The notes beneath the pieces were generated by a model, which saw nothing but the letters and a program-made list of their open reading frames with translations, did not search any database and was not told the DNA's origin. Position numbers and translations under genes: made by a program. A DNA stretch of 64,000 nucleotides from contig NZ_CP010978.1 of NCBI RefSeq assembly GCF_000271665.2, forward strand, positions 838,501 through 902,500, in the 5' to 3' direction. This DNA comes from Pelosinus fermentans JBW45 (GTDB taxonomy: Bacteria > Bacillota > Negativicutes > DSM-13327). Shown in pieces: positions 1-64,000 of the stretch (position 1 is the stretch's first letter; each line of letters begins with the position of its first letter).

Positions 1-2
1 TG

Positions 3-248
3 CATTCATGCATTGCGGCACTTTCGTTGTCTGTACCGACCATTGGACTTGCTTATAGCTACAAATTTGAAGGTACTTTTAGAATGTTTGAACAATCAGA
101 TTATGTTATGGATATTGATAATTTGCAACCAAGTAACATTGATTCAGTTGTATCAAAGATTCTTTCGAAAATAAGCAACTCAGCGGTCATTAAGCAAAGT
201 TTGATAAAAAATAATATTGAAAGGAATTATACAGTTGTTGAGCAATAA
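3..248 (+). CDS. Polysaccharide pyruvyl transferase, C-terminal fragment (cut by window start)
   Basis: The open frame enters from the window edge and ends at 248. The visible part contains a His-Ser-Cys-Ile-Ala-Ala stretch followed by Pro-Thr-Ile-Gly-Leu-Ala-Tyr and a Lys. This is the usual C-terminal 'H-x-x-x-A-L...G-V-P...Y...K' block of the WcaK/CsaB pyruvyl transferase family, which puts ketal pyruvate on exopolysaccharide sugars using phosphoenolpyruvate. The following F420H2-dehydrogenase-like gene is a common partner of such transferases in polysaccharide clusters, which supports the call. Only about 80 residues are visible, so the family call is good but not certain. Confidence 0.65.
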   Translation, partial: HSCIAALSLSVPTIGLAYSYKFEGTFRMFEQSDYVMDIDNLQPSNIDSVVSKILSKISNSAVIKQSLIKNNIERNYTVVEQ

Positions 249-1449
249 TGTGAGTAAAGTAAATAAGACCAGGCTGTGCCATGGCTGTGGTGTCTGTTTT
301 TCAGTTTGTCCAGCTGAAGCTATTATCATGAAAAATGACGGTCTTAATAATTACCCATCTATTGATGAACGTAAATGCACTTCTTGTGGTCTGTGTTTGC
401 AAGTATGTTCAGGCATAAATATTAATTGTGAACGCAGCATGTCTTTTAAGCAATTAGATTGTGAAGAAAAGTATTACATGGGGTATTCTGATAATAGTGA
501 GCTAAGAGAAAAAGCTGCTTCAGGTGGTGTAATAACTCAGATACTAACTAGCTTGATGTCTAGCGGTGAAATTGAAGGAGCTGTTATTGCAACTCATGGA
601 AATCAGTTAGAGCAAATAAACGCTGTTTTAGTGGAAGACGTTGAGCAAATAAAAGGTTGTTCATCAACAATATACTATCCGGTATCTAGTTGTGCTGTAC
701 TTAAAAAGTTATCGCCTTCAAAGCGATATGTATTTGTTGGAAAGGGATGTGATTTAGATTCCTTAAGCAGGTTACAGAAAGTTCACCCTTGGTTATCTAA
801 GTCAATTCATGCAAAGGTTGGATTAATGTGTCATCATACCCCATATGCAAAGGCCACAGTAGAGTTACTTAAATCCCACGGATTTGATGACGTAAATAAA
901 TGTAGTATTAGGTATCGGGAGAATGGATGGCCTGGGAAGACAGCAATTTCGGATGGGAACAGAGAAGTTCGATTAGAGTATAGCCAATCTTGGGGAAAAC
1001 ATTTAGGGTTATCAAGGAATATGCCTTTTCGATGTATGTGCTGCACAAATGGGATGGCTGGGCATGCCGATATTGTTGTCGGGGATGCTTGGAAACTGAA
1101 ACAGAGCAATGATAATTCTGTAAAGGGAACCTCACTTATAGTATGTAGAACTCAGAATGGTGAAAGTATCTTAAAAAGGTTCAATACTTCTGGACAGCTG
1201 CATTTAGATGAAGTGAAGTATGGTTTTGTTACTGAATGTCAGTCTAATCTCATTGCTAAGAATGCAAAAGCAAGTTATTGTCTGCTGCTCCTAAGACTAC
1301 TAAATAGCAACGTGAATTTTGAAAGTTCTTTTAGTCAACAATGCAGCAACATCCGACCGCGGGACTTTTTTACCATAAGAGGGATAAAAAATCAGCTTTC
1401 GGCAATTAAGGCAATTTATATGTATAAGATTGGGAAATTTGACTGCTAG
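235..1449 (+). CDS. Coenzyme F420 hydrogenase/dehydrogenase beta-subunit-like Fe-S protein (polysaccharide cluster type)
   Basis: The N-terminal 60 residues hold two CxxCxxCxxxCP-type motifs (CHGCGVCFSVCP and CTSCGLCLQVC), so two [4Fe-4S] clusters are expected. The rest matches the FrhB N- and C-terminal domain layout: 'ASGG' near residue 100, GKGCD near 175 and a Cys-rich RCMCCTNGMAGHADI segment near 270. At about 400 aa the length fits the family. The start is uncertain: an AAGGA at 220-225 suits TTG 235 or 238, and GTG 250 is also possible; the frame stays open to 217. It overlaps or abuts the pyruvyl transferase. These proteins recur beside pyruvyl transferases in capsule and EPS loci. 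Their substrate there is not known, and no F420 use should be assumed. Confidence 0.75.
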   Translation: MLSNNVSKVNKTRLCHGCGVCFSVCPAEAIIMKNDGLNNYPSIDERKCTSCGLCLQVCSGININCERSMSFKQLDCEEKYYMGYSDNSELREKAASGGVITQILTSLMSSGEIEGAVIATHGNQLEQINAVLVEDVEQIKGCSSTIYYPVSSCAVLKKLSPSKRYVFVGKGCDLDSLSRLQKVHPWLSKSIHAKVGLMCHHTPYAKATVELLKSHGFDDVNKCSIRYRENGWPGKTAISDGNREVRLEYSQSWGKHLGLSRNMPFRCMCCTNGMAGHADIVVGDAWKLKQSNDNSVKGTSLIVCRTQNGESILKRFNTSGQLHLDEVKYGFVTECQSNLIAKNAKASYCLLLLRLLNSNVNFESSFSQQCSNIRPRDFFTIRGIKNQLSAIKAIYMYKIGKFDC

Positions 1450-1466
1450 AATAAGGGGGGAAAACG

Positions 1467-2354
1467 TTGGATAAAGTGGGAGTAGTAGTTTTGAACTATA
1501 TTAATTATACCGACACAATTCAATGTGTGAATTATCTTTGTGCTCAAAGTGGAGTTGAATTAGAGATCGTCGTAGTGGACAATAACTCTCCTAATTCTTC
1601 TTATGAAATTATCACTCAAGCATTTTCACATCAGAATATTGATATTATTATAAACACTGAGAATGATGGTTATGCAAAAGGTAATAATTTAGGTCTTAGG
1701 ATTTTATGTGGGAGAGATGTAGACTGGTTACTAATAGTAAATCCAGATACTTACTTTACCGACAAATATGCTATTAAGGATATGATTAAACAAGCTGTTG
1801 GTCTAGTAGATGCCGGTATTATTGGTCCCAGAGTGGTGAAGGAAAATGGACGAACAATTATGCCATATTTTAACCAGCCTAATTTACTAAACCTGCTTTT
1901 CGAAGATTATGTCAGAATGCTGTTATATCCAGTGTGGTATATTGTTGAAAAATATATTAAGAGACCGTTTAAAGTGTTCCGAGTACATGGCTGTTGTATG
2001 CTTGGTCCTACAAAAGTCTGGCAACAGGCGGGATTCTTAGATGAGAACACTTTCTTGTACTGGGAGGAAACCATTTTTTCGTATAGGGTAAAGCTGCTAG
2101 GGTATAAGACGTATTATGTTCCTAATGTTGAGCTTGTTCACTGTCATGATATAAGATTGTCAGATTTGAGTACTACAAAACTTAGATTTGAGTTGGAAAG
2201 CCTCAATCACTTTTTGCTAGCCTACATGAGATATGGAGCTTTTGCAAGGAAACTTGTTAAGCTCGTTAGGCTTACCGGGTATAGTATAAGGAGTTATGCT
2301 GCGTTTCTGGTTTCACGGTTATTAAGCAATATATCTATACGAAAGGCGCAATAA
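1467..2354 (+). CDS. Family 2 glycosyltransferase
   Basis: A GT-A fold is visible: an N-terminal VGVVVLNYIN strand, VVVDNNSPN at about residue 35, an NDGYAKGNNLG segment near 65 and NPDT as the metal-binding acidic motif near 92. A later HGCCMLG...GFLDENTFLYWEE block is typical of rhamnosyl/galactofuranosyl-type GT2 enzymes of polysaccharide assembly. Start is TTG 1467 behind a strong AAGGGGGG. It lies in a same-strand run with the Wzy-like protein and a GT4 enzyme, so it probably adds one sugar of the repeat unit on the cytoplasmic membrane face. The sugar cannot be read from sequence. Confidence 0.85.
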   Translation: MDKVGVVVLNYINYTDTIQCVNYLCAQSGVELEIVVVDNNSPNSSYEIITQAFSHQNIDIIINTENDGYAKGNNLGLRILCGRDVDWLLIVNPDTYFTDKYAIKDMIKQAVGLVDAGIIGPRVVKENGRTIMPYFNQPNLLNLLFEDYVRMLLYPVWYIVEKYIKRPFKVFRVHGCCMLGPTKVWQQAGFLDENTFLYWEETIFSYRVKLLGYKTYYVPNVELVHCHDIRLSDLSTTKLRFELESLNHFLLAYMRYGAFARKLVKLVRLTGYSIRSYAAFLVSRLLSNISIRKAQ

Positions 2355-2357
2355 GAT

Positions 2358-3587
2358 ATGCTATTATCAATTGTTGGTGACTTAAAAAGATGGAATTTTT
2401 CAGAGTTGTGTTTAGGTTTCTACCTATTATTTTTATTTATCCTTAGAGAAGAAGTATTTCAAATTACAAGTATAATCGAGTATTCAACTCCTCAATATAT
2501 TTATTACGACTGGTTTAAGTTCGCAGTTAGTTATTTGTTTGCCCCCATTTTATTTTGGTTTATAGTAAGAATTTGCCTACTGCGCGAAATTAAATATTTA
2601 ACTTTAAAGGTTATTGTGTTTTGGAGCTTGTTGTTAATTGTTAACTATCTGAAGGCATATGTTATAGGGGATTATTTTTCTAGTGAATTAATTATTCTAC
2701 AGTCGATTAGTATAGTTGCAATAATTATAGTTATTGAAACGTTTAGAATGGATAGTTTGAAACAATTATGGGAGTATGGTGTTTATATTCATCTTGCAGG
2801 CCTTTGGATAAATATTCTATTTAATCTAACAAAAATTAGCAATCGATTTAATGCACAGAATATGGATGTAGGTGGAACGGGACTATTATTAACGATTTTT
2901 ATCATCTATTTATGGTTCGTTAAAAGAGAGCGAGGCGTATTTAAAAGCCTGTTTTTTATACTTTCTATTTTCTTCACTGGTTCGCGGATTGGACTCTTAA
3001 TTATTGCTGTAATAGTCTCTATATTATTTGCTAGTAGTGCTCGTACAGAGAAATATACATACAAATCAATACTGTATGTGATATTTTCTATTACTGTTCT
3101 TATTGTTGCAATAGCAGGTTCAGCAGACCTCTTACTTAACAATGAAATGGTGGTAAGAAACTTAAGTACTTTTTCGTTGGATTTTTATCAAGATCAAGAC
3201 GAATCAGCTCAAGGGAGATTATTATCTCTTATTACTGGCTTTGAAGTTATAAAACAACACCCATTCGGTGTCTATAATAGTGCGTATTCACTGCAATATG
3301 TAATGCAGGAAACCGGTTACCCAACATTTGCTCATAGCACAGTGGTATCACTCTATATAGTTTGGGGTCCCTTCGCAATGTTTATGTACTATGCACTTAC
3401 TAAGTTAATAGTAAGGCTGAAACGTAATAAAAGTAATTATTTTCCTGTAATTATGGCCTTAGTAGTTATGTTCATCAGCACAGGGGGTCCAATGGTTAAC
3501 TGGAAAATTAATTGGTTTCAGGCAATTATATGTTATCTTTCGTATAAATCGTTAATTAATGGTAGAACAAATCAATTGCCAAATTAA
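2358..3587 (+). CDS. Multi-spanning membrane protein, O-antigen/EPS polymerase (Wzy)-like
   Basis: 409 aa with about ten hydrophobic segments, starting near residues 15-30 and 50-70. A larger hydrophilic loop near residues 270-315 (from NNEMVVRNLS to about YNSAYSLQYV) precedes a last group of helices, as in Wzy/WaaL-type proteins. 'TGSRIGLL' near residue 210 resembles the conserved Ser-Arg stretch of the O-antigen ligase/polymerase superfamily. It starts only 4 nt after the preceding glycosyltransferase and is followed by another. Context and topology support polymerisation of exopolysaccharide repeat units at the outer face of the inner membrane. These proteins are too divergent to separate polymerase from ligase by eye. 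Confidence 0.65.
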   Translation: MLLSIVGDLKRWNFSELCLGFYLLFLFILREEVFQITSIIEYSTPQYIYYDWFKFAVSYLFAPILFWFIVRICLLREIKYLTLKVIVFWSLLLIVNYLKAYVIGDYFSSELIILQSISIVAIIIVIETFRMDSLKQLWEYGVYIHLAGLWINILFNLTKISNRFNAQNMDVGGTGLLLTIFIIYLWFVKRERGVFKSLFFILSIFFTGSRIGLLIIAVIVSILFASSARTEKYTYKSILYVIFSITVLIVAIAGSADLLLNNEMVVRNLSTFSLDFYQDQDESAQGRLLSLITGFEVIKQHPFGVYNSAYSLQYVMQETGYPTFAHSTVVSLYIVWGPFAMFMYYALTKLIVRLKRNKSNYFPVIMALVVMFISTGGPMVNWKINWFQAIICYLSYKSLINGRTNQLPN

Positions 3588-3634
3588 TTACGTATTGATA
3601 AGCAATTGCAATTTTAAAAAGGAGTATTACTATA

Positions 3635-4732
3635 TTGAAAGTTTTATTAGTTGGCTTTAAATTAAGCGTGGGGATTGAACCCTATCTCAACATTATAGCT
3701 AAAAATTTGCAAGCGAAGCGTATCGAAATAAAGCTATGTATTGAGAAGAGAGTTGCTGATAAATGTAAAGACGGATATGGTATTGGATTAGGTGGTAATT
3801 CGGTTCAAATGCTAAAAGATACTTTAAACGTGCTAAATTATTTTAATTATGCAAAATTGCTAATTCATGAAAAGCCTACTGTAGTATTCTTTGTATCGTC
3901 GCATCCTCTGAACTCTATCGCGATATTAATAACGCGAATATTTGGCTCTAGAGCCACTATTGTATCGCAGATACACGATCCGCTACCACATAGTGGAACA
4001 AGTTATGGAATCTTCATACTTATATCACAAATACTTCAGTGTTGGATTAGTGATAAAATTATTGTCGCCGGAAAAAAATTAAAGGAAAATATAAAGAAGT
4101 ATTACTTATGTTCGGAAAACAAGATTCATGTTATGCCTTTGGGTACCTTTAGAGAGGAACGAAGTAATAGTGAGGAACATACTGAAGAGAAAATATATAT
4201 TCCCACACTAGGACGAATCGAAGACTATAAAGGGATAGATGTATTCCTTAAGTCTGCAGGTATTATTCTTCACATGATGAAGGATAAGGGGATAAATTAT
4301 AAATTTTTGATTGCAGGTTCTGGTGATTTACAAAAGTATAGCAATTTAATAGAGAAAATACCCCCCAAATATCTAGAAATAAAGAACTATATCATCTCCG
4401 ATGAAGAGTTTGATGATATTTTAAAAAAATCGTATGTTTGTGTACTGCCATACAAAGATGGAACCCAATCTGGAACGACTGCAATTTCTTACTATAATGC
4501 GTGTCCAGTAATAGTAAGTAATGTTGGGAGCTTACCTGAATATGTACAAAGCGGGGAAACCGGGTATGTTGTTGAGCCAAATAATCCTGAGCAACTTGCA
4601 GAAAAGATTACATTACTATTGGAAAATAACAATCTCCAGAAAAAATTAGCAATTCAATCGTATTCATACTACAAAGAAAATTTTAGGTGGTCTAATATAA
4701 CAAAGACTCTGGTTAGTGTTTTTAAAGAATAG
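3635..4732 (+). CDS. Family 4 (GT-B) glycosyltransferase
   Basis: 365 aa with the two-domain GT-B plan. The N-terminal part has QIHDPLPHSG near residue 112. The C-terminal nucleotide-binding domain has LGRIEDYKGID near 190, 'FLIAGSGDL' near 225, 'PYKDGTQSGTTAISYY' near 272 and VGSLPEYV near 298, followed by 'GETGYVVEPN'. The start is TTG 3635, chosen because AAAAAGGAG lies about 10 nt upstream. It closes the glycosyltransferase group before the nucleotide-sugar genes and probably acts in exopolysaccharide assembly. Donor and acceptor are unknown. Confidence 0.85.
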   Translation: MKVLLVGFKLSVGIEPYLNIIAKNLQAKRIEIKLCIEKRVADKCKDGYGIGLGGNSVQMLKDTLNVLNYFNYAKLLIHEKPTVVFFVSSHPLNSIAILITRIFGSRATIVSQIHDPLPHSGTSYGIFILISQILQCWISDKIIVAGKKLKENIKKYYLCSENKIHVMPLGTFREERSNSEEHTEEKIYIPTLGRIEDYKGIDVFLKSAGIILHMMKDKGINYKFLIAGSGDLQKYSNLIEKIPPKYLEIKNYIISDEEFDDILKKSYVCVLPYKDGTQSGTTAISYYNACPVIVSNVGSLPEYVQSGETGYVVEPNNPEQLAEKITLLLENNNLQKKLAIQSYSYYKENFRWSNITKTLVSVFKE

Positions 4733-4804
4733 ATTATTGTATGAACATGTACCTGTTGTCGAAGTCCAATAGCAGTAAATAAATTATAAGAGAGGGAAAA
4801 TAGC

Positions 4805-5866
4805 ATGAAAACCATTTTTGTTACAGGTGGCGCCGGTTTTATAGGTAGTAATTTCATTCATGAGGTCTTACAGAAGCAGGCTATAAAAATCATTAACTTA
4901 GATAAGCTAACCTATGCGGGAAATTTGGATTCATTACGGGACGTTGAGAATGACCCGTACTATACCTTTATTCATGGTGATATTTGCGATAAAAAGTTAG
5001 TTGAAGAAATATTGGCGGATTATCAGCCTATTGCTATTGTGCATTTTGCAGCAGAGTCCCATGTTGATCGTTCGATTGACGGTCCGTCTGAGTTTATTCA
5101 TACAAATATTAATGGTACTTTTTCTCTCCTGGAGGCAGCTAGAGCATATTGGTGCGATTTGGCCAGAGAAAGGAAATTGCATTTCCGTTTTTTACACGTT
5201 TCAACAGATGAGGTATATGGTACATTGGGCGAAACTGGATATTTTACCGAAGAAACACCTTATGCCCCTAATTCGCCGTATTCGGCATCTAAGGCTTCTT
5301 CAGATCATCTTGTAAGAGCTTATCACCATACTTATGGATTGCCGGTATTGATGACTAATTGTTCGAATAATTATGGACCGTTTCAATTTCCAGAGAAGTT
5401 GATTCCTTTAATGATATTAAATGCTTTGGAGGGTAAGCCTTTACCAGTGTATGGCACGGGACAGAATGTGCGGGACTGGTTGTATGTAAAAGATCATTGT
5501 CGGGCAATTTTAACTGTGCTAGAAAAAGGGATACCCGGTGAAAGATACAATATTGGTGGACATAATGAAAAAGCCAATTTAAGTATTGTACATACTTTAT
5601 GTGATATTCTTGATGATAAAAGTCCTCGTGCAGATGGAAAGTCATATCGTGAGCAAATTACATTTGTTACAGATCGGCTGGGGCATGATTTGCGGTATGC
5701 CATTGATGCATCTAAGATTCAGAAAGAACTGGGATGGGTACCGGTAGAAACCTTTGAAACAGGGATTATGAAAACGATAGAGTGGTATTTGGGAAACCGG
5801 GAATGGTGTCAGAGGGTGACTGATGGCAGTAATCGAATAAAACAGCTAACCAGTGAAAAATTATAA
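4805..5866 (+). CDS. rfbB: dTDP-glucose 4,6-dehydratase
   Basis: Extended SDR enzyme converting dTDP-glucose to dTDP-4-keto-6-deoxyglucose. It has the NAD-binding [10 protein letters not shown] at residues 8-17, [12 protein letters not shown] near 80, STDEVYGT with the catalytic Asp-Glu pair near 130, and '[10 protein letters not shown]' giving the Tyr-x3-Lys near 160. '[17 protein letters not shown]' and 'YVKDHCRAI' are typical RmlB motifs. Length (353 aa) is normal. GAGAGGG precedes the ATG. rfbA follows 12 nt downstream, but no rfbC or rfbD is in the window, so the product need not go to rhamnose. The FdtA/FdtB-like pair at 44.5-46 kb uses this same intermediate. Confidence 0.95.
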
Positions 5867-5878
5867 GGGGGAAAGGAC

Positions 5879-6754
5879 ATGGCAATAACCAAAGGAGTTA
5901 TTCTTGCTGGTGGGTCAGGCACTCGTTTATACCCAATCACAAAATCTATCAGCAAACAACTTGTGGCAGTTTATGATAAACCCATGATTTATTATCCCCT
6001 AAGTACACTTATGCTAGCTGGAATTAAAGATATTTTGATTATTAATACGCCTCATGAACAGGAATTTTTCTATCATTTACTTGGTGATGGTACGCAATGG
6101 GGGATTAATTTGTCTTATGCTGTCCAACCTAGTCCAGACGGATTAGCTCAGGCGTTTTTAATTGGGGAAAAGTTCATTGACAATGACCCTTGTGCTTTAA
6201 TCTTAGGAGATAACATCTTCTATGGGTATGGATTTAGTCAAAAATTACAGCATGCTGCTCAGCAGGATTCGGGTGCATCTATATTTGCTTATTGGGTCAA
6301 GGACCCTGAACGTTATGGGGTAGTTGAGTTTGGTACAGATGGTCGGGCTGTAAGTTTGGAAGAAAAGCCTGAAAGACCGAAATCCAGCTATGCAGTTACA
6401 GGTTTATATTTTTATGACAAAAGAGTAGTGGATTTTGCTAAGTCCTTGAAACCATCTACTAGAGGGGAATTAGAAATTACTGATTTAAATCGGTTGTATT
6501 TAGAACAGGATGCATTACGTGTTGAAACTTTGGGACGTGGGTACGCTTGGCTGGATACTGGTACTCATGATTCTTTGTTGCAAGCATCTAATTATATTGG
6601 GACAATACAGGAACGACAAGGGTTAATGGTTGCTTGTCCTGAAGAGATAGCGTATCGGATGGGGTATATTTCGCGTAGCGATTTAGTTACATTGGGTGAT
6701 GTCATGAAGAAAAATGGATATGGGAAATATTTATTGCAGTTGGCTGGGGAGTAA
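5879..6754 (+). CDS. rfbA: Glucose-1-phosphate thymidylyltransferase
   Basis: Makes dTDP-glucose from dTTP and glucose-1-phosphate. The N-terminal [13 protein letters not shown] signature at residues 9-21, the '[16 protein letters not shown]' block, 'LGDNIFYG' near 110, EEKPERPKS near 162 and '[14 protein letters not shown]' near 222 match RmlA closely. At 291 aa it is full length. It is co-transcribed with rfbB (12-nt gap, AAGGGGGAAAGG ribosome site). Together the two genes provide the dTDP-4-keto-6-deoxy sugar entry point. Confidence 0.95.
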
Positions 6755-6819
6755 TATATCCGAGAAAAATATGAGTCAATAAAATAGATTGTGGCTTGTG
6801 TAAAAAGGAGTGTTAGTTG

Positions 6820-7740
6820 ATGAAGATTTTAGTTACTGGCGGAGCCGGATTTATTGGCTCTCATGTAGTAGAAAAGTTGTTAATGGAAGAATGTCATGTT
6901 GTTGTTATAGATAATTTAAGCACCGGAATTAGAGGCCATGTGCCTGCAGGTGTAAAGTTTATCCAAATGGATATTTGCAGCGAAGAACTGCTAGATGTAT
7001 TTACGAAGGAACGTTTTGACGCTGTCATTCATTTGGCAGCCCAGACTATGGTACCTGTATCTCTAAATAAGCCTGACTATGATTGTCAGGTTAATCTATT
7101 GGGTACTGTTAATATATTGGAAGCATGCCGCAAAACGGGTGTGAAAAGAGTGGTGTTTTCATCTACCGCAGCGGTATATGGTGATGTAGATAATGTACCT
7201 ATCGTGGAAAGTGCGGCAACTAGACCTACTTCCTTTTATGGGTTGAGCAAGTTTAGTGTAGAAAAATATTTACAAATGTATCAGCAGATATTTGGTCTGG
7301 AATATGTAGTCCTGCGGTATGCCAATGTATATGGCGAACGTCAGGGGGATGGAGGGGAAGGCGGAGTTATTAGCATTTTCACTCGTAAAATTAATCAAAA
7401 TGAAGTTTTGAGTGTATATGGTAATGGTGATCAGTCTCGTGATTTTATCTATGCCGGTGATGTGGCGGCAGCGAATTATCGGGCACTTATGACTTATCAT
7501 GTGAATGGTATATACAATATTAGTACGCAGACCGAGGTTAGTGTAAATCAGTTGATTAAAATATTGGGGCAGATTGCTGGCAGAGAAGTGCATAAACAAT
7601 ATTGTCCAGTACGAGAAGGAGATATATACCGATCAGCGCTTTCGAATCAAGCGGCACGGGAAAAGCTTGGATGGCAGTGTGAGATGCTGCTTGCAGATGG
7701 TTTAGCTCGAACGTATAGAGATATTAGAAAAGGGGTATGA
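6820..7740 (+). CDS. NAD-dependent sugar-nucleotide epimerase (GalE-like)
   Basis: 306 aa extended [13 protein letters not shown] is at residues 8-17, 'VIDNLSTG' gives the Asp that binds the NAD ribose, 'HLAAQTMVPVS' is near 72, SSTAAVYGD near 118 and 'FYGLSKFSVEKYL' holds the catalytic Tyr-x3-Lys near 148. The layout fits UDP-glucose/UDP-GlcNAc 4-epimerases or related dehydratases; substrate cannot be fixed by eye. Start ATG 6820 is preferred over TTG 6817 because AAAAAGGAG ends 9 nt before it. The stop overlaps the next gene's start region by 4 nt, so the two are translationally coupled. Confidence 0.85.
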   Translation: MKILVTGGAGFIGSHVVEKLLMEECHVVVIDNLSTGIRGHVPAGVKFIQMDICSEELLDVFTKERFDAVIHLAAQTMVPVSLNKPDYDCQVNLLGTVNILEACRKTGVKRVVFSSTAAVYGDVDNVPIVESAATRPTSFYGLSKFSVEKYLQMYQQIFGLEYVVLRYANVYGERQGDGGEGGVISIFTRKINQNEVLSVYGNGDQSRDFIYAGDVAAANYRALMTYHVNGIYNISTQTEVSVNQLIKILGQIAGREVHKQYCPVREGDIYRSALSNQAAREKLGWQCEMLLADGLARTYRDIRKGV

Positions 7741-9113
7741 CCTTGAAAATAATAATTCTAGCAGGTGGCGGTGGTACACGGCTATTTCCACTGTCCCGCA
7801 CTTGTTTTCCTAAGCAATTTATGAAAATTGGCGACGAGCAATCTCTATTAGCTCAGACTGTTATGCGGTTTGTGCCAGTGGCAAAGGCGTCGGATATGGT
7901 GATTGTGACCAATCAGGAATATCTTCATTATGTTAAGGCAGAGTTAGCCGCTTGTGGCATGGAAAAAGCACATATTATATTAGAGCCTGTAGGGCGTAAT
8001 ACGGCCCCTGCGATTGCTTTGGCAACAAGTTATTGTATAGATAAATTAGGTGCGGGTGTTGAGGAAGTCATGTTTGTTACACCTTCGGATCATATTATCC
8101 GTCAAAATGATCTTTTTATACAGGCTGTTGGGCAGGCGGAGGAAATGGCTAAACGGAATCATATTGTTACTTTTGGCATTAAACCTGATAAGCCTGAAAC
8201 TGGATATGGATATATTGAAGCTGGTGAAGTTTGTGGCTGTGGCTTTGCAGTACGTTCTTTTAAAGAAAAGCCTGATGAGGTGACAGCTGAGAAGTATTTG
8301 GCAGCGGGTTCCTATTATTGGAATTCTGGTATGTTTGGCGTTACTATGGGGCAAATCATGAGAGAATTACGAATGCATCAGCCGGAGATTTATCAATTAT
8401 CAGCGACCAGTTTTGCAGATACTTTAGCTCAATTTGAAGTTATGCCTACTATTTCGATTGATTATGCGGTGGCTGAGAAGTCTGATAAAGTAGTAACGAT
8501 CCCGTTATTAGCTTATTGGAATGACATTGGCTCATGGGATGCTATTTATGACGTGATAGAGAAGGATCAGGAGGGGAATGCCGTCAAGGGAGACTGCATC
8601 CCTATTGATTGTACGAATACACTAATGTTAGGACGTAGTCGTTTGATTGCTGGTATTGGACTTGAGGACTTGCTAGTAGTGGAAACGGATGATGTTATAG
8701 TAGTAGCAAAAAAGGGGGAGTCACAGAAGGTTAAAAATCTGGTAGGCGAGCTAAAAGAACGAGGGCGGCGTGAGGTGGATGAACATACTACGTTGTATCG
8801 ACCTTGGGGAAGTACGACTGTATTGGGTGGGGGATCAGGATATAAGATGAAGCAAGTTAGAATCAATCCTGGTCACGGACTTAGTCTGCAAATGCATTAT
8901 CATCGCAGTGAACATTGGATCGTTACGAGTGGTACTGCACAGGTAACTCTGGGAGAGGAAGTCAAGATGGTTCATGAAAATGAAAGCGTATTTATTCCCA
9001 TGTCGACCAAGCACCGGTTAGAAAATCCAGGCCGAATTCCGCTGGAGATTATTGAAGTCCAAAATGGGAAATATCTTGAGGAAGATGATATTGTACGGTT
9101 TGATAGTGTGTGA
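7737..9113 (+). CDS. manC: Mannose-1-phosphate guanylyltransferase / mannose-6-phosphate isomerase (type II)
   Basis: 458 aa, the length of bifunctional type II enzymes. The N-terminal nucleotidyltransferase has LAGGGGTRLFPLSR near residue 8, FPKQFMKIG near 25, 'EPVGRNTAPAIALA' near 82 and 'FVTPSDHII' near 112. The C-terminal cupin has 'YRPWGS' near 357 and a metal-binding 'HYHRSEHWIV' near 390. The enzyme makes GDP-mannose from mannose-1-phosphate and may also isomerise fructose-6-phosphate. It overlaps the epimerase by 4 nt and is followed by a strong hairpin. The phosphomannomutase needed upstream in the pathway is the next gene. Confidence 0.93.
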   Translation: MTLKIIILAGGGGTRLFPLSRTCFPKQFMKIGDEQSLLAQTVMRFVPVAKASDMVIVTNQEYLHYVKAELAACGMEKAHIILEPVGRNTAPAIALATSYCIDKLGAGVEEVMFVTPSDHIIRQNDLFIQAVGQAEEMAKRNHIVTFGIKPDKPETGYGYIEAGEVCGCGFAVRSFKEKPDEVTAEKYLAAGSYYWNSGMFGVTMGQIMRELRMHQPEIYQLSATSFADTLAQFEVMPTISIDYAVAEKSDKVVTIPLLAYWNDIGSWDAIYDVIEKDQEGNAVKGDCIPIDCTNTLMLGRSRLIAGIGLEDLLVVETDDVIVVAKKGESQKVKNLVGELKERGRREVDEHTTLYRPWGSTTVLGGGSGYKMKQVRINPGHGLSLQMHYHRSEHWIVTSGTAQVTLGEEVKMVHENESVFIPMSTKHRLENPGRIPLEIIEVQNGKYLEEDDIVRFDSV

Positions 9114-9142
9114 AGGGAAGGTTGGAGGGGAATGGTATTATT

Positions 9143-9188
9143 GAAGAATGGTCTATGTTGACATGAATATCAACATAGACCATTCTTC
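9143..9188 (+). terminator. Long perfect hairpin after manC
   Basis: A perfect 19-bp inverted repeat (arms 9143-9161 and 9170-9188) with an 8-nt loop lies 30 nt after the manC stop. No clear U-run follows (the next bases are GTAGCAG), so it may act as an mRNA 3' end, a weak bidirectional terminator or a processing site. The remaining gap to 9372 shows no gene. Confidence 0.6.
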
Positions 9189-9372
9189 GTAGCAGCACAA
9201 ATTCCACGTTCGTTTCATCGTTGAACACAGTGCAGCATAAAAGTGTGAGAAGTTGCAATGGACATGTGTATAGCAGCAGGATAAGAATCATGATTTGGCG
9301 AAGTTGTATAACATATATTACTTTCTTTGGGAATAAAATGAAAATTGAATATGTGAAGAGGAGGGTTTTCTA

Positions 9373-10755
9373 ATGACACAGGATATTGTTATAAAAAGAG
9401 ATGCCTTTAAGGCCTATGATATTCGGGGCAGGGTACCTGATGAGCTCAATGAGGAAGTAACCTATCGGATTGGATGGGCTTTTGTAGATCTGTTTAAGGC
9501 AAAGACAGTGGTAGTGGGGCGGGATGTGCGGTTGTCCAGCGAGAGTTTGACCAAGGCTTTGATAGAGGGTTTTACAGATCGGGGCTGTCATGTGATTGAT
9601 ATTGGTTTATGCGGCACGGAAATGGTGTATTTCGCCACGTCTCATTTAGGGGTCGATGGGGGAATCATGGTGACAGCCAGTCATAATCCTATGGATTATA
9701 ATGGACTCAAGCTGGTACGTAAAGAATCCAGACCGATTAGTGGTGATACAGGACTGCGAGAGTTAGAGGACCGTGTAGTTACTGGAGATTTTTCACGGGA
9801 AAAGAGTGCTGGTATTGCCAAGGGCACAGTGGAGCAGTATGATATTATGAAAGAGTATGTACAGCATTTGCTTACCTATGTGGATGCAGCGGTATTAAAA
9901 CCGTTGAAAATTGTAGTGAATGCAGGCAATGGCTGCGCAGGACCTGCTCTTGATGCATTAGAAAAGGTATTGCCTTTTGAGTTTATCAAAGTATACCATG
10001 AGCCAGATGGGACATTCCCACATGGAATTCCCAATCCCTTGTTAGTTGAGAATCGGGAAGCAACAGCCAAGGCTGTGCGAGAAAGCGGTGCTGATTTTGG
10101 GATTGCCTGGGATGGTGATTTTGACCGCTGCTTCTTATTTGATGAACAGGGGAAATTTATTGAAGGATATTACATTGTTGGATGTTTAGCAGAAGCCTTT
10201 TTAAGGCGTTATGCCGGGGCGAAAATTATCCATGATCCGCGTTTAACCTGGAATACGATTGAATTGGTAAAGGAAGCTGGCGGTATTCCTGTATTGTGTA
10301 AAACCGGTCATGCCTTTATTAAAGAGCGCATGCGCCAGGAAGATGCGATATATGGTGGGGAGATGTCAGCGCATCATTATTTTAGAGATTTTGCATATTG
10401 CGATAGCGGTATGATACCGTGGCTATTAGTAGCGGAAAATATAAGCGTATCAGGTAGATCTTTGTCCCAATTGGTTGGAGCTCGTATGGAAAAATTCCCT
10501 GTAAGCGGGGAGATTAATCGTCGAGTCAAGGATGCCCAGATGGTGGTAGCAGAAATAGAAAAGCAGTTTGTAGCCCCAGGAGCTGCTGTTGATTATACAG
10601 ATGGATTAAGTGTAGACTATGATGACTGGCGGTTTAATCTGCGGATGTCCAATACAGAACCGTTGATTCGTCTGAATGTGGAGAGCCGAGGCGATACTTC
10701 TTTGATGGAAAAGAAAACGGCTGAATTATTAGCCGCCATTGAGAAGTTAGGGTAA
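9373..10755 (+). CDS. Phosphomannomutase/phosphoglucomutase
   Basis: 460 aa alpha-D-phosphohexomutase of the AlgC/ManB type, interconverting hexose-6- and hexose-1-phosphates. '[11 protein letters not shown]' is near residue 12, the phosphoserine loop [11 protein letters not shown] near 103, the Mg-binding DGDFDR near 247 and 'GEMSAHHYF' near 330. A C-terminal [15 protein letters not shown] forms the phosphate-binding loop near 425. Start ATG 9373 follows a GAGGAGGG site. It supplies mannose-1-phosphate for ManC and/or glucose-1-phosphate for GalU and RfbA, which flank it. A repeat-bearing gap separates it from galU. Confidence 0.92.
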
Positions 10756-10829
10756 CGAGGGAATGGCGAAATGTCATTATCAAGAAAAGCCCCTTAAAAA
10801 GGGTATAGAAAAATGCGTGGAAAAAAGAT

Positions 10830-10920
10830 AACCGAACCACAGAGGCGCAGAGAACACAGAGAAAAGATAGATAGGATTAAAAATCCCCCTCAGCGTCCTC
10901 TGCGTCTCTGCGGTAAAATC
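10830..10920. repeat. Dispersed palindromic repeat, family B variant
   Basis: Two imperfectly complementary arms, one reading ACCACAGAGGCGCAGAG and the other CCTCTGCGTCTCTGCGGT, are separated by about 35 nt. The same 'gcg-aag / ctt-cgc ... gttcaa' style element recurs at 17.2, 19.3, 20.7, 21.0, 61.3 and 63.0 kb. It sits inside the open frame upstream of galU, so the long galU start is unlikely. Confidence 0.75.
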
Positions 10921-10989
10921 GTTCTATTTGCTCTGTTTGCAATGACAAAAGAGCACAATATGATTATCACAGCTAAGGATGGTGCTAAG

Positions 10990-11910
10990 ATGAGAAAAGG
11001 ATTGGGAAAAGTTCGCAAGGCGGTGATTCCGGCGGCAGGGATGGGGACAAGGTTTCTGCCGGCGACGAAGGCGCAGCCCAAAGAGATGCTGCCTATCGTT
11101 GATAAGCCAGCGATTCAATATATTATTGAAGAAGCGGTTCAGTCAGGCATTGAAGAAATCCTTATTATTACGGGGCGGAATAAACGTTCTATTGAGGATC
11201 ATTTTGATCGGTCAGTAGAGCTGGAGATGCTGCTTAAAGAGCAGGGCAAGTATGATTTGTTAAACTTGGTAGAGGAAATTGCCGATGTTACGATTCATTA
11301 TGTAAGGCAAAAGGAAGCAAAGGGATTGGGTCACGCCGTGTTATGTGCTAAGCAGTTTGTCGGGAATGAGCCTTTTGCTGTGCTGTTAGGTGATGATATT
11401 ATTGATGCTAGTGTTCCTTGTTTAAAGCAAATGATGAGTGTCTATGATGATTGTTATGGTACTATTCTTGGGACACAAGAGGTTCCTCTGGATAAGGTTT
11501 GTAATTATGGAATTGTAAAACCTGTGGAGATTAAACAGAATGTGTGGCAGGCTGTGGATCTTGTAGAAAAGCCAGATATGTCAGATGCACCTTCTCGCTT
11601 GGCGGTGATGGGCCGCTATATTCTCCAGCCTGAGATTTTTGCTATCTTGGAGAAGACCCCTCCTGGTAAAGGCGGAGAGATACAGTTAACCGATGCGATC
11701 CGTACTTTAGCAATTGAGCAGCATTCGGTATATGCCTATAATTTTGAAGGTCGTCGATATGATGTGGGCGATAAGCAGGGATATTTGGAAGCGACAATTG
11801 AATTTGCTCTGAAGCGTCCTGATTTGCGGGATGACTTTTTACGATATTTGATCAAAACGGTCGGTCCGCTGGTGGCAGGGAAAGATGGGAATACAGGTTG
11901 TAGTAAATAG
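10990..11910 (+). CDS. galU: UTP-glucose-1-phosphate uridylyltransferase
   Basis: 306 aa from ATG 10990. Its open frame extends further upstream, but only through a dispersed repeat, and AAGGAT lies about 10 nt before this ATG. Signature motifs: 'VIPAAGMGTRFLPATKAQPKEM' near residue 10 (nucleotide binding), DKPAIQYIIEEAV near 37, 'RNKRSIEDHFD' near 62, GLGHAVLCA near 113, 'LLGDDII' near 132, VEKP near 192 and 'GRRYDVGDKQGYL' near 255. It makes UDP-glucose for exopolysaccharide and for the GalE-like epimerase. A family A repeat follows directly. Confidence 0.94.
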   Translation: MRKGLGKVRKAVIPAAGMGTRFLPATKAQPKEMLPIVDKPAIQYIIEEAVQSGIEEILIITGRNKRSIEDHFDRSVELEMLLKEQGKYDLLNLVEEIADVTIHYVRQKEAKGLGHAVLCAKQFVGNEPFAVLLGDDIIDASVPCLKQMMSVYDDCYGTILGTQEVPLDKVCNYGIVKPVEIKQNVWQAVDLVEKPDMSDAPSRLAVMGRYILQPEIFAILEKTPPGKGGEIQLTDAIRTLAIEQHSVYAYNFEGRRYDVGDKQGYLEATIEFALKRPDLRDDFLRYLIKTVGPLVAGKDGNTGCSK

Positions 11911-11917
11911 TGGCTAA

Positions 11918-11960
11918 ACACACCCCGACACTACGTGCCACCCCTCTCAAGAGGGGAATT
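11918..11960. repeat. Family A dispersed repeat, single arm, type b
   Basis: ACACACCCCG is followed by a small stem (ACACTACGTGCC) and the palindrome CCCCTCTCAAGAGGGG, then AATT. It is a solitary copy placed directly after galU. The b-type arm sequence matches the right-hand arms of the paired units at 23.7-25.3 kb when these are read on the other strand. Confidence 0.85.
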
Positions 11961-12022
11961 AGAGCGGCAGTTAGCAGTGAATCGGAGGGAAGTGTGCAAA
12001 AATATAGGGAGGTTGTTGTCTA

Positions 12023-13498
12023 ATGGGTAGTAAAGAAGAAAATTGTTTAACATTAGCCTCGGGTTTTTCCTTTGACTATGGTAATTTGTATGGAGCTGGT
12101 AAAGTAACTGCCAGTGATGTAGAGGCTTTAGCAGAAAAGTTGGCTGCTGCACAAAAGGCTGTTGAAACCATGCGGGCGACAGGAGAAGTTCGGGGGCATT
12201 TGTCCAAAGATGGTACGCCGGAAAGAGTGTTATTTACCCAACTGCCTTATGTGGCTGAAGGTAACCTAAACTCTCCAGCATCCATTGCCAGGTTAAAGGA
12301 ATTTGGCAGTTCTCTTAAAAACACAGTGGATGCTGTAGTGACGTTTGGCATTGGCGGCTCTTACTTAGGGAATAAGGTCTTATTTGATGTTCATTGCGGT
12401 GAGTTTTGGAATGCAAAAAGTGTAAAAGAACGCAATGGTTATCCGAAGCTATACTTTAATGGTAATAACATTGATGCGAGACGAACTGCAGATATGGTAG
12501 AACATCTGATCACAGAAGCCCGTCTGAAAGCTGTTCATGGTCAGCCTAATACCTATAAAGTGGTTTTAGTGGTGATTTCAAAATCCGGCGGCACCCTAGA
12601 TACGATGTCGACTTTCATGGTGATGTATGATGCGTTAAAACAACAAGAGCCATTACTGAATATTGAAGTGGTCGCGGTAACAGATCCAGCAAAAGGTGAG
12701 AAGGCTACTTTATTGGGAAAATTAGCCGAGGAGCAAGGTTGGCCGACCTTTAGCGTTCCAGATGGTGTGGGCGGCAGATTTAGTATTTTCTCGGAAGTCG
12801 GTTTAGTGACGGCTGCTTGCATCGGCATGGATATTGATGCGTTCTTGTCCGGTGCACAAGCCATGGATCAGGTATGTCAGACTTCAGATATATACAAAAA
12901 TCCAGCAAAATTAAATGCAGCTTTAAAGTTTATTGCTGCAGAAAAATACGGGCGGGACATTGAAGTGTTCATGCCTTATGCAGATTATTTAAAATCAGTA
13001 GCAGAATGGTATGTACAGCTGTTAGCTGAATCCTTAGGCAAACGTACAAGTCGTGAAGGAGCAGAAGTATTTTATGGTCGTACTCCAATTGTAGCCGTTG
13101 GAACAACGGATATGCATGCCCAGACACAGCAGCATCAAGATGGTAAGAAAGATAAGGTGGTTCAGTTTGTTAAGGTGACTAAGTGGGAGCAGGATGCTAT
13201 GATTCCTGATGTGTTCCCTACTGTCTCCAAGCTTTCTGAAATATCTTCTATCTATTTGAGTCAGGCTTTGGATGTAGCGCGAGAGGCCAACGCAGAAGCT
13301 TTGATTAATGATGAACGCTTTAATGCCACGTTGATACTGCCTTCCTTGAATGCCTATCATTTAGGAGAATTGTTATATATGTTGGCATTGTCCGTCGCTT
13401 ATGAAGGTGAATTGGCGAATGTTGATGCTTTTGATCAACCGGGAGTAGAAGCATATAAGCGCCTAATGGGGCCTAGGTTAAAGGCTTTAAAAAAATAA
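12023..13498 (+). CDS. pgi: Glucose-6-phosphate isomerase
   Basis: 491 aa phosphoglucose isomerase interconverting glucose-6- and fructose-6-phosphate. FGIGGSYLGN near residue 112 is the N-terminal sugar-isomerase motif, 'VISKSGGTLDT' near 187 binds the phosphate, and 'VGGRFSIFSEVGLVTAA' near 248 is the classic PGI signature. 'TDMHAQTQQHQDG' near 363 holds the active-site Gln/His. AGGGAGGTTG precedes ATG 12023. It links the sugar-nucleotide genes to central metabolism, and a good terminator follows. Confidence 0.93.
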   Translation: MGSKEENCLTLASGFSFDYGNLYGAGKVTASDVEALAEKLAAAQKAVETMRATGEVRGHLSKDGTPERVLFTQLPYVAEGNLNSPASIARLKEFGSSLKNTVDAVVTFGIGGSYLGNKVLFDVHCGEFWNAKSVKERNGYPKLYFNGNNIDARRTADMVEHLITEARLKAVHGQPNTYKVVLVVISKSGGTLDTMSTFMVMYDALKQQEPLLNIEVVAVTDPAKGEKATLLGKLAEEQGWPTFSVPDGVGGRFSIFSEVGLVTAACIGMDIDAFLSGAQAMDQVCQTSDIYKNPAKLNAALKFIAAEKYGRDIEVFMPYADYLKSVAEWYVQLLAESLGKRTSREGAEVFYGRTPIVAVGTTDMHAQTQQHQDGKKDKVVQFVKVTKWEQDAMIPDVFPTVSKLSEISSIYLSQALDVAREANAEALINDERFNATLILPSLNAYHLGELLYMLALSVAYEGELANVDAFDQPGVEAYKRLMGPRLKALKK

Positions 13499-13512
13499 AG
13501 AAGATATTTCCA

Positions 13513-13543
13513 AAAAAATCCTGTTACTTGTAACAGGATTTTT
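13513..13543 (+). terminator. Rho-independent terminator after pgi
   Basis: AAAATCCTGTTAC pairs with GTAACAGGATTTT across a TT loop, ending in a U-run about 15 nt after the pgi stop. A-runs on the other side make it potentially bidirectional. Confidence 0.88.
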
Positions 13544-13586
13544 ACTATTTTTGGAGAATTTTATTACTGAAAGGTAGGCGGTAGCT

Positions 13587-14270
13587 GTGGCGATTAAGAT
13601 AATGATTGCAGATGATCATGCCCTATTACGGCAAGGGATAATAAACGTGCTGAATTTAGAAGATGATTTTCAAGTAATTGGTGAAGCCTGTGATGGGGCC
13701 GAAACGGTAGAAAAAGCCATTGCTTTAACTCCGGATATCCTTTTGCTGGATATAAATATGCCCCGTATGAATGGCTTGGAAGTTATAAAAAAAATTAATG
13801 AGCAAGAAAAAGCGATTAAAATCATTGTTTTAACTATGCATGATGATGAAAGTTATGTAATGGAAGTGATAAAATCCGGTGCTGTCGGGTATCTGTTAAA
13901 GGATATTGAACCGGGTATGTTAGTTACAGCCATTCGTACGGTATACGCTGGCGAATCCTATATTTATCCAACCTTGGCAAAACGAATCTTTAATGAGTTT
14001 AGTCGTACTCAGCAGGATAAGGAAAAAGAAAAGGCCTGTGAAGTAGTCAGGACGATCAGCCGTAGAGAAGAAGGCTTAACCTATAGGGAATACGAGGTAT
14101 TGCAAGGGGTATGCCGGGGACTGAGTAATCAGGAACTTGCTAAGAGCTTATTCTTAAGTGAGAAGACGGTCAAGAATCATCTTACCAATATATTCCGCAA
14201 GATCAGCGTAAATGATCGTACCCAGGCTGTGCTGTATGCCATAAAGCATAAACTTGTAATCTTAGAGTAA
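13587..14270 (+). CDS. NarL/FixJ-family (DegU-like) response regulator
   Basis: 227 aa. The receiver domain (residues 3-120) has the acidic pair in 'IADDHALLRQG', the phospho-acceptor Asp in LLLDINMPRMNGLEV near 54, Thr in 'IVLTMHDD' near 82 and Lys in 'YLLKDI' near 104. The C-terminal LuxR-type HTH (about 165-220) has 'LTYREYEVLQGVCRGLSNQE' style helices and 'SEKTVKNHLTNIFRKI'. The start is GTG 13587 after an AAGGTAGGCGG site. No histidine kinase gene is nearby, so it is an orphan here. Its targets are unknown; DegU relatives often control motility or exoproducts. Confidence 0.88.
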   Translation: MAIKIMIADDHALLRQGIINVLNLEDDFQVIGEACDGAETVEKAIALTPDILLLDINMPRMNGLEVIKKINEQEKAIKIIVLTMHDDESYVMEVIKSGAVGYLLKDIEPGMLVTAIRTVYAGESYIYPTLAKRIFNEFSRTQQDKEKEKACEVVRTISRREEGLTYREYEVLQGVCRGLSNQELAKSLFLSEKTVKNHLTNIFRKISVNDRTQAVLYAIKHKLVILE

Positions 14271-14332
14271 ATCACCTTTTATAGCAATTTGCATATCATA
14301 TCCTATCCCAATGATAAAGGGGGTAGGATATT

Positions 14333-14812
14333 TTGTTTTTTTCCTATACAGCGAGTGTAATTTTATTGTCCTTGGCTATGTATGGAATGTGGTATTGTAT
14401 TCGCGATTTGTGGAAATGGTGGTTGGAGCCTCGCCTCGTGTCAGTACCAAGCTGTAGTTTCTTAATTGTGGTAAGAAATTTAGATTACAGAGTAGAAGAT
14501 CTGCTGCGTTATTTGGCCCATGAGATCGAACGGGCAGAGGTAGATTGTGACATTGTCGTGGTGGACGTGAGTTCGGATGATTTTACTGCACTGATTTTAG
14601 AACGATTGGTCGGAGATATTCCGATTATGAAAGTGGTAATGTTTTCGGAAGAGATAAGGCCAGTAAGTGATGCCATTGCCCTGTGCCGCGGCAGTGTAGT
14701 TCACGTCATGGATCTGGCACATCGCATGAGCATCGATGACTTTATGGTTGCCGTATGTGGCCTATTGCGTCAAGATTATCAAGACGTCATGCTCAAAAGA
14801 GCAGCTAGGTGA
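14333..14812 (+). CDS. Membrane-anchored protein with a degenerate GT2-like domain, unknown function
   Basis: 159 aa. One N-terminal transmembrane segment spans about residues 4-25. A soluble part follows, beginning FLIVVRNLDYRVEDLLRYL, with 'CDIVVVDVSSDDFT' near 80 and 'ALCRGSVVHVMDLA' near 120. That beta-strand plan resembles the first half of a GT-A glycosyltransferase, but no DxD motif is seen and the domain is short. It is probably a non-catalytic relative. The start is TTG 14333 after AAAGGGGG, and this ribosome site lies inside a short inverted repeat (about 14300-14330). It converges with the next, minus-strand gene. Confidence 0.5.
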   Translation: MFFSYTASVILLSLAMYGMWYCIRDLWKWWLEPRLVSVPSCSFLIVVRNLDYRVEDLLRYLAHEIERAEVDCDIVVVDVSSDDFTALILERLVGDIPIMKVVMFSEEIRPVSDAIALCRGSVVHVMDLAHRMSIDDFMVAVCGLLRQDYQDVMLKRAAR

Positions 14813-14823
14813 AGATGGGATTC

Positions 14824-15381
14824 TCATTCTTTTCCATGTTTCAACACCAAAATATCATAAATAATCTCCACAAGTTTCTGAGCAATGGGCATGAGATTGG
14901 GATGAGAATCCGGCGACTGGGCGGTACAAGACATTGCTAGTTTGGCAGATTGCAAATGCTTTTTTACCGTAGTTGAGGTCCAATATACAGGAATGTCTGT
15001 ATTCCCAGTTAGTGTTATGACCGCTTGATACGAACTAAGATTATTTTCAGCCACACCCATTACGGCATGATAATTAATATATCCGGTACTCGTATCGCCT
15101 GCTATTTTGGGAATCCTTGTTTTCATAGGGCATAGGACAAGTCCTGGAGCAATAGGCAGTGGCTGCAAAATTCTTTGACCGGTGGCAAGGATCGTGTGCT
15201 GTCTTAAGGCTGTAAGATCCATAGCGCGGCTATGGGCTAAACGTCGCAAGACGGTACGAATGGAAGTAGCAGTGGAAGTATGTTTGCCGTCTGTTGTAAT
15301 AATAGTAGTAGTGTCACCTTCCGAAGTATAGTGGGGAAGAATGGCAGCAATATGATTAAAAATAGGTAATTTTTTTAACAT
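14824..15381 (-). CDS. LexA-box-controlled protein of unknown function (faintly ComK-like)
   Basis: 185 aa from the ATG complementary to 15379-15381. AAGGAG lies 6 nt upstream of it, and the much longer open frame has no ribosome site. The sequence is soluble, rich in Thr, Ile and Leu, and lacks a clear catalytic motif. 'IAPGLVLCPM' followed by 'GYINYHAV' is reminiscent of the central block of competence regulator ComK, but this is an eye-level resemblance only. A near-consensus promoter and a LexA operator directly precede it, so DNA-damage control is likely. It might be a competence or SOS regulator, or an unrelated damage-response protein. Confidence 0.55.
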   Translation of the reverse strand: MLKKLPIFNHIAAILPHYTSEGDTTTIITTDGKHTSTATSIRTVLRRLAHSRAMDLTALRQHTILATGQRILQPLPIAPGLVLCPMKTRIPKIAGDTSTGYINYHAVMGVAENNLSSYQAVITLTGNTDIPVYWTSTTVKKHLQSAKLAMSCTAQSPDSHPNLMPIAQKLVEIIYDILVLKHGKE

Positions 15382-15398
15382 AGAGAACTCCTTATTAT

Positions 15399-15412
15399 CG
15401 AACGTGTGTTCG
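15399..15412. promoter_or_regulatory. LexA (SOS) operator, Gram-positive type
   Basis: CGAACGTGTGTTCG is a perfect match to the CGAAC-N4-GTTCG core of the Bacillus-type LexA box. It lies between the predicted -10 and the ATG of the minus-strand gene, 18 nt from the start codon. Confidence 0.85.
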
Positions 15413-15424
15413 GTTTTTATTTTT

Positions 15425-15453
15425 ATAATAACAAAATTTAGGTAAAATAACAA
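15425..15453 (-). promoter_or_regulatory. Sigma-A promoter of the LexA-box gene
   Basis: On the minus strand TTGTTA and TATTAT are spaced by 17 nt. Transcription would begin near 15418, placing the LexA box at about +6 to +19 where bound LexA would block initiation. Confidence 0.75.
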
Positions 15454-15539
15454 GAGTTTTACTGTAACGTTTTTTTGCATAGACAGCCCTATTATTTCAC
15501 ATACTTTAATAATATGAAGTGAATAAGGGGGGAATCCGA

Positions 15540-15704
15540 TTGCTAAATGAGCGGGTCGATCATGGAGAAAGCAGTTATAAATGCACCCGATGCGGCGGGG
15601 TATTTGGCTCTCATGATGAGAACATTGTACGCTGCCCTTTTTGCGATATGGTGTGTGATGAAGTAAAATGTCGCGTAATTGAAAGTAGCTATGAAGAATA
15701 TTAA
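15540..15704 (+). CDS. Small zinc-ribbon protein
   Basis: 54 aa from TTG 15540, chosen because AAGGGGGG ends 7 nt upstream. An upstream in-frame GTG lies before that site. Two Cys pairs, CTRC near residue 15 and CPFC near 33, are spaced as in a zinc-ribbon fold, and the tail is acidic. It may be a small DNA/RNA- or protein-binding factor; function is not readable. It is divergent from the LexA-box gene, with a shared 158-bp upstream region. Confidence 0.6.
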   Translation: MLNERVDHGESSYKCTRCGGVFGSHDENIVRCPFCDMVCDEVKCRVIESSYEEY

Positions 15705-15760
15705 TAAAAGTAAAAAGAATACAAGGAAAATCATGGGGCGCGTCGAAAGGATAATCAAAC

Positions 15761-15808
15761 AGACCCTTGGTTTGCAATGCAGCTTTTGGGAATTGTGGCG
15801 AAGGGTCT
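15761..15808 (+). terminator. Possible hairpin between the zinc-ribbon gene and the encapsulin pair
   Basis: AGACCCTT and AAGGGTCT form an 8-bp stem with a 32-nt interior, followed by ATTGTTAATTTT. The U-run is poor, so this is only a tentative terminator. Confidence 0.35.
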
Positions 15809-15840
15809 ATTGTTAATTTTGGATAAGGAGTTGATGAATT

Positions 15841-16197
15841 ATGGCTTATAGCAAAACTGAAACCAAAGATGAAAGTGTAAAAGATGCTGGCTTAGAGCAG
15901 GTAATCATTTGGCTGCGTGAAGATTTAATTGGAGAATTGGAAGCGATTAATCAATATCAGGCTCATATTGACAGGATTGATAATGAGGAAGTTAGAGAAC
16001 TGTTAGAGCATATTCGGGATGATGAAAAAGAGCATGTCGCAGAGATTACTCATCTCTTAGCCCGGATTGATGTCATTCAGCGGGAGAAATTCGCCGAGGA
16101 CCACACCATGGCGCAAGAAGATCGAGTAGTAAGTGGAGCTTCAACCGATGTGGATGAGAAAGTTGCAACCATCGGTAATCTATTCGGTAAAAAATAG
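15841..16197 (+). CDS. Encapsulated ferritin-like protein (EncFtn cargo)
   Basis: 118 aa, two-helix ferritin-like protein that oxidises and mineralises iron inside an encapsulin shell. Metal-ligand candidates are E32 and E34 in GELEAINQY, Y39, then E62 and H65 in DDEKEHV. This Glu...Glu-x-x-His pattern is the ferroxidase set of known EncFtn proteins. The C-terminus 'VATIGNLFGKK' after an acidic linker resembles encapsulin-targeting peptides of the x-(V/I)-G-(S/N)-L type. The shell gene follows 23 nt downstream. The start ATG follows AAGGAGTTGATGAATT. Confidence 0.88.
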   Translation: MAYSKTETKDESVKDAGLEQVIIWLREDLIGELEAINQYQAHIDRIDNEEVRELLEHIRDDEKEHVAEITHLLARIDVIQREKFAEDHTMAQEDRVVSGASTDVDEKVATIGNLFGKK

Positions 16198-16220
16198 GTT
16201 GAAAAGGGAGGAGAGATAGT

Positions 16221-17057
16221 ATGGATATTTTAGATCGGGATTCAGCACCATTGACGGAGACGGAATGGTCAAAGATTGATGAGGCAGTTGTTAATACGGC
16301 TCGTCGTATGTTGGTAGGCAGAAGAGTGATTGAAGTGTTAGGACCTATGGGTCCTGGAGTATATACGATTCCATATTCGATTTTTAGCGGAACTTCATCT
16401 ACTGGCATTGATATGGTGGGAGAGCAGGAAGATTTTATCGTAGCGCCTAGTTCTCGTGCGACGACGAGTGTACCGATGCTCTACAAAGATTTTAGAATTA
16501 TGTGGCGGGATGTGGAAGCGGATCGTCATATGGGACTGCCTCTTGATGTTAGCACTGCTGCGGTAGCTGCGAATTATGTAGCGGTTCAGGAAGATAATTT
16601 GATTTTCAATGGCAATAAAGAACTCGGCCAGGTCGGATTGCTGAATGTACAGGGACGAAAAACTGTAAAAATCAGCAATTGGGATGAACCAGGCAGCGCT
16701 TTGGCAGATGCGGTAAAAGCCGTTAGTGCTTTGAGTGAGGCTGGACATTATGGTCCTTATGCTATGGTAGTGAGTCCCCTTCTCTTTGGTCGTATGGTAC
16801 GGGTATATGGCAATACTGGAATGTTGGAATTGGATCAGGTGAAAGCCTTAATTACTGGCGGAGTATATTACTCCAACACGATTAGTGGCAACAAAGCTGT
16901 AGTATTAGCTACTGGCGGTCATAATGTGAACTTGGCAGTTGGTCAGGATATGACTACTTCTTATATGGGAGCAGCCAATATGAATCATACTTTTAGAGTA
17001 TTAGAAACAGCAGCTCTATTAGTACGTCGTCCTGATGCAATTTGTACGATTGAGTAG
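16221..17057 (+). CDS. Encapsulin shell protein (family 1, linocin-M18-like)
   Basis: 278 aa, HK97-fold capsid-like protein that self-assembles into a protein nanocompartment. Typical opening: MDILDRDSAPLTETEW, then 'LVGRRVIEVLGPMGPGVYTI' near residue 33 and 'DFRIMWRDVE' near 92. 'PLDVSTAAVAA' follows near 110, and RVLETAALLVRRPDAICTI forms the C-terminus. Its direct pairing with the EncFtn gene predicts an iron-storage or oxidative-stress compartment in the cytoplasm. AAAAGGGAGG lies before the ATG, and a strong terminator ends the two-gene operon. Confidence 0.95.
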   Translation: MDILDRDSAPLTETEWSKIDEAVVNTARRMLVGRRVIEVLGPMGPGVYTIPYSIFSGTSSTGIDMVGEQEDFIVAPSSRATTSVPMLYKDFRIMWRDVEADRHMGLPLDVSTAAVAANYVAVQEDNLIFNGNKELGQVGLLNVQGRKTVKISNWDEPGSALADAVKAVSALSEAGHYGPYAMVVSPLLFGRMVRVYGNTGMLELDQVKALITGGVYYSNTISGNKAVVLATGGHNVNLAVGQDMTTSYMGAANMNHTFRVLETAALLVRRPDAICTIE

Positions 17058-17079
17058 GGAAAGTAAGGTTTTTAACTTC

Positions 17080-17136
17080 AGAGACACAGTGGGTACAGAG
17101 GGGATACATTCCTGTACCCACTGTGTCTCTTTTTTG
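17080..17136 (+). terminator. Strong terminator after the encapsulin operon
   Basis: A perfect 19-bp stem (17080-17098 with 17112-17130) is followed by TTTTTT. The 13-nt loop is GAGGGGATACATT-like. Confidence 0.9.
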
Positions 17137-17169
17137 TTATGGAGCTTGCTGGTCATCAGTCCATTAGCC

Positions 17170-17345
17170 TGTCATTGCGAGCACAGCGAAGCAATCCCTA
17201 TCTCAAATCCTCCTTTGTGTCCTTCGTGTACGCGTAAGCGTCTTTGCGTCTTCGTGTTTCAACCGTTTTTCTTTACCTCTCTGTCATTTTGCGAGCGCAT
17301 AGCGAAGCAATCCTCTGCCTCTGTGCCTCGTTTCTTTCTTCATCC
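17170..17345. repeat. Cluster of dispersed repeats (families B and C) in a gene-free gap
   Basis: Two family C elements (GTCATTGCGAGCACAGCGAA... at 17173-17199, and a variant from 17283 beginning gtcattttgcgagcgca) flank a family B arm (TTCGTGTACGCGTAAGCG ... CTTCGTGTTTCAAC, 17220-17262). The 365-bp gap between encapsulin and the ABC-F gene therefore holds a terminator and repeats only. The open frames here are repeat translations. Confidence 0.8.
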
Positions 17346-17422
17346 CTTGCAGGTCCTACCTGTGCCGGGTATAATGTTATAAGAATAAGTACAGCCTTAC
17401 GAGGTTTGTTTGAGGTGGATCG

Positions 17423-19318
17423 ATGGGAATATTACGAGTGGAAGGTTTACATAAAGCTTTTGGTATTGAGACCTTATTTACCAATGTGGCGTTTGAGTTA
17501 GACCGGGGAGATACCATTGGGTTAATTGGTGCCAATGGAACAGGTAAGACGACGCTCATGCGCTGCTTACTAGGGCTGGAAGCCATTGATGGTGGCCGTG
17601 TGGCAGTACCGATCGGTGAGAACATTGGTTATGTGCAGCAGGATTCTACTTTGCATCAGGGAACGCTGTATGAAGAATTATGCTCTGCTTACGCTGATAT
17701 ATTGGCTTGCCAGGATAAAATGCATGAATTAGAGCAGGCGATTGCAGCCGCAAAGGAGGAAAGTGCTCTAGATGGGTTGATGAAAGAATATGCAAAAGTA
17801 GTAGACAAATTTGAGCGGGGCGGGGGCTATGAATATGAGAACAATATTCGCCGCGTTGCCTTTGGCTTAGGCTTTACTACGGAGGATTTCTCAAGGCGGA
17901 TTGAGACCTTTTCAGGCGGGCAAAAAACTCGCATTTGTTTGGCAAGAGCCTTAATTCGACAGCCTGATTTTTTATTTTTGGATGAACCTACTAATCATTT
18001 GGATATTGGAATGGTGGAGTGGCTGGAAGATTTCCTTAGCGGATATCCAGGGGGCGTGCTCATCATTTCTCATGATCGTTATTTCTTGGATAAAGTGGTT
18101 AATCGGGTGATTGAGTTAGAAAATAAAGCCTTGACGGCTTATAAAGGCAACTATACTTCCTATATGCAGCAAAAAGCTGAAAACATGGCGGCGTTGGAAA
18201 ATGCCTATGACAAACAGCAAGATCATATTACGAAAACAGAAGCATACATTCGAATGTATAAGGCTGGGATTAAGTCCAAGCAAGCCAGAGGGCGGGAGAA
18301 ACAGCTGCAGCGCTTAGAACGGATTGTATTGCCTGCCAATATTGCCCGTTTTGACTTTTTCGGCTTTAATCCGCCCAGTGAATGTGCGGAGCGGGTAGCT
18401 GAACTGGAAGAGACGTCTGCTGCTTATGGGGAGCGGAAGATTTTTGAAAAAGTATCCCTCTTGATTCGTAAGGGTGATGGCGTGGCTTTAGTGGGACCTA
18501 ATGGGGCGGGAAAAACTACATTATTGAAACTTCTGACAGGTGAATTGACGCCCGTTAGCGGCAGGGTGAAGCTTGGCAGCAGGGTGAAGGTTGGTTATTT
18601 TTCTCAGGAACATGAAGGATTGAATGGGAAAAACCGAATTGTTGATGAAATCATGCATGAATATGGCTTTAGTGAAGAGCGGGCAAGGCATTATCTAGGA
18701 GCTTTTTTATTCCGGGGAGATGATGTTTTTAAGATTGTGGGTGAATTGAGCGGCGGCGAGAAATCAAGGCTGGCAATGCTTAAGCTCATGCTCACAGGAG
18801 CTAATTTTTTGATTTTGGATGAACCGACCAATCATTTGGATATACCTGCAAAAGAAGCAGTGGAAGAAGCAATCTTAAGCTTTCCCGGTACTTTTCTGAC
18901 AGTATCTCATGATCGATATTTTCTGGATAAAGTAGCAAACTGTATGGTGGAATTAGCGGATGGGAAATTAGAGGAATATGCTGGCAACTATAGCTACTAT
19001 CGGGAGAAGAAGTTAATCCAGCAGAAACAAGCCGCTACAGCCCAAGTGGCAATTACCAAGCAGGAATCCATTGTCAAAAAGAATGAGCGACCGCGACAGC
19101 GAAAGGTAGATCAAGACAAGAGTTTAAAGAACCAGCAGAAGCTGGAAGGTGAAATTGCCATGTTGGAATTAGAGATTAAAACCTTAGAGTACCGTCTCAA
19201 CGATCCTGCCAGCCACGAAGATCAAGATGCCAGCCAGCAATTGGCAGATGAATACAGCAAAGCCCAAAAGGCTCTAGCTGAAAAGTACGATGCCTGGGTG
19301 GAGTTAACGGAAGAATAA
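17423..19318 (+). CDS. ABC-F family ATPase (ribosome-associated type)
   Basis: 631 aa with two ABC domains and no membrane segments. First domain: Walker A GANGTGKTT near residue 37, signature 'FSGGQKTRICLARALI' near 165 and Walker B 'FLFLDEPTNHLD' near 187. Second domain: GPNGAGKTT near 358, 'LSGGEKSRLAMLK' near 445 and LILDEPTNHLD near 467. A linker (about 245-300) rich in Lys, Arg and Gln separates them. A charged coiled-coil C-terminus (about 530-631) resembles Uup/YfmR/YdiF-type proteins. These act on ribosomes or DNA rather than in transport; the subfamily is not fixed by eye. It is flanked by repeats on both sides. Confidence 0.9.
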   Translation: MGILRVEGLHKAFGIETLFTNVAFELDRGDTIGLIGANGTGKTTLMRCLLGLEAIDGGRVAVPIGENIGYVQQDSTLHQGTLYEELCSAYADILACQDKMHELEQAIAAAKEESALDGLMKEYAKVVDKFERGGGYEYENNIRRVAFGLGFTTEDFSRRIETFSGGQKTRICLARALIRQPDFLFLDEPTNHLDIGMVEWLEDFLSGYPGGVLIISHDRYFLDKVVNRVIELENKALTAYKGNYTSYMQQKAENMAALENAYDKQQDHITKTEAYIRMYKAGIKSKQARGREKQLQRLERIVLPANIARFDFFGFNPPSECAERVAELEETSAAYGERKIFEKVSLLIRKGDGVALVGPNGAGKTTLLKLLTGELTPVSGRVKLGSRVKVGYFSQEHEGLNGKNRIVDEIMHEYGFSEERARHYLGAFLFRGDDVFKIVGELSGGEKSRLAMLKLMLTGANFLILDEPTNHLDIPAKEAVEEAILSFPGTFLTVSHDRYFLDKVANCMVELADGKLEEYAGNYSYYREKKLIQQKQAATAQVAITKQESIVKKNERPRQRKVDQDKSLKNQQKLEGEIAMLELEIKTLEYRLNDPASHEDQDASQQLADEYSKAQKALAEKYDAWVELTEE

Positions 19319-19329
19319 GGCAGCAAAAA

Positions 19330-19450
19330 GACAAAAAACGTGAAACGCGAAGGCGCGAAGCGCTAGCGCGGACACGAAGAACACGAAGGGACATTATTAA
19401 ACTTATCTTCGTGTTCTTTGCACGTCTTCGCGCCTTCGTGTTTCAACAAT
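19330..19450. repeat. Family B palindromic repeat, long copy
   Basis: The left arm (GTGAAACGCGAAGGCGCG ... ACACGAAGAACACGAAGG) and right arm (CTTCGTGTTCTTTGCACG ... CGCCTTCGTGTTTCAAC) are complementary over much of their length. Together they form a hairpin of about 110 nt between the ABC-F and sigma-factor genes. Confidence 0.85.
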
Positions 19451-19462
19451 TTTTTTATTTTA

Positions 19463-19505
19463 AAGCCGACTTGTGTGTCAAGTGACATGCAGGTCGGCTT
19501 TTGTT
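19463..19505 (+). terminator. Hairpin terminator upstream of the sigma cassette
   Basis: AAGCCGACTTG pairs imperfectly with CAGGTCGGCTT around a short interior, followed by TTGTTTTG. It separates the repeat region from the sigma-factor gene. Confidence 0.65.
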
Positions 19506-19581
19506 TTGTTTATGATGGCGTGATAGATTGAAGTCAGCGCTAATATAAGAGGAACCGGTTTCTCGCCATAAGGTGAGAATA

Positions 19582-20163
19582 ATGGAATTACATCAGTTGG
19601 TTAGAAATGCTCAAATGGGTGACAGAGAGGCTTTCCACGAAATTTGTACTTGCTTTACCGGGTTGGTTAAAAAGTATGCACATCAGGCCCATTTACGGCC
19701 GATTGCTGATGAGGCAGAAGCTCAAGGCTGGTTAGCGGTAGTTCAAGCTGTAAAGACCTATGATGAAACCAGCGGCGTTCATTTTGCTGGATATGTGAAT
19801 AGTAAGGTTAAATTTGCGATTTGGAATTTGTTTAAAAAGGAACGTCGTATCTGGCAGGAGGAGCAAGTGGAAGGGGGTCAGGAGGGTGAAGAGGTCGATT
19901 CTTTTGCCTACTTGCCTGACAATGCGGATGTAGCAGGAGAAGTGGAAAATCGGTGGCTGTCTCATGAACTTAGGAGTGCCATCGAAACATTGCCCGGCAA
20001 ACAGCGGCAAGTTATTTTAAAAACAGTAATTGGGCAGGAAACATTAACAAATGTGGCAGCATCCCTGGGAGTCACCACCCAAGCGGTATATAATCTGCGG
20101 CAGCGAGGATTTGCACGTTTAAAGATCCTATGTTCCGGAATGTATAGCAGTGAAAGGGGGTGA
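19582..20163 (+). CDS. Small sigma-70-family RNA polymerase sigma factor
   Basis: 193 aa from ATG 19582, after AAGGTGAG. Region 2 is recognisable: 'AQMGDREAFHEICTCF...' near residue 10 and AEAQGWLAVVQAVKTYD near 45. 'FAGYVNSKVKFAIWNLFKKE' follows near 70. Region 4 near 130-185 has 'LPGKQRQVILKTVIG' and the HTH 'VAASLGVTTQAVYNLRQRGF'. It has no anti-sigma gene beside it. Its stop overlaps the start region of DUF1659, so the next small genes probably share the transcript. It resembles the phage-like/YvrI sigma factors that sit beside YvrJ-type genes. Confidence 0.82.
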   Translation: MELHQLVRNAQMGDREAFHEICTCFTGLVKKYAHQAHLRPIADEAEAQGWLAVVQAVKTYDETSGVHFAGYVNSKVKFAIWNLFKKERRIWQEEQVEGGQEGEEVDSFAYLPDNADVAGEVENRWLSHELRSAIETLPGKQRQVILKTVIGQETLTNVAASLGVTTQAVYNLRQRGFARLKILCSGMYSSERG

Positions 20164-20168
20164 GAGGA

Positions 20169-20393
20169 ATGGCAGTGAATAAATTACCGCAAACCAGCAA
20201 AATGGTAATTACGATTGAAAACGGTGTGAATGCCAATGGTCAGCCAGTGCAGCGTCAAAGAAGCTATAAGAATGTGAAAGTAAGTGCTGCAGATGCAGAT
20301 GTGTATGCAGTAGCACAAGCAATTGCTAATTTGCAGACCCATGCAGTAATCGGCATTAGCAGACAAGACGAAGGCAATTTAGTAAATGCTTAA
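20169..20393 (+). CDS. DUF1659 small protein
   Basis: 74 aa from ATG 20169, following GGGGGTGAGAGGA. The opening 'AVNKLPQTSKMVITIENGVNANGQPV', the central Arg-Ser-Tyr-Lys-Asn-Val and 'DADVYAVAQAIANLQTH' match the DUF1659 pattern. Function is unknown. It is predicted to be a compact soluble beta/alpha protein. It overlaps the sigma-factor reading frame's end and is followed 39 nt later by a DUF2922 gene, a conserved pairing in Firmicutes. Confidence 0.8.
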   Translation: MAVNKLPQTSKMVITIENGVNANGQPVQRQRSYKNVKVSAADADVYAVAQAIANLQTHAVIGISRQDEGNLVNA

Positions 20394-20432
20394 GTGTTCT
20401 TGAGAAATCGGTTAGTAAGGAGGTGAGTGGCA

Positions 20433-20645
20433 ATGGCAAAAACACTGGAAATGGTTTTTCGCAGTGAAGGTGGCAAAGAAGTCACGCTAAGCATTGCAGA
20501 TCCGAAAGAAAACCTGACTCTGGCAGAAGTGAAAACGGTCATGGAGGACATTATCGCTAAACAAGTCTTTGAAAGCAAAACCGGAGATTTGTCTCAGATC
20601 GTGGAAGCACGCATCAATAGCAAGGATACCGCAGTATTGGTATAA
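20433..20645 (+). CDS. DUF2922 small protein
   Basis: 70 aa from ATG 20433 after AAGGAGGTGAG. It opens AKTLEMVFRSEGGKEVTLSI and continues with 'DPKENLTLAEVKTVMEDI' and a C-terminal 'EARINSKDTAVLV', as in DUF2922. Function is unknown. It sits between DUF1659 and YvrJ in the sigma cassette, separated from YvrJ by a family B repeat and a family A arm. Confidence 0.8.
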   Translation: MAKTLEMVFRSEGGKEVTLSIADPKENLTLAEVKTVMEDIIAKQVFESKTGDLSQIVEARINSKDTAVLV

Positions 20646-20659
20646 CCAGTGTTAAGTAA

Positions 20660-20735
20660 AAAAGCAATGAACCGCGAAGGGATACTTATTTCTTCCTTAC
20701 CCTTCGCTGCTTCGTATCTTCGCGGTTCAAATTTT
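20660..20735. repeat. Family B palindromic repeat
   Basis: ATGAACCGCGAAGGGATA on the left and TTCGTATCTTCGCGGTTCAA on the right form a hairpin with an inner AAGGG/CCCTT pair. It lies within the sigma cassette. Confidence 0.8.
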
Positions 20736-20745
20736 CATCATTCCC

Positions 20746-20788
20746 AATTCCCCTCTAGAGAGGGGTGCCCCAAGGGCGGGGTGTGTTG
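20746..20788. repeat. Family A dispersed repeat, single arm, type a (reverse)
   Basis: AATTCCCCTCTAGAGAGGGG is followed by TGCCCCAAGGGCGGGGTGTG. Read on the minus strand it is a type a arm, like those at 23719 and 24302. Confidence 0.85.
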
Positions 20789-20817
20789 TTCTTCGTTATA
20801 GAGAAGGAGGTATGCTC

Positions 20818-20961
20818 ATGGATCAATTATTAACCTACACAGCCAATTTCGGATTTCCCATAGTGATTAGCCTTTACTTATTAGTGCGAATCGAAGGGAA
20901 ACTGGAAGAATTGACTGCCAGTATCAATGAACTGTCCAAGACCATCGCAACAAAATTTTAA
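20818..20961 (+). CDS. yvrJ: YvrJ-family small membrane protein
   Basis: 47 aa from ATG 20818. AGAAGGAGG ends 7 nt before it, so this is preferred to ATG 20812. It has one hydrophobic segment (FGFPIVISLYLLVRI, residues 11-25), then 'EGKLEELTASINELSKTIA', a short amphipathic coiled-coil tail. This is the exact plan of the YvrJ family. Function is unknown. In this family the gene commonly sits near sigma factors and DUF1659/DUF2922 genes, as here. A very strong terminator follows 5 nt later. Confidence 0.8.
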   Translation: MDQLLTYTANFGFPIVISLYLLVRIEGKLEELTASINELSKTIATKF

Positions 20962-20966
20962 AGTGA

Positions 20967-21006
20967 AATCCCCCCAGCACATCGCTTCGATGCGCTGGGG
21001 GGATTT
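20967..21006 (+). terminator. Terminator after the sigma cassette
   Basis: AATCCCCCCAGC pairs with GCTGGGGGGATT, with an inner CATCG/CGATG extension around a TT-rich loop, followed by TGTTT. Confidence 0.9.
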
Positions 21007-21017
21007 GTTTATAAAAA

Positions 21018-21108
21018 AATAACGAAACGCGAAGACGCGAAGGTACGAAGGTGCACGAAGAATAAGCTGGCATACCCTTCGTTGCCTTTGCATCTTCGCG
21101 TTTCAAAC
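21018..21108. repeat. Family B palindromic repeat reaching into the TSCPD gene's stop codon
   Basis: ACGAAACGCGAAGACGCGAA and TGCATCTTCGCGTTTCAAAC form the outer arms, with CGAAGG/CCTTCG inside. The TCA at 21103-21105 (the minus-strand stop TGA of the TSCPD gene) lies within the conserved 'TTTCAA' end. Confidence 0.8.
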
Positions 21109-21366
21109 TTTTTTATCTTGCTTTTCCTTCATCTGTTCCAATATTGCATTTACCAATTGATCCGTACAGGAAGTCGTCTTTTGTCCGCAGGTAATGCCTT
21201 TTAGTTTTTTGATAACCTCTTCAGCGGGCATGCCCTCCACTAATACACTTATAGCCTGCAGATTCCCAGGACATCCGCCATTAAATCGTACATTGGTTAC
21301 AATTCCATCTTTCAACTCAAAATCTATTTCTTTGGCACATACGCCAGCTGTATTATAAGTAGTCAT
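21103..21366 (-). CDS. TSCPD-domain protein (TIGR03905 family)
   Basis: 87 aa. FELKDGIVTNVRFNGGCPGN near residue 16, 'ISVLVEGMPAEEVIKKLKGI' near 40 and 'CGQKTTSCTDQLVNAI' near 60 are the family's hallmarks, including the TSCPD-like 'TSCTDQ' and paired Cys. The stand-alone domain resembles the C-terminal part of vitamin B12-dependent ribonucleotide reductases. Its function is unclear; zinc or metal binding by the Cys residues is plausible. AAAGGGG lies upstream of the ATG on the minus strand. Confidence 0.85.
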   Translation of the reverse strand: MTTYNTAGVCAKEIDFELKDGIVTNVRFNGGCPGNLQAISVLVEGMPAEEVIKKLKGITCGQKTTSCTDQLVNAILEQMKEKQDKKV

Positions 21367-21542
21367 TGTAAAAACCCCTTTATATTTTTCTTAGTGTATA
21401 TTTCTCTAAGATACACCGAATTTTAACGACTGTCTAGTCCTGCTATTGTACAATATCTGGTTATTTTCCTCCCTTGGCAGGATTTAGGCAGAAACTTGCG
21501 AATAAAAAAGGAATTGATATTATTTAAAAGTGGAGTAATGCT

Positions 21543-23699
21543 GTGGAACATTTAGAAGGTACCGTAGAAAATATAATATTTCATAATACCGATAATGGTT
21601 TTGTTGTTTTTAAGCTAAAGCCAGCCAATGAGAATGGCACTGTCGCTGTGGTCGGCAACATGCTGGTGCCTTTAGTGGGTGAACAGCTGGAGCTAACAGG
21701 AGAATGGGCGGAGCATGCCCGTTTTGGCCGTCAATTTAAGGTAGCCAGCTTTAAAAAAGTGGCACCAGCCAGTGTGAAAGGCATCGAACGTTTTTTGGCC
21801 TCAGGTGCCATTAAAGGTATTGGTCCAGCCATGGCGGCACGTTTAGTAAAGCAATTCGGCTTAGATACGTTGAAAATCATCGAAGAAAAGCCCAAGCGTT
21901 TACAAGAAATAGAAGGGATCGGTAAAAAGAAAGCTGAGGCGATTCATGATGCCTATTCCCAGCAATCCGAAATGCATGAAGTCATGTTATTTCTGGAAAT
22001 GAATGGCGTAACAGGTGCCTATGCAGGCAAGATTTTTACCCAGTACGGATTTTTGGCAATTAGTGTATTACAAGAAAACCCCTATCGATTGGCGCAAGAA
22101 GTACAAGGCATTGGATTTCGTACGGCAGATCAAATTGCCATGTCTTTGGGCTTAGAACGCAATCATGAGGAACGGATCACTGCAGGGATTGATTTTGCTT
22201 TGCTGCAGATTTCCCAAGCAGGCCATTGCTGTGTACCGGAAGAGACTCTAGTACAGGAAGCTGCCAAGTTACTGCTGGTTGATCCCGTAGATGTAGCCAG
22301 GCATGTATCCTCATTAATTCAAGAGAGCCGTTTATGTGTAGAAGATTTTCATGGAATGACTCTAATCTATCCCCGCCATTTATATTATGCAGAAAAAAGG
22401 GTAGCGGATCGATTATTGCGTTTAAAAGATCGAGCCAAACAAGCCCCTGATGAAGATTTACCGGCTATTGTTGACAGCTGGGAGAAGCAATCAGGAATCA
22501 CCTTGGCAGACGCCCAGCGTGAAGCTGTATTATCATCGTTACTGCATGGCGTTTTAGTCTTAACGGGTGGACCTGGTACGGGTAAAACTACCGTTGTACG
22601 GGGTATGCTGGATGTTTTAGAAAATCAAGGCTTTAAGCTGCTTTTGGGGGCACCTACTGGGCGGGCTGCAAAACGCTTAAGTGAGGCTACGGACCGAGAA
22701 GCAATGACCGTTCATCGGCTATTGGAATCCACGGGGGGAGTCGAGGGAGCACCTTTATTTATGCGCAATGAGAATGAGCCATTAGATGCAGAAGTGGTCA
22801 TCATTGATGAAGTTTCCATGATGGATATTTCGCTGATGAATTCTTTTCTTCAGGCGATACCAGATGGCTGCCGAGTCATCTTAGTAGGTGACGTAGACCA
22901 GCTGCCTGCTGTTGGTCCCGGATCTGTACTGAAAGACATTATCCGCTCAACGACTGTGCCCGTAGTGCGCTTGACAGAGGTCTTCCGTCAGGCTGGTGAA
23001 AGTATGATTGTTATGAATGCCCATCAGATTAATCGGGGGATGCTGCCTGACTTTAAAAGCAGCAAGGACTTTCAATTTCTTGAAATCAATGACAGTGATG
23101 CTGTGGCTGATGCCATTGTAGATTTATGCCATGAGCATCTTCCAAAAGAAGGTTTTAATGTTTCCTATGATGTACAAGTACTGGCGCCCATGCATCGATT
23201 GGTGTGCGGTGTGGAGAATTTAAATAAGCTGCTCCAACAAGCACTAAATCCAGAAAGAGAAGGAAAAGCATCTATCTCTGGTGCCAATCAGGTATTGCGG
23301 GAAGGCGATAAGATTATGCAGATGAAAAATAATTATACCAAAGGGGTATATAACGGAGATATTGGCTTCATTACAGGCATTCAAAACGGCAGAGTAGCCG
23401 TTCGCTATCCAGAGCAGAATGTGATCTATGAACGAGGAGAGATTGATGAACTGCATCTTGCCTATGCCATGAGTGTACACAAAAGCCAAGGCAGCGAATA
23501 TCCTGTAGTCATTATGCCCCTGATTTCAGGACATCACATTATGCTGCAGCGCAATTTGCTGTATACCGCTGTAACAAGAGCTAAAGAAAGAGTGGTCCTC
23601 CTAGGCAGCAAAGCCGCCCTCAACACCGCTCTATCCAACGATCGCACCAAAAGACGCTATTCCCTCCTGGCAGAACGCCTGCGAGGAGAAGAGTTGTAA
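21543..23699 (+). CDS. recD2: RecD2-type ATP-dependent DNA helicase
   Basis: 718 aa superfamily 1B 5'-3' helicase of the RecBC-independent RecD2 group. The N-terminal OB-like part starts MEHLEGTVENIIFHNTDNGF. Two helix-hairpin-helix stretches follow near residues 95 and 125 ('GIGPAMAARLVKQFG', 'IEGIGKKKAEAI'). Walker A GGPGTGKTT is near 341, 'VVIIDEVSMMD' near 420, GDVDQLPAVGPG near 450 and a C-terminal 'AMSVHKSQGSEYP' motif near 645. The start is GTG 21543. It is likely involved in replication-fork repair. A family A repeat unit follows within 20 nt. Confidence 0.92.
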   Translation: MEHLEGTVENIIFHNTDNGFVVFKLKPANENGTVAVVGNMLVPLVGEQLELTGEWAEHARFGRQFKVASFKKVAPASVKGIERFLASGAIKGIGPAMAARLVKQFGLDTLKIIEEKPKRLQEIEGIGKKKAEAIHDAYSQQSEMHEVMLFLEMNGVTGAYAGKIFTQYGFLAISVLQENPYRLAQEVQGIGFRTADQIAMSLGLERNHEERITAGIDFALLQISQAGHCCVPEETLVQEAAKLLLVDPVDVARHVSSLIQESRLCVEDFHGMTLIYPRHLYYAEKRVADRLLRLKDRAKQAPDEDLPAIVDSWEKQSGITLADAQREAVLSSLLHGVLVLTGGPGTGKTTVVRGMLDVLENQGFKLLLGAPTGRAAKRLSEATDREAMTVHRLLESTGGVEGAPLFMRNENEPLDAEVVIIDEVSMMDISLMNSFLQAIPDGCRVILVGDVDQLPAVGPGSVLKDIIRSTTVPVVRLTEVFRQAGESMIVMNAHQINRGMLPDFKSSKDFQFLEINDSDAVADAIVDLCHEHLPKEGFNVSYDVQVLAPMHRLVCGVENLNKLLQQALNPEREGKASISGANQVLREGDKIMQMKNNYTKGVYNGDIGFITGIQNGRVAVRYPEQNVIYERGEIDELHLAYAMSVHKSQGSEYPVVIMPLISGHHIMLQRNLLYTAVTRAKERVVLLGSKAALNTALSNDRTKRRYSLLAERLRGEEL

Positions 23700-23718
23700 T
23701 GTTGCCTGAAGACGGAAA

Positions 23719-23880
23719 CAAACACACCCCGCCTGCGGGCACCCCTCTCTAGAGGGGAATAGTTTTTAATCACCTTCTTAAAGAATGGATCAGTGAAACA
23801 CTAAATGCACACAATCCATCAGAAATGGCTTTTTAAAATTCCCCTCTAGAGAGGGGTGGCGCGCAGCGACGGGGTGTGTT
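23719..23880. repeat. REPIN-like family A unit 1 (inverted pair)
   Basis: The left arm, type a (CACACCCCGCCTGCGGGCAC then CCCCTCTCTAGAGGGG), spans 23719-23760. The right arm, type b in reverse (CCCCTCTAGAGAGGGG then TGGCGCGCAGCGACGGGG), spans 23837-23880. The 76-nt centre is not shared with the other units. It immediately precedes the DUF559 gene. Confidence 0.9.
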
Positions 23881-23922
23881 CGTCGTTTCTTGCAAGTAGA
23901 GAGTATAAGGGGATGAAATGTT

Positions 23923-24330
23923 TTGTCTAAAGAAAAGATCATTTCATACAATCCCAAACTAAAGGAGCTAGCAAAACAGCTTCGTCAAAACAGTACTTTA
24001 TCCGAAGTATTGCTTTGGCAACAACTAAAGGGTAAACAAATGATGAATTATAGCTTTCACCGCCAAAAACCGATTGAAAATTATATTGTTGACTTCTTTT
24101 GCCATGAATTAATGCTAGCAATTGAGATAGATGGAGTTACCCATAATGAGAAGATTGTCTATGATATACAACGACAAAAAAGGCTGGAGTCATTAGGAAT
24201 TCATTTCTTAAGGTTTCATGATAGTGATGTAAAGAAAAATTTAGCAGGTGTAGTAGAAGCTATTAAGATGTGGATTTGTAAGTATGAGGGAGAAAACGGG
24301 CTCACCCCGCCTGCGGGCACCCCTCTCTAG
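23923..24330 (+). CDS. DUF559 domain protein (Vsr/PD-(D/E)xK nuclease-like)
   Basis: 135 aa from TTG 23923, with AAGGGG 10 nt upstream. The 'TLSEVLLWQQLKGKQ' block near residue 24 carries the conserved Glu-x-x-Leu-Trp. FHRQKPIENYIVDFFCHE (near 44-61) holds the Asp, 'LAIEIDGVTH' (near 64-73) the Glu-x-Asp-Gly, and 'RFHDSDV' lies near 98. This is the very-short-patch-repair-like restriction-endonuclease fold. The last residues (LTPPAGTPL) and the stop codon are encoded by the left arm of the second REPIN-like unit. Repeat units lie on both sides. A DNA-cleaving role tied to these repeats is an inference. Confidence 0.85.
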   Translation: MSKEKIISYNPKLKELAKQLRQNSTLSEVLLWQQLKGKQMMNYSFHRQKPIENYIVDFFCHELMLAIEIDGVTHNEKIVYDIQRQKRLESLGIHFLRFHDSDVKKNLAGVVEAIKMWICKYEGENGLTPPAGTPL

Positions 24331-24459
24331 AGGGGAATAGTTTAAAATCCCTACCAGAGAAAACCAGCCTATCGTAGCAGCGTATGCGTTCATCTTGAGT
24401 CCGGCTCCCAAAATCCATTCCCCTTTAGAGAGGGGTGGCGCGCAGCGACGGGGTGTGTT
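24302..24459. repeat. REPIN-like family A unit 2 (inverted pair)
   Basis: The type a arm at 24302-24339 and the reverse type b arm at 24417-24459 are separated by 77 nt of unrelated sequence. The left arm overlaps the DUF559 3' end and contains its stop codon (24328-24330). Confidence 0.9.
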
Positions 24460-24496
24460 CGTCGTACCCATGATTGCATAAGGAGGCTGCATTGGT

Positions 24497-25159
24497 GTGA
24501 TTAGTAGCTATTGGAAGACCTTTTTGAATATCCTCTATCCGCCAAAGTGCCCTTATTGTAAAACCTTGGTGCAGGAGCATGGGGCATGGTGCTCTTCCTG
24601 TTTATCCGCCATTTTCGCGGTTCGAGAAATTAATGTTCTGGAGCATCGGCTAAAAGCCTTAGACTCCTGTCGCGTGGTATGCGAATACACAGGAGGTCTA
24701 AAGCGGATTATTCACGATATGAAATTTCGTCAACAAAAGAAATATGGGATTCATCTAAATTGGCTATTAACCAACAGTAAACTAGCACATACATTTTCAA
24801 CGATTGAGTATGTAATCCCTGTACCATTACACACTGCTCGTCTGCGAGAGAGGGGCTACAATCAGACAGAGGTTATCTTTAAGAAATGGTCAAAGAAAGA
24901 AAACCTACAGTGGATGCCAGAACTATTAGTACGGGGCAAGCATACCATTCCCCAATGGGAGCTAACTCTGGCAAAGCGAAAAGAAAATTTAAAGGGCGCG
25001 TTTGTCATTACGCGCCCTTTATTGGTGAAGGATAAACATATATTGTTGGTAGATGATATTATAACTACTGGCATTACCCTAGATGAGTGTGCCAAGGTCT
25101 TAAAAGAATCAGGGGCAGCATCCGTCCATGGACTTGCCATAGCCAGCGGGGCGAGATAA
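24497..25159 (+). CDS. comF: ComF-family phosphoribosyltransferase-like protein
   Basis: 220 aa. It begins with a zinc-finger-like region, 'YPPKCPYCKTLVQEHGAWCSSC', giving two CxxC pairs (near residues 14 and 32). Next come 'YTGGLKRIIHDMKFRQQKKYG' near 65 and 'PVPLHTARLRERGYNQTE' near 103. Finally there is the PRPP-binding LLVDDIITTGITLDEC near 185. These are the standard ComF/GntX features. The role is in DNA uptake for natural competence where studied. GTG 24497 follows AAGGAGG. The gene lies between two REPIN-like units and has no comFA neighbour here. Confidence 0.9.
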   Translation: MISSYWKTFLNILYPPKCPYCKTLVQEHGAWCSSCLSAIFAVREINVLEHRLKALDSCRVVCEYTGGLKRIIHDMKFRQQKKYGIHLNWLLTNSKLAHTFSTIEYVIPVPLHTARLRERGYNQTEVIFKKWSKKENLQWMPELLVRGKHTIPQWELTLAKRKENLKGAFVITRPLLVKDKHILLVDDIITTGITLDECAKVLKESGAASVHGLAIASGAR

Positions 25160-25171
25160 GAGGGAACGACG

Positions 25172-25341
25172 ACACACCCCACCTGCGGGCACCCCTCTCG
25201 AGAGGGGAATTAAGCAATCATCTCAAGAAGGGGGAGCAAAGCAAAGGATGGCCCAACTTCGTTTGAGAGTATTTTTCTTAATTAAGAGGGGAATAAAAAA
25301 TCCCCTCTAGAGAGGGGTGGCGCGAAGCGACGGGGTGTGTT
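25172..25341. repeat. REPIN-like family A unit 3 (inverted pair)
   Basis: The type a arm at 25172-25211 (CACCTGCGGGC variant, CCCCTCTCGAGAGGGG palindrome) pairs with the reverse type b arm at 25300-25341, across an 88-nt centre. The unit fills the gap between comF and the convergent HD-GYP gene. Confidence 0.9.
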
Positions 25342-25360
25342 CGTCCCCATCCCAACAGTT

Positions 25361-25960
25361 TCATCCCAACGATTCAATAAACGCCTTCACAATCTCAGGA
25401 TCAAAAGCCGTGCCTGACATATTCTGCAGTTCCCGGACGGCCTCTTCTTTAGTTTTCTTCCAATGCTCTGTACAGGGGTTGATAAAGCGATCGTAGTAAT
25501 TGACTACGGAAATGATACGAGCTCCCAGAGGAATATTGACTCCCTTTAGCCGTTTTGGATACCCTTTTCCATCCCAACGTTCGTGATGATAGCGAATGTA
25601 GGGAATGTGCTCCTGACATTGGGAAATATTCTCCAGCATGGCGCTGCCTGCATTACAATGGTTCTTAAACACCGTCATCTCACGGGTGGAGAGATAGGGA
25701 ACTTTTGCTAAGACTGCATTGGGAACGGTAAGATGACCAATATCATGCAGCAAAGCTGCCAGGCGTATGCGCTCAATTTCCTCTCGGGGAAGACGCATTT
25801 TGGCAGCAACGCTGACGGCGTAATTTGCTACCTGCTGGCTGTGTAAATATAAATTTGCATTTTTGAGTTGAATGAGCTGCAATAGACTGGCGATGACGCT
25901 ATCGAAGGTGTCATCGCCAGAATAAAATTCGGGACCTTGCATAAGCGTTAACATAACCAC
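25361..25960 (-). CDS. Stand-alone HD-GYP domain phosphodiesterase-like protein
   Basis: 199 aa. The HD pair is in 'AALLHDIGHLTVPNAVLAK' near residue 70. The HD-GYP signature 'HHERWDGKGYPKRLKG' is near 125, followed by 'NIPLGARIISVVNYYDRFI'. Such domains hydrolyse cyclic-di-GMP or act as related signalling hydrolases. No receiver, PAS or membrane domain is attached. The start is a GTG with GAAAGG about 9 nt upstream on the minus strand. Its position just upstream of the divergent flagellar genes makes a motility role reasonable but unproven. Confidence 0.85.
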   Translation of the reverse strand: MVMLTLMQGPEFYSGDDTFDSVIASLLQLIQLKNANLYLHSQQVANYAVSVAAKMRLPREEIERIRLAALLHDIGHLTVPNAVLAKVPYLSTREMTVFKNHCNAGSAMLENISQCQEHIPYIRYHHERWDGKGYPKRLKGVNIPLGARIISVVNYYDRFINPCTEHWKKTKEEAVRELQNMSGTAFDPEIVKAFIESLG

Positions 25961-26157
25961 GGCAAACTGCCTTTCATTTTAAAAGTATACAAATTATATT
26001 CTATGTTTGACTAAAAAACAACAAAATCCTGCTGATAAATTTAAAAAACTATAAAATTAATCAAAGCAGTTAAGATTTGATAGAATTAGTTCGAAATTAT
26101 TGTTATAATGGAATCGTAATTTTCTGATTAAATTGCTTTGTAAATAGGAGGACTATA

Positions 26158-26559
26158 ATGGGTATTAAAAATTGTCCAGAGTGTGGTAAATTGTATGTGG
26201 AAAATCCCAGTGGTCTATGTCCGGAATGTTATGCTCAAGAAGAAGTATATGAGCATCAGATTGGTGAATATTTGCGTGAATATGGCAAAGCATCGGTTGA
26301 AACAATTCATAAGGCGACGGGCGTTAAGGAAAAAATTATATTGCGTATGATAAAAAGTGGTAGATTGTTGGTGGATGGTATCAGTATGATCAGCTATCCT
26401 TGCGATATGTGTGGAGTTCCTATTTATGAAGGTCGTATCTGTGCAAAATGCGGCAGCAGCTTTACAAAACAAGTCAAAGAAGTGTGGCATGATAAAGACA
26501 ATTATGACAGCCAGCGTACTGGTTTACGGATGTATACGAAGGACAATCCTAAGAAATAA
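26158..26559 (+). CDS. yvyF: Flagellar-region protein (TIGR03826/YvyF type)
   Basis: 133 aa. The N-terminal zinc ribbon is NCPECGKLY...GLCPEC (residues 5-24), and a second one is 'YPCDMCG...GRICAKC' (near 80-100). Between them lies a helical stretch, 'IHKATGVKEKIILRMIKSGR', like a small HTH. This arrangement and its place just before flgM match the YvyF family of Firmicute late flagellar operons. Molecular role is unknown. AGGAGG precedes the ATG. A hairpin follows, so it may be separately transcribed from flgM. Confidence 0.85.
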   Translation: MGIKNCPECGKLYVENPSGLCPECYAQEEVYEHQIGEYLREYGKASVETIHKATGVKEKIILRMIKSGRLLVDGISMISYPCDMCGVPIYEGRICAKCGSSFTKQVKEVWHDKDNYDSQRTGLRMYTKDNPKK

Positions 26560-26582
26560 CAACAAAAAAATAAAAAAAAATT

Positions 26583-26613
26583 ATGGCAGGGATTAATGTC
26601 CCGGCCATTTTTG
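26583..26613 (+). terminator. Hairpin between yvyF and flgM
   Basis: ATGGCAGGGA and TCCCGGCCAT form an imperfect stem around TTAATG, followed by TTTTTG. Confidence 0.7.
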
Positions 26614-26665
26614 TCGATACTATTAGTGAAGGATTTTTTTGTGTAGATTGTGAGGTGCGAATAGG

Positions 26666-26965
26666 ATGATTATTTCAAACAAACAAATTCAAAGTGTGCT
26701 AAAAGTATATGGCGAGCAAAATAATGCGGGGAAAAATACGAAGACCGAGAAAGCGCAACCTGCTAAAGGAAAAGATCAGGTGATATTATCATCAGGAGTA
26801 CAAGAATTTGGTCAGGTACTGCAGCGTGCGATTACTATATCTGACGTAAGACCAGAGAGGGTACAAGAGTTGTCGAAAAAAATTCAAGCGGGTACGTATC
26901 AGGTGGACTCAAAGGATATTGCGGATAAAATGATTGGACGCATACTTGTAGATGATCTGCTGTAA
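26666..26965 (+). CDS. flgM: Anti-sigma-28 factor FlgM
   Basis: 99 aa. 'MIISNKQIQSVLKVYGEQ' opens the protein, an AKGKDQVILSSGVQEFGQVL segment follows, and the C-terminal 'RVQELSKKIQAGTYQVDSKDIADKMI' is the typical sigma-binding helix pair. It binds and inhibits the flagellar sigma factor until hook completion. It heads a run of chaperone and hook-associated genes. The start codon is ATG behind GAGGTGCG. A GTCGATAC at 26611-26618 is a weak sigma-28 -10 candidate. Confidence 0.9.
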   Translation: MIISNKQIQSVLKVYGEQNNAGKNTKTEKAQPAKGKDQVILSSGVQEFGQVLQRAITISDVRPERVQELSKKIQAGTYQVDSKDIADKMIGRILVDDLL

Positions 26966-26976
26966 AGGAGAATATA

Positions 26977-27474
26977 GTGAAGGATAAATGGGAAAAGCTT
27001 ACTGCTGTTCTTGAGAAAATGCTCATAGTGTACCAAGCGATATTCGAACTAAGCCTTCAAAAACGTGAAGTGCTGGTACAAAGTAATGTACCTGGATTAG
27101 AAACGATTATGAAACAGGAAGAAAATTTATGCTTTGAAGTAACGAGGCTTGACAAAATACGTAAAAGTATCATTCAAGAACTTGCTGCTATATATGGTAT
27201 TACAGATACGAAGATCGCTTTGTCAGAACTGGTTCAAATGGCTGACCAAGATGAGATAGGGAATTTTAAAAATGTTGACCAAGAGCTTACCACTATCATT
27301 TTTAAAATTTCCGAGGTGAATAACGTAAATAAGGAACTTGTTGAACAAGGATTGTTGATTGTAAACTATAGCCTTAATTTATTGGCCCAAAGTTCTGTTG
27401 GTCCCACCTATCATCCAAATGAAAAGGCTTCATTTGTTCCCCCTAATAAGTCTTTATTTGACAGTAAGGCATAG
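26977..27474 (+). CDS. flgN: FlgN-family flagellar export chaperone, copy 1
   Basis: 165 aa, nearly all helical. It has the FlgN pattern: 'LTAVLEKMLIVYQAIFELSLQKREVL', 'LETIMKQEENLCFEVTRLDKIRKSI' and a C-terminal 'QGLLIVNYSLNLLAQ' helix. The chaperone holds FlgK and FlgL before export. The start is GTG 26977 after AAAGGAGAA, 11 nt from the flgM stop. A second paralogous gene follows. Confidence 0.82.
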   Translation: MKDKWEKLTAVLEKMLIVYQAIFELSLQKREVLVQSNVPGLETIMKQEENLCFEVTRLDKIRKSIIQELAAIYGITDTKIALSELVQMADQDEIGNFKNVDQELTTIIFKISEVNNVNKELVEQGLLIVNYSLNLLAQSSVGPTYHPNEKASFVPPNKSLFDSKA

Positions 27475-27496
27475 TGAAAAAGAAAGGCTGACGATT

Positions 27497-27982
27497 ATGA
27501 TGTTGCAAGAAAAATATGATTTGGTTGATGAATTATTAAACATATTAGAACAATTGATTGCGATTTATACTAGTTTGAAGGTGTCAAATGGTGATAAACA
27601 ACGTGTGTTAGCAGCAGGTAACCTTACTGATTTACAGATCATTGCTCAACAAGAAGAAAAAATAGCGGCTGTCATTGCAACCTTAGAAGAACGCAGGAAC
27701 ACATTGCAACGTATGATTGATAATACTCATACCTCTTTCAGCCAGTTAATTGCCTTACTGGAAGAACCGAGAAAGCAGCGAGGGATTGCTTTATCCCAAG
27801 AATTGCGCCAACTGGTAAACGATATAAGTGTAGTGCAGGAATCGAATTCCATAGTATTGAACAATTTGCTTAAATTGGAAAATCATAAACGGAATGTTCT
27901 TTTTAAAGTAAGTACAGTGCCGGAATATGGCGGTAATAATAGCTTTGCGAGTAATAATAGTATTTTTAATAAAATTATTTAG
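27497..27982 (+). CDS. FlgN-family flagellar export chaperone, copy 2
   Basis: 161 aa from ATG 27497, after GAAAGG. The open frame extends upstream only by overlapping the first copy. It shows the same helical plan as copy 1 ('LVDELLNILEQLIAIYTSLKVSNGDKQRVL', 'IIAQQEEKIAAVIATLEERRN'), with a Ser/Asn-rich tail. Having two adjacent FlgN-like genes suggests specialisation, perhaps one each for FlgK and FlgL. That division is inference. Confidence 0.75.
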   Translation: MMLQEKYDLVDELLNILEQLIAIYTSLKVSNGDKQRVLAAGNLTDLQIIAQQEEKIAAVIATLEERRNTLQRMIDNTHTSFSQLIALLEEPRKQRGIALSQELRQLVNDISVVQESNSIVLNNLLKLENHKRNVLFKVSTVPEYGGNNSFASNNSIFNKII

Positions 27983-27996
27983 ATAGGAGAATGAGG

Positions 27997-29493
27997 ATGG
28001 CATCTACTTTTGGCGGTTTAAATATAATGACGCTGGGAATGTCAGCGCAGCAGCTTTCCCAAAATACAACGGGACATAATGTAGCTAACTCTAAAACGGA
28101 TGGATATTCGCGGCAAACGGTTAATTTGATTACCACTACTCCGCAGCAAATTTACACAGCAAATGGAATGTCCGTGGCTGGTACTGGAGTCACTACGGCA
28201 TCCATTACCAGAGCACGGGATTTTCTGGTGGATACCCAATACTGGCAGAAAAATGCAACGAAAAACTATTGGTCAACTCAGGGCGAGGTTCTGGCAAAAG
28301 TTGAAAACGTTTTTAACGATACGAAGAATACCGGCATTCAAAATGCAATTGAGCTGTTCCACACAGCCTTGGGTACACTAGCTAGTAACGCTGGTGAGCC
28401 GAGTGCTCGTACTTCTGCTCGCGAAGCTGCTAGTGCATTGGTAGAGACGATGAAGACAAGCGGTAACAATCTGGTATCTCAGGCAAATGATGCCTCAAGT
28501 CGTATTGACACACAGATTACCCAAGTGAATAGTGTATCTAAGCAAATTGCTGCTTTAAATAAGCAGATTGTTAGCCAAGAAGCTACTGGTGCCACGGCAA
28601 ATGATTTGCGTGACCAAAGAGATAAGTTAGTGGATGAACTGTCTGCTTTCACAGAGGTAAATGTATCAGAAGAAAAAAATGGCTCTTATACAGTGATGAT
28701 CGCTGGGGGAATTTCCCTAGTGCAGGGAGATCATGCCACAGAGTTAACTGTTGAACATGGAAGAAATACTCCGTATGGTTATGATACAACGAAGGTTACA
28801 GCTCTGAACGGCACCGTAAATGTCAGCTTTAAGAATGGCTCCATTGCTAGTTTAACGAACCTCAGAGATACGACCATTAATGGCTATTTAGCTGATTTAG
28901 ATGCTATGGCTCAGTCGCTATTGCAAGATTTCAATGCGCAGCATAAACAAGGCAAAACGAAAGATTTGAACGCTGCAGACAATTTCTTTGGAGAATCATT
29001 TGGTACGGCGTCAACGGTTAATGATTATGCGACAGGGGGAGCTAATGACCCGACAGTGCAAACTTCTCCTGCGAGCTGGCTTAGTATACTTAAGGTTAAC
29101 GAGGATTTTTATGGTACGGATGGATATAATCTGATTGCTGCTGCAGGCAGTTCCGCTGCAGGGTCTGCTGATGGCACCACCGCAACAGCATTGAAGAACT
29201 GGTTAGTTGATGATCCTGCGACAGCATCTGCATCATTAGGAAAAAATAGCCTTTCTAGTTACTATGGTTCCATCGTTAGTTCAGCGGGCGTACAGACGCA
29301 GCAAGCTAAAAATATGACTACCAATCAAACTGTTATTTTTGATTCTGTGGCAACTACTCGCCAATCCGTATCAGGAGTCAGCATGGACGAAGAATTGTCA
29401 AATATGATCAAATTCCAACAAGCCTATGCGGCATGTGGAAAAATGCTGGCAACCATGGATTCGATGCTGGATTCTCTCATTAATATAAGATAA
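27997..29493 (+). CDS. flgK: Flagellar hook-associated protein 1
   Basis: 498 aa from ATG 27997, since AGGAGA lies 6 nt upstream and ATG 27991 is too close. 'STFGGLNIMTLGMSAQQLSQ' and 'GHNVANSKTDGYSRQTV' are the N-terminal rod/hook-family motif. The C-terminus, 'GVSMDEELSNMIKFQQAYAACGKMLATMDSMLDSLINI', is the matching coiled-coil. The middle (about 300-430) is Ala/Gly/Thr-rich. It forms the first hook-filament junction ring outside the cell. Confidence 0.95.
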   Translation: MASTFGGLNIMTLGMSAQQLSQNTTGHNVANSKTDGYSRQTVNLITTTPQQIYTANGMSVAGTGVTTASITRARDFLVDTQYWQKNATKNYWSTQGEVLAKVENVFNDTKNTGIQNAIELFHTALGTLASNAGEPSARTSAREAASALVETMKTSGNNLVSQANDASSRIDTQITQVNSVSKQIAALNKQIVSQEATGATANDLRDQRDKLVDELSAFTEVNVSEEKNGSYTVMIAGGISLVQGDHATELTVEHGRNTPYGYDTTKVTALNGTVNVSFKNGSIASLTNLRDTTINGYLADLDAMAQSLLQDFNAQHKQGKTKDLNAADNFFGESFGTASTVNDYATGGANDPTVQTSPASWLSILKVNEDFYGTDGYNLIAAAGSSAAGSADGTTATALKNWLVDDPATASASLGKNSLSSYYGSIVSSAGVQTQQAKNMTTNQTVIFDSVATTRQSVSGVSMDEELSNMIKFQQAYAACGKMLATMDSMLDSLINIR

Positions 29494-29523
29494 AAAATGT
29501 AATCGACAAAGGAGTGAACGTTA

Positions 29524-30483
29524 ATGCGCGTTACAGATAATATGATGAGTACTCAATTCCTATCAGGTTATCAGACAACCTTATCACGTATGAATGATAT
29601 AACAGAGAAAATGACTGCACAAAAGAATATTAATCGACCCTCAGATAATCCGGTAGGGGCGGCACGTAATCTTCAGTTTACGGCTGCTGCCAGCACAAAT
29701 GAATTATTTACCCAAAATGCAAATGATGCAATTTCTTGGATGGAAACCAGCGATACTAATTTAGCAGCGATGGTAACGAGCATGACAAACATAAAGACCG
29801 CCCTCACCGGTGCTGTTTCTGCAAATCCGCCTAGCTCCTATGAAGCCATTGCAAAGAACGTGGATCAGATGATAAACGAGTTGGTAACAGCCGGTAATGC
29901 ACAAATTGGAGATCGCTATGTTTTTAGTGGACAAAGTGACAATGTTCAGCCTTTTACCCGAGACGCGACTACCGGAGTTGTGACGTATCATGGCACCTAC
30001 AATGGACAAAGTGGCGTAGCTACTGCAGGAACGATAACGATGCAAATTGTTCCAGGGGATATTAGCACAACGCGGGATAAAATTAATTTGGATGGATCGG
30101 AAGTATTTGGCGCAATCGATGCAACTGGACAGCCTGAAATATTTAAAAATTTACTAAAAATTAAGCAGGATTTATTGGATATTCAAACTGGCGCGAATGG
30201 TGTGACGGCAGCTACTTTATCCAGCGACCTAGGAACGATTGCTAAAGATTTGGATTACATTATTTCTGGACAAACGACAATAGGAGCAAGACAAAAATCA
30301 TATGAAACGGTAAAAGGGCGTTTAGCAATAGAATCTACTACCATTGCGAAAGATGCTACCAATAATGATGGATTTAATGTTGCAAAGGCAAGCATTGAGT
30401 CACAATTAGCCACGAATGCTTACAATACACTACTGTCAGTAGGGGCTAATGTGTTACCGAAGTCCTTGGTTGATTATTTGTAA
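29524..30483 (+). CDS. flgL: Flagellar hook-associated protein 3
   Basis: 319 aa. 'MRVTDNMMSTQFLSGYQTTLSRM' and 'INRPSDNPVGAARNL' (near residue 36) are the FlgL/flagellin-like N-terminus. The C-terminal 'KASIESQLATNAYNTLLSVGANVL' is the paired helix. RYVFSGQSD near 130 is typical. It forms the second junction ring, onto which flagellin polymerises. An AAAGGAG site precedes the ATG. Confidence 0.94.
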   Translation: MRVTDNMMSTQFLSGYQTTLSRMNDITEKMTAQKNINRPSDNPVGAARNLQFTAAASTNELFTQNANDAISWMETSDTNLAAMVTSMTNIKTALTGAVSANPPSSYEAIAKNVDQMINELVTAGNAQIGDRYVFSGQSDNVQPFTRDATTGVVTYHGTYNGQSGVATAGTITMQIVPGDISTTRDKINLDGSEVFGAIDATGQPEIFKNLLKIKQDLLDIQTGANGVTAATLSSDLGTIAKDLDYIISGQTTIGARQKSYETVKGRLAIESTTIAKDATNNDGFNVAKASIESQLATNAYNTLLSVGANVLPKSLVDYL

Positions 30484-30530
30484 TAGGAGTATACTTATCG
30501 TAAAATAAGATAAAGGAGGGCAATGCAATC

Positions 30531-31070
30531 TTGAAGCCAATCGAAATTCAGATCCATCAAGTATCTGGTCAACTAGGACTCAATATTACCAAGCCGAATA
30601 TAAATTTAAAAATCACCGCACCAGATATTCAAATGAAGACGACACCTGTCAATCTAGATTTAACAATTGAACCTCCTGAAATCTTCATTGATTCACGAGC
30701 AGCTTTTGATAGTATGGGGTTGCAAGGGGTGTATTCCTTCGGGAATTCTCTAGCGGAAGAGGCGAAACAAGCTTGTGTCCAGGGAATTGAACAACGGGTA
30801 TCTGTAATGCACCAAATGGAGGATCCTCATACTGGATCTATTGGCGAAATTATTGCAGCGGCAAGTAAACCTCCTGAAAAACAGGTGGTGATTGGTCTTT
30901 CTCCGTCAGTAGGACCTGACATTTCTGCAAAGTTAGGAACTATAAAAGGAACTTATACTCCTGCACGTATTGATGCTACCGTAAAGGAAGGCACGATCAC
31001 CAATAACTTTACTTGGGGCAAAGTGGATATCTATATGGAACGTGAACCATCAATTGACATTAGAACATAA
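30531..31070 (+). CDS. DUF6470 (YviE-like) flagellar-cluster protein
   Basis: 179 aa. The first 50 residues contain repeated short beta-like units ('LGLNITKPNINLKITAPDIQ', 'TTPVNLDLTIEPPEIFIDS'). 'FDSMGLQGVYSFGNSLAEEAKQ' near 65 and a C-terminal 'IDATVKEGTITNNFTWGKVDIYMEREPSIDI' match the YviE/DUF6470 family. This family always lies between flgL and fliW in Firmicutes. Function is unknown. The start is TTG 30531 with AAAGGAGGG upstream. Confidence 0.85.
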   Translation: MKPIEIQIHQVSGQLGLNITKPNINLKITAPDIQMKTTPVNLDLTIEPPEIFIDSRAAFDSMGLQGVYSFGNSLAEEAKQACVQGIEQRVSVMHQMEDPHTGSIGEIIAAASKPPEKQVVIGLSPSVGPDISAKLGTIKGTYTPARIDATVKEGTITNNFTWGKVDIYMEREPSIDIRT

Positions 31071-31085
31071 ACCGGAGGGTAAATT

Positions 31086-31478
31086 ATGGATAGAAAAATA
31101 CACTTTCCCAAAGGATTAATTGGCTTAGAAAATTATCGTGATTTTACACTTTCAGCATTGCCTGAGCAAACCCAATTCTGGTTATTGCAAAGTTTAGAAG
31201 ATGAGCATTTTGGATTGGTAATTACCAATCCATTTTGGTTTTTGCCAGATTATGAATTTCAACTAGAAGAGGGACAATCAGACCAAATCGGAGAACGCTC
31301 AAACTTAGAAGTTTTCGTTACTGTAAACGTGGCATCGACTCCTGAAAAAATCACCGCAAATCTTATGGGACCAATTGTATTGAACCAACATACTGGTATC
31401 GGATTTCAAATGTTAGTTTCCAATAAAAAATACACAGCACAATATAAGTTGATGGCTGAAAAATTGGTTGGGGGTTAA
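31086..31478 (+). CDS. fliW: Flagellar assembly factor FliW
   Basis: 130 aa. 'FPKGLIGLENYRDFTL' (residues 8-23), 'FWLLQSLEDEHFGLVITNPF' (about 32-51) and 'VTVNVASTPEKITANLMGPIVLN' (about 79-101) are standard FliW blocks. FliW binds CsrA and, when displaced by excess cytoplasmic flagellin, lets CsrA block flagellin translation. It lies directly upstream of csrA and the flagellin gene. The start ATG follows a GGAGGG site. Confidence 0.93.
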   Translation: MDRKIHFPKGLIGLENYRDFTLSALPEQTQFWLLQSLEDEHFGLVITNPFWFLPDYEFQLEEGQSDQIGERSNLEVFVTVNVASTPEKITANLMGPIVLNQHTGIGFQMLVSNKKYTAQYKLMAEKLVGG

Positions 31479-31482
31479 AAAA

Positions 31483-31728
31483 ATGTTGATTTTAACCCGT
31501 AAAAAAAATGAGACATTACGTATTGGTGACGATATTCTGGTAACGATTGTTGATGTACAAGGAGATCAAGTACGTTTGGGAATCACAGCACCCCGGGATG
31601 TATCCATATTACGACAAGAACTATATGAGGCTGTAAGAGATTCCAACACCCAGGCTGCTCTGACGGTGCAAAATGTTGATGTGTTGTCCTTGTTGAATAA
31701 AATGCCAAATAAAGATGAAAAAAAGTGA
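31483..31728 (+). CDS. csrA: Carbon storage regulator / translational repressor CsrA
   Basis: 81 aa from ATG 31483, 4 nt after the fliW stop. The GGGGG of the preceding codons acts as ribosome site. 'MLILTRKKNETLRIGDDILV' and 'QVRLGITAPRDVSILRQELYE' are the diagnostic beta-strands, including the RNA-contacting Leu-Thr-Arg and Val-x-Arg residues. The protein binds GGA motifs in mRNA leaders as a dimer. The flagellin gene downstream has suitable GGA motifs in its leader. The C-terminal extension is like that of other Firmicute CsrA proteins. Confidence 0.95.
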   Translation: MLILTRKKNETLRIGDDILVTIVDVQGDQVRLGITAPRDVSILRQELYEAVRDSNTQAALTVQNVDVLSLLNKMPNKDEKK

Positions 31729-31818
31729 AATTAGACGATATAAGCTGATAAAATGAGAGATATGAAGAAAAAACGACAAGTTTAATGTAAAAACAGTAAA
31801 AATAGACAAAAATTATCC

Positions 31819-31846
31819 TTAATATACTAGGATAAGGTTACGATAT
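31819..31846 (+). promoter_or_regulatory. Candidate sigma-28 (SigD-type) flagellin promoter
   Basis: TACGATAT at 31839-31846 resembles the GCCGATAT -10, and TTAAT at 31819-31823 lies about 15-16 nt upstream where TAAA is expected. It is the only such match in the gap before flagellin. Confidence 0.55.
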
Positions 31847-31902
31847 ATATAGTGACAGTACAAAGATACTGAATGACGCAGCTGGCCAGCGGTCATATTA
31901 TT

Positions 31903-31940
31903 GTAGGCAAGGATGCCACAATTTAAATTCAAGGAGGAAA
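31903..31940 (+). promoter_or_regulatory. Candidate CsrA-binding sites in the flagellin leader
   Basis: GGCAAGGATGCC (31906-31917) is a short hairpin with GGA in its loop. A second motif, AAGGAGGAAA, at about 31931-31940 overlaps the ribosome site 6-15 nt before the flagellin ATG. A hairpin-GGA plus an SD-GGA is the known arrangement for CsrA repression of flagellin in Bacillus. Confidence 0.6.
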
Positions 31941-31945
31941 TTATA

Positions 31946-32767
31946 ATGAGTGTTGTAAATACTAATATCGCTTCTTTAAATTCTTGGAGGAATCTTCAAG
32001 CTAGCCAAAACAGCATGAACAGTTCTTTGGAAAAATTATCTTCAGGTAAAAAAATCAATAGAGCAGCTGATGATGCTTCCGGTTTAGCTATCAGTGAAAA
32101 AATGACTGCCCAAATTAATGGTTTAGACCAAGCTACTTCCAATGCACAAAACAGTATCTCTTTGATTCAAACTGCTGAAGGTGCGTTAAATGAAACTACT
32201 GCTATTCTACAACGTATACGTACTTTGGCAATTCAGTCTCGAAATGATACGAATAAAGATGTTGACCGTGAACAAACTCAAAAAGAAATATCACAATTGC
32301 TTTCTGAAGTAGATCGTATCGCTGGTACTACTGAGTTTAATACTTTGAAATTGTTAAATGGTTCTCAAGCTACTAATGGTCTTACTTTCCAAATTGGTGC
32401 TAATGCGGGTCAAACAATTAATGTGAAGATTGCTTCCATGGGAACAACCGCTTTGACAATTGCTACCGTTAATCTTAGCACTGCAGGCGGTGCATCTGGT
32501 GCAATCACTGCTATTGATAAAGCTCTAAGTACTGTTTCCAGTACTCGTGCTACTTTAGGTGCTGTTCAAAATCGTTTGACGCACACTGTAAACAACTTGG
32601 AAGTGGCATCTGAAAATCTTAGTGCTGCACGTTCCAACCTTCAAGATACTGATATGGCGAAAGAAATGGCTAACTACAGCAAACAACAAGTACTGATTCA
32701 ATCCGGTACTGCAATGCTTGCACAAGCTAACCAATCCTCACAATCAGTTCTTAAATTATTACAGTAG
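31946..32767 (+). CDS. hag: Flagellin (compact, D0-D1 type)
   Basis: 273 aa from ATG 31946, after CAAGGAGGAAA. '[20 protein letters not shown]' and '[26 protein letters not shown]' form the N-terminal D0/D1. '[29 protein letters not shown]' and '[25 protein letters not shown]' form the C-terminal part. The centre (about residues 130-200) is short and rich in Thr, Ser and Asn, so the surface domains D2/D3 are absent. These Ser/Thr residues are the likely glycosylation sites for the Maf and Pse products. Codon use is restricted, as in highly expressed genes. Confidence 0.96.
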
Positions 32768-32790
32768 TTTTATACGAACAAGTGAAATAC

Positions 32791-32820
32791 TACCGGCCGG
32801 CATATGCCGGCCGGTTTTTA
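32791..32820 (+). terminator. Flagellin terminator
   Basis: A 24-nt perfect palindrome (ACCGGCCGGCAT and its complement) runs into TTTTTAA, 24 nt after the flagellin stop. The flagellin gene is thus a single-gene transcript. Confidence 0.92.
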
Positions 32821-32843
32821 AATAACAAAGGAAGGGTTGCCTT

Positions 32844-33167
32844 GTGAAAATTGATAGGGTTAGCTCATCTGGAACGATGCAGAATACAGATAATATGCCC
32901 GATAATGTTGAAATGGATAAAGCAAAGAATGCAGCGGAAGTGAATTCTTTCCAGTTGAGTAAAGCGGTAGACATTTTAAATAAAAAAGCAGAAGAAGAAA
33001 AAAAATATGATGTTCGATTTGCAATGTATAAAGATACAAATCGTGTAATCGTTCAAGTGGTGGATAAAATCACCAATCAGGTTATTTCCACCTATCCTCC
33101 CCAACAAATTCTTAAAATGGCGGAAATGGTAGAACAAGAATTAAAAATAATTGATAAGAAAATTTAA
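32844..33167 (+). CDS. flaG: FlaG family protein
   Basis: 107 aa. The N-terminal third is polar and disordered-looking. The C-terminal 'YDVRFAMYKDTNRVIVQVVDKITNQVISTYPPQQILKMAEMV' is the FlaG signature. The family affects filament length and is placed before fliD, as here (15-nt gap). The start is GTG 32844 after GGAAGGG. Confidence 0.9.
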   Translation: MKIDRVSSSGTMQNTDNMPDNVEMDKAKNAAEVNSFQLSKAVDILNKKAEEEKKYDVRFAMYKDTNRVIVQVVDKITNQVISTYPPQQILKMAEMVEQELKIIDKKI

Positions 33168-33182
33168 AAAGAAGGTGAAAGA

Positions 33183-35294
33183 ATGGCTTCTGTTTCTTCT
33201 ACTTCCTCGACAACTCTTGCATTATCTACAACCACTTCATCTGCTCTTGGAACGACTCATTTAAACAGTACTGTTGGCGGACTTGATATCGATGCTTTGG
33301 TAAGTGCGACAATTGCCGCCAAGAGTTTACCGATCACACTTCTTCAGAATAAGAATGCAGTTTTGCAAGCCAAGATCAATGATTATACGGCCATTAAAAC
33401 AGCTTTAAAAACCTTGCAATATGCTGCAAAAGATTTGACATACGCCAGCACTTTTTCTGGGCGGAAGGCTACCTCTTCAGATGAAAAGATAGTAACAGGC
33501 AGTGCGACAAATGGTGGTACGAATGGTAGTTATACCATTAAGGTTGGTAATATGGCTACCATAACAAGCAATTCGAGCTCGGCTGTAGCAACTTCAGATG
33601 GTAGTAAGGCGACGGTAACCGGATCTACGGAGTTTACTAATTTGAATCAAGCGATAACCGTGGATAATATTATTAAGGCTGGCAGTTTTACGATCAACGA
33701 TAAAAGTATTAGTGTAACCTCGACAGATACAATTAACACCATTGCGAATAAAATTACGGCTTCCGGTGCTGGTGTAAAAGCTACAGTGGGGACGGACGGG
33801 AAAATTACCCTTACCCAGAAAACCATTGGCGAAGACAATAAGATTACGCTAGGGGATGATAATACTGGTTTTTTTGACAAAGCCGGTATTACACAAGCAG
33901 GGGTAACTGCTGGTCTGAATGCTGATGCTAAACGTTCATTAAATGACGTTTTTACTGGTGCCGGCGCCATAACATCAGGGTATTTTTCTATTAATGGGAC
34001 ATTTTTTGCTGTTGATCCGACGACTGACACAGTTGAGTCTATCATTAAAAAGATAAATGCTTCTACAACAGCTGGTGTATCAGCTTTCTATGATTCTACC
34101 ACTCATCAAATATCTCTGACGTCCCAAGAAGCTGGGGATGAAAATATTATTCTGGGAACCAGTTCCACAGATAGTTCAAATTTTCTATCACAAGTCGGCT
34201 TGGAAGCAAGTAAGCAAAATACAGGTAAGGACGCTGAAGCTTGGGTAAATGGAGTAGTTACTACTGTAAAGGATAATAAAATAACCTACCAAGGAAATAC
34301 ATTTACGCTTGTAAAAGAGGGGACCGCTACAGTTACAGTATCGGATGATATTGATGCTATGGTGTCAAAGGTACAAGTTTTTATTACTGCATACAATGCA
34401 GCTATGGACGCAGTTGTCAATAAGATTAACGAAAAATCTGATTCTGCAGCTACAGATGCATCTGTAGGGGATTTGTTTGGCGACTCAACGCTAAGAGGCA
34501 TTGAACAATCCTTAAGAAATTACAGTTCGATGGTGCTATCATCCCAGTCATCTGCAATGCAGCAACTTTCTCAGGTCGGAATTACTACGGGGAAAGCAGG
34601 GGTATTTGACTTAGCGCAAGTCCAAAGTGGACATTTGGACTTGGATGAAACCAAACTTCGTGCAGCATTAGCAGCTGATCCTAAGGCCGTGGAAACACTT
34701 TTTGGGAACACAACTGTTAGTGTTGATGAGGAAAAGGTTGGTACAGGAGATGGAACTACAACGACCTATGCCCTTAAATATGGTACTGATATCATCGGTG
34801 ATCCTGTTGTTAAAGTTGGTGGTACAACGTATACGCTAGTTGAGACTGCTACAGTGTATAATAAAGATGATTCATCTACATGGGATAGACATGAGTATTT
34901 TTTTGATCGTACTACTGGAAAAATTACCTTTGCAGACAGTTATGATTCTACAGGGAAGAAAAATGATCCCCCGACGGGAGAAATAACTGCGACCTATGAT
35001 TATGACGTTGAGTCAGGTGGTAATGCAGGGCTTTTTGTGCAAATGAACTCGATGTTGAATAGTTATACTCAATATGGTGGTACGCTGGATGCTCAAATGG
35101 GCTCAAGCGGATATCTTGCAAAGAACATAAAGTATAATAATGAGCGCATAACAGACTTGAAATATCGATTGTCACAGGAGCAGGCCACCTTGTATACGAA
35201 ATATCAAAATATGCAGACAACACTGCAAGGTCTTCAATCTCAAGGGAGCTATATAACGGCACTGCTTGCTAGCTTGAACAGTAGTAAGAGCTAA
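33183..35294 (+). CDS. fliD: Flagellar filament cap / hook-associated protein 2
   Basis: 703 aa. The FliD N-terminus ('VGGLDIDALVSATIAAKSLPITLLQNKNAVLQAKINDYTAI', near residue 32) and a C-terminal coiled-coil ('NNERITDLKYRLSQEQATLYTKYQNMQTTLQGLQSQ', near 655) are clear. The middle holds repeated 'SGYFSINGTFFAVD...DTVESIIKKINAS' type units (near 150-200 and 262-300). A Thr/Gly-rich segment near 520-610 is extra. At about 700 aa it is longer than the roughly 500 aa of Bacillus FliD, so surface domains are expanded. It caps the growing filament. Confidence 0.92.
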   Translation: MASVSSTSSTTLALSTTTSSALGTTHLNSTVGGLDIDALVSATIAAKSLPITLLQNKNAVLQAKINDYTAIKTALKTLQYAAKDLTYASTFSGRKATSSDEKIVTGSATNGGTNGSYTIKVGNMATITSNSSSAVATSDGSKATVTGSTEFTNLNQAITVDNIIKAGSFTINDKSISVTSTDTINTIANKITASGAGVKATVGTDGKITLTQKTIGEDNKITLGDDNTGFFDKAGITQAGVTAGLNADAKRSLNDVFTGAGAITSGYFSINGTFFAVDPTTDTVESIIKKINASTTAGVSAFYDSTTHQISLTSQEAGDENIILGTSSTDSSNFLSQVGLEASKQNTGKDAEAWVNGVVTTVKDNKITYQGNTFTLVKEGTATVTVSDDIDAMVSKVQVFITAYNAAMDAVVNKINEKSDSAATDASVGDLFGDSTLRGIEQSLRNYSSMVLSSQSSAMQQLSQVGITTGKAGVFDLAQVQSGHLDLDETKLRAALAADPKAVETLFGNTTVSVDEEKVGTGDGTTTTYALKYGTDIIGDPVVKVGGTTYTLVETATVYNKDDSSTWDRHEYFFDRTTGKITFADSYDSTGKKNDPPTGEITATYDYDVESGGNAGLFVQMNSMLNSYTQYGGTLDAQMGSSGYLAKNIKYNNERITDLKYRLSQEQATLYTKYQNMQTTLQGLQSQGSYITALLASLNSSKS

Positions 35295-35307
35295 CAAAAG
35301 CAAAATT

Positions 35308-35340
35308 TAAAATGGTCAACAAATGCTGTTGACCATTTTA
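35308..35340 (+). terminator. Terminator after fliD
   Basis: A 14-bp stem, TAAAATGGTCAACA with TGTTGACCATTTTA, encloses AATGC. The A/T ends make it functional in either direction. Confidence 0.88.
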
Positions 35341-35389
35341 AAGGAAAGTAATGTTCACTACTGTCTAGTTCTGATACTTGGAGGAAAGA

Positions 35390-35617
35390 ATGTGTAATTA
35401 TTTGCATGAAGAAGTGCTCAAGTTGCTGGCTCAACATGGAACGTCTTATGCTAAGCCGATGAATTCTCAGGAGATCGGTGAAATATTAAAAGTAACACCA
35501 TCCTATATTCGCAGCCAGCTTTCTCAATTGGTGAAAATAAGACAGGTGGGGGTGCGAAGAGGAAATGGCGGCGGATATTATTTAATGAAAAAGGGGCTGC
35601 AAAATGGAACTAGTTAG
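35390..35617 (+). CDS. Small winged-helix DNA-binding protein
   Basis: 75 aa from ATG 35390, chosen because TTGGAGGAAAG lies just upstream. 'EEVLKLLAQHGTSYAKPMNSQEIGEILKVTPSYIRSQLSQL' is a helix-turn-helix. 'RQVGVRRGNGGGYYLM' looks like the beta-wing, giving a minimal winged helix without effector domain. It could regulate the downstream Maf/fliS genes; that is inference. Its 3' end overlaps the next gene by 14 nt. Confidence 0.65.
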   Translation: MCNYLHEEVLKLLAQHGTSYAKPMNSQEIGEILKVTPSYIRSQLSQLVKIRQVGVRRGNGGGYYLMKKGLQNGTS

Positions 35618-36029
35618 TGAAAAACAGTTTAATGAGTTAGGTACTTTGCTAGATGACATGAAGGAATACCTGTGTAAATTTGAAAAAAACTGTCAACAAT
35701 TGCCCATTGAGTTTCATGAAGCTGATAGGTCACAGGCATTAGAAACATTGACGCAAATTATGGAAGGTTTAAATTATTATCAAAAATTGGTAAAATCTGC
35801 AGCAGTGCTGTTAACTATCGATCTTTCGGAAGTATTATATAAAGACGTATCTGTAGCTTCCTTGTTGGAACAGCTATGTCAGATCTTTGCTAGTATACTC
35901 GAAGCTGCAGAAAATGAAGATTATTCATTACTGACTGATATCATAGAATATGATCTGATACCGGCTATCTCTATCTCTCACGAACTATTGGTAATCCTGC
36001 AAGAACGATATGAGGAAAGGGCAATATAG
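35604..36029 (+). CDS. Helical hypothetical protein between the HTH gene and maf
   Basis: 141 aa, mostly predicted helix ('GTLLDDMKEYLCKFEKNCQQL', 'LETLTQIMEGLNYYQKLVKSAAVLL', 'VASLLEQLCQIFASILEAAENEDY'), acidic, with no signal peptide and no catalytic motif. The size and helical plan resemble small chaperone or adaptor proteins. It overlaps its upstream neighbour and lies 3 nt before maf, so all three genes are one translational unit. Function is unknown; a partner of Maf or of an exported flagellar protein is a reasonable guess. Confidence 0.55.
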   Translation: MELVSEKQFNELGTLLDDMKEYLCKFEKNCQQLPIEFHEADRSQALETLTQIMEGLNYYQKLVKSAAVLLTIDLSEVLYKDVSVASLLEQLCQIFASILEAAENEDYSLLTDIIEYDLIPAISISHELLVILQERYEERAI

Positions 36030-36032
36030 ATT

Positions 36033-37892
36033 GTGATACAAGAAACGAAGAATGAGTGGGCAACAAAAAACTGGGCTGCCTATAAAGAACGCTATAATAG
36101 TATAGATTTTGATAGGAGCAGCAGACAAGAGCGCATTGAGATTAAGGAAAGTCGTGCAGGAGTACCGACGGTAAGGGTCATGTCGTCCAATGGGAAATGG
36201 ATTTTTCTGCATAGTTCTATTGACCCTGTCAAAGAAGCGCAGAAAATTGCAGATAGTGTTTCTTCAGATCCGGGAAAGATTATTGTAATTTATGGATTTG
36301 CTTTAGGATATTTAGTAGAAGCATTATTGGAAACCACAGATAAAAGAAATCTATTATTTATCATAGAGCCTGATTATGATCTATTTTGTGCAGCGATGGC
36401 TGCTAGAGATTTACACCATATTATAGACTCAGAGCGCGTTCATGTCCTCGTAAGCAATTTGCCAGGCGAAATTAGAACTAATTTCTTTCTTTTATATGAT
36501 GAAACCAAATATGATGATATTGTGATGACAGGATTATCAGGTCATCAGACGGTGTATCCCACTACTTATCATGAGTTAGTGCCCTTAATAAAGGATGCTG
36601 TAGATGCGAAATTATTTAACTTGGTGACAATGATTAAAATAGGGCCTGATGCTGCAAAGAATGCCTTGTTGAATATGGTGGATTATTGCACTCATCCGGG
36701 GGTCTCATCCTTGTATGGGAGATTGGCTGGCGTGCCGGCCATTATTGTATCGGCAGGTCCATCCTTAAATAAAAACATTCACCTGCTGAAAGCAGCGAAA
36801 GGCAAAGCGGTTATTTTGGCAGTTGGTACGGCTCTTAAGGCATTAAAAAAATGGGATATTGAACCGGATTTTGTTTTTAGTATTGACCCTCAGGACTTAA
36901 ATTATGAATTGCATTTTAAGGGCTTAAATACAGAGAAGGTGGCTTTGGTATCCGAAATACAAGCCAATCATATGATTGTCGCAAATCATCAGGGACCCAT
37001 ATTTGTATCCGGAGACATGCCGATCGTGAAGTGGTTCGGAGAAGGTATTGAAAGCAAGGGGAAACTTGAAAGTGGAGGATCTGTTGCTAATAATGCCTTT
37101 GCGGCGGCTTATAAAATGGGGGCTAACCCTATTATTTTAGTGGGGCAGGATTTAGCTTATTCAAGAGAGGGGCATTCTCATGCAGCAGGCACAAACTATG
37201 AGAATCAAGTTTACTCCTTAGACGAAAATTCAGAGTTCTTTCCTGTGAAGGCAAATGATGGTGGATATATTCTTACTGATCGTTCCTTTCATCAGTTTCT
37301 TCTCTTTTTTCAAATTTGGATTGAAACGTATCCCGAACGTGAATATATAAATGCCACAGAAGGCGGAGCCTTTATTCAGGGCACAAAGTTAATGACGTTA
37401 CAAGAGGTACTTGATCAACATTGTCAGAATGCAGTGGATGTAGAGAAAATTATTAAAGAAGCACAAGTAGACTTTAATATACCGAATATGGAGCCTATAC
37501 TAGAAACCATAAAATTGCGCCTAAAAGATACAAACAATATGATTGCCGAAGCGAACAAAGCGATTAGATATCTCAGTCAATTGGAAAGGGCTTGTGAGAG
37601 CCGACAAGCAAAAAAAATGCAGCAATATTTAAAAGCTGTTAATAAGATAACTGGAAAATTCGAGAAGGATCAGTATATATGTGAAGTTGCTGAATGGTTC
37701 GTTCGTAATGATGTCCACAAGGTGATGACTCGAACACATAAGGCAGTGCGTTCCGAAAATGATGAATATAGCAATGCAATCGCCGATTACACTCTTTATT
37801 ATAAAAAGATTATTGAGGGATTGAAGGCAATAAAAGACCTGCTTCAACAATGCATGGAAAAAATTGGGAGTGATATTGATAATGGTAAATAA
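36033..37892 (+). CDS. maf: Motility accessory factor (Maf) glycosyltransferase, DUF115/MptE-like
   Basis: 619 aa. The central DUF115 domain (about residues 200-420) begins after 'KNALLNMVDYCTHPGVSSLYGRLAGVPAIIVSAGPSL'. It contains 'VILAVGTALKALKKWDIEPDFVFSIDPQ' and 'SGGSVANNAFAAAYKMGANPIILVGQDLAYS'. This domain resembles sialyl/pseudaminyl-transferase folds. Maf proteins attach nonulosonic acids to flagellin Ser/Thr in the cytoplasm. The Pse synthesis genes begin only about 0.8 kb downstream. The start is GTG 36033. The end overlaps the fliS start by 11 nt. Confidence 0.92.
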   Translation: MIQETKNEWATKNWAAYKERYNSIDFDRSSRQERIEIKESRAGVPTVRVMSSNGKWIFLHSSIDPVKEAQKIADSVSSDPGKIIVIYGFALGYLVEALLETTDKRNLLFIIEPDYDLFCAAMAARDLHHIIDSERVHVLVSNLPGEIRTNFFLLYDETKYDDIVMTGLSGHQTVYPTTYHELVPLIKDAVDAKLFNLVTMIKIGPDAAKNALLNMVDYCTHPGVSSLYGRLAGVPAIIVSAGPSLNKNIHLLKAAKGKAVILAVGTALKALKKWDIEPDFVFSIDPQDLNYELHFKGLNTEKVALVSEIQANHMIVANHQGPIFVSGDMPIVKWFGEGIESKGKLESGGSVANNAFAAAYKMGANPIILVGQDLAYSREGHSHAAGTNYENQVYSLDENSEFFPVKANDGGYILTDRSFHQFLLFFQIWIETYPEREYINATEGGAFIQGTKLMTLQEVLDQHCQNAVDVEKIIKEAQVDFNIPNMEPILETIKLRLKDTNNMIAEANKAIRYLSQLERACESRQAKKMQQYLKAVNKITGKFEKDQYICEVAEWFVRNDVHKVMTRTHKAVRSENDEYSNAIADYTLYYKKIIEGLKAIKDLLQQCMEKIGSDIDNGK

Positions 37893-38265
37893 TCCTTATG
37901 CTCAATATAAGCGTATGCAGGTAGAAACAGCAAGTCAAGGCAGATTAATTATTATGCTTTATGATGGGGCTCTAAAAAACTTGCGTAATGCACAGCATTG
38001 TATTACTAGCAAAGATATAAATGGTGCTCATCGTATGCTAATTAAAGCCCAAGATATTATCAAGGAATTGAATTTCACTTTAAATATGAGTGCTGGTGAA
38101 ATTTCTAATAACCTGCGTAATTTGTATCTGTATATGCTCCAGCGCTTGGTTGAAGCCAATATGGCCAAAGATAATACTAAGATTGAAGAAGTTGTTGAGT
38201 TGCTTTCTACATTAAAAGGGGCTTGGGACGCTGTTATTTTAAAAAACAAATCAGTTTCACCTTAA
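37882..38265 (+). CDS. fliS: Flagellin export chaperone FliS
   Basis: 127 aa from ATG 37882, after TTGGGAGTGATATTGATA. 'NNPYAQYKRMQVETASQGRLIIMLYDGALKNL' (residues 3-34) is the FliS hallmark, followed by 'AHRMLIKAQDIIKELNFTLNMSAGEISNNL'. It wraps the flagellin C-terminus before export. It overlaps maf by 11 nt, a pairing consistent with glycosylation before secretion. Confidence 0.93.
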   Translation: MVNNPYAQYKRMQVETASQGRLIIMLYDGALKNLRNAQHCITSKDINGAHRMLIKAQDIIKELNFTLNMSAGEISNNLRNLYLYMLQRLVEANMAKDNTKIEEVVELLSTLKGAWDAVILKNKSVSP

Positions 38266-38279
38266 TGGAGGGGACTAAC

Positions 38280-39712
<1,433 letters not shown>

Positions 39713-40876
39713 ATGAAATACATTCCTTATGGTAGACAAGATATTAGTCAGGCTGATATTGAAGCCGTTATTGAAGTATTGCAATCGGATTGGCTGACGC
39801 AAGGACCTACTATTGAACAGTTTGAGCAAAAGATAGCAGAATATTGTGGTGCTAAGTATGCGGTTGCGGTAAACAGCGCTACTTCTGCTTTGCATATCGC
39901 TTGCATGGCAGCAGGGCTTGGGCCAGATGATCTATTGTGGACATCACCAAATACCTTTGTTGCTTCGGCCAATTGTGGACGTTATTGTGGAGCAACTGTG
40001 GATTTTGTGGATATTGACTTTCGCACTTATAATATGAGTATTGAAAAATTGGAACAAAAATTAATTGTGGCTAAAAAACAAGATGAACTACCTAAAGTAG
40101 TTATTCCCGTGCATTTCTCAGGGCAGTCTTGTGAAATGGATCGCATTTCTATACTAGCTAAAGAATATGGTTTTACTGTGATTGAGGATGCATCACATGC
40201 CATTGGCGGTCGTTATAAAGGTCAAAAAGTAGGTAGCGGTGCATATTCTGACATGACCGTGTTCAGTTTTCACCCTGTGAAAGTTGTTACCACTGCTGAA
40301 GGTGGAATCGTATTAACTAATAAAATAGAACTTTACGAAAAATTAATTCGGTTTCGTAGTCATGGAATTACCCGGAAACAAGAACTGATGACAGAAGAAT
40401 CTCATGGTCCTTGGTATTATCAGCAGCTTGATTTAGGGTATAACTATCGCATGACAGATATTCAGGCAGCGTTAGGACTTAGTCAGATGGATCGGTTAGA
40501 TGAATTTGTAACTAGACGGCAAGGGATAGCAGAAAAATATAATGAAGAACTACAAGGTTTGCCCATTGTATTGCCATGGCAGCATCCAGATACCTATTCA
40601 GCATATCATTTATATGTAATTTGCTTAGAAGAAGATAAAATAACAAAAAAACATAAACAGGTATTTGAAGAGCTACGTCAAGCTGGAATTGGTGTGAATT
40701 TGCACTATATTCCTGTACATACTCAGCCTTATTACCGTGAATTAGGTTTTGATTGGGGAAACTTTCCTGTTAGTGAGTATTATTACCAAACCACAATTAG
40801 CATTCCCATGTATTCGGCGATGACAGAAGTAGATCAAGATTATGTTATTAAAACTCTTAAAGAGGTTTTAGTATGA
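39713..40876 (+). CDS. pseC: UDP-4-amino-4,6-dideoxy-N-acetyl-beta-L-altrosamine transaminase
   Basis: 387 aa PLP-dependent DegT/DnrJ-family aminotransferase. 'IPYGRQDISQADIEAVIEVLQSDWLTQGP' is the PseC-type opening. 'YAVAVNSATSALHIACMAAGL' binds the cofactor phosphate, 'VIEDASHAIGGRYKGQKVGS' holds the PLP-contacting Asp, and VFSFHPVKVVTTAEGG contains the Schiff-base Lys near residue 185. It makes the second pathway step. It overlaps spsF/pseF by 4 nt. Confidence 0.94.
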   Translation: MKYIPYGRQDISQADIEAVIEVLQSDWLTQGPTIEQFEQKIAEYCGAKYAVAVNSATSALHIACMAAGLGPDDLLWTSPNTFVASANCGRYCGATVDFVDIDFRTYNMSIEKLEQKLIVAKKQDELPKVVIPVHFSGQSCEMDRISILAKEYGFTVIEDASHAIGGRYKGQKVGSGAYSDMTVFSFHPVKVVTTAEGGIVLTNKIELYEKLIRFRSHGITRKQELMTEESHGPWYYQQLDLGYNYRMTDIQAALGLSQMDRLDEFVTRRQGIAEKYNEELQGLPIVLPWQHPDTYSAYHLYVICLEEDKITKKHKQVFEELRQAGIGVNLHYIPVHTQPYYRELGFDWGNFPVSEYYYQTTISIPMYSAMTEVDQDYVIKTLKEVLV

Positions 40877-41601
40877 AAACAGTAATTATCGTACAGGCAA
40901 GAATGACATCCATGCGTCTGCCTGGGAAAGTGCTAAAAACGGTTTTAGGAAAGCCTCTATTGGAATACCAAATAGAACGTCTTCGACGGATGAAATTAGC
41001 AGACGAAATTGTGATCGCGACTACTACCAACGATACAGATCAGCCGATTGTTGATTTTTGCAACCGACTTGACCTGCCTTTTTTTCGTGGATCGGAGGAT
41101 GATGTACTTTCTAGATACCATGGGGCGGCTGTGCAATATAAAGCTGATGTAGTAGTACGAGTTACTTCGGATTGTCCTGTTATTGATTCGATGCTAAGTG
41201 ACAAGGCGATTAGTTGCTTTTTCAACCCTAACAATAATTATGACTATCTGCGATTGTTCCAATATCCTCGAGGACTAGATACAGAGGTCTTTACTTTTAA
41301 AGCATTAGAGGAAAGTTATTTCGAAGCAATTGAAAAACCTGAAAGGGAACATGTCACTCCGTTTCTATATAAGCATCCAGAACGATACAAAGTAAAATAT
41401 ATGAATCCTTCTGAGGATTACAGTCATCATCGATGGACGGTGGATACGCTAGAAGATTTTGAATTAGTAAAGCGGATTATTGAAGAATTGTATCCTATTA
41501 AGAAACAGTTTGATTTTGTCGATATATTGGATGTATTAGCAAAAAATCCCGAATGGTATTATATTAATGATGAAGTTCGGCAAAAAGAGTATGGAGAATA
41601 A
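40873..41601 (+). CDS. pseF: SpsF-type cytidylyltransferase, probable CMP-pseudaminic acid synthetase
   Basis: 242 aa. 'IIVQARMTSMRLPGKVLK' (residues 4-21) is the nucleotide-binding loop of the SpsF/KdsB-like transferases. 'RGSEDDVLSRYHGAA' near 75 and 'RVTSDCPVID' near 97 are conserved, and 'HHRWTVDTLEDFELVKRII' lies near 185. Between pseC and the rest of the Pse set, the likely job is CTP activation of pseudaminic acid. It belongs to the Bacillus SpsF branch rather than classical Campylobacter PseF, so the exact sugar is inferred from context. It overlaps pseC by 4 nt. Confidence 0.82.
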   Translation: MKTVIIVQARMTSMRLPGKVLKTVLGKPLLEYQIERLRRMKLADEIVIATTTNDTDQPIVDFCNRLDLPFFRGSEDDVLSRYHGAAVQYKADVVVRVTSDCPVIDSMLSDKAISCFFNPNNNYDYLRLFQYPRGLDTEVFTFKALEESYFEAIEKPEREHVTPFLYKHPERYKVKYMNPSEDYSHHRWTVDTLEDFELVKRIIEELYPIKKQFDFVDILDVLAKNPEWYYINDEVRQKEYGE

Positions 41602-41676
41602 AAAACGATTGTTGCTTTGGTGTCGAATATGCTTAAAATATTGATGTGCTAACTAAAAATTGGAGGAGACTGCGTG

Positions 41677-42741
41677 ATGGCGAAAATTATAATAGCTGGT
41701 GCTGGTGGTGCACCCTCAGAAAACGTTATAAAATCAATATATGAATGCGATAAAAGAGAAGAGATCGTAGGGATTGGTAGCGAGGCAACAGATTTAATGT
41801 TATCTCGGGCGCTCAAAAAATATTATGTACCTTATGCAGAAGAAAAAAATTATAAGCAAGTATTACTTAAAATTCTTAATAAAGAAAAACCAGATTTAAT
41901 TCACTTTCAAAATGATCTAGAAATTAGAGAAGCATCAAGATTTCGGGATGAAATACAAGCTACTGGTACTAAGATCTTTATGCCAAATCATGGTGTTATT
42001 GAAAATTGTGTTGATAAAGATGCATCCTATCTTTTGTGGGAGAAAGCAGGAATAAAAGTACCAAAGACTATTTTAATAAAAGATGAAAAAGATTTAAAGG
42101 AAGCATTTTCAAAATTAGTTAATCAAGATGGTGAAATATGGTTAAGGGCAACTGTTGGTGGTGGCGGAAAAGGAGCATTACCTACCAATGATTATGAATT
42201 TGCTAAACTTTGGATTAATAAGTTTAAAGGTTGGGGGGGATTTACTGCGGCAGAGCTTTTGACCCCTAACTCTGTTACTTGGTTGTCTATATGGTACAAT
42301 GGTGAACTCGTAGTAGCACAGACCAGAAGGCGTAGGTCATGGAATTTTGGTAATAGAACTTTATCGGGAGTGACTGGTGTTACGGGTGTTGCGGAAACCT
42401 ATTCAGATAATGTTGTGACTAAAGTGGCGATGGATTCTATATTAGCAATTGATCCAAAACCACATGGTATATACGGTGCAGACATGACCTATGATTTTAA
42501 CGGATTCCCCAACCCTACAGAAATTAATATTTCTAGATTCTTTACTACTGTTTATTTTTTTACTAAAGCTGGTCTGAATATGCCTAAGATCTTCAAGGAT
42601 ATTGTTTTATATAATGAGTTTCCTAGCTTAGAAAAGAAGATCAATCCTTTACCTGATGGACTTATGTGGATTAGAGGAATGGATAGAGAGCCACTGTTAA
42701 CTACAGAAAAAGAAGTAAAGGAAACTATTACGGTGGTATAA
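41677..42741 (+). CDS. ATP-grasp domain protein (carbamoyl-phosphate-synthase-like), unknown ligase
   Basis: 354 aa from ATG 41677, after TTGGAGGAGAC. The N-terminal Rossmann part opens 'KIIIAGAGGAPSENVIKSI'. 'ENCVDKDASYLLWEKAGIKVPKT' is the ATP-grasp entry (near residue 108), 'LRATVGGGGKGALPTND' the glycine-rich loop (near 160), and 'GADMTYDFNGFPNPTEINISRFFTT' the metal-binding Glu-x-Asn (near 270). ATP-grasp enzymes join a carboxylate to an amine or thiol. In a sugar-modification island it could add an amino acid or similar acyl group. No substrate can be read. It pairs with the next two genes. Confidence 0.75.
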   Translation: MAKIIIAGAGGAPSENVIKSIYECDKREEIVGIGSEATDLMLSRALKKYYVPYAEEKNYKQVLLKILNKEKPDLIHFQNDLEIREASRFRDEIQATGTKIFMPNHGVIENCVDKDASYLLWEKAGIKVPKTILIKDEKDLKEAFSKLVNQDGEIWLRATVGGGGKGALPTNDYEFAKLWINKFKGWGGFTAAELLTPNSVTWLSIWYNGELVVAQTRRRRSWNFGNRTLSGVTGVTGVAETYSDNVVTKVAMDSILAIDPKPHGIYGADMTYDFNGFPNPTEINISRFFTTVYFFTKAGLNMPKIFKDIVLYNEFPSLEKKINPLPDGLMWIRGMDREPLLTTEKEVKETITVV

Positions 42742-42744
42742 CAA

Positions 42745-43653
42745 ATGAATATACTTTTAACTGGCACCACGGGTTTTATCGGATCAAATTTGTTAACTGT
42801 TCTTACACATAAACAAAAAGAATCTGAAAACAATATAATTATTTTGTCCCATAGGGAAACTGAAAACTCACCGTATATATATATTGATCACAAAAATTAT
42901 CAATTTGTAAAAGAGGATTTTCTTGAAAAAAAAATAGAAAATATAGATATTATTATACATTTAGGAGCTTTTACACCTAAAAATTCACAACAGGCAAATA
43001 ATGTTGACAAGTGTATTTCTAATATTATCAATACACAATATTTATGCGCCAACCTTCCGTCGATTCCTAAAAAAATGATTTTTATTAGTACTCTCGATGT
43101 TTACATGAATAGCAATGAACCTATAACTGAAGATACTCCTACGATACCATGTACACTTTATGGTCAATCTAAGCTATTTTGTGAAAAAATGCTTGAACAG
43201 TGGGCAATCGAAAATCAAGTGGTCCTACAGATATTGCGGGTTGGGCATATATATGGCAAAGGTGAGGGTGCTTATCATAAAATTATTCCAGTGTCGATAA
43301 AAGAAATTCTCTTGGATCATAATCCTGTCATTATTTCTAATGGTAGTGAGAAAAGATCTTTTTTAAATGTGGTTGATTGTTGTAACCTAATTATGAAAGC
43401 TGTAGAATTAAAGGAATATAAGGGACCGATTAATTTAGTATCTAATCAATCGATTTCTATTTTAGAACTAGTACAAATGCTTATAGATATTTCGAAAAAG
43501 AATATACTTCCGCATATTAAAAACGAAAATATAAAAACAAAAGATTTTATATTTAACAATGCTAAAATGATAAAATATTTAGGGATGGAGACTATTTCTA
43601 TAAGAGTGGGATTAGAAGAAGAGTACGAGTATTTCAAATCTAATAAAATTTAA
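42745..43653 (+). CDS. NAD-dependent epimerase/dehydratase family protein
   Basis: 302 aa extended SDR. TGTTGFIGSNLL (residues 6-17) binds the dinucleotide, IIHLGAFTPKN is near 72, ISTLDVYMN near 110 and 'LYGQSKLFCEKML' has the Tyr-x3-Lys near 138. The gene is markedly AT-rich, with many AAA/ATA codons compared with pseB/pseC. It begins 3 nt after the ATP-grasp stop, so the two act together. The sugar nucleotide substrate is unknown. Confidence 0.78.
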   Translation: MNILLTGTTGFIGSNLLTVLTHKQKESENNIIILSHRETENSPYIYIDHKNYQFVKEDFLEKKIENIDIIIHLGAFTPKNSQQANNVDKCISNIINTQYLCANLPSIPKKMIFISTLDVYMNSNEPITEDTPTIPCTLYGQSKLFCEKMLEQWAIENQVVLQILRVGHIYGKGEGAYHKIIPVSIKEILLDHNPVIISNGSEKRSFLNVVDCCNLIMKAVELKEYKGPINLVSNQSISILELVQMLIDISKKNILPHIKNENIKTKDFIFNNAKMIKYLGMETISIRVGLEEEYEYFKSNKI

Positions 43654-43768
43654 AACTGATGTTAAATTCTTATGGGAGTTTAGTTATGTGGAAGTTCTCA
43701 AATGATTTTTAGTGGCTCATTTAAGATATTCAAACATAATAAAATAAATGATTATCGTGGGGGATAGA

Positions 43769-44407
43769 GTGCGCAAAATTGATTATATTTTTCTTGATCT
43801 TGATGGACCTATATTAGACGGTAAATTACGACATTACAATTGTTACAGAGATATAATTCTTAAGGATGGAGGAGTCCCAATAGACATAGATCAATACTGG
43901 AATATGAAAAGGGCAAAAATAAAACGGGATATAATATTACATCAATCCCAATATCAGAATACATATGAAAACTTTCTTCAGCAATGGATCGATAATATTG
44001 AAAAAAAGGAATATTTGAAGTTTGATGAATTAAAGCCTTATATATCCGATACACTATCAGATTGGCGTGATTTTGCAAAAAGTATTGTACTTGTCACTAT
44101 GAGGAATAACCATGACAATTTATTGTGGCAACTCCACCATTTTGGTATTTATAATTTGCTTGATAATGTTATATCCTGCTCAAATATAAAACAAGAGGGT
44201 GGTAAATATAATGAATTGAAGGGTTTATCATTTAATACAGCTATTGTTATTGGCGATACAGAAGAAGATACAATCACAGCAGAAAAGTTAGGGATAAAAG
44301 TGATTGCTATAACGAATGGACTGCGAGAAAAAAAACATTTATGTGCCGATTACTATTTTGAAGAAATTTATCAAATTGATATGAAGCAAATAATCTCAGT
44401 TATATGA
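43769..44407 (+). CDS. HAD-superfamily hydrolase
   Basis: 212 aa. The GTG 43769 start follows GTGGGGGATA. FLDLDGPILDG near residue 8 is HAD motif I (Asp-x-Asp), 'IVLVTMRNN' near 110 is motif II and 'VIGDTEEDTITAEKLGI' near 170 is motif IV. A helical cap lies between. It is probably a phosphatase acting on a sugar or small-molecule phosphate, completing a three-gene set with the ATP-grasp and epimerase genes. AT-rich like its neighbours. Confidence 0.78.
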   Translation: MRKIDYIFLDLDGPILDGKLRHYNCYRDIILKDGGVPIDIDQYWNMKRAKIKRDIILHQSQYQNTYENFLQQWIDNIEKKEYLKFDELKPYISDTLSDWRDFAKSIVLVTMRNNHDNLLWQLHHFGIYNLLDNVISCSNIKQEGGKYNELKGLSFNTAIVIGDTEEDTITAEKLGIKVIAITNGLREKKHLCADYYFEEIYQIDMKQIISVI

Positions 44408-44564
44408 AATAGATTGGTAAATTAGGCTATTTTTCTTCAGAAATTAATATTTGTATTAAACATAGTGGCTCTGATGTTAAATAGTAGATGGACATGCTTA
44501 ATATAACAAATAGTTTATAAGTCTAAAAAGTAATTTGGTGGTAGGAAAATATAGGAGGTATATC

Positions 44565-44981
44565 GTGAGTGTAAAAGATTGCCATATAATAGAATTTCCA
44601 AAAGTTTCAGATCCAAGAGGTAATTTGACATTTGTCGAAAATTCAAGACAAATTCCATTTGATATCAAACGTGTATTTTATTTATATGATGTTCCTGGTG
44701 GAGAAACTCGCGCAGAACATGCTAACATAAAATTGCAGCAAATACTTATTGCTATGTCAGGAAGTTTTGATGTGGTTGTCGATGATGGATATGCAAAAAA
44801 GACATTTACATTAAACCGCAGCTTCTATGGATTGTATATACCTGGTATGATTTGGCGTGGGTTAGAAAATTTTTCATCAGGTTCAATTTGTATGGCTTTA
44901 ACTGATGATTATTATAATGCAACAGATTACTACCGTGACTATAGTGCGTTTGTAACGGCAGTTAAAGAGGGGGAAAAATAA
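44565..44981 (+). CDS. dTDP-4-keto-6-deoxyglucose 3,4-ketoisomerase-like (FdtA/WxcM type)
   Basis: 138 aa from GTG 44565, after ATAGGAGGTATATC. It is a single cupin: 'IIEFPKVSDPRGNLTFVEN' near residue 8, 'KRVFYLYDVPGGETRAEHANIKLQQ' near 35, and 'PGMIWRGLENFSSGSICMALTDDYYNATDYYRDY' at the end, the classic FdtA/TylM3-like ketoisomerase signature. It would shift the keto group of dTDP-4-keto-6-deoxyglucose (RfbA/RfbB product) for amination by the next gene. It is coupled directly to the aminotransferase. Confidence 0.88.
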   Translation: MSVKDCHIIEFPKVSDPRGNLTFVENSRQIPFDIKRVFYLYDVPGGETRAEHANIKLQQILIAMSGSFDVVVDDGYAKKTFTLNRSFYGLYIPGMIWRGLENFSSGSICMALTDDYYNATDYYRDYSAFVTAVKEGEK

Positions 44982-46073
44982 TTGCAAATTCCTTTTTTGG
45001 ATATGAAGACACCATATTTGGAATTAAAAGAAGAATTAGATGAGGCGTATCAAAAGGTGATGGAATCTGGATGGTATGTATTAGGTAAAGAAGTAGAAGC
45101 CTTTGAACAGGAATTTGCTCAATATTGTGGTGTGAAGTATTGTATAGGAGTAGGCAATGGCTTAGATGCATTATTTTTAGTGTTAAAGGCATGGGGCATA
45201 GGTAAAGGGGATGAAGTTATCGTTCCTGCGAATACCTATATTGCCACATGGTTGGCCGTTACATACACTGGGGCCAAGGTTGTACCTGTCGAACCTGATG
45301 AACACACTTATAATATTGATCCTACTAAGATTGAAATTGCAATTACTAAGAATACTAGGGTTATTATTGCCGTTCATTTATATGGACAACCAGCTAATAT
45401 GCCTGCTATTAATGACCTTGCACAAAGATATAACCTAAAAGTGTTGGAAGATGTCGCTCAGGCTCATGGTGCTAAGTGTTACGGGAATAGAGTTGGAGCC
45501 TTAGGTGATGCAGCAGGGGTTAGTATGTACCCAGGTAAAAACTTAGGGGCACTTGGCGATGCTGGGGTAATTACGACAAATGATGATGAAATCGCTGATA
45601 AGGTGAGGGTGCTGCGTAATTATGGCTCAAGGGTAAAATATCATAATGAGGTAGTCGGACACAATTCTCGCCTTGATGAAATGCAAGCTGCCCTGCTTAG
45701 GGTAAAACTAAGATATCTAGATGTTTGGAACAGTCGTAGGGTTCAAGTCGCTAAAAGTTATTTGAATGACTTAGCTGATAATCATGGAATTATATTGCCA
45801 TATGTTCCGGAGTGGGCAGATCCAGTATGGCATTTATTTGTTATTCGTACTAAGCAGCGTAAAGAATTGCAAAAAAAATTATCTGATAACGGTATAGGTA
45901 GTTTGATTCATTATCCAATTCCACCTCATTTATCAGGCGCATATGACGAGTATGGATGGAAAAAGGGTGATTTTTATATTTCAGAACAATTGGCGGATGA
46001 AGTGCTAAGTTTGCCTATAGGGCCACATATGACGAATGAACAGATTGACTTTATAGTTGAAAAAATGAAATAA
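44982..46073 (+). CDS. DegT/DnrJ-family sugar-nucleotide aminotransferase (FdtB-like)
   Basis: 363 aa. The start is TTG 44982, abutting the ketoisomerase stop. '[33 protein letters not shown]' is the typical opening. '[15 protein letters not shown]' binds phosphate (near residue 50), '[13 protein letters not shown]' holds the PLP Asp (near 155), and '[17 protein letters not shown]' contains the Schiff-base Lys (near 182). Paired with FdtA, the product should be a dTDP-3-amino-3,6-dideoxyhexose (Fuc3N or Qui3N). The matching N-acetyltransferase (FdtC/QdtC) is not seen in the window. Confidence 0.9.
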
Positions 46074-46118
46074 TTTTTAAAATGTGAAATTCGATAATAT
46101 TTATAAAGTGGTGAGAGT

Positions 46119-47768
46119 ATGAATAAAAAAAATGCAATTACTTTTTTTTATCCAAGTTGTGTTGTTGCTGGAACAGAATTCTTATTTGCTAGATTGGCTA
46201 AAGAATTGTCTGATCAAGGTTATGATGTTAGTATTATTGATTATGTAGACGGATTCATGGCGAATCTTTTAAAAGATACTGATGTTAGACTTATTCCTTA
46301 CGAAAGAAATATTACAAAAGTTAATATGATAAACATTGAATTTGAAACTTGTTTGATAGTACCTCTCTCTTTTCTAAAGAAAGTTACAAAAGAAATTATA
46401 CCAAATGATAAGGTGAAGGTTTTGTTTTGGTGTATACAACCTCATAATTTAGTGTGGAACTTTCGCTTATGGAATTATTTTAAACATTTAACTTCAAAAC
46501 AGATTGCGGGTGTTCTTAGTTGTATTTATCCTGAAAGTAAAAAAGGTATTTCTAATTTATTAAGTCGATTACATAACTTACATTCGCTTTTATTTATGGA
46601 CGAACCTAATTTTTCAGTTAATAAATCGATTTTTGACCTTCCCTTTGATTCACCTAACTATTTACCTATTCCCATACATAATAAATCTGATAATAATAGT
46701 GTTAGAAGAAAAATACAGAAAGATGAAATAAATGTAGCATGGTTGGGTAGAATTAGTATAGAGAAAGTACACGCATTGATAAAAATAATAGATGATGCAG
46801 ATGAATATTCTATTATGGAAAATAAAAAGATTAATATTCATATTATTGGGACGGGTGAATCTGAGTATATGTTAAAGGAGAAAGTACCAAATATCAAAGT
46901 GAGATTGGTACTACTCGGAACTATGATAGGTCGAGAGCTTGATAAATATTTATTAGAAAATGTTGACGTATTATTTGCAACGGGAACTTCTTGTCTTGAA
47001 GGTGCACAGTTAAAAATACCATCTGTAATGGTAGATCCATCATTTACTCCATATATTCGTGAATACAAATATACTTGGTTATTTGAAAGAGAAAATTACT
47101 CTTTAGGGAATTATGTAAATGAGTTTGTAGATTTTAAGGGACATACATTTAGTGAAATAATCGATATTTTGTATAAAAATGCTACATTAGGTGATAGATG
47201 TTATGAATATAATAATAATAATCATTCTTTAAGTAGTGTAGTAGAAAAATTAAAAGATTATATTAATAAATGTTCGGTGAATTTAAAAGAGATCGCTTTT
47301 GATAGTGAATATTCAAAAATTGAGTTTGTAAATGAGCTTTCTAAAATCTTTTCTTTATGTTTTTATCAAGCAAAGGGTAATATTTGTTCGTTGGAGATTT
47401 TGTTGACTCATATACAAAGAGAATTTTTAAAATCTGGTTATAGGAAAATTGCCTTGTATGCATCTGGAGGACATACAGAAAAATTACTTAAATTCTTTCA
47501 TCTAATTAATGGCATCGAACTCTGTTGTATAATCGATAGTAATGGGGGGAACTGGGGAAAACAGATAGAAGGAATAGAAATTATTTCACTTAATGAGGCT
47601 ATTGAGAGAGGCGTACAAGCTATTTTAATTTCATCATATTCTTTTGAAGAACAAATTTATAAAGCTAATATTCAAACTTGCAATATGCATAATATTAGAT
47701 TGTGCAAATTATATGGATATAATAATTCGCAGTATGTAAATATGATATGGGATGAGATTGGATTCTAG
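46119..47768 (+). CDS. Glycosyltransferase (GT-B) with a C-terminal Rossmann-like sensor domain
   Basis: 549 aa. The first part is GT4-like: 'GTEFLFARLAKELSDQGYDVSIIDYV' near residue 20, 'VAWLGRISIEKVHALI' near 207, HIIGTGESEY near 245 and 'VDVLFATGTSCLEGAQLKIPSVM' near 290. After a helical linker (about 370-440) comes 'GYRKIALYASGGHTEKLLKFF' near 446. 'CIIDSNGG.. IEGIEIISLNEAIERGVQAILISSYSFEEQI' follows, a small nucleotide-binding-like domain seen at the C-terminus of several sugar methyltransferases and transferases. The gene is AT-rich. It probably extends the flagellin glycan. Confidence 0.7.
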   Translation: MNKKNAITFFYPSCVVAGTEFLFARLAKELSDQGYDVSIIDYVDGFMANLLKDTDVRLIPYERNITKVNMINIEFETCLIVPLSFLKKVTKEIIPNDKVKVLFWCIQPHNLVWNFRLWNYFKHLTSKQIAGVLSCIYPESKKGISNLLSRLHNLHSLLFMDEPNFSVNKSIFDLPFDSPNYLPIPIHNKSDNNSVRRKIQKDEINVAWLGRISIEKVHALIKIIDDADEYSIMENKKINIHIIGTGESEYMLKEKVPNIKVRLVLLGTMIGRELDKYLLENVDVLFATGTSCLEGAQLKIPSVMVDPSFTPYIREYKYTWLFERENYSLGNYVNEFVDFKGHTFSEIIDILYKNATLGDRCYEYNNNNHSLSSVVEKLKDYINKCSVNLKEIAFDSEYSKIEFVNELSKIFSLCFYQAKGNICSLEILLTHIQREFLKSGYRKIALYASGGHTEKLLKFFHLINGIELCCIIDSNGGNWGKQIEGIEIISLNEAIERGVQAILISSYSFEEQIYKANIQTCNMHNIRLCKLYGYNNSQYVNMIWDEIGF

Positions 47769-47860
47769 ACATTTAATACAAGAAGAATATTATCTTTGTA
47801 ATAAGTCTGTTATTTGCAGGAGTAATGGTGAATACTGGCGACGTTTTTTTCTTATCCTAC

Positions 47861-47905
47861 ACAATACAGATATTACTTGTTCTTAATTCTGTATTGTATC
47901 TTTTT
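47861..47905 (+). terminator. Terminator in the 347-bp gap before the next glycosyltransferase
   Basis: ACAATACAGA (47861-47870) pairs with TCTGTATTGT (47888-47897) and is followed by ATCTTTTTTAT. Elsewhere in the 47769-48115 gap no gene is seen. A short stretch at 48018-48040 resembles the 5' part of the RNA candidate at 58.8 kb. Confidence 0.7.
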
Positions 47906-48115
47906 TATATGATCATTTGACATTTGATCGCCTCAACAAGATTAGAATACCCCTAGCTGCTGTAACCGACAAAATCAATTATTTGTCATGATTCTTTAGT
48001 TGTCCCTAGGGTGAAAATCTGCAGGTTGTTAGTCGAGGCCTTTTGTAATGTCCATATTGTTTGGTCGTCGATAATAAATCTATTTTAATGAACCACTAAG
48101 TGAGGTACTTTTATT

Positions 48116-49288
48116 ATGTGTTTAGTTTCTATTATTATTCCCTTTTTTAATAATGAGCAGTATATAAAAGATGCTATTGACAGTATACGATTTCAAAAAT
48201 ATAAAAATATTGAAATTATTTTAGTAGATGATGCAAGTAAAGACTCTTCAGTAACGATTGTTCAAGAATCTATGAAGCTTGATAAAAGAATAAAATTATT
48301 TCAACACATTGAGAATAAAGGGTGTCCTAGAGCAGTAAAGACAGGAATTGAAAATAGTAGTGGTGAATATATTTTTTTGGCTGGAGCAGATGATATTTCT
48401 TTTAATGATAGGATTAATAAATGTCTTAATGTTTTTAAGGATAACATTAATGTTGGAATAGTTGTCTCAAACGCAACAATAATTGATAAGTTTTCAAATA
48501 AAGTAGATGAAGATTATATTATTTCAAAAGCCGTTAATAATAGGACAATAGCTATGGAACAATTTAAACGAAATTATTGTTTAGGTGCTACTATGGCTTT
48601 AAAAAGAAATAATGAAATCTTATTGAAAGCACATATGCTTGAAGAAATTGAAGATTACCAAATTGCTATTGAGTATTTATTATCAGGCTATGATATTTTT
48701 GTTGTTGACAGTTTTTTAATTAAGTATAGAATACATGATAATAATTGCTCAAATAATAAATCACAGTTAGCTAAAAAGCTGACGAGTGGACTTAAAAGAT
48801 ATGACTCCACTGAGATAATGAATATGCTTCTTTTGCGGGGATATTCAAGAAAGCAAGCTCTTACTACAATTGCGATATTTGAATTATTTAGAAAAAATCA
48901 AAATTGTTGTTATCATTTGTTAATTGAAGCATTAGAAGAGAAATGCTATGAGGAAAAAGAAGATTTTGAACTTTATTTTTATCTTGGTGTTTGTGAATTT
49001 ATTAGAGGCAACTTATCTGAAAGCTATAAAAATTTTTGTTCTGCATACATGTTAAATTGTAATGAAGCAACTTTGCTAAATAATTTAGGATTATTACATT
49101 ATTTATTTTATAAAGATAAAATAAAAAGTAAAGTACTTATAGAAAAAAGCTTAAAATTGATTCCTAATTATCTTGATGCAAAAAAAAATCTCGAAAGTAT
49201 TGCGAACGGAAATTTTGACAATATTAGGCTAACGGAACGATTATTAGACAAATGTATTATTAAAAGGAATAAATACATATTAGATTAA
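48116..49288 (+). CDS. Family 2 glycosyltransferase with C-terminal TPR-like helices
   Basis: 390 aa. 'SIIIPFFNNEQYIKDAIDSI' opens the GT-A domain, 'IILVDDASKDSSV' binds UDP (near residue 36), 'GCPRAVKTGIENSSGEYIFLAGADDIS' carries the Ala-Asp-Asp metal site (near 72-98), and 'YQIAIEYLLSGYDIFVVDSFLIKYRIHDNN' closes it (near 180). From about 265, helical pairs ('YLGVCEFIRGNLSESYKNFCSAYML...NLGLLHY') look like TPRs. AT-rich. It is probably a flagellin-glycan transferase that uses the TPRs to hold a protein acceptor; this last point is inference. Confidence 0.78.
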   Translation: MCLVSIIIPFFNNEQYIKDAIDSIRFQKYKNIEIILVDDASKDSSVTIVQESMKLDKRIKLFQHIENKGCPRAVKTGIENSSGEYIFLAGADDISFNDRINKCLNVFKDNINVGIVVSNATIIDKFSNKVDEDYIISKAVNNRTIAMEQFKRNYCLGATMALKRNNEILLKAHMLEEIEDYQIAIEYLLSGYDIFVVDSFLIKYRIHDNNCSNNKSQLAKKLTSGLKRYDSTEIMNMLLLRGYSRKQALTTIAIFELFRKNQNCCYHLLIEALEEKCYEEKEDFELYFYLGVCEFIRGNLSESYKNFCSAYMLNCNEATLLNNLGLLHYLFYKDKIKSKVLIEKSLKLIPNYLDAKKNLESIANGNFDNIRLTERLLDKCIIKRNKYILD

Positions 49289-49565
49289 TTTCTATTTATG
49301 AATGAAGGCGTTAAAATTTATAATTAATATAAGAATTCAAATCTATGGGACTGAGTGAGTAACTTTTTATCTGATAATAATTACAGTATATAGTTGCCTT
49401 AACACTGGAACTGTTTGGACTGATAAATTTCCTTAGTTTTAGGGCCTATGAGTAGACGAGAATTGTAATTGAATAAAGATTCAAGGTATTTCGAAGCTAA
49501 TTACGAATGTATAAAAGACGTTACCGCTTGTATCTGGGTTGATCATAATGGGGGAGTTTGTTAAA

Positions 49566-49862
49566 ATGGAACAAAAAATCATTGGCATTATTCTTCACGA
49601 GGTAAGTGAATTAAATGAGCAGCTAGATCATAAAGTTGCTATAGAAAACGGCGAAAATGCAGGCTTATATGGTTTAACGGGAGTCCTGGATTCTTTAGGA
49701 CTTGTCACTTTGATTGTTGCTGTTGAGCAAGCGATAGAGGATGAATTAGGGTTGGCTATTAGCTTGGCAGATGAACGAGCGATGTCACAAAAAAATAGTC
49801 CTTTTCGTACGATTGGTACATTAGCTGATTATATTGTAAAGGTTAGTCAGGAGGAAGCGTGA
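49566..49862 (+). CDS. Acyl carrier protein-like
   Basis: 98 aa from ATG 49566, after GGGGGAGTTTGTTAAA. It is acidic and helical; 'GVLDSLGLVTLIVAVEQAIEDELGL' carries the Asp-Ser-Leu phosphopantetheine site (Ser near residue 43). It is longer than housekeeping ACP and lies at the head of an ACP-reductase-ligase trio inside the pseudaminic acid locus. It probably carries an acyl group for sugar N-acylation. The 277-bp gap upstream holds no other gene, though -35/-10-like AT-rich stretches are present. Confidence 0.82.
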   Translation: MEQKIIGIILHEVSELNEQLDHKVAIENGENAGLYGLTGVLDSLGLVTLIVAVEQAIEDELGLAISLADERAMSQKNSPFRTIGTLADYIVKVSQEEA

Positions 49863-50572
49863 TGGACAAACCTGTTATTTTAATTACTGGAACCAGTAAA
49901 GGAATCGGTAAAGCTTTAGTTGCGCATTATGTTGCACTTGGTCATCATGTTATCGGCTGCAGCCGTAATGCTGTTGAGTGGAAAATCGAAGGTGCCCAGG
50001 GGAATTATCAACATTATATTGCCGACGTAACAGATGAAGTAGCTGTAAAGGCTATGTTTTCCGATATTCGCAAACAGTATGGTCGCCTTGATCACTTGAT
50101 TAATAATGCTGGAATTGCATCAATGAATCATTCTATGCTTACACCACTGACAACAGTGCATCAGGTATTGGGCACGAATGTAGTTGGTACCTTCTTATTT
50201 TGCAGAGAATCAGCGAAATTAATGCAAAAAAAGCGCTATGGTAGAATTATAAATTTTGCCACCGTTGCCACTCCTTTGAAGCTGGAAGGAGAGGCAATTT
50301 ATGCTGCGTCGAAGGCTGCAGTGATTACATTAACGCAAATCATGGCCAAGGAGTTTGGTGAGTATGGTATTACGGTGAATGCAATAGGACCTACACCGGT
50401 ACAAACTGACCTAATCAAGTCTGTGCCCAAAGATAAGATTGATAGCTTGCTGAATCGGCAAGCTATTAAGCGTTTTGGGCAATTTCACGATATTAGTAAT
50501 GTCATTGATTTTTTCTTGAAAAAGGAAAGTGATTTTGTGACAGGACAAGTGATCTTTTTGGGAGGCATTTAA
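49862..50572 (+). CDS. SDR-family oxidoreductase (3-oxoacyl-ACP reductase-like)
   Basis: 236 aa from ATG 49862; GTG 49859 is one codon upstream and AGGAGGAAGCG precedes both. 'LITGTSKGIGKALVAHYVALGHHVIGCSRN' is the NADP-binding TGxxxGIG. 'LDHLINNAGIAS' is near residue 80, 'YGRIINFATVATP' near 122 and 'YAASKAAVITLTQIMAKEFG' gives the catalytic Tyr-x3-Lys near 147. Overlap with the ACP stop and adjacency to an acyl ligase fit a reductase for an ACP- or sugar-bound keto group. PtmA-like roles in flagellar sugar synthesis are an alternative. Confidence 0.85.
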   Translation: MDKPVILITGTSKGIGKALVAHYVALGHHVIGCSRNAVEWKIEGAQGNYQHYIADVTDEVAVKAMFSDIRKQYGRLDHLINNAGIASMNHSMLTPLTTVHQVLGTNVVGTFLFCRESAKLMQKKRYGRIINFATVATPLKLEGEAIYAASKAAVITLTQIMAKEFGEYGITVNAIGPTPVQTDLIKSVPKDKIDSLLNRQAIKRFGQFHDISNVIDFFLKKESDFVTGQVIFLGGI

Positions 50573-51913
50573 GTGTATATTGATTTTTTAATAGAGGCAT
50601 TTACCGCGAATAAAGATAAGGAAGCAATTGTTTGGCAAGACCAGTCCTTCAGTTATGGATGGATCCTATCTTCAACCCAAGCCAAACTAGCGTTTTTACA
50701 AGAACGTTTAAAGCCTAATTCTGTAGTTGCATTAGAGGCTGATTTTTCTCCAAACGCTGTGGCCGTTTTATTGGCTTTAATTGAGTGTGGCTGCATCATT
50801 GTGCCCCTGACGGATTCAGTAGCGCATAAAAAGGCGGAGTTTAGAGAAATAGCAGAAGTTGAATTTGTTATTACGGTTACGATAAATGATGAAATTGTAA
50901 TAGAACACACAGGAACAAAGGTTGAGCATGAATTTTTATTACATCTGAAGACGGAGAAGAGGCCAGGACTTGTCTTGTTTTCTTCAGGTTCTACAGGTAA
51001 AAGTAAAGCGGCATTACATGATTTTGTACCATTGCTGGAAAAATTTAAAGTTCCCCGGCATGGGATGAGAACCATTAGCTTTTTGTTATTTGATCATATT
51101 GGTGGCGTAAATACTCTGTTATATACATTATCCAACGGAGGATGTGTAGTTACTGTTAACGAACGCTCCCCAGAAGAGGTTTGCCGTTCTATTGAAAAGT
51201 ATCATGTAGCAACATTACCTACGTCGCCAACCTTTATTAATTTATTATTATTAAGTGAAGCCTACAAGCGTTTTGACCTTAGTAGCTTAACGCTAGTTAC
51301 TTATGGGACCGAAGTTATGCCGGAGAGTACTCTTTCACGATTTAACCAATTATTCCCTAGTGTTCGTTTGCTGCAAACCTATGGTCTTTCAGAAATTGGC
51401 ATCATGCGGTCCAAATCTAAATCATCGGACTCCTTATGGGTGAAAATTGGTGGTGAGGGCTTTGAAACTCGAATCGTTAATAATATTTTAGAAATAAAAG
51501 CAAATTCAGCCATGATGGGGTATCTTAATGCTCCAAGTCCATTTACCGCTGATGGGTGGTTTCATACAGGAGATGTAGTGGAAGTCGATGGTGAATACAT
51601 GAAAATCTTGGGACGCAAGTCTGAGATCATCAATGTCGGAGGGGAGAAGGTCTACCCTGCTGAAGTAGAAAGTGTGTTACAGTTGATGGATGGTGTGGAA
51701 GATGTAGCGATATCGGCTGAAAGGAATCCGATTACTGGTAACTTGGTAAAGGCGAGAGTAAAACTCAAGACAGAAGAGACCATTGGTGAATTCCGCAAAA
51801 GAATGCGTGAGTTTTGTAAAGGAAAATTGGAAGGGTTTAAGGTTCCGCAAAAGGTGGTATTGGTTGATACAACGATGCATGGCGAACGCTTCAAAAAAAT
51901 GCGTAAAGAGTAA
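50573..51913 (+). CDS. ANL-superfamily acyl/aminoacyl-adenylating enzyme
   Basis: 446 aa, at the short end for this family. 'LVLFSSGSTGKSKAALHDF' (near residue 130) is the AMP-binding P-loop. 'LLQTYGLSEIGIM' is near 265 and 'GWFHTGDVVEVDGEYMKILGRKSEIINVGGEKVYPAEVE' (near 325-365) is the hinge region. The C-terminus ends 'GERFKKMRKE', which may hold the catalytic Lys. The start is GTG 50573, immediately after the reductase stop. It likely activates a carboxylic acid and loads the ACP encoded two genes upstream. Substrate unknown. Confidence 0.85.
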   Translation: MYIDFLIEAFTANKDKEAIVWQDQSFSYGWILSSTQAKLAFLQERLKPNSVVALEADFSPNAVAVLLALIECGCIIVPLTDSVAHKKAEFREIAEVEFVITVTINDEIVIEHTGTKVEHEFLLHLKTEKRPGLVLFSSGSTGKSKAALHDFVPLLEKFKVPRHGMRTISFLLFDHIGGVNTLLYTLSNGGCVVTVNERSPEEVCRSIEKYHVATLPTSPTFINLLLLSEAYKRFDLSSLTLVTYGTEVMPESTLSRFNQLFPSVRLLQTYGLSEIGIMRSKSKSSDSLWVKIGGEGFETRIVNNILEIKANSAMMGYLNAPSPFTADGWFHTGDVVEVDGEYMKILGRKSEIINVGGEKVYPAEVESVLQLMDGVEDVAISAERNPITGNLVKARVKLKTEETIGEFRKRMREFCKGKLEGFKVPQKVVLVDTTMHGERFKKMRKE

Positions 51914-51934
51914 AAGCAATGGTGGTGATAAAGA

Positions 51935-52477
51935 ATGCTGCGATTTGATCCTATTAGGGAAGAGGATTTGGAACTCGTATTAAGCTGGCGGACGAAACAA
52001 AATATTACACAATACATGTATACAGATATTTCTAAGGATCTTGAAGAACAGAAAAAATGGCATCAAAGGATATCACTTGACCCTACGTGTTGTTATTGGC
52101 TAATACATTATCAGGAAAAACCAATTGGAGTGATTGGACTTAGCGAGATTGATGCAAAAAATAAACGCTGTTCATTAACATACTATATTGGGGATGAGAC
52201 AGTTCGAGGACTTGGCGGTATTATCCCTCCGTACATATATAATTATGTTTTTACAGTTTTACAATTTAAGAAAATAATTGCCGAAGTCATGGAGGGGAAC
52301 GATCAGGTTGTGAAACTTCACCAACTTCATGGTTATCGGCATGTTGGCATATATAAAGAGCACATATATAAATATGACAAGTATCATGATGTGACGGTTC
52401 TGGAACTTTTAGATGTCGAGTGGCAGAGAATTGGTAAGCGATATAAAAAATGTAATGCCCATTTTGCAGAAAATTGA
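51935..52477 (+). CDS. pseH: UDP-4-amino-4,6-dideoxy-N-acetyl-beta-L-altrosamine N-acetyltransferase
   Basis: 180 aa GNAT enzyme. 'LRFDPIREEDLELVLSWRTKQNITQYMYTD' is the characteristic PseH opening, with 'GVIGLSEIDAKNKRCSLTYYIGDETVRGLGGIIPPYIYNYVF' carrying the acetyl-CoA-binding loop (near residue 67-108) and 'MEGNDQVVKLHQLHGYRHVGIYKEHI' after it. It acetylates N-4 of the PseC product. Here it directly follows the ACP-SDR-ligase trio, so an acyl donor other than acetyl-CoA is conceivable. TGGTGGTGATAAAG precedes ATG 51935. Confidence 0.87.
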   Translation: MLRFDPIREEDLELVLSWRTKQNITQYMYTDISKDLEEQKKWHQRISLDPTCCYWLIHYQEKPIGVIGLSEIDAKNKRCSLTYYIGDETVRGLGGIIPPYIYNYVFTVLQFKKIIAEVMEGNDQVVKLHQLHGYRHVGIYKEHIYKYDKYHDVTVLELLDVEWQRIGKRYKKCNAHFAEN

Positions 52478-52500
52478 ATTTGTAGAGAAGGTAGAGTGAA

Positions 52501-53598
52501 ATGGTTAGGATTGCAATAAGGGCTGACGGCGGAAAAGGTGTAGGTCTAGGTCACATTATGCGCTGCTTATCCTTAGCGAATGCTTTTCGGAAAGCTGGAC
52601 ATTTGGTTTATTTTTTTACGAAATACAACATGGGTATAGCATTATTAGAAAAAGAAAAATTCGAAGTCATTCGAATACCTTCTGAGGAAAAGGAAACAGA
52701 AGGCTTTTTTTACGGTAATTCGGAGCAGTTAGTAGATGAAGCAGATGTTATACTTGGATTGCTGCATCAATATAAAATAGATATATTAATAGTAGATAGT
52801 TATAATATAACCAATCAATATTTTTTGACTTTGAAGTCTTCTGTAAGCTGCTTAGCCTATATTGATGATGAAAATAAATCAACGTATCCAGTGGATGTGG
52901 TGATTAATGGTAATGTTACTGCTGCATATCTAGGATATCGAAAGTATGATGACAATCAAGTGTTATTATTGGGACCACAATATAATATGATTCGTGATGA
53001 ATTCAAAAATATCTCTCCTAGAGGAATTAGGGAAAATGTAGAAGAAATAATGATTACTACAGGTGGATCAGATCCTTATCATATGACTGAAAAGCTGCTG
53101 AATATTTTTTTAAATAATGATTATTTTAGTAAGGTTCGATTTAATGTACTGGTAGGAGGGGGCTTTACTACTAGCCAAGAATTAGTTGATTTAAGTCAAA
53201 ATCATGATCAAGTAGTTTTGTATTCAAATACGGTAGCAGATACACCAGAAATAATAAGGCATTCTTCTATCTCTGAAATAATGCTACGTTCTGATATCGC
53301 AATATCAGCTGGTGGCAGTACTCTATATGAATTTGCTGCGTGCGGCGTACCAGTTTTAGCATTTGTTGTGGCTGAAAATCAGAGGTTTCTTGTAGAAAAA
53401 ATGGAACATTTAGGATATATAATCAATTTAGGGTGGTATAATCAAATTTGTGAGGAGCAAGTAGTAGATTGTACGAAGAGATTAATGAATGATTATGCTG
53501 CAAGAACTAAGATGAGCAGCAAATGCCTGGAGCTAGTTGATAGCTTGGGAAGCGAACGAATTGTTAAGGAACTGACTCGGGAGTTTGTTAGTAGTTAA
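52501..53598 (+). CDS. pseG: UDP-2,4-diacetamido-2,4,6-trideoxy-beta-L-altropyranose hydrolase
   Basis: 365 aa, GT-B-like fold. 'IAIRADGGKGVGLGHIMRCLSLANAFRKAGH' (residues 4-34) with the catalytic His in GHIMRC is the PseG signature. 'LIVDSYNIT' is near 95, 'ITTGGSDPYHMTEKLLNIF' near 185 and 'ISAGGSTLYEFAACGVPVLAFV' near 265. It removes UDP to release the free trideoxy sugar for PseI. It sits between pseH and pseI. Confidence 0.93.
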   Translation: MVRIAIRADGGKGVGLGHIMRCLSLANAFRKAGHLVYFFTKYNMGIALLEKEKFEVIRIPSEEKETEGFFYGNSEQLVDEADVILGLLHQYKIDILIVDSYNITNQYFLTLKSSVSCLAYIDDENKSTYPVDVVINGNVTAAYLGYRKYDDNQVLLLGPQYNMIRDEFKNISPRGIRENVEEIMITTGGSDPYHMTEKLLNIFLNNDYFSKVRFNVLVGGGFTTSQELVDLSQNHDQVVLYSNTVADTPEIIRHSSISEIMLRSDIAISAGGSTLYEFAACGVPVLAFVVAENQRFLVEKMEHLGYIINLGWYNQICEEQVVDCTKRLMNDYAARTKMSSKCLELVDSLGSERIVKELTREFVSS

Positions 53599-53654
53599 TG
53601 ATTTATTAGGTATGGTTTATTGTCTTAGTAACGAGGTTTAATGGAGGAATAGAT

Positions 53655-54704
53655 GTGAGCTCAATCCAAATAGGTAATTATTCTATAGGTAAAAATCATA
53701 AACCATTTATTATTGCGGAAATGTCCGGAAATCATAATCAATCGCTAGAGCGGGCACTGGAAATTGTTGATGCAGCGGCAGATTGTGGTGTACAGGCATT
53801 AAAGCTCCAGACATACACAGCAGATACGATGACTATTGATATTGATGATAAAGAATTTTTTATTGATGATCCTAAGAGCTTGTGGAAGGGGAATTCTCTT
53901 TATAAATTATATCAGGAAGCTTACACACCTTGGGAATGGCATAAACCAATTTTTGATCGTTGTCGTGAGCGAGGAATAATTGGGTTTAGTACTCCCTTTG
54001 ATGAAAGCGCTGTTGATTTTTTAGAATCTCTGGAAGTATCTTGCTATAAAATAGCGTCTTTTGAAATGACAGATTTGCAGCTGATTCGAAAAGTAGCAGA
54101 TACTGGTAAGCCCATGATCATATCTACGGGGATGGCAACTGTGGCAGAGATTGATGAGACGGTACGGGCAGCTAGGCAAGGGGGATGTCAGGATCTTATT
54201 TTGCTTACGTGTACTAGTACGTATCCCGCCACACCAGCCAATACCAATTTAATGAAGATTCCTCATATGCGGGATTTATTCTCCTGCCAGGTGGGTCTGT
54301 CTGATCATACCATGGGGATTGGTGCGGCAATTGCTAGTATAGCATTGGGAGCTACTGTTATCGAAAAACATTTTACGCTATCAAGAGCCGATGGTGGTGT
54401 AGATTCTGCTTTTTCTTTGGAACCGGCCGAAATGGCAGCATTGGTTACAGAAAGCGAGCGTGCTCATCAAGCGCTGGGACAAGTTAGCTATGGTCCGAGT
54501 CAAGCAGAGCAAGCATCTTTACAACATCGAAGATCCTTATATGTAGTAGAAGATATACAGGCAGGAGAATTATTTACTAAGCACAATGTACGGGCCATTC
54601 GACCAGGATTAGGTCTGCCAACGAAATATTTAGATTTAGTCATTGGCCGAAAAGTAAAAGAAGATGTGCGGCGAGGTACACCTGTGAGTTGGGAAATACT
54701 ATGA
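53655..54704 (+). CDS. pseI: Pseudaminic acid synthase
   Basis: 349 aa. The TIM-barrel NeuB domain has 'PFIIAEMSGNHNQSLERALEIVDAAADCGVQALKLQTYTADTMT' (residues 16-59), 'GFSTPFDESAVDFLESL' and 'LLTCTSTYPATPANTNL'. 'GLSDHTMGIGAAIASIALGATVIEKHFTLSR' follows near 218. A C-terminal SAF domain (about 290-349) has 'RSLYVVEDIQAGELFTKHNVRAIRPGLGL'. It condenses the sugar with phosphoenolpyruvate to pseudaminic acid. The start is GTG 53655 after GGAGGAATA. Confidence 0.94.
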   Translation: MSSIQIGNYSIGKNHKPFIIAEMSGNHNQSLERALEIVDAAADCGVQALKLQTYTADTMTIDIDDKEFFIDDPKSLWKGNSLYKLYQEAYTPWEWHKPIFDRCRERGIIGFSTPFDESAVDFLESLEVSCYKIASFEMTDLQLIRKVADTGKPMIISTGMATVAEIDETVRAARQGGCQDLILLTCTSTYPATPANTNLMKIPHMRDLFSCQVGLSDHTMGIGAAIASIALGATVIEKHFTLSRADGGVDSAFSLEPAEMAALVTESERAHQALGQVSYGPSQAEQASLQHRRSLYVVEDIQAGELFTKHNVRAIRPGLGLPTKYLDLVIGRKVKEDVRRGTPVSWEIL

Positions 54705-54726
54705 TACAAGTAGAGGCGTTTTATTG

Positions 54727-55920
54727 ATGAGCGGTAGAATTTTATTATTTAAAGGTACTTCTCAATATGATGTAGTGCGTCATTTTACTGATGATTTAGG
54801 AGCAGCTTTCCGCGCATTAGGAAGAGAAGTTTTGATTCTTGATTTAGCATCAAATAAGTATAATGTCCAATTAGTCCAGGATGCTTTTAGTAAAGAGTGT
54901 GATTTTGTTTGTGGTTATAATTTAAATGGGCATGATCTTGGTCTTGGACATGAAGGGATAAAATTTTTAAGAGACATGGGAATTCCTTATATTGGAATCC
55001 TAGTTGATAGTCCATTGTATCTTTCTGTTAAATTTTGTGATATTAACACTATAGGTATGCCGGATAATTTTTTGATTACTTGTATAGATAAAAATCATTT
55101 AGAGATCTTGGAGCATTATGGCAAGGTTGGTCTTAGCACCTTTTTACCTCATGCAGGGTCGTATGCCCAGGGGATTGGTGAATATAAAGACATGGCCAGC
55201 AGAAGCAAAGATGTTTTCTTTTGCGGTACATATAGTAAGCCAAATATTTCATGGACTCAGCATCCTCTTAGCTCCTTATTAAATGATGTCGCAGAAATAA
55301 TGTTAAGTGCAGAAAATATTCAAGTGTACGATGCCTTACAGCAGGTCTTGAGAGCACGGGACTATGCCTTAAGTCCAGATTTTTTTAAACGAATTTTAGA
55401 TATGGTGGTTCATGTTGATATTTATGTTAGAAATGTGCGGCGTGCAAGAATGCTCACAGAACTAGCGAATGCAGGGATCAAAGTAAGCCTATATGGTAAT
55501 GGCTGGGATCAGCTGCCTTGTACCCAATCTTTTGATGTTCATAAAGCGGTAAGTTTTGATGAGTCTTTAAGAATTATGGCAGATGCAAAGATAGTTCTTA
55601 ATTTTACAAGTTTCTTCTCGCATGGTTCTCATGAACGGGTGTTTTCTGCCATGCTTAACGGTGCAGTGGCATTAACGGATACAAATGGGTATTGGAAAGA
55701 ACAGTTTGTAGAGGATAAAGAAATTGTTACTTATTCTATTGCGCTACAAAATCAACTACCCCAAAAAATCAATACATTGTTAGCAGATTTGCCTCGACTT
55801 GATGCAATCGCTCAAGAGGGACAAAAAAAAGCGGAACAAAATCACACATGGAACGCGCGTGCCCAAGAAATAATTGGACATGTTCAGATGATGGAGGGAT
55901 TTCGATCGCTAAAGGGGTGA
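54727..55920 (+). CDS. CgeB-like glycosyltransferase
   Basis: 397 aa from ATG 54727. The N-terminal part has 'CGYNLNGHDLGLGHEGIKFLRDMGIPYIGILVDSPLYL', the typical CgeB/DUF3880-like opening. The C-terminal part has 'VSLYGNGWDQLPC' near residue 257 and 'KIVLNFTSFFSHGSHERVFSAMLNGAVALTD' near 290, as in the GT1-like C-terminal domain of spore/flagellar maturation glycosyltransferases. It follows pseI by 22 nt and probably adds a sugar to the flagellin glycan or acts with Maf. A remnant of another glycosyltransferase follows at once. Confidence 0.78.
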   Translation: MSGRILLFKGTSQYDVVRHFTDDLGAAFRALGREVLILDLASNKYNVQLVQDAFSKECDFVCGYNLNGHDLGLGHEGIKFLRDMGIPYIGILVDSPLYLSVKFCDINTIGMPDNFLITCIDKNHLEILEHYGKVGLSTFLPHAGSYAQGIGEYKDMASRSKDVFFCGTYSKPNISWTQHPLSSLLNDVAEIMLSAENIQVYDALQQVLRARDYALSPDFFKRILDMVVHVDIYVRNVRRARMLTELANAGIKVSLYGNGWDQLPCTQSFDVHKAVSFDESLRIMADAKIVLNFTSFFSHGSHERVFSAMLNGAVALTDTNGYWKEQFVEDKEIVTYSIALQNQLPQKINTLLADLPRLDAIAQEGQKKAEQNHTWNARAQEIIGHVQMMEGFRSLKG

Positions 55921-55925
55921 GACAA

Positions 55926-55995
55926 ATGAAAATATGTTTATGCATGATTGTGTAAGATGAAGAAAAGTACTTAATCATCTTCTCTGGTAGATACT
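55926..55995 (+). pseudogene. Remnant 5' end of a TPR-type family 2 glycosyltransferase gene
   Basis: ATG 55926 starts M-K-I-C-L-C-M-I-V-stop-D-E-E-K-Y. The intact gene at 57596 starts M-K-I-C-L-C-M-I-V-K-N-E-E-K-Y, and the upstream GGTGAGACAA ribosome region is shared too. The match fades after about 45-70 nt. It is a decayed duplicate with a nonsense codon at position 10. The rest of the gap to 56091 shows no gene. Confidence 0.8.
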
Positions 55996-56091
55996 AATAT
56001 TTTAGGAAATCAGTAATATATAAGTGCATAAGAAAGAGCAAAAATCGCTAATGAGAAATTAAAATCATTGTAAAGTTAGGAAGGAATAAAT

Positions 56092-57489
56092 ATGTCGCTT
56101 ATAAATACCAGCATTATAATACTGACCTATAATAAGCTTGAGTACACTAAATCGTGTATTGAAAGCATTCGCCAATATACTGCTCCGATTTCATATGAGT
56201 TGATAGTGGTCGATAACCATTCTACTGACGGTACTGTTGAGTGGTTAAAAGAGCAAGACGATATCTACACTATTTATAATAGTGTAAATCTTGGATTCCC
56301 AAAGGGGTGCAATCAGGGAATTGCTATTGCAAGAGGTATGAATATTCTGCTATTAAATAATGATGTTATTGTAACTTATAACTGGCTCAATAATTTATTG
56401 ATGACTTTATACAGTGTTAATGATATTGGTGCTGTAGGACCAGTAACCAATAACTGCGCTAATAGCCAATCAATATCTGTGCCGTACCATTCTATCAATG
56501 AGATGCACCAATTTGCCCTTCAGTATAATATTTCTCAACAGGCATACTGGGAGGAACGTTTAAAATTGATAGGTTTTTGCCTGTTAATCAAAAAAGAAGT
56601 TGTTGATAAAATAGGGTTACTCGATGAGATATTTTCACCAGGAAACTATGAAGATGATGATTATTCAGCACGCATTAGAGAAGCTGGTTATCGACTATTG
56701 CTTTGTCGTGATACCTTTATTCATCATTTTGGTGGCGCTTCATTTAAGGACTGGTCTGAAGAATATATACAACTTTTAAAGCAGAACCGAAAGAAATTTG
56801 AAGGCAAATGGGGCTATAATTCCCAATATTCCTCGTTTATACGACAGGAGATTATTGACCTAATCGACGTCTCACCAGATGCAAAAATACGTGTTTTAGA
56901 TGTTGGATGTGCTTGTGGAGCAACTTTATTGCAAGTTAAAAACCAATATAAGGAAGCCGAGTTATATGGTATTGAATTAAACCCATATGCTGCAAAAAGT
57001 GCAAATAGTTTTGCGCAAATGCTTATAGCTGATATTGAAACAGTAGAATTGGATTACCCGCTAGAATTTTTTGATTATATTATTCTTGGCGATGTTTTAG
57101 AACATCTTCAAAACCCTTGGGAGATATTAATGCGGCTCTATAAGCACTTAGCTCCCGGTGGAAAAATCTTGGCGAGTATTTATAATATTATGCACTTTAG
57201 TGTAATTCAAAGTTTGCTTCAGGGAAATTGGAGCTACGAAAGTGAAGGGATTTTAGACAAAGCACATCTACGGTTTTTCACCTTCTCTGAAATCCACAAA
57301 ATGCTTCTTCAAACAGGCTTTTCTGATATACAATACCGTGCTACTCGATTGGATGTTTCTGAGAAGGAACAAGGATTCGTAGATACCATAGCGACGCTTA
57401 CCAATGATATCTTAGTAGATCAGTTTACAGTTTATAAATACATAGTAAAAGCGAGTAAAGATATTCCTGGCGTCAAAAGCGTAGAATAA
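56092..57489 (+). CDS. Fusion of family 2 glycosyltransferase and SAM-dependent methyltransferase
   Basis: 465 aa. Residues 1-240 are a GT2 domain: 'SIIILTYNKLEYTKSCIESI', VVDNHSTDGT near 42, 'NLGFPKGCNQGIAIARG' near 66, LLNNDV near 87 and 'SPGNYEDDDYSARIREAGY' near 180. Residues 255-460 are a class I methyltransferase: 'IRVLDVGCACGATLLQVKNQY' near 265 (SAM motif I), 'FDYIILGDVLEHLQNPWEILMRLYKHLAPGGKIL' near 320-355. One protein could both add a sugar and methylate it. An AAGGAATAAAT site precedes the ATG. Confidence 0.87.
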   Translation: MSLINTSIIILTYNKLEYTKSCIESIRQYTAPISYELIVVDNHSTDGTVEWLKEQDDIYTIYNSVNLGFPKGCNQGIAIARGMNILLLNNDVIVTYNWLNNLLMTLYSVNDIGAVGPVTNNCANSQSISVPYHSINEMHQFALQYNISQQAYWEERLKLIGFCLLIKKEVVDKIGLLDEIFSPGNYEDDDYSARIREAGYRLLLCRDTFIHHFGGASFKDWSEEYIQLLKQNRKKFEGKWGYNSQYSSFIRQEIIDLIDVSPDAKIRVLDVGCACGATLLQVKNQYKEAELYGIELNPYAAKSANSFAQMLIADIETVELDYPLEFFDYIILGDVLEHLQNPWEILMRLYKHLAPGGKILASIYNIMHFSVIQSLLQGNWSYESEGILDKAHLRFFTFSEIHKMLLQTGFSDIQYRATRLDVSEKEQGFVDTIATLTNDILVDQFTVYKYIVKASKDIPGVKSVE

Positions 57490-57595
57490 AACCGTGTGAC
57501 TATGATACCTATTAAAATGATCGTTCGATTTATTACAAGTGTGAGTATAATAAATAGGTCAAACAATGCAACCTTGATGCAGGAGAGGTGAGACA

Positions 57596-58711
57596 ATGAA
57601 AATATGTTTATGTATGATAGTGAAGAATGAGGAAAAATACATAAAAATTGCTATAAATAGTGCATTGAAACTTGTTGATATGGCTGTAGTTGTTGATACT
57701 GGTTCCACAGATAAAACAATTGATATTTTAAAAGAGTTTGGTGAACGAGTTGAAATACGGCATTTACAATGGAGCAATGATTTTGCAGCAGCAAGGAATT
57801 ATTCTCTTGAAGGCATAGATGCTGATTGGATATTGGTACTTGATGGGGATGAAAGACTTATTTGTGATGCTCAAAAAATACGAGAAAAACTTATTAGCAG
57901 TACAGTTGATGGCTACGATATTGTAGAGGAATCACATATGGGCGGAGGCGCTAAAGGGAAAGCAATGGCGTATGTTAGACTATTTAGAAATAAGGGATAT
58001 CAATATCAGAGGGCTATTCATGAACAACTGAATATTAATCAGTCTGCTGTCGAAAGCCTAAAGGAATCGACTTGTAAAATCATTCACTATGGATATCTAG
58101 AACAGAATATGAAAGAGAAAAACAAGGCTAAAAGGAATTTAGATATTTTGTTGACGGAGTTGAAGAAAAATCCCCAAGATGATTTTCTCTATTTTCATAT
58201 TGGTGCTACCTATGGTGCCATGGAGGAGTATAAACGATCCCAAGAATATTACTTTAAGTGCTTGAAATTAAAACAAGAAACAGGCTTTAATAATTTTCAT
58301 TTCAATTTAATTAAACGCATTGCCCTCAATTATTTTATGTTAGAAGAATTTGAAGAATGCCGAACGTTTATTGATAAAATTTTAACAAATAAAAAGTGTG
58401 AGGGATTTGTTGATCTATTTTTCATAAAGGGGCTTTGCTTCAAAGCGCAAAAAAAATATAAAGAGGCTGAGCGAGCTTTCAGTCATTGTTTGAAAATCGG
58501 TGAAGCTGGAGATTTCCCAACTGTATATGGCAGGGGAAGCTTTTTAGCAAAGCTTGAGCTTGCACGAATATATATTAATACAGGTGAGATTACCTTAGCC
58601 GCAAGTACCTATGAAGAAGCTATACACGATTCACATAATCAGTATAAAGAGGGAATGGACGAATATAAGAAATTCTTAAGTGAGAATGGATTGCTTCGTG
58701 CCTCGCAATGA
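57596..58711 (+). CDS. TPR-containing family 2 glycosyltransferase
   Basis: 371 aa. 'MKICLCMIVKNEEKYIKIAINSAL' with 'VVDTGSTDKTIDIL' near residue 36 and 'WILVLDGDERL' near 78 mark a SunS/flagellin-type GT2 domain (to about 190). TPR-like pairs follow: 'YFHIGATYGAMEEYKRSQEYYFKCLKL' near 200, and 'FFIKGLCFKAQKKYKEAERAFSHCLKI' near 275. The last codons ('LLRASQ' and TGA) are encoded by a family C dispersed repeat. The start follows GAGAGGTGAGAC. It likely glycosylates protein (flagellin); a decayed copy lies at 55926. Confidence 0.85.
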   Translation: MKICLCMIVKNEEKYIKIAINSALKLVDMAVVVDTGSTDKTIDILKEFGERVEIRHLQWSNDFAAARNYSLEGIDADWILVLDGDERLICDAQKIREKLISSTVDGYDIVEESHMGGGAKGKAMAYVRLFRNKGYQYQRAIHEQLNINQSAVESLKESTCKIIHYGYLEQNMKEKNKAKRNLDILLTELKKNPQDDFLYFHIGATYGAMEEYKRSQEYYFKCLKLKQETGFNNFHFNLIKRIALNYFMLEEFEECRTFIDKILTNKKCEGFVDLFFIKGLCFKAQKKYKEAERAFSHCLKIGEAGDFPTVYGRGSFLAKLELARIYINTGEITLAASTYEEAIHDSHNQYKEGMDEYKKFLSENGLLRASQ

Positions 58712-58712
58712 C
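58689..58712. repeat. Family C dispersed repeat overlapping a glycosyltransferase stop codon
   Basis: ATTGCTTCGTGCCTCGCAAT followed by GAC is, in reverse, GTCATTGCGAGGCACGAAGC plus AAT. It matches the elements at 17173 and 17283. The TGA stop (58709-58711) of the upstream gene lies in it. Confidence 0.8.
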
Positions 58713-58742
58713 AAACAGTGTATCGATACTTTTTATTGAGAC

Positions 58743-58771
58743 TTGCAATTTACTACTAATAAGCTTATAAT
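58743..58771 (+). promoter_or_regulatory. Strong sigma-A promoter for the RNA candidate
   Basis: TTGCAA (58743-58748), a 17-nt spacer and a perfect TATAAT (58766-58771). Transcription should start near 58778. Confidence 0.85.
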
Positions 58772-58776
58772 ATAGG

Positions 58777-59010
58777 TTAAGAACCTATTGCTTAGGTCTG
58801 TGGTTGAAAGTCGAGGCCAGTCGCAGGCGAAACGATCCACATAAGGAGTCCAAAGTGGCTCTGAGCATGGTGCGGTTTAGGGGTAAGTCCTGCCGAGTTA
58901 TTAGCTACGTCAGCTAGATTCGAGAGTGGCAGTAGTGAGGAGATTGATTTCTTATTAGCGAACCTTCCAGCAGGCGGGTGTGGGGGCAAAGACCAGGTCA
59001 GCTAAGCAGT
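58777..59010 (+). ncRNA. Large structured non-coding RNA candidate (class not assigned)
   Basis: This gene-free 338-bp gap has high GC for the region and many potential pairings. The closing stem is TGCTTAG (about 58789) with CTAAGCA (about 59003). TGTGG (58799-58803) pairs with CCACA (58837-58841). CTGCC near 58890 pairs with GGCAG near 58928, enclosing TTAGCT/AGCTAG, and a GAGGAGATTGATTTCTT hairpin follows. A strong promoter lies right upstream, and a zinc-ribbon gene starts 40 nt after the closing stem. No riboswitch class I can name fits. The raiA-type structured RNAs of Firmicutes are one possibility on size and abundance grounds, but I could not confirm this. Confidence 0.6.
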
Positions 59011-59049
59011 GTGGTCCTTTAGAATTCATAAGGTGAGGGGATTTCTTTA

Positions 59050-59343
59050 ATGGCTTTTCAGGACAAAACTCTAAAATGTAAGGACTGTGGCGTAGATTTT
59101 GTGTTTACAGCAGGAGAGCAGGAGTTTTACGCAGAAAAGGGATTTGAAAATGAGCCTGCACGTTGTCGCGAGTGCCGCGATGCGAAAAAACGCAGTCGCG
59201 AAGGTGGCGAACGTCAAACATCGCAACGAGAAATGCATGAGGTGGTTTGTGCTGGATGTGGTATTACTACACAAGTGCCATTTAAGCCTCGTAATGATAG
59301 ACCGGTTTATTGTCGGGAATGTTTCACCGCGCAAAGATCATAA
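59050..59343 (+). CDS. Zinc-ribbon (CxxC-x-CxxC) protein
   Basis: 97 aa with two paired-Cys zinc ribbons. The first is 'LKCKDCGVDFVFTAGEQEFYAEKGFENEPARCRECR' (residues 9-43) and the second is 'VVCAGCGITTQVPFKPRNDRPVYCRECF' (about 65-92). A basic, Arg/Lys/Ser-rich linker separates them. This plan matches widespread small 'zinc-ribbon domain' proteins of unknown role, likely nucleic-acid or ribosome binding. AAGGTGAGGGG precedes the ATG. It may be read from the same promoter as the RNA candidate. Confidence 0.8.
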   Translation: MAFQDKTLKCKDCGVDFVFTAGEQEFYAEKGFENEPARCRECRDAKKRSREGGERQTSQREMHEVVCAGCGITTQVPFKPRNDRPVYCRECFTAQRS

Positions 59344-59352
59344 GTACGCAGC

Positions 59353-59382
59353 ACTCGGATGAGAAATCATCCGAGTTTTTTG
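59353..59382 (+). terminator. Terminator after the zinc-ribbon gene
   Basis: ACTCGGATGA and TCATCCGAGT form a perfect 10-bp stem with a GAAA tetraloop, followed by TTTTTT. Confidence 0.93.
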
Positions 59383-59423
59383 TTATTTGTTTAATGCAAG
59401 ATAAAAATACTTCTAGAACAACG

Positions 59424-59453
59424 TTGACTAAATATGCATAAACAATGTATAAT
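59424..59453 (+). promoter_or_regulatory. Promoter of binding-protein gene 1
   Basis: TTGACT and TATAAT with an 18-nt spacer. The -10 lies in ATGTATAATTATAAATA, which resembles an ArgR box with two departures from consensus. Confidence 0.75.
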
Positions 59454-59491
59454 TATAAATAAATTGAGAATGTAAGCAGGAGGGTTATTCT

Positions 59492-60265
59492 ATGTCAAAG
59501 AAAATTATGTCATTACTAATTATAGTGGTGCTGATTGCATCATTTGGTTTGGTTGGGTGCAGTAAAGAGGGAGCATCAACTGCGAAAGTATTGAAAGTGG
59601 GTACAGATGCAGGTTTTGCTCCATTTGAGTTTCAAGATGAAAAATCAAAAGAATATGTGGGTTTTGATATGGATTTGATTAAAGCCTTAGGCAAACAAAT
59701 GGGTTATGAAGTACAAATTCAAAATATGAATTTTGATGGACTCATTCCTGGTTTAGAAGTGAATAGCATTGATGCAGTTGCTTCCGGTATGACCATTACA
59801 GAAGCTAGAAAGCAAAAAGTGAATTTTACGAAGCCTTATTATCAAGCTGGATTAACCATCGTAGTGAAAAATGACAATAATGCAATTAAGAACTTTAAAG
59901 ATTTAGAAGGCAAGAAAATTGCAGTGCAGATTGGTACTACTGGCGCTGCAGAGGCAAAGAAGATTAAAGATGCCCAAGTTCGTGAGTTTAATAATGCTCC
60001 CGAAGCGTTTATGGAATTAAAAGCTGGCGGTGTAGATGCCGTTGTGAATGATAAACCTGTTAACGAATATTATATTGCCCAATCAGTCAGTAAAGATGCC
60101 AAAACGGTTGGCGAGCCTCTGCAAGCTGAAGAATACGGGATTGCTGTTGCCAAAAAGAATACAGAACTAGCAGGTAAATTGGATAAAGCTCTTGATGAGC
60201 TGAAAAAGAATGGCGAGTATGAAAAAATATACGTGAAATGGTTTGGCAAAAAGCCAGGAATATAA
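59492..60265 (+). CDS. Polar amino-acid ABC transporter substrate-binding lipoprotein, paralogue 1
   Basis: 257 aa. The lipoprotein signal runs to the lipobox LVGC (Cys near residue 23). The family 3 solute-binding fold has 'VLKVGTDAGFAPFEFQDE' near 34, YVGFDMDLIKALGKQMGY near 56, 'FDGLIPGLEVNSIDAVASGMTITEARKQKVNFTKPYY' near 84 and 'IAVQIGTTGAAEAKKI' near 144. These are GlnH/HisJ/ArtP-like; the ligand is probably a polar or basic amino acid. It is anchored on the outer face of the inner membrane. It has its own promoter and terminator. Confidence 0.92.
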   Translation: MSKKIMSLLIIVVLIASFGLVGCSKEGASTAKVLKVGTDAGFAPFEFQDEKSKEYVGFDMDLIKALGKQMGYEVQIQNMNFDGLIPGLEVNSIDAVASGMTITEARKQKVNFTKPYYQAGLTIVVKNDNNAIKNFKDLEGKKIAVQIGTTGAAEAKKIKDAQVREFNNAPEAFMELKAGGVDAVVNDKPVNEYYIAQSVSKDAKTVGEPLQAEEYGIAVAKKNTELAGKLDKALDELKKNGEYEKIYVKWFGKKPGI

Positions 60266-60290
60266 GCTGATAAAAGTATAATGTATACAT

Positions 60291-60323
60291 TGCGGGACTG
60301 GGTGAAAACCGGGTCCCTTTTGC
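60291..60323 (+). terminator. Terminator after binding-protein gene 1
   Basis: GGGACTGGGT and ACCGGGTCCC form an imperfect stem around GAAA, followed by TTTTGC. Confidence 0.8.
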
Positions 60324-60343
60324 TATATTCTATAAAAAAACTA

Positions 60344-60373
60344 TTGACTAAATATCCAAGACATATGTATAAT
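60344..60373 (+). promoter_or_regulatory. Promoter of binding-protein gene 2
   Basis: TTGACTAAATAT and TATAATTAT are shared with the promoter of gene 1 at the same 18-nt spacing. TATGTATAATTATGAACA (60364-60381) fits the ArgR box TNTGNATWWWWATNCANA with one mismatch. Confidence 0.75.
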
Positions 60374-60419
60374 TATGAACATTACAAGATTACAAACAAA
60401 TAGCAGGAGGGAAGAAAAA

Positions 60420-61187
60420 ATGTCTAAAAAAATACTATCTTTGTTCGCAATTGGGATATTTATCCTATCGTTAGGTCTGGTTGGCTGTGGTAAGCAGGAA
60501 GCGAAACCGGCTAAAGTTTTGAAAGTCGGATCGGAAGCGGCTTTTGCTCCTTTTGAGTTTCAAGATGAGAGTACAAAAGAATATGTAGGTTTTGACATTG
60601 ATTTAATTAAAGCCATTGGTAAGCAAATGGGTGCCGAAGTACAGATTCAAAACATGGGATTTGATGGATTGATTCCTGGTTTAGAGGCTAACAGTATTGA
60701 TTTGGCTATTTCAGGAATGACGATTACAGAAGAACGAGCCAAAAAAGTAAGCTTTTCTAAGCCTTATTATAAATCTGGTTTGACGATGGTTGTAAAAAGT
60801 GATAATACGAGTATTAAGTCTTTCAAAGATTTAGAAGGTAAAAACATTGCTGTTCAATTAGGTACTACTGGCGCAGATGAAGCTAAAAAAGTAAAAGATG
60901 CACAAATTCGTGAGTTTAACAGTGCTCCAGAAGCATTTCTAGAGCTTAAAGCTGGTGGCGTTGATGCCGTTGTAAATGATAAACCGGTTAATGAATATTA
61001 TATTGCAAAAGCCGGCGGTAAAGATGCTAAAATGGTTGGTGAACCTCTAACTGCTGAGGATTATGGTATTGCGGCTTCAGCTAAGAATAAAGAGCTAATT
61101 GCTCAAGTTGATAAAGCAATAGAAGAATTAAAGAAGAACGGCGAATATGAAAAAATTTACGTAAAATGGTTTGGTAAAAAACCGTAA
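60420..61187 (+). CDS. Polar amino-acid ABC transporter substrate-binding lipoprotein, paralogue 2
   Basis: 255 aa from ATG 60420, after AGCAGGAGGGAAG; the longer open frame is the leader. The lipobox is LVGC near residue 22. The same family 3 motifs appear as in paralogue 1 ('VGSEAAFAPFEFQDES', YVGFDIDLIKAIGKQMGA, 'GMTITEERAKKVSFSKPYYKSGL'). The C-terminus shares LKKNGEYEKIYVKWFGKKP with both paralogues. Differences cluster in the ligand-cleft segments. It is transcribed alone, between two terminators. Confidence 0.92.
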   Translation: MSKKILSLFAIGIFILSLGLVGCGKQEAKPAKVLKVGSEAAFAPFEFQDESTKEYVGFDIDLIKAIGKQMGAEVQIQNMGFDGLIPGLEANSIDLAISGMTITEERAKKVSFSKPYYKSGLTMVVKSDNTSIKSFKDLEGKNIAVQLGTTGADEAKKVKDAQIREFNSAPEAFLELKAGGVDAVVNDKPVNEYYIAKAGGKDAKMVGEPLTAEDYGIAASAKNKELIAQVDKAIEELKKNGEYEKIYVKWFGKKP

Positions 61188-61202
61188 TAAAATCATCGTA
61201 CA

Positions 61203-61248
61203 TAAAGACATGGGAGCGTTTATGACTAAACGTTTCCATGTCTTTTTT
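61203..61248 (+). terminator. Terminator after binding-protein gene 2
   Basis: AAAGACATGG and CCATGTCTTT form the base, with an inner AGCGTTTA/TAAACGT-like extension, followed by TTTTAAA. Confidence 0.88.
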
Positions 61249-61260
61249 AAATGACAAAAG

Positions 61261-61303
61261 AACACACCCCGTCACTGCGTGCCACCCCTCTCAAGAGGGG
61301 ATT
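61261..61303. repeat. Family A dispersed repeat, single arm, type b
   Basis: AACACACCCCGTCACTGCGT then GCCACCCCTCTCAAGAGGGG and ATTTTTT. It is nearly identical in the arm stem to the copy at 11918. Confidence 0.88.
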
Positions 61304-61325
61304 TTTTACTATGTCTGACCTATTC

Positions 61326-61352
61326 TTCGCATCTTCGCGTTTCAAAAGGTTT
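61326..61352. repeat. Family B half-repeat
   Basis: TTCGCATCTTCGCGTTTCAA is a right-hand family B arm without a visible partner. The rest of the 61188-61487 gap has no gene; TTGATG and TAAAAT near 61419-61445 may form a weak promoter for the next gene. Confidence 0.65.
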
Positions 61353-61487
61353 TATTTTTACTACTCGAAGAGTGGACATTTAGTAAAGTGTATTATTTTG
61401 ATAATACAAAAAATGCTTGATGATTCAGAAAAAAGATGTAAAATAGTAGAAGGTAAACAAATAGAGTTGTTATGGGAGGTTATTTGA

Positions 61488-62267
61488 TTGTCGAAAAAAA
61501 TGTTGAGTTTGATGGTAGTTGGAATTTTGGTATTATCCTTGGGTTTAGTTGGCTGTGGCCAGAAGGCTGCAGATGCGGACAAGGCCAAAGTGCTTAAAAT
61601 TGGTGCAGAGATGACATTTCCACCTTTTGAGTTTCAGGAAGAGGGCAATAAAGAATATGTCGGCTTTGATATGGATTTGGCAAGAGCAGTGGCAAAGCAA
61701 ATGGGCTACACTGCAGAAATTCAAAACATTGGTTTTGATGGTCTGATTCCTGCATTGGAAGCAGGCAATATTGATATGATCGTTTCCGGTATGAGCATTA
61801 CAGAAGAACGTAGTAAAAAAATAGCGTTCTCCAAACCTTACTATAAATCTGGTTTGTCCATCGTAGTTAAAGGGGATAATAATTCGATTACTAGCTTTAA
61901 AGATTTAGAAGGTAAAAGAATTGCTGTACAAATTGGCACCACAGGTGCTGAAGAAGCTAGAAAAATAAAAGATGCGAAAGTACGGGAATACAATAGCAAT
62001 TCCGAAGCATATATGGAACTAAAAGCAGGCGGTGTAGACGCAGTAGTGAATGATTTGCCAGTGAATGAATACTACTTAACGAAAAGCGGCGAGAAAAATG
62101 CCAAAATTGTTGGCGATATCGTGAATGCCGAGGAATATGGCATGGCTGTAACTAAGAAAAACACGGAGCTAGTGGAAAAAGTAAATAAGGCAATCGATGA
62201 ATTAAAGAAAAACGGCGAATATGAAAAAATTTATGTGAAATGGTTTGGTAAAAAACCACAACTATAA
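61488..62267 (+). CDS. Polar amino-acid ABC transporter substrate-binding lipoprotein, paralogue 3
   Basis: 259 aa. The start is TTG 61488 after GGGAGGTTATTTGA. The lipobox is LVGC near residue 23. 'VLKIGAEMTFPPFEFQEEG' (with Met-Thr-Phe-Pro in place of the Phe-Ala of the others), YVGFDMDLARAVAKQMGY and 'ALEAGNIDMIVSGMSITEERSKKIAFSKPYY' are the family 3 motifs. It is the most diverged of the three in the N-terminal cleft, so a different ligand preference is likely. A very strong terminator follows. Confidence 0.92.
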   Translation: MSKKMLSLMVVGILVLSLGLVGCGQKAADADKAKVLKIGAEMTFPPFEFQEEGNKEYVGFDMDLARAVAKQMGYTAEIQNIGFDGLIPALEAGNIDMIVSGMSITEERSKKIAFSKPYYKSGLSIVVKGDNNSITSFKDLEGKRIAVQIGTTGAEEARKIKDAKVREYNSNSEAYMELKAGGVDAVVNDLPVNEYYLTKSGEKNAKIVGDIVNAEEYGMAVTKKNTELVEKVNKAIDELKKNGEYEKIYVKWFGKKPQL

Positions 62268-62273
62268 AAAAAT

Positions 62274-62317
62274 GTAGAGGCTGCCTCAAGGGTTTATTGA
62301 GGCAGCCTCTACTTTTT
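62274..62317. terminator. Terminator shared by convergent genes
   Basis: A perfect 16-bp stem (62274-62289 with 62297-62312) encloses GGGTTTA and is followed by TTTTT. A-runs on the left allow use by the minus-strand gene too. Confidence 0.93.
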
Positions 62318-62338
62318 CCTTACCATACGAGAGGAAAC

Positions 62339-62923
62339 TTATATCCCGAACATAATTTCCGAATCACCTTCATCATTTTCCTTGTTAATGCCTCCTATAT
62401 TAAAGCGATAGGATAAGCCCCAATAAAAACCATCACATTTTTTATCGTTAAACTTTGAAATCCGGTAAGTAAAATTGGTTTTTAAATCATCGGTTAGCTT
62501 ATAATTTAATCCCACTTGTGATTCGCGGAAATGACTGCCAATGATCTGGGAAGCATAGTAATCCCAGTCTTCATTGAGAATGCCGCCAGTTGCTCCTCCC
62601 CAAAAAGGCTTGCTATGAGAATCCATCGATACATTGCCGACAATGAATCGAGAGCTAGGACCAAAATTAAATTGGGCATAGGTTTCAGTTGCTTTGTAAC
62701 CAGCAGAACGCCAATTACTCTTTTCGAATCCAACTGTCAGTGAATGTGTAATTTTATAATCAAAGTTATAATTACTCCCACTATCATTACTGTTATGAAT
62801 CATGAAGTCTACATTAAGATCTCCAATTTCCAAATTTTTAACTGGAGCAGCCAATGCGGTGCCAAGCATTAGATAGGTGCAAAAAAAAGATACCGCAGCT
62901 GTTTTTGTTCTTTTTTTCAACAT
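62339..62923 (-). CDS. Secreted protein, probable small outer-membrane beta-barrel
   Basis: 194 aa. A signal peptide (KKRTKTAAVSFFCTYLMLGTALAA, residues 3-26) is followed by alternating polar/aromatic strands: 'NYNFDYKITHSLTVGFEKSNW', 'ETYAQFNFGPSSRFIVGNV', 'ESQVGLNYKLTDDLKTNFTYRISKF' and 'FYWGLSYRFNIGG'. This is the amphipathic-strand pattern of an outer-membrane barrel, though it ends in an acidic tail rather than a terminal Phe. AGGAGGGA lies upstream of the ATG. It supports a diderm host. It is inserted between the binding proteins and their probable permease. Confidence 0.65.
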   Translation of the reverse strand: MLKKRTKTAAVSFFCTYLMLGTALAAPVKNLEIGDLNVDFMIHNSNDSGSNYNFDYKITHSLTVGFEKSNWRSAGYKATETYAQFNFGPSSRFIVGNVSMDSHSKPFWGGATGGILNEDWDYYASQIIGSHFRESQVGLNYKLTDDLKTNFTYRISKFNDKKCDGFYWGLSYRFNIGGINKENDEGDSEIMFGI

Positions 62924-63044
62924 GAAAAGATCCCTCCTAAAGATTTTAATGAACTTTCAATTACATCAATTATCGCTGCTCAACTTTGTTTTTTGCTTTG
63001 AAAATAAAAAAGGCTGCTTCGAGGCAGATTCTTTGGAGATCATA

Positions 63045-63092
63045 AATAAAACCCTTTGTGTCCTTTGCGTCTTTGTGGTTCAATCCGTTTTA
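63045..63092. repeat. Family B half-repeat in the gap before the permease gene
   Basis: CCTTTGTGTCCTTTGCGTCT then TTGTGGTTCAATCCG. The 353-bp gap 62924-63276 holds this element and a promoter, but no convincing gene. Confidence 0.65.
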
Positions 63093-63191
63093 TATGTTTT
63101 AAAGGGCGCACAGCGTTTTTCTTATGCTGAGACAGGACGGACCCTTAAAAGAATCTCATATTCTAAAGGATATATAGCATTTCAAATAGGA

Positions 63192-63220
63192 TTGACAGCA
63201 TTGTCCTGTGTGTTTATAAT
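63192..63220 (+). promoter_or_regulatory. Consensus sigma-A promoter of the permease operon
   Basis: TTGACA and TATAAT with a 17-nt spacer, both perfect. It lies 57 nt upstream of the permease ATG. Confidence 0.9.
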
Positions 63221-63276
63221 CATAGTGTTGCGTTATTATACATGCATACATATTTTTTGAATTAAGGGTGAAGACT

Positions 63277-63942
63277 ATGAACTTTGATTTTGATTTAATT
63301 GTGCGTTCCTTTCCCCTTTTACTAGTCGGTGCAGGGGTAACGGTGCAAATTACAGCATTTAGTGTGAGTCTGGGTTTGCTAATTGGAATGTTTGTTGGAA
63401 TCGCACGTTTATCCAATACTTGGATTATTAAAGCATTAGCTGCAGTGTATGTGGATTTTATTCGCGGCACACCGTTGTTAGTGCAAATTTTTCTTATTTA
63501 TTTTGCACTTCCCATTATTGTAGGGCAGCGGATTGATCCTTTTATTGCTGCGATTACCGCTTGCAGTATTAACAGCGGTGCCTATGTTGCAGAGATTTTC
63601 CGTGGCGGGATTCAATCCATTGACAAAGGGCAGATGGAAGCGGGACGTTCTCTTGGTATGACTTGGGGACAGACGATGCGTCATATTATTTTGCCCCAGG
63701 CTTTCAAACGCATCATCCCACCTCTGGGGAATGAGTTTATTGCAATGATGAAAGATTCTTCTTTGGTATCGGTAATTGGTTTTGAAGAGCTTACGAGAAG
63801 AGGGCAGTTAATTATTGCCCGCACCTACGGGTCTTTTGAAATATGGTTATCTGTAGCATTTATTTATTTGATTATGACCTTCACAATTTCACGTTTGGTA
63901 GATTATTTGGAGCGGAGGTACAAAATCGATGATAAACATTAA
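63277..63942 (+). CDS. Amino-acid ABC transporter permease (HisM/GlnP type)
   Basis: 221 aa from ATG 63277, following AAGGGTGAAG; the in-frame GTG 63268 lies within that site. Hydrophobic segments near residues 16-42, 57-75, 85-105 and 185-208. 'YVDFIRGTPLLVQIFLIYFALPII' is near 64, and the ATPase-contact EAA loop 'EAGRSLGMTWGQTMRHIILPQAFKRIIPPLGNEFI' is near 128-162. It forms the inner-membrane channel for the binding proteins encoded upstream. It overlaps the ATPase gene by 14 nt. Confidence 0.94.
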   Translation: MNFDFDLIVRSFPLLLVGAGVTVQITAFSVSLGLLIGMFVGIARLSNTWIIKALAAVYVDFIRGTPLLVQIFLIYFALPIIVGQRIDPFIAAITACSINSGAYVAEIFRGGIQSIDKGQMEAGRSLGMTWGQTMRHIILPQAFKRIIPPLGNEFIAMMKDSSLVSVIGFEELTRRGQLIIARTYGSFEIWLSVAFIYLIMTFTISRLVDYLERRYKIDDKH

Positions 63943-64000
63943 AAATGTTCATAAACATTTTGGTAAACTCCATGTCTTAAAAGGGATTAATGCTGATATA
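63929..64000 (+). CDS. Amino-acid ABC transporter ATP-binding protein, N-terminal fragment (cut by window end)
   Basis: Begins at ATG 63929 behind AGCGGAGGTACAAA, inside the permease's last codons. The visible 24 residues, 'MINIKNVHKHFGKLHVLKGI' and on, are the usual opening of GlnQ/HisP-type ATPases. The Walker motifs lie beyond the window. Overlap with the permease indicates coupled translation. Confidence 0.9.
   Translation, partial: MINIKNVHKHFGKLHVLKGINADI

Follow-up and report, generated by a model that had tools for sequence, protein, structure and literature searches.

The window analysed in this work, a 64,000-nucleotide stretch of DNA from Pelosinus fermentans JBW45, contains three palindromic repeat units within 1.6 kb, all of which were confirmed by direct reading of the sequence at positions 23722-23880 (unit 1), 24302-24459 (unit 2) and 25172-25341 (unit 3), with no strand assigned. 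Each unit is comprised of a left arm of type a, a centre, and an inverted right arm of type b; in unit 1, the two arms occupy positions 23722-23760 and ~23837-23880. Units 1 and 2 enclose a plus-strand gene (23923-24330) that starts from TTG and encodes a 135-amino acid protein of the DUF559 family, a standalone EDxHD/Vsr-like nuclease (PF04480; E-value 2.3e-31, 108 bits). Its reading frame extends into unit 2, with the stop codon falling inside the palindrome of the left arm. The gene for a ComF-like phosphoribosyltransferase sits between units 2 and 3. Single arms are present further away, including two with a first hairpin of type b on the plus strand, at 11918-11960 (GACACTACGTGCC) and 61261-61303 (GTCACTGCGTGCC), and one with a first hairpin of type a on the minus strand, at 20746-20787. 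The three units, the DUF559 gene and the single arms had all been proposed in an earlier note on this DNA, and each of these proposals holds.

The left arm is built, in this order, of a ACACACCCCG tag, a small hairpin (GCC..GGC), an A, CCCCTCTCTAGAGGGG and AAT, and the inverted right arm has a different small hairpin of its own (GTCGC TGC GCGCC). The palindrome of the arms has the form CCCCTCT..AGAGGGG; with up to three mismatches allowed, it gives 18 strand-matches, i.e. nine places, in the window, compared with 0.07 expected from shuffled sequences. The earlier note had ascribed this palindrome to every arm, and it does occur in all six arms of the units, although two of them carry variant forms (CCCCTTTAGAGAGGGG at 24420 and CCCCTCTCGAGAGGGG at 25192). 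The small hairpin varies in sequence and keeps its stem, with a mean of 3.2 pairs vs 2.3 in shuffled sequences (the maximum of 2000 shuffles being 2.9). The tags point outward in the window units, and each unit, being an inverted pair of palindromes as in REPINs, folds into a single long hairpin.

In the PDB, the structural model of the window DUF559 protein (pLDDT 90) matches NGO0050 (Z 15.4; 3HRL), the homing endonuclease I-Bth0305I in its catalytic domain (Z 11.6; 3R3P) and Vsr (Z 9.3; 1CW0), with weaker matches to Holliday-junction resolvases and TnsA; I-Bth0305I was also matched by sequence (E-value 5e-5). The residues E28, D57, E68, D70, H74 and D81 are invariant among 25 sequences, and these acidic and histidine residues probably occupy the positions of the EDxHD active-site motif. 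On the basis of the model, we predict a DNA-cleaving nuclease with the Vsr fold, most similar to NGO0050 and I-Bth0305I. The PADLOC search yielded weak matches only and no defence assignment. DUF559 has already been placed in the EDxHD homing family by one paper (PMC9403480), and DUF559 segments have been reported as recombination hotspots in Legionella (PMC12308824).

The distribution of arms was compared among ten genomes of the window's order, of which G000 (5.38 Mb) is the genome of the window itself. It has one DUF559 match, the standalone gene, and ~19 places with the palindrome. A stricter arm pattern retains 16 arms, 13 of which lie within 92 kb of the sole DUF559 gene (binomial probability 4e-17); in G003, 12 of the 14 arms lie within 90 kb of the DUF559 gene (4e-16). 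The three genomes that have a standalone DUF559 gene (G000, G003 and G004) contain 16, 14 and 11 pattern arms, respectively, whereas the other seven contain 0-1; these counts are uncorrected for phylogeny. Thus, with respect to the question raised in the earlier note of whether the units are common in relatives without the gene, they proved rare or absent in such genomes of this order. One slightly different unit, missed by the arm pattern, is kept at the recD2-comF site, the location of DUF559, in G008, which lacks the gene.

Alleles without the element, which the earlier note had suggested looking for, were found at some homologous sites. Unit 3 occurs in G000, G003 and G004, whereas G006, G007 and G009 have the corresponding site without it, a distribution that fits gain. 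The single arm at 11918 is shared by G000 and G003; G005 has a decayed copy, and in G004 and G009 the site lacks the arm. The recD2 and comF genes directly adjoin in G005 and G009; this short junction could be a deletion, and because G006 and G007 carry other DNA there, both insertion and deletion are possible. In these two genomes the recD2-comF site is filled by a repeat-like stretch, GAACCACAAAGACAC..GTGTCTTTGTGGTTC. The centres of units at homologous sites differ between strains, with other lengths in G003 and G004, some of only 12-20 nt. The arms at the Pelosinus DUF559 locus L104 are similar to those of the window.

In Escherichia coli, the DUF559 member is YcjD, and an arm, CCCCTCACCCTAACCCTCTCCCCAGAGGGG, lies on the fabI side of ycjD; it may correspond to the Box C element. 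Upstream of ycjD, on the sapF side, strain MG1655 carries a perfect hairpin of another kind, CACCTCATTCTGACAA..TTGTCAGAATGAGGTG (positions 5755-5810 of locus L297). The 41-nt E. coli arm was found in 5376 of 5426 genomes at a median of 19 and a maximum of 33 places, and ycjD is present in 3364 of the 5426. Among 60 genomes sampled at even steps, 37 with ycjD have 15-30 arm places compared with 2-23 (median 10) in the 23 without it, a difference (p 2e-9) that is confounded by phylogeny. The O157:H7 strain lacks ycjD, yet has about 14-15 arm places, as if ycjD had been lost after the arms spread.

A 186-bp unit between fepB and entC (locus L305) is present in MG1655 and in approximately half of the E. 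coli genomes. Alignment of two unit-free genomes revealed a clean join with a possible 3-bp TAA duplication, observed at this site only. The tags of this unit point inward, as they do at DUF559 genes, with a short spacer in place of the gene. Both the fepB-entC unit and the window units have terminal inverted repeats and no coding capacity. The E. coli unit lies between divergent genes in the enterobactin control region, and may change the regulation of iron uptake between strains.

The pairing of arms with DUF559 is general, reaching many phyla far beyond the window. We collected 80 DUF559 loci from many phyla by one scan of named genomes with the DUF559 alignment. Since arm sequences vary from one genome to the next, a strict arm pattern overlooks many loci, and a motif-free test for inverted repeats was used instead, in which the 350-nt flank is aligned to the reverse complement of the opposite flank with a threshold score of at least 14. 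This threshold was reached at 45 of 79 DUF559 loci vs 11 of 2535 control intervals from the same loci (Mann-Whitney, 1.8e-30), at 15 of 29 loci in 25 genomes (a set partly overlapping the 79 loci), at 18 of 25 loci in the cyanobacterial phylum, and, within the window's phylum, at none of the 25 loci of low-scoring PF04480 relatives. By the motif test, arm-like hairpins occur within 400 nt of 49 of the 80 DUF559 loci vs 22 of 2107 control windows, and arms on any side were found at 22 of 28 loci in Alphaproteobacteria, 16 of 25 in the cyanobacterial phylum, and one of 25 among the low-scoring relatives. The earlier note had considered that DUF559 genes might usually sit away from such repeats; genes of this subfamily normally adjoin them. 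In each automatic arm test, about four in ten of the 80 loci do not pass, and at some of these the arms are visibly different. Reading of the flanks revealed a recurrent layout of hairpin, tag, DUF559, tag, hairpin, with the tag pointing to the gene in 62 of the 78 nearest arms (p 1.5e-7; some loci are counted twice). Across the loci read, the tag is ACACACCCCG or CACCC-like, and is neither GTAG nor CGTC. A genome may have up to eight DUF559 copies, some of them broken. At one locus (L057, positions 360-870), several arm copies in both orientations, direct and inverted, lie just downstream of the DUF559 gene, with C-terminal DUF559 fragments between them.

Two types of arms were distinguished, the G type (tag and small hairpin) and the T type (tag and few nucleotides). 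Their distribution requires six changes on the DUF559 tree, compared with 14.6 expected from shuffles, none of the 500 shuffles being as low. One supported clade, comprising 18 DUF559 sequences from many phyla, contains 13 rows of the G type and none of the T type; the tree itself is based on few columns and has many weak forks. The arm type nevertheless clearly follows the nuclease. In the cyanobacterial phylum (194 genomes surveyed), three or more arms of one type were found in 15 of the 93 genomes with a high-scoring DUF559 vs one of the 101 others (p 8e-5, uncorrected for phylogeny). The one case among the latter is G334, where 16 arms were found and PF04480 gave no match, possibly due to loss of the gene or the existence of another partner.

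We propose, with a probability of about 0.66, that the DUF559 nuclease and the palindromic arms constitute one mobile genetic system, which would work like RAYT/REPIN but without a RAYT. The autonomous element would be comprised of a standalone EDxHD (Vsr-fold) nuclease gene and two arms in opposite orientation, each with a CACCC-type tag beside a C-rich hairpin, the tag usually being towards the gene. Its non-autonomous derivatives would be the dispersed units and the single arms. The nuclease may recognise the tag together with an extruded hairpin or cruciform and nick or cut at this arm, and the ensuing repair would copy the armed DNA into new intergenic sites, preferably nearby. The data establish the association of arms with the gene, their orientation, the specificity for one subfamily, and the correspondence between arm types and the nuclease tree, as well as the local clustering in the window's genus, the link to copy number, and the presence/absence alleles; that DUF559 itself cuts and moves the arms is what we infer from them. 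Persistence of arms without the gene, in O157:H7 and in G334, speaks against the proposal. Whereas the E. coli unit and the arms at DUF559 genes have their tags inward, those of the window units point outward, so that the mobile unit could be delimited in more than one way.

In the main rival to a mobile DUF559 system, the arms would be cleavage or regulatory sites of DUF559, acting as a nuclease of the homing or repair type; it would keep or use them rather than transpose them, while the arms multiply by host recombination, gene conversion or slippage. The kinship to I-Bth0305I and Vsr, the abundance of single arms, and the report of Caulobacter VsrA, a DUF559 protein, as a putative mismatch-repair nuclease (PMC12907096) are all consistent with such a role; nevertheless, we consider it unlikely, as the copy number of arms depends on the presence of the gene and the arms cluster round it in the window's genus. 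I-Bth0305I shares the fold and a sequence relationship with DUF559, and mobility targeted to a site would be the expected function of both, whereas DUF559 is a short standalone protein that lacks the long DNA-binding region and is flanked by palindromic repeats instead of residing in an intron. The presence/absence alleles at recD2-comF and at ycjD might be the occupied and empty alleles of a homing gene, with insertion and deletion both possible there. Vsr, the very-short-patch repair endonuclease, has the same fold, and differs in that it is the DUF559 gene that has repeats at it.

The arms could also be MITE-like elements moved by another transposase, with DUF559 as a passenger caught between them. 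The arms are short and non-coding and have inverted ends, as do MITEs and further dispersed palindromes known from enterobacteria, and both the intergenic positions and the possible TAA duplication at fepB-entC would suit a MITE; but the partner gene here is a nuclease, the gene between the arms is DUF559 in unrelated phyla at the loci read, the arm type tracks the DUF559 tree where a passenger would vary, and arms also occur singly, which leaves such an origin quite improbable. REPINs are formed by GTAG-tagged REPs associated with Y1 tyrosine transposases (PMC3116915, PMC3733652), and share with the present elements the tagged palindromes, the inverted pairs with a spacer that form a hairpin, the dispersed intergenic copies, and the one dedicated nuclease-type gene flanked by repeats. 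The movement of the units by a RAYT, with DUF559 being incidental, could be invoked for G000 and G004, which have a Y1 gene of RAYT size (4476153-4476509 in G000). This Y1 gene is, however, millions of bases from the arm cluster; arms are lacking in G001 despite a Y1 gene of this type, the 14 arms of G003 occur in a genome without one, and the tag is not GTAG. Judged by their distribution across genomes, the Y1 genes do not track the arms, and a RAYT was rejected as the mover, its role being very improbable. The tag is CACCC-like and the partner is an EDxHD/Vsr-fold nuclease in place of an HUH transposase, so the window elements are not REPINs by definition. The earlier note had called them REPIN-like and suggested that DUF559 might mobilise or process them in place of a RAYT. 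This suggestion withstood both refuting conditions set in that note and is partly supported: the replacement of a RAYT is favoured by the association, the gene dependence and the Y1 distribution, the strict REPIN identity is not retained, and DUF559 may mobilise the elements by the mechanism proposed above. CGTC-tagged REPs, reported to lack a transposase (PMC3733652), are likewise tagged hairpin repeats without a RAYT, and differ in tag and stem; DUF559 was rejected as their partner in Alphaproteobacteria, where the flanks of the DUF559 genes read carry CACCC-type arms with no CGTC-type repeat evident by eye. Finally, some arms follow convergent genes and their hairpins are GC-rich, as would suit ordinary terminators, or palindromes that lie beside a small gene by chance. 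The excess of the palindrome in the window over shuffled sequences, the occurrence of one E. coli copy between the divergent fepB and entC, and the nature of the arms, which are sequence-specific, tagged, dispersed, and present or absent between strains, refute this as a sole explanation and reduce its probability almost to nothing.

To our knowledge, the spreading of such hairpin repeats has so far been credited only to a different enzyme family, and we know of no assigned function for DUF559 (YcjD in E. coli) and of no mover for many hairpin repeats. In the openly readable literature we found no report linking DUF559 to repeats, and searches with the arm sequence strings returned nothing relevant. 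The present data tie DUF559 to hairpin repeats across many phyla, and ycjD of E. coli K-12 provides a laboratory model for a direct test. If the proposed system is real, the maintenance of dispersed repeats in bacterial chromosomes would be a further role of a nuclease fold familiar from homing and mismatch repair. We give even odds to the broader view that these are bacteria-wide mobile palindromic elements driven by a homing-type EDxHD nuclease rather than a transposase, with clade-specific arm recognition, such that one enzyme family would be behind a substantial fraction of the interspersed CACCC..CCCTC repeats, among them a common one of E. coli.

The Rfam search of the window gave no match on the arms, its sole match being a raiA RNA at 58787-59010 (186.6 bits). 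The window also contains further dispersed repeats, at ~17205-17290, 19330-19465 and 21014-21115, which have many scattered matches in the genomes of the genus.
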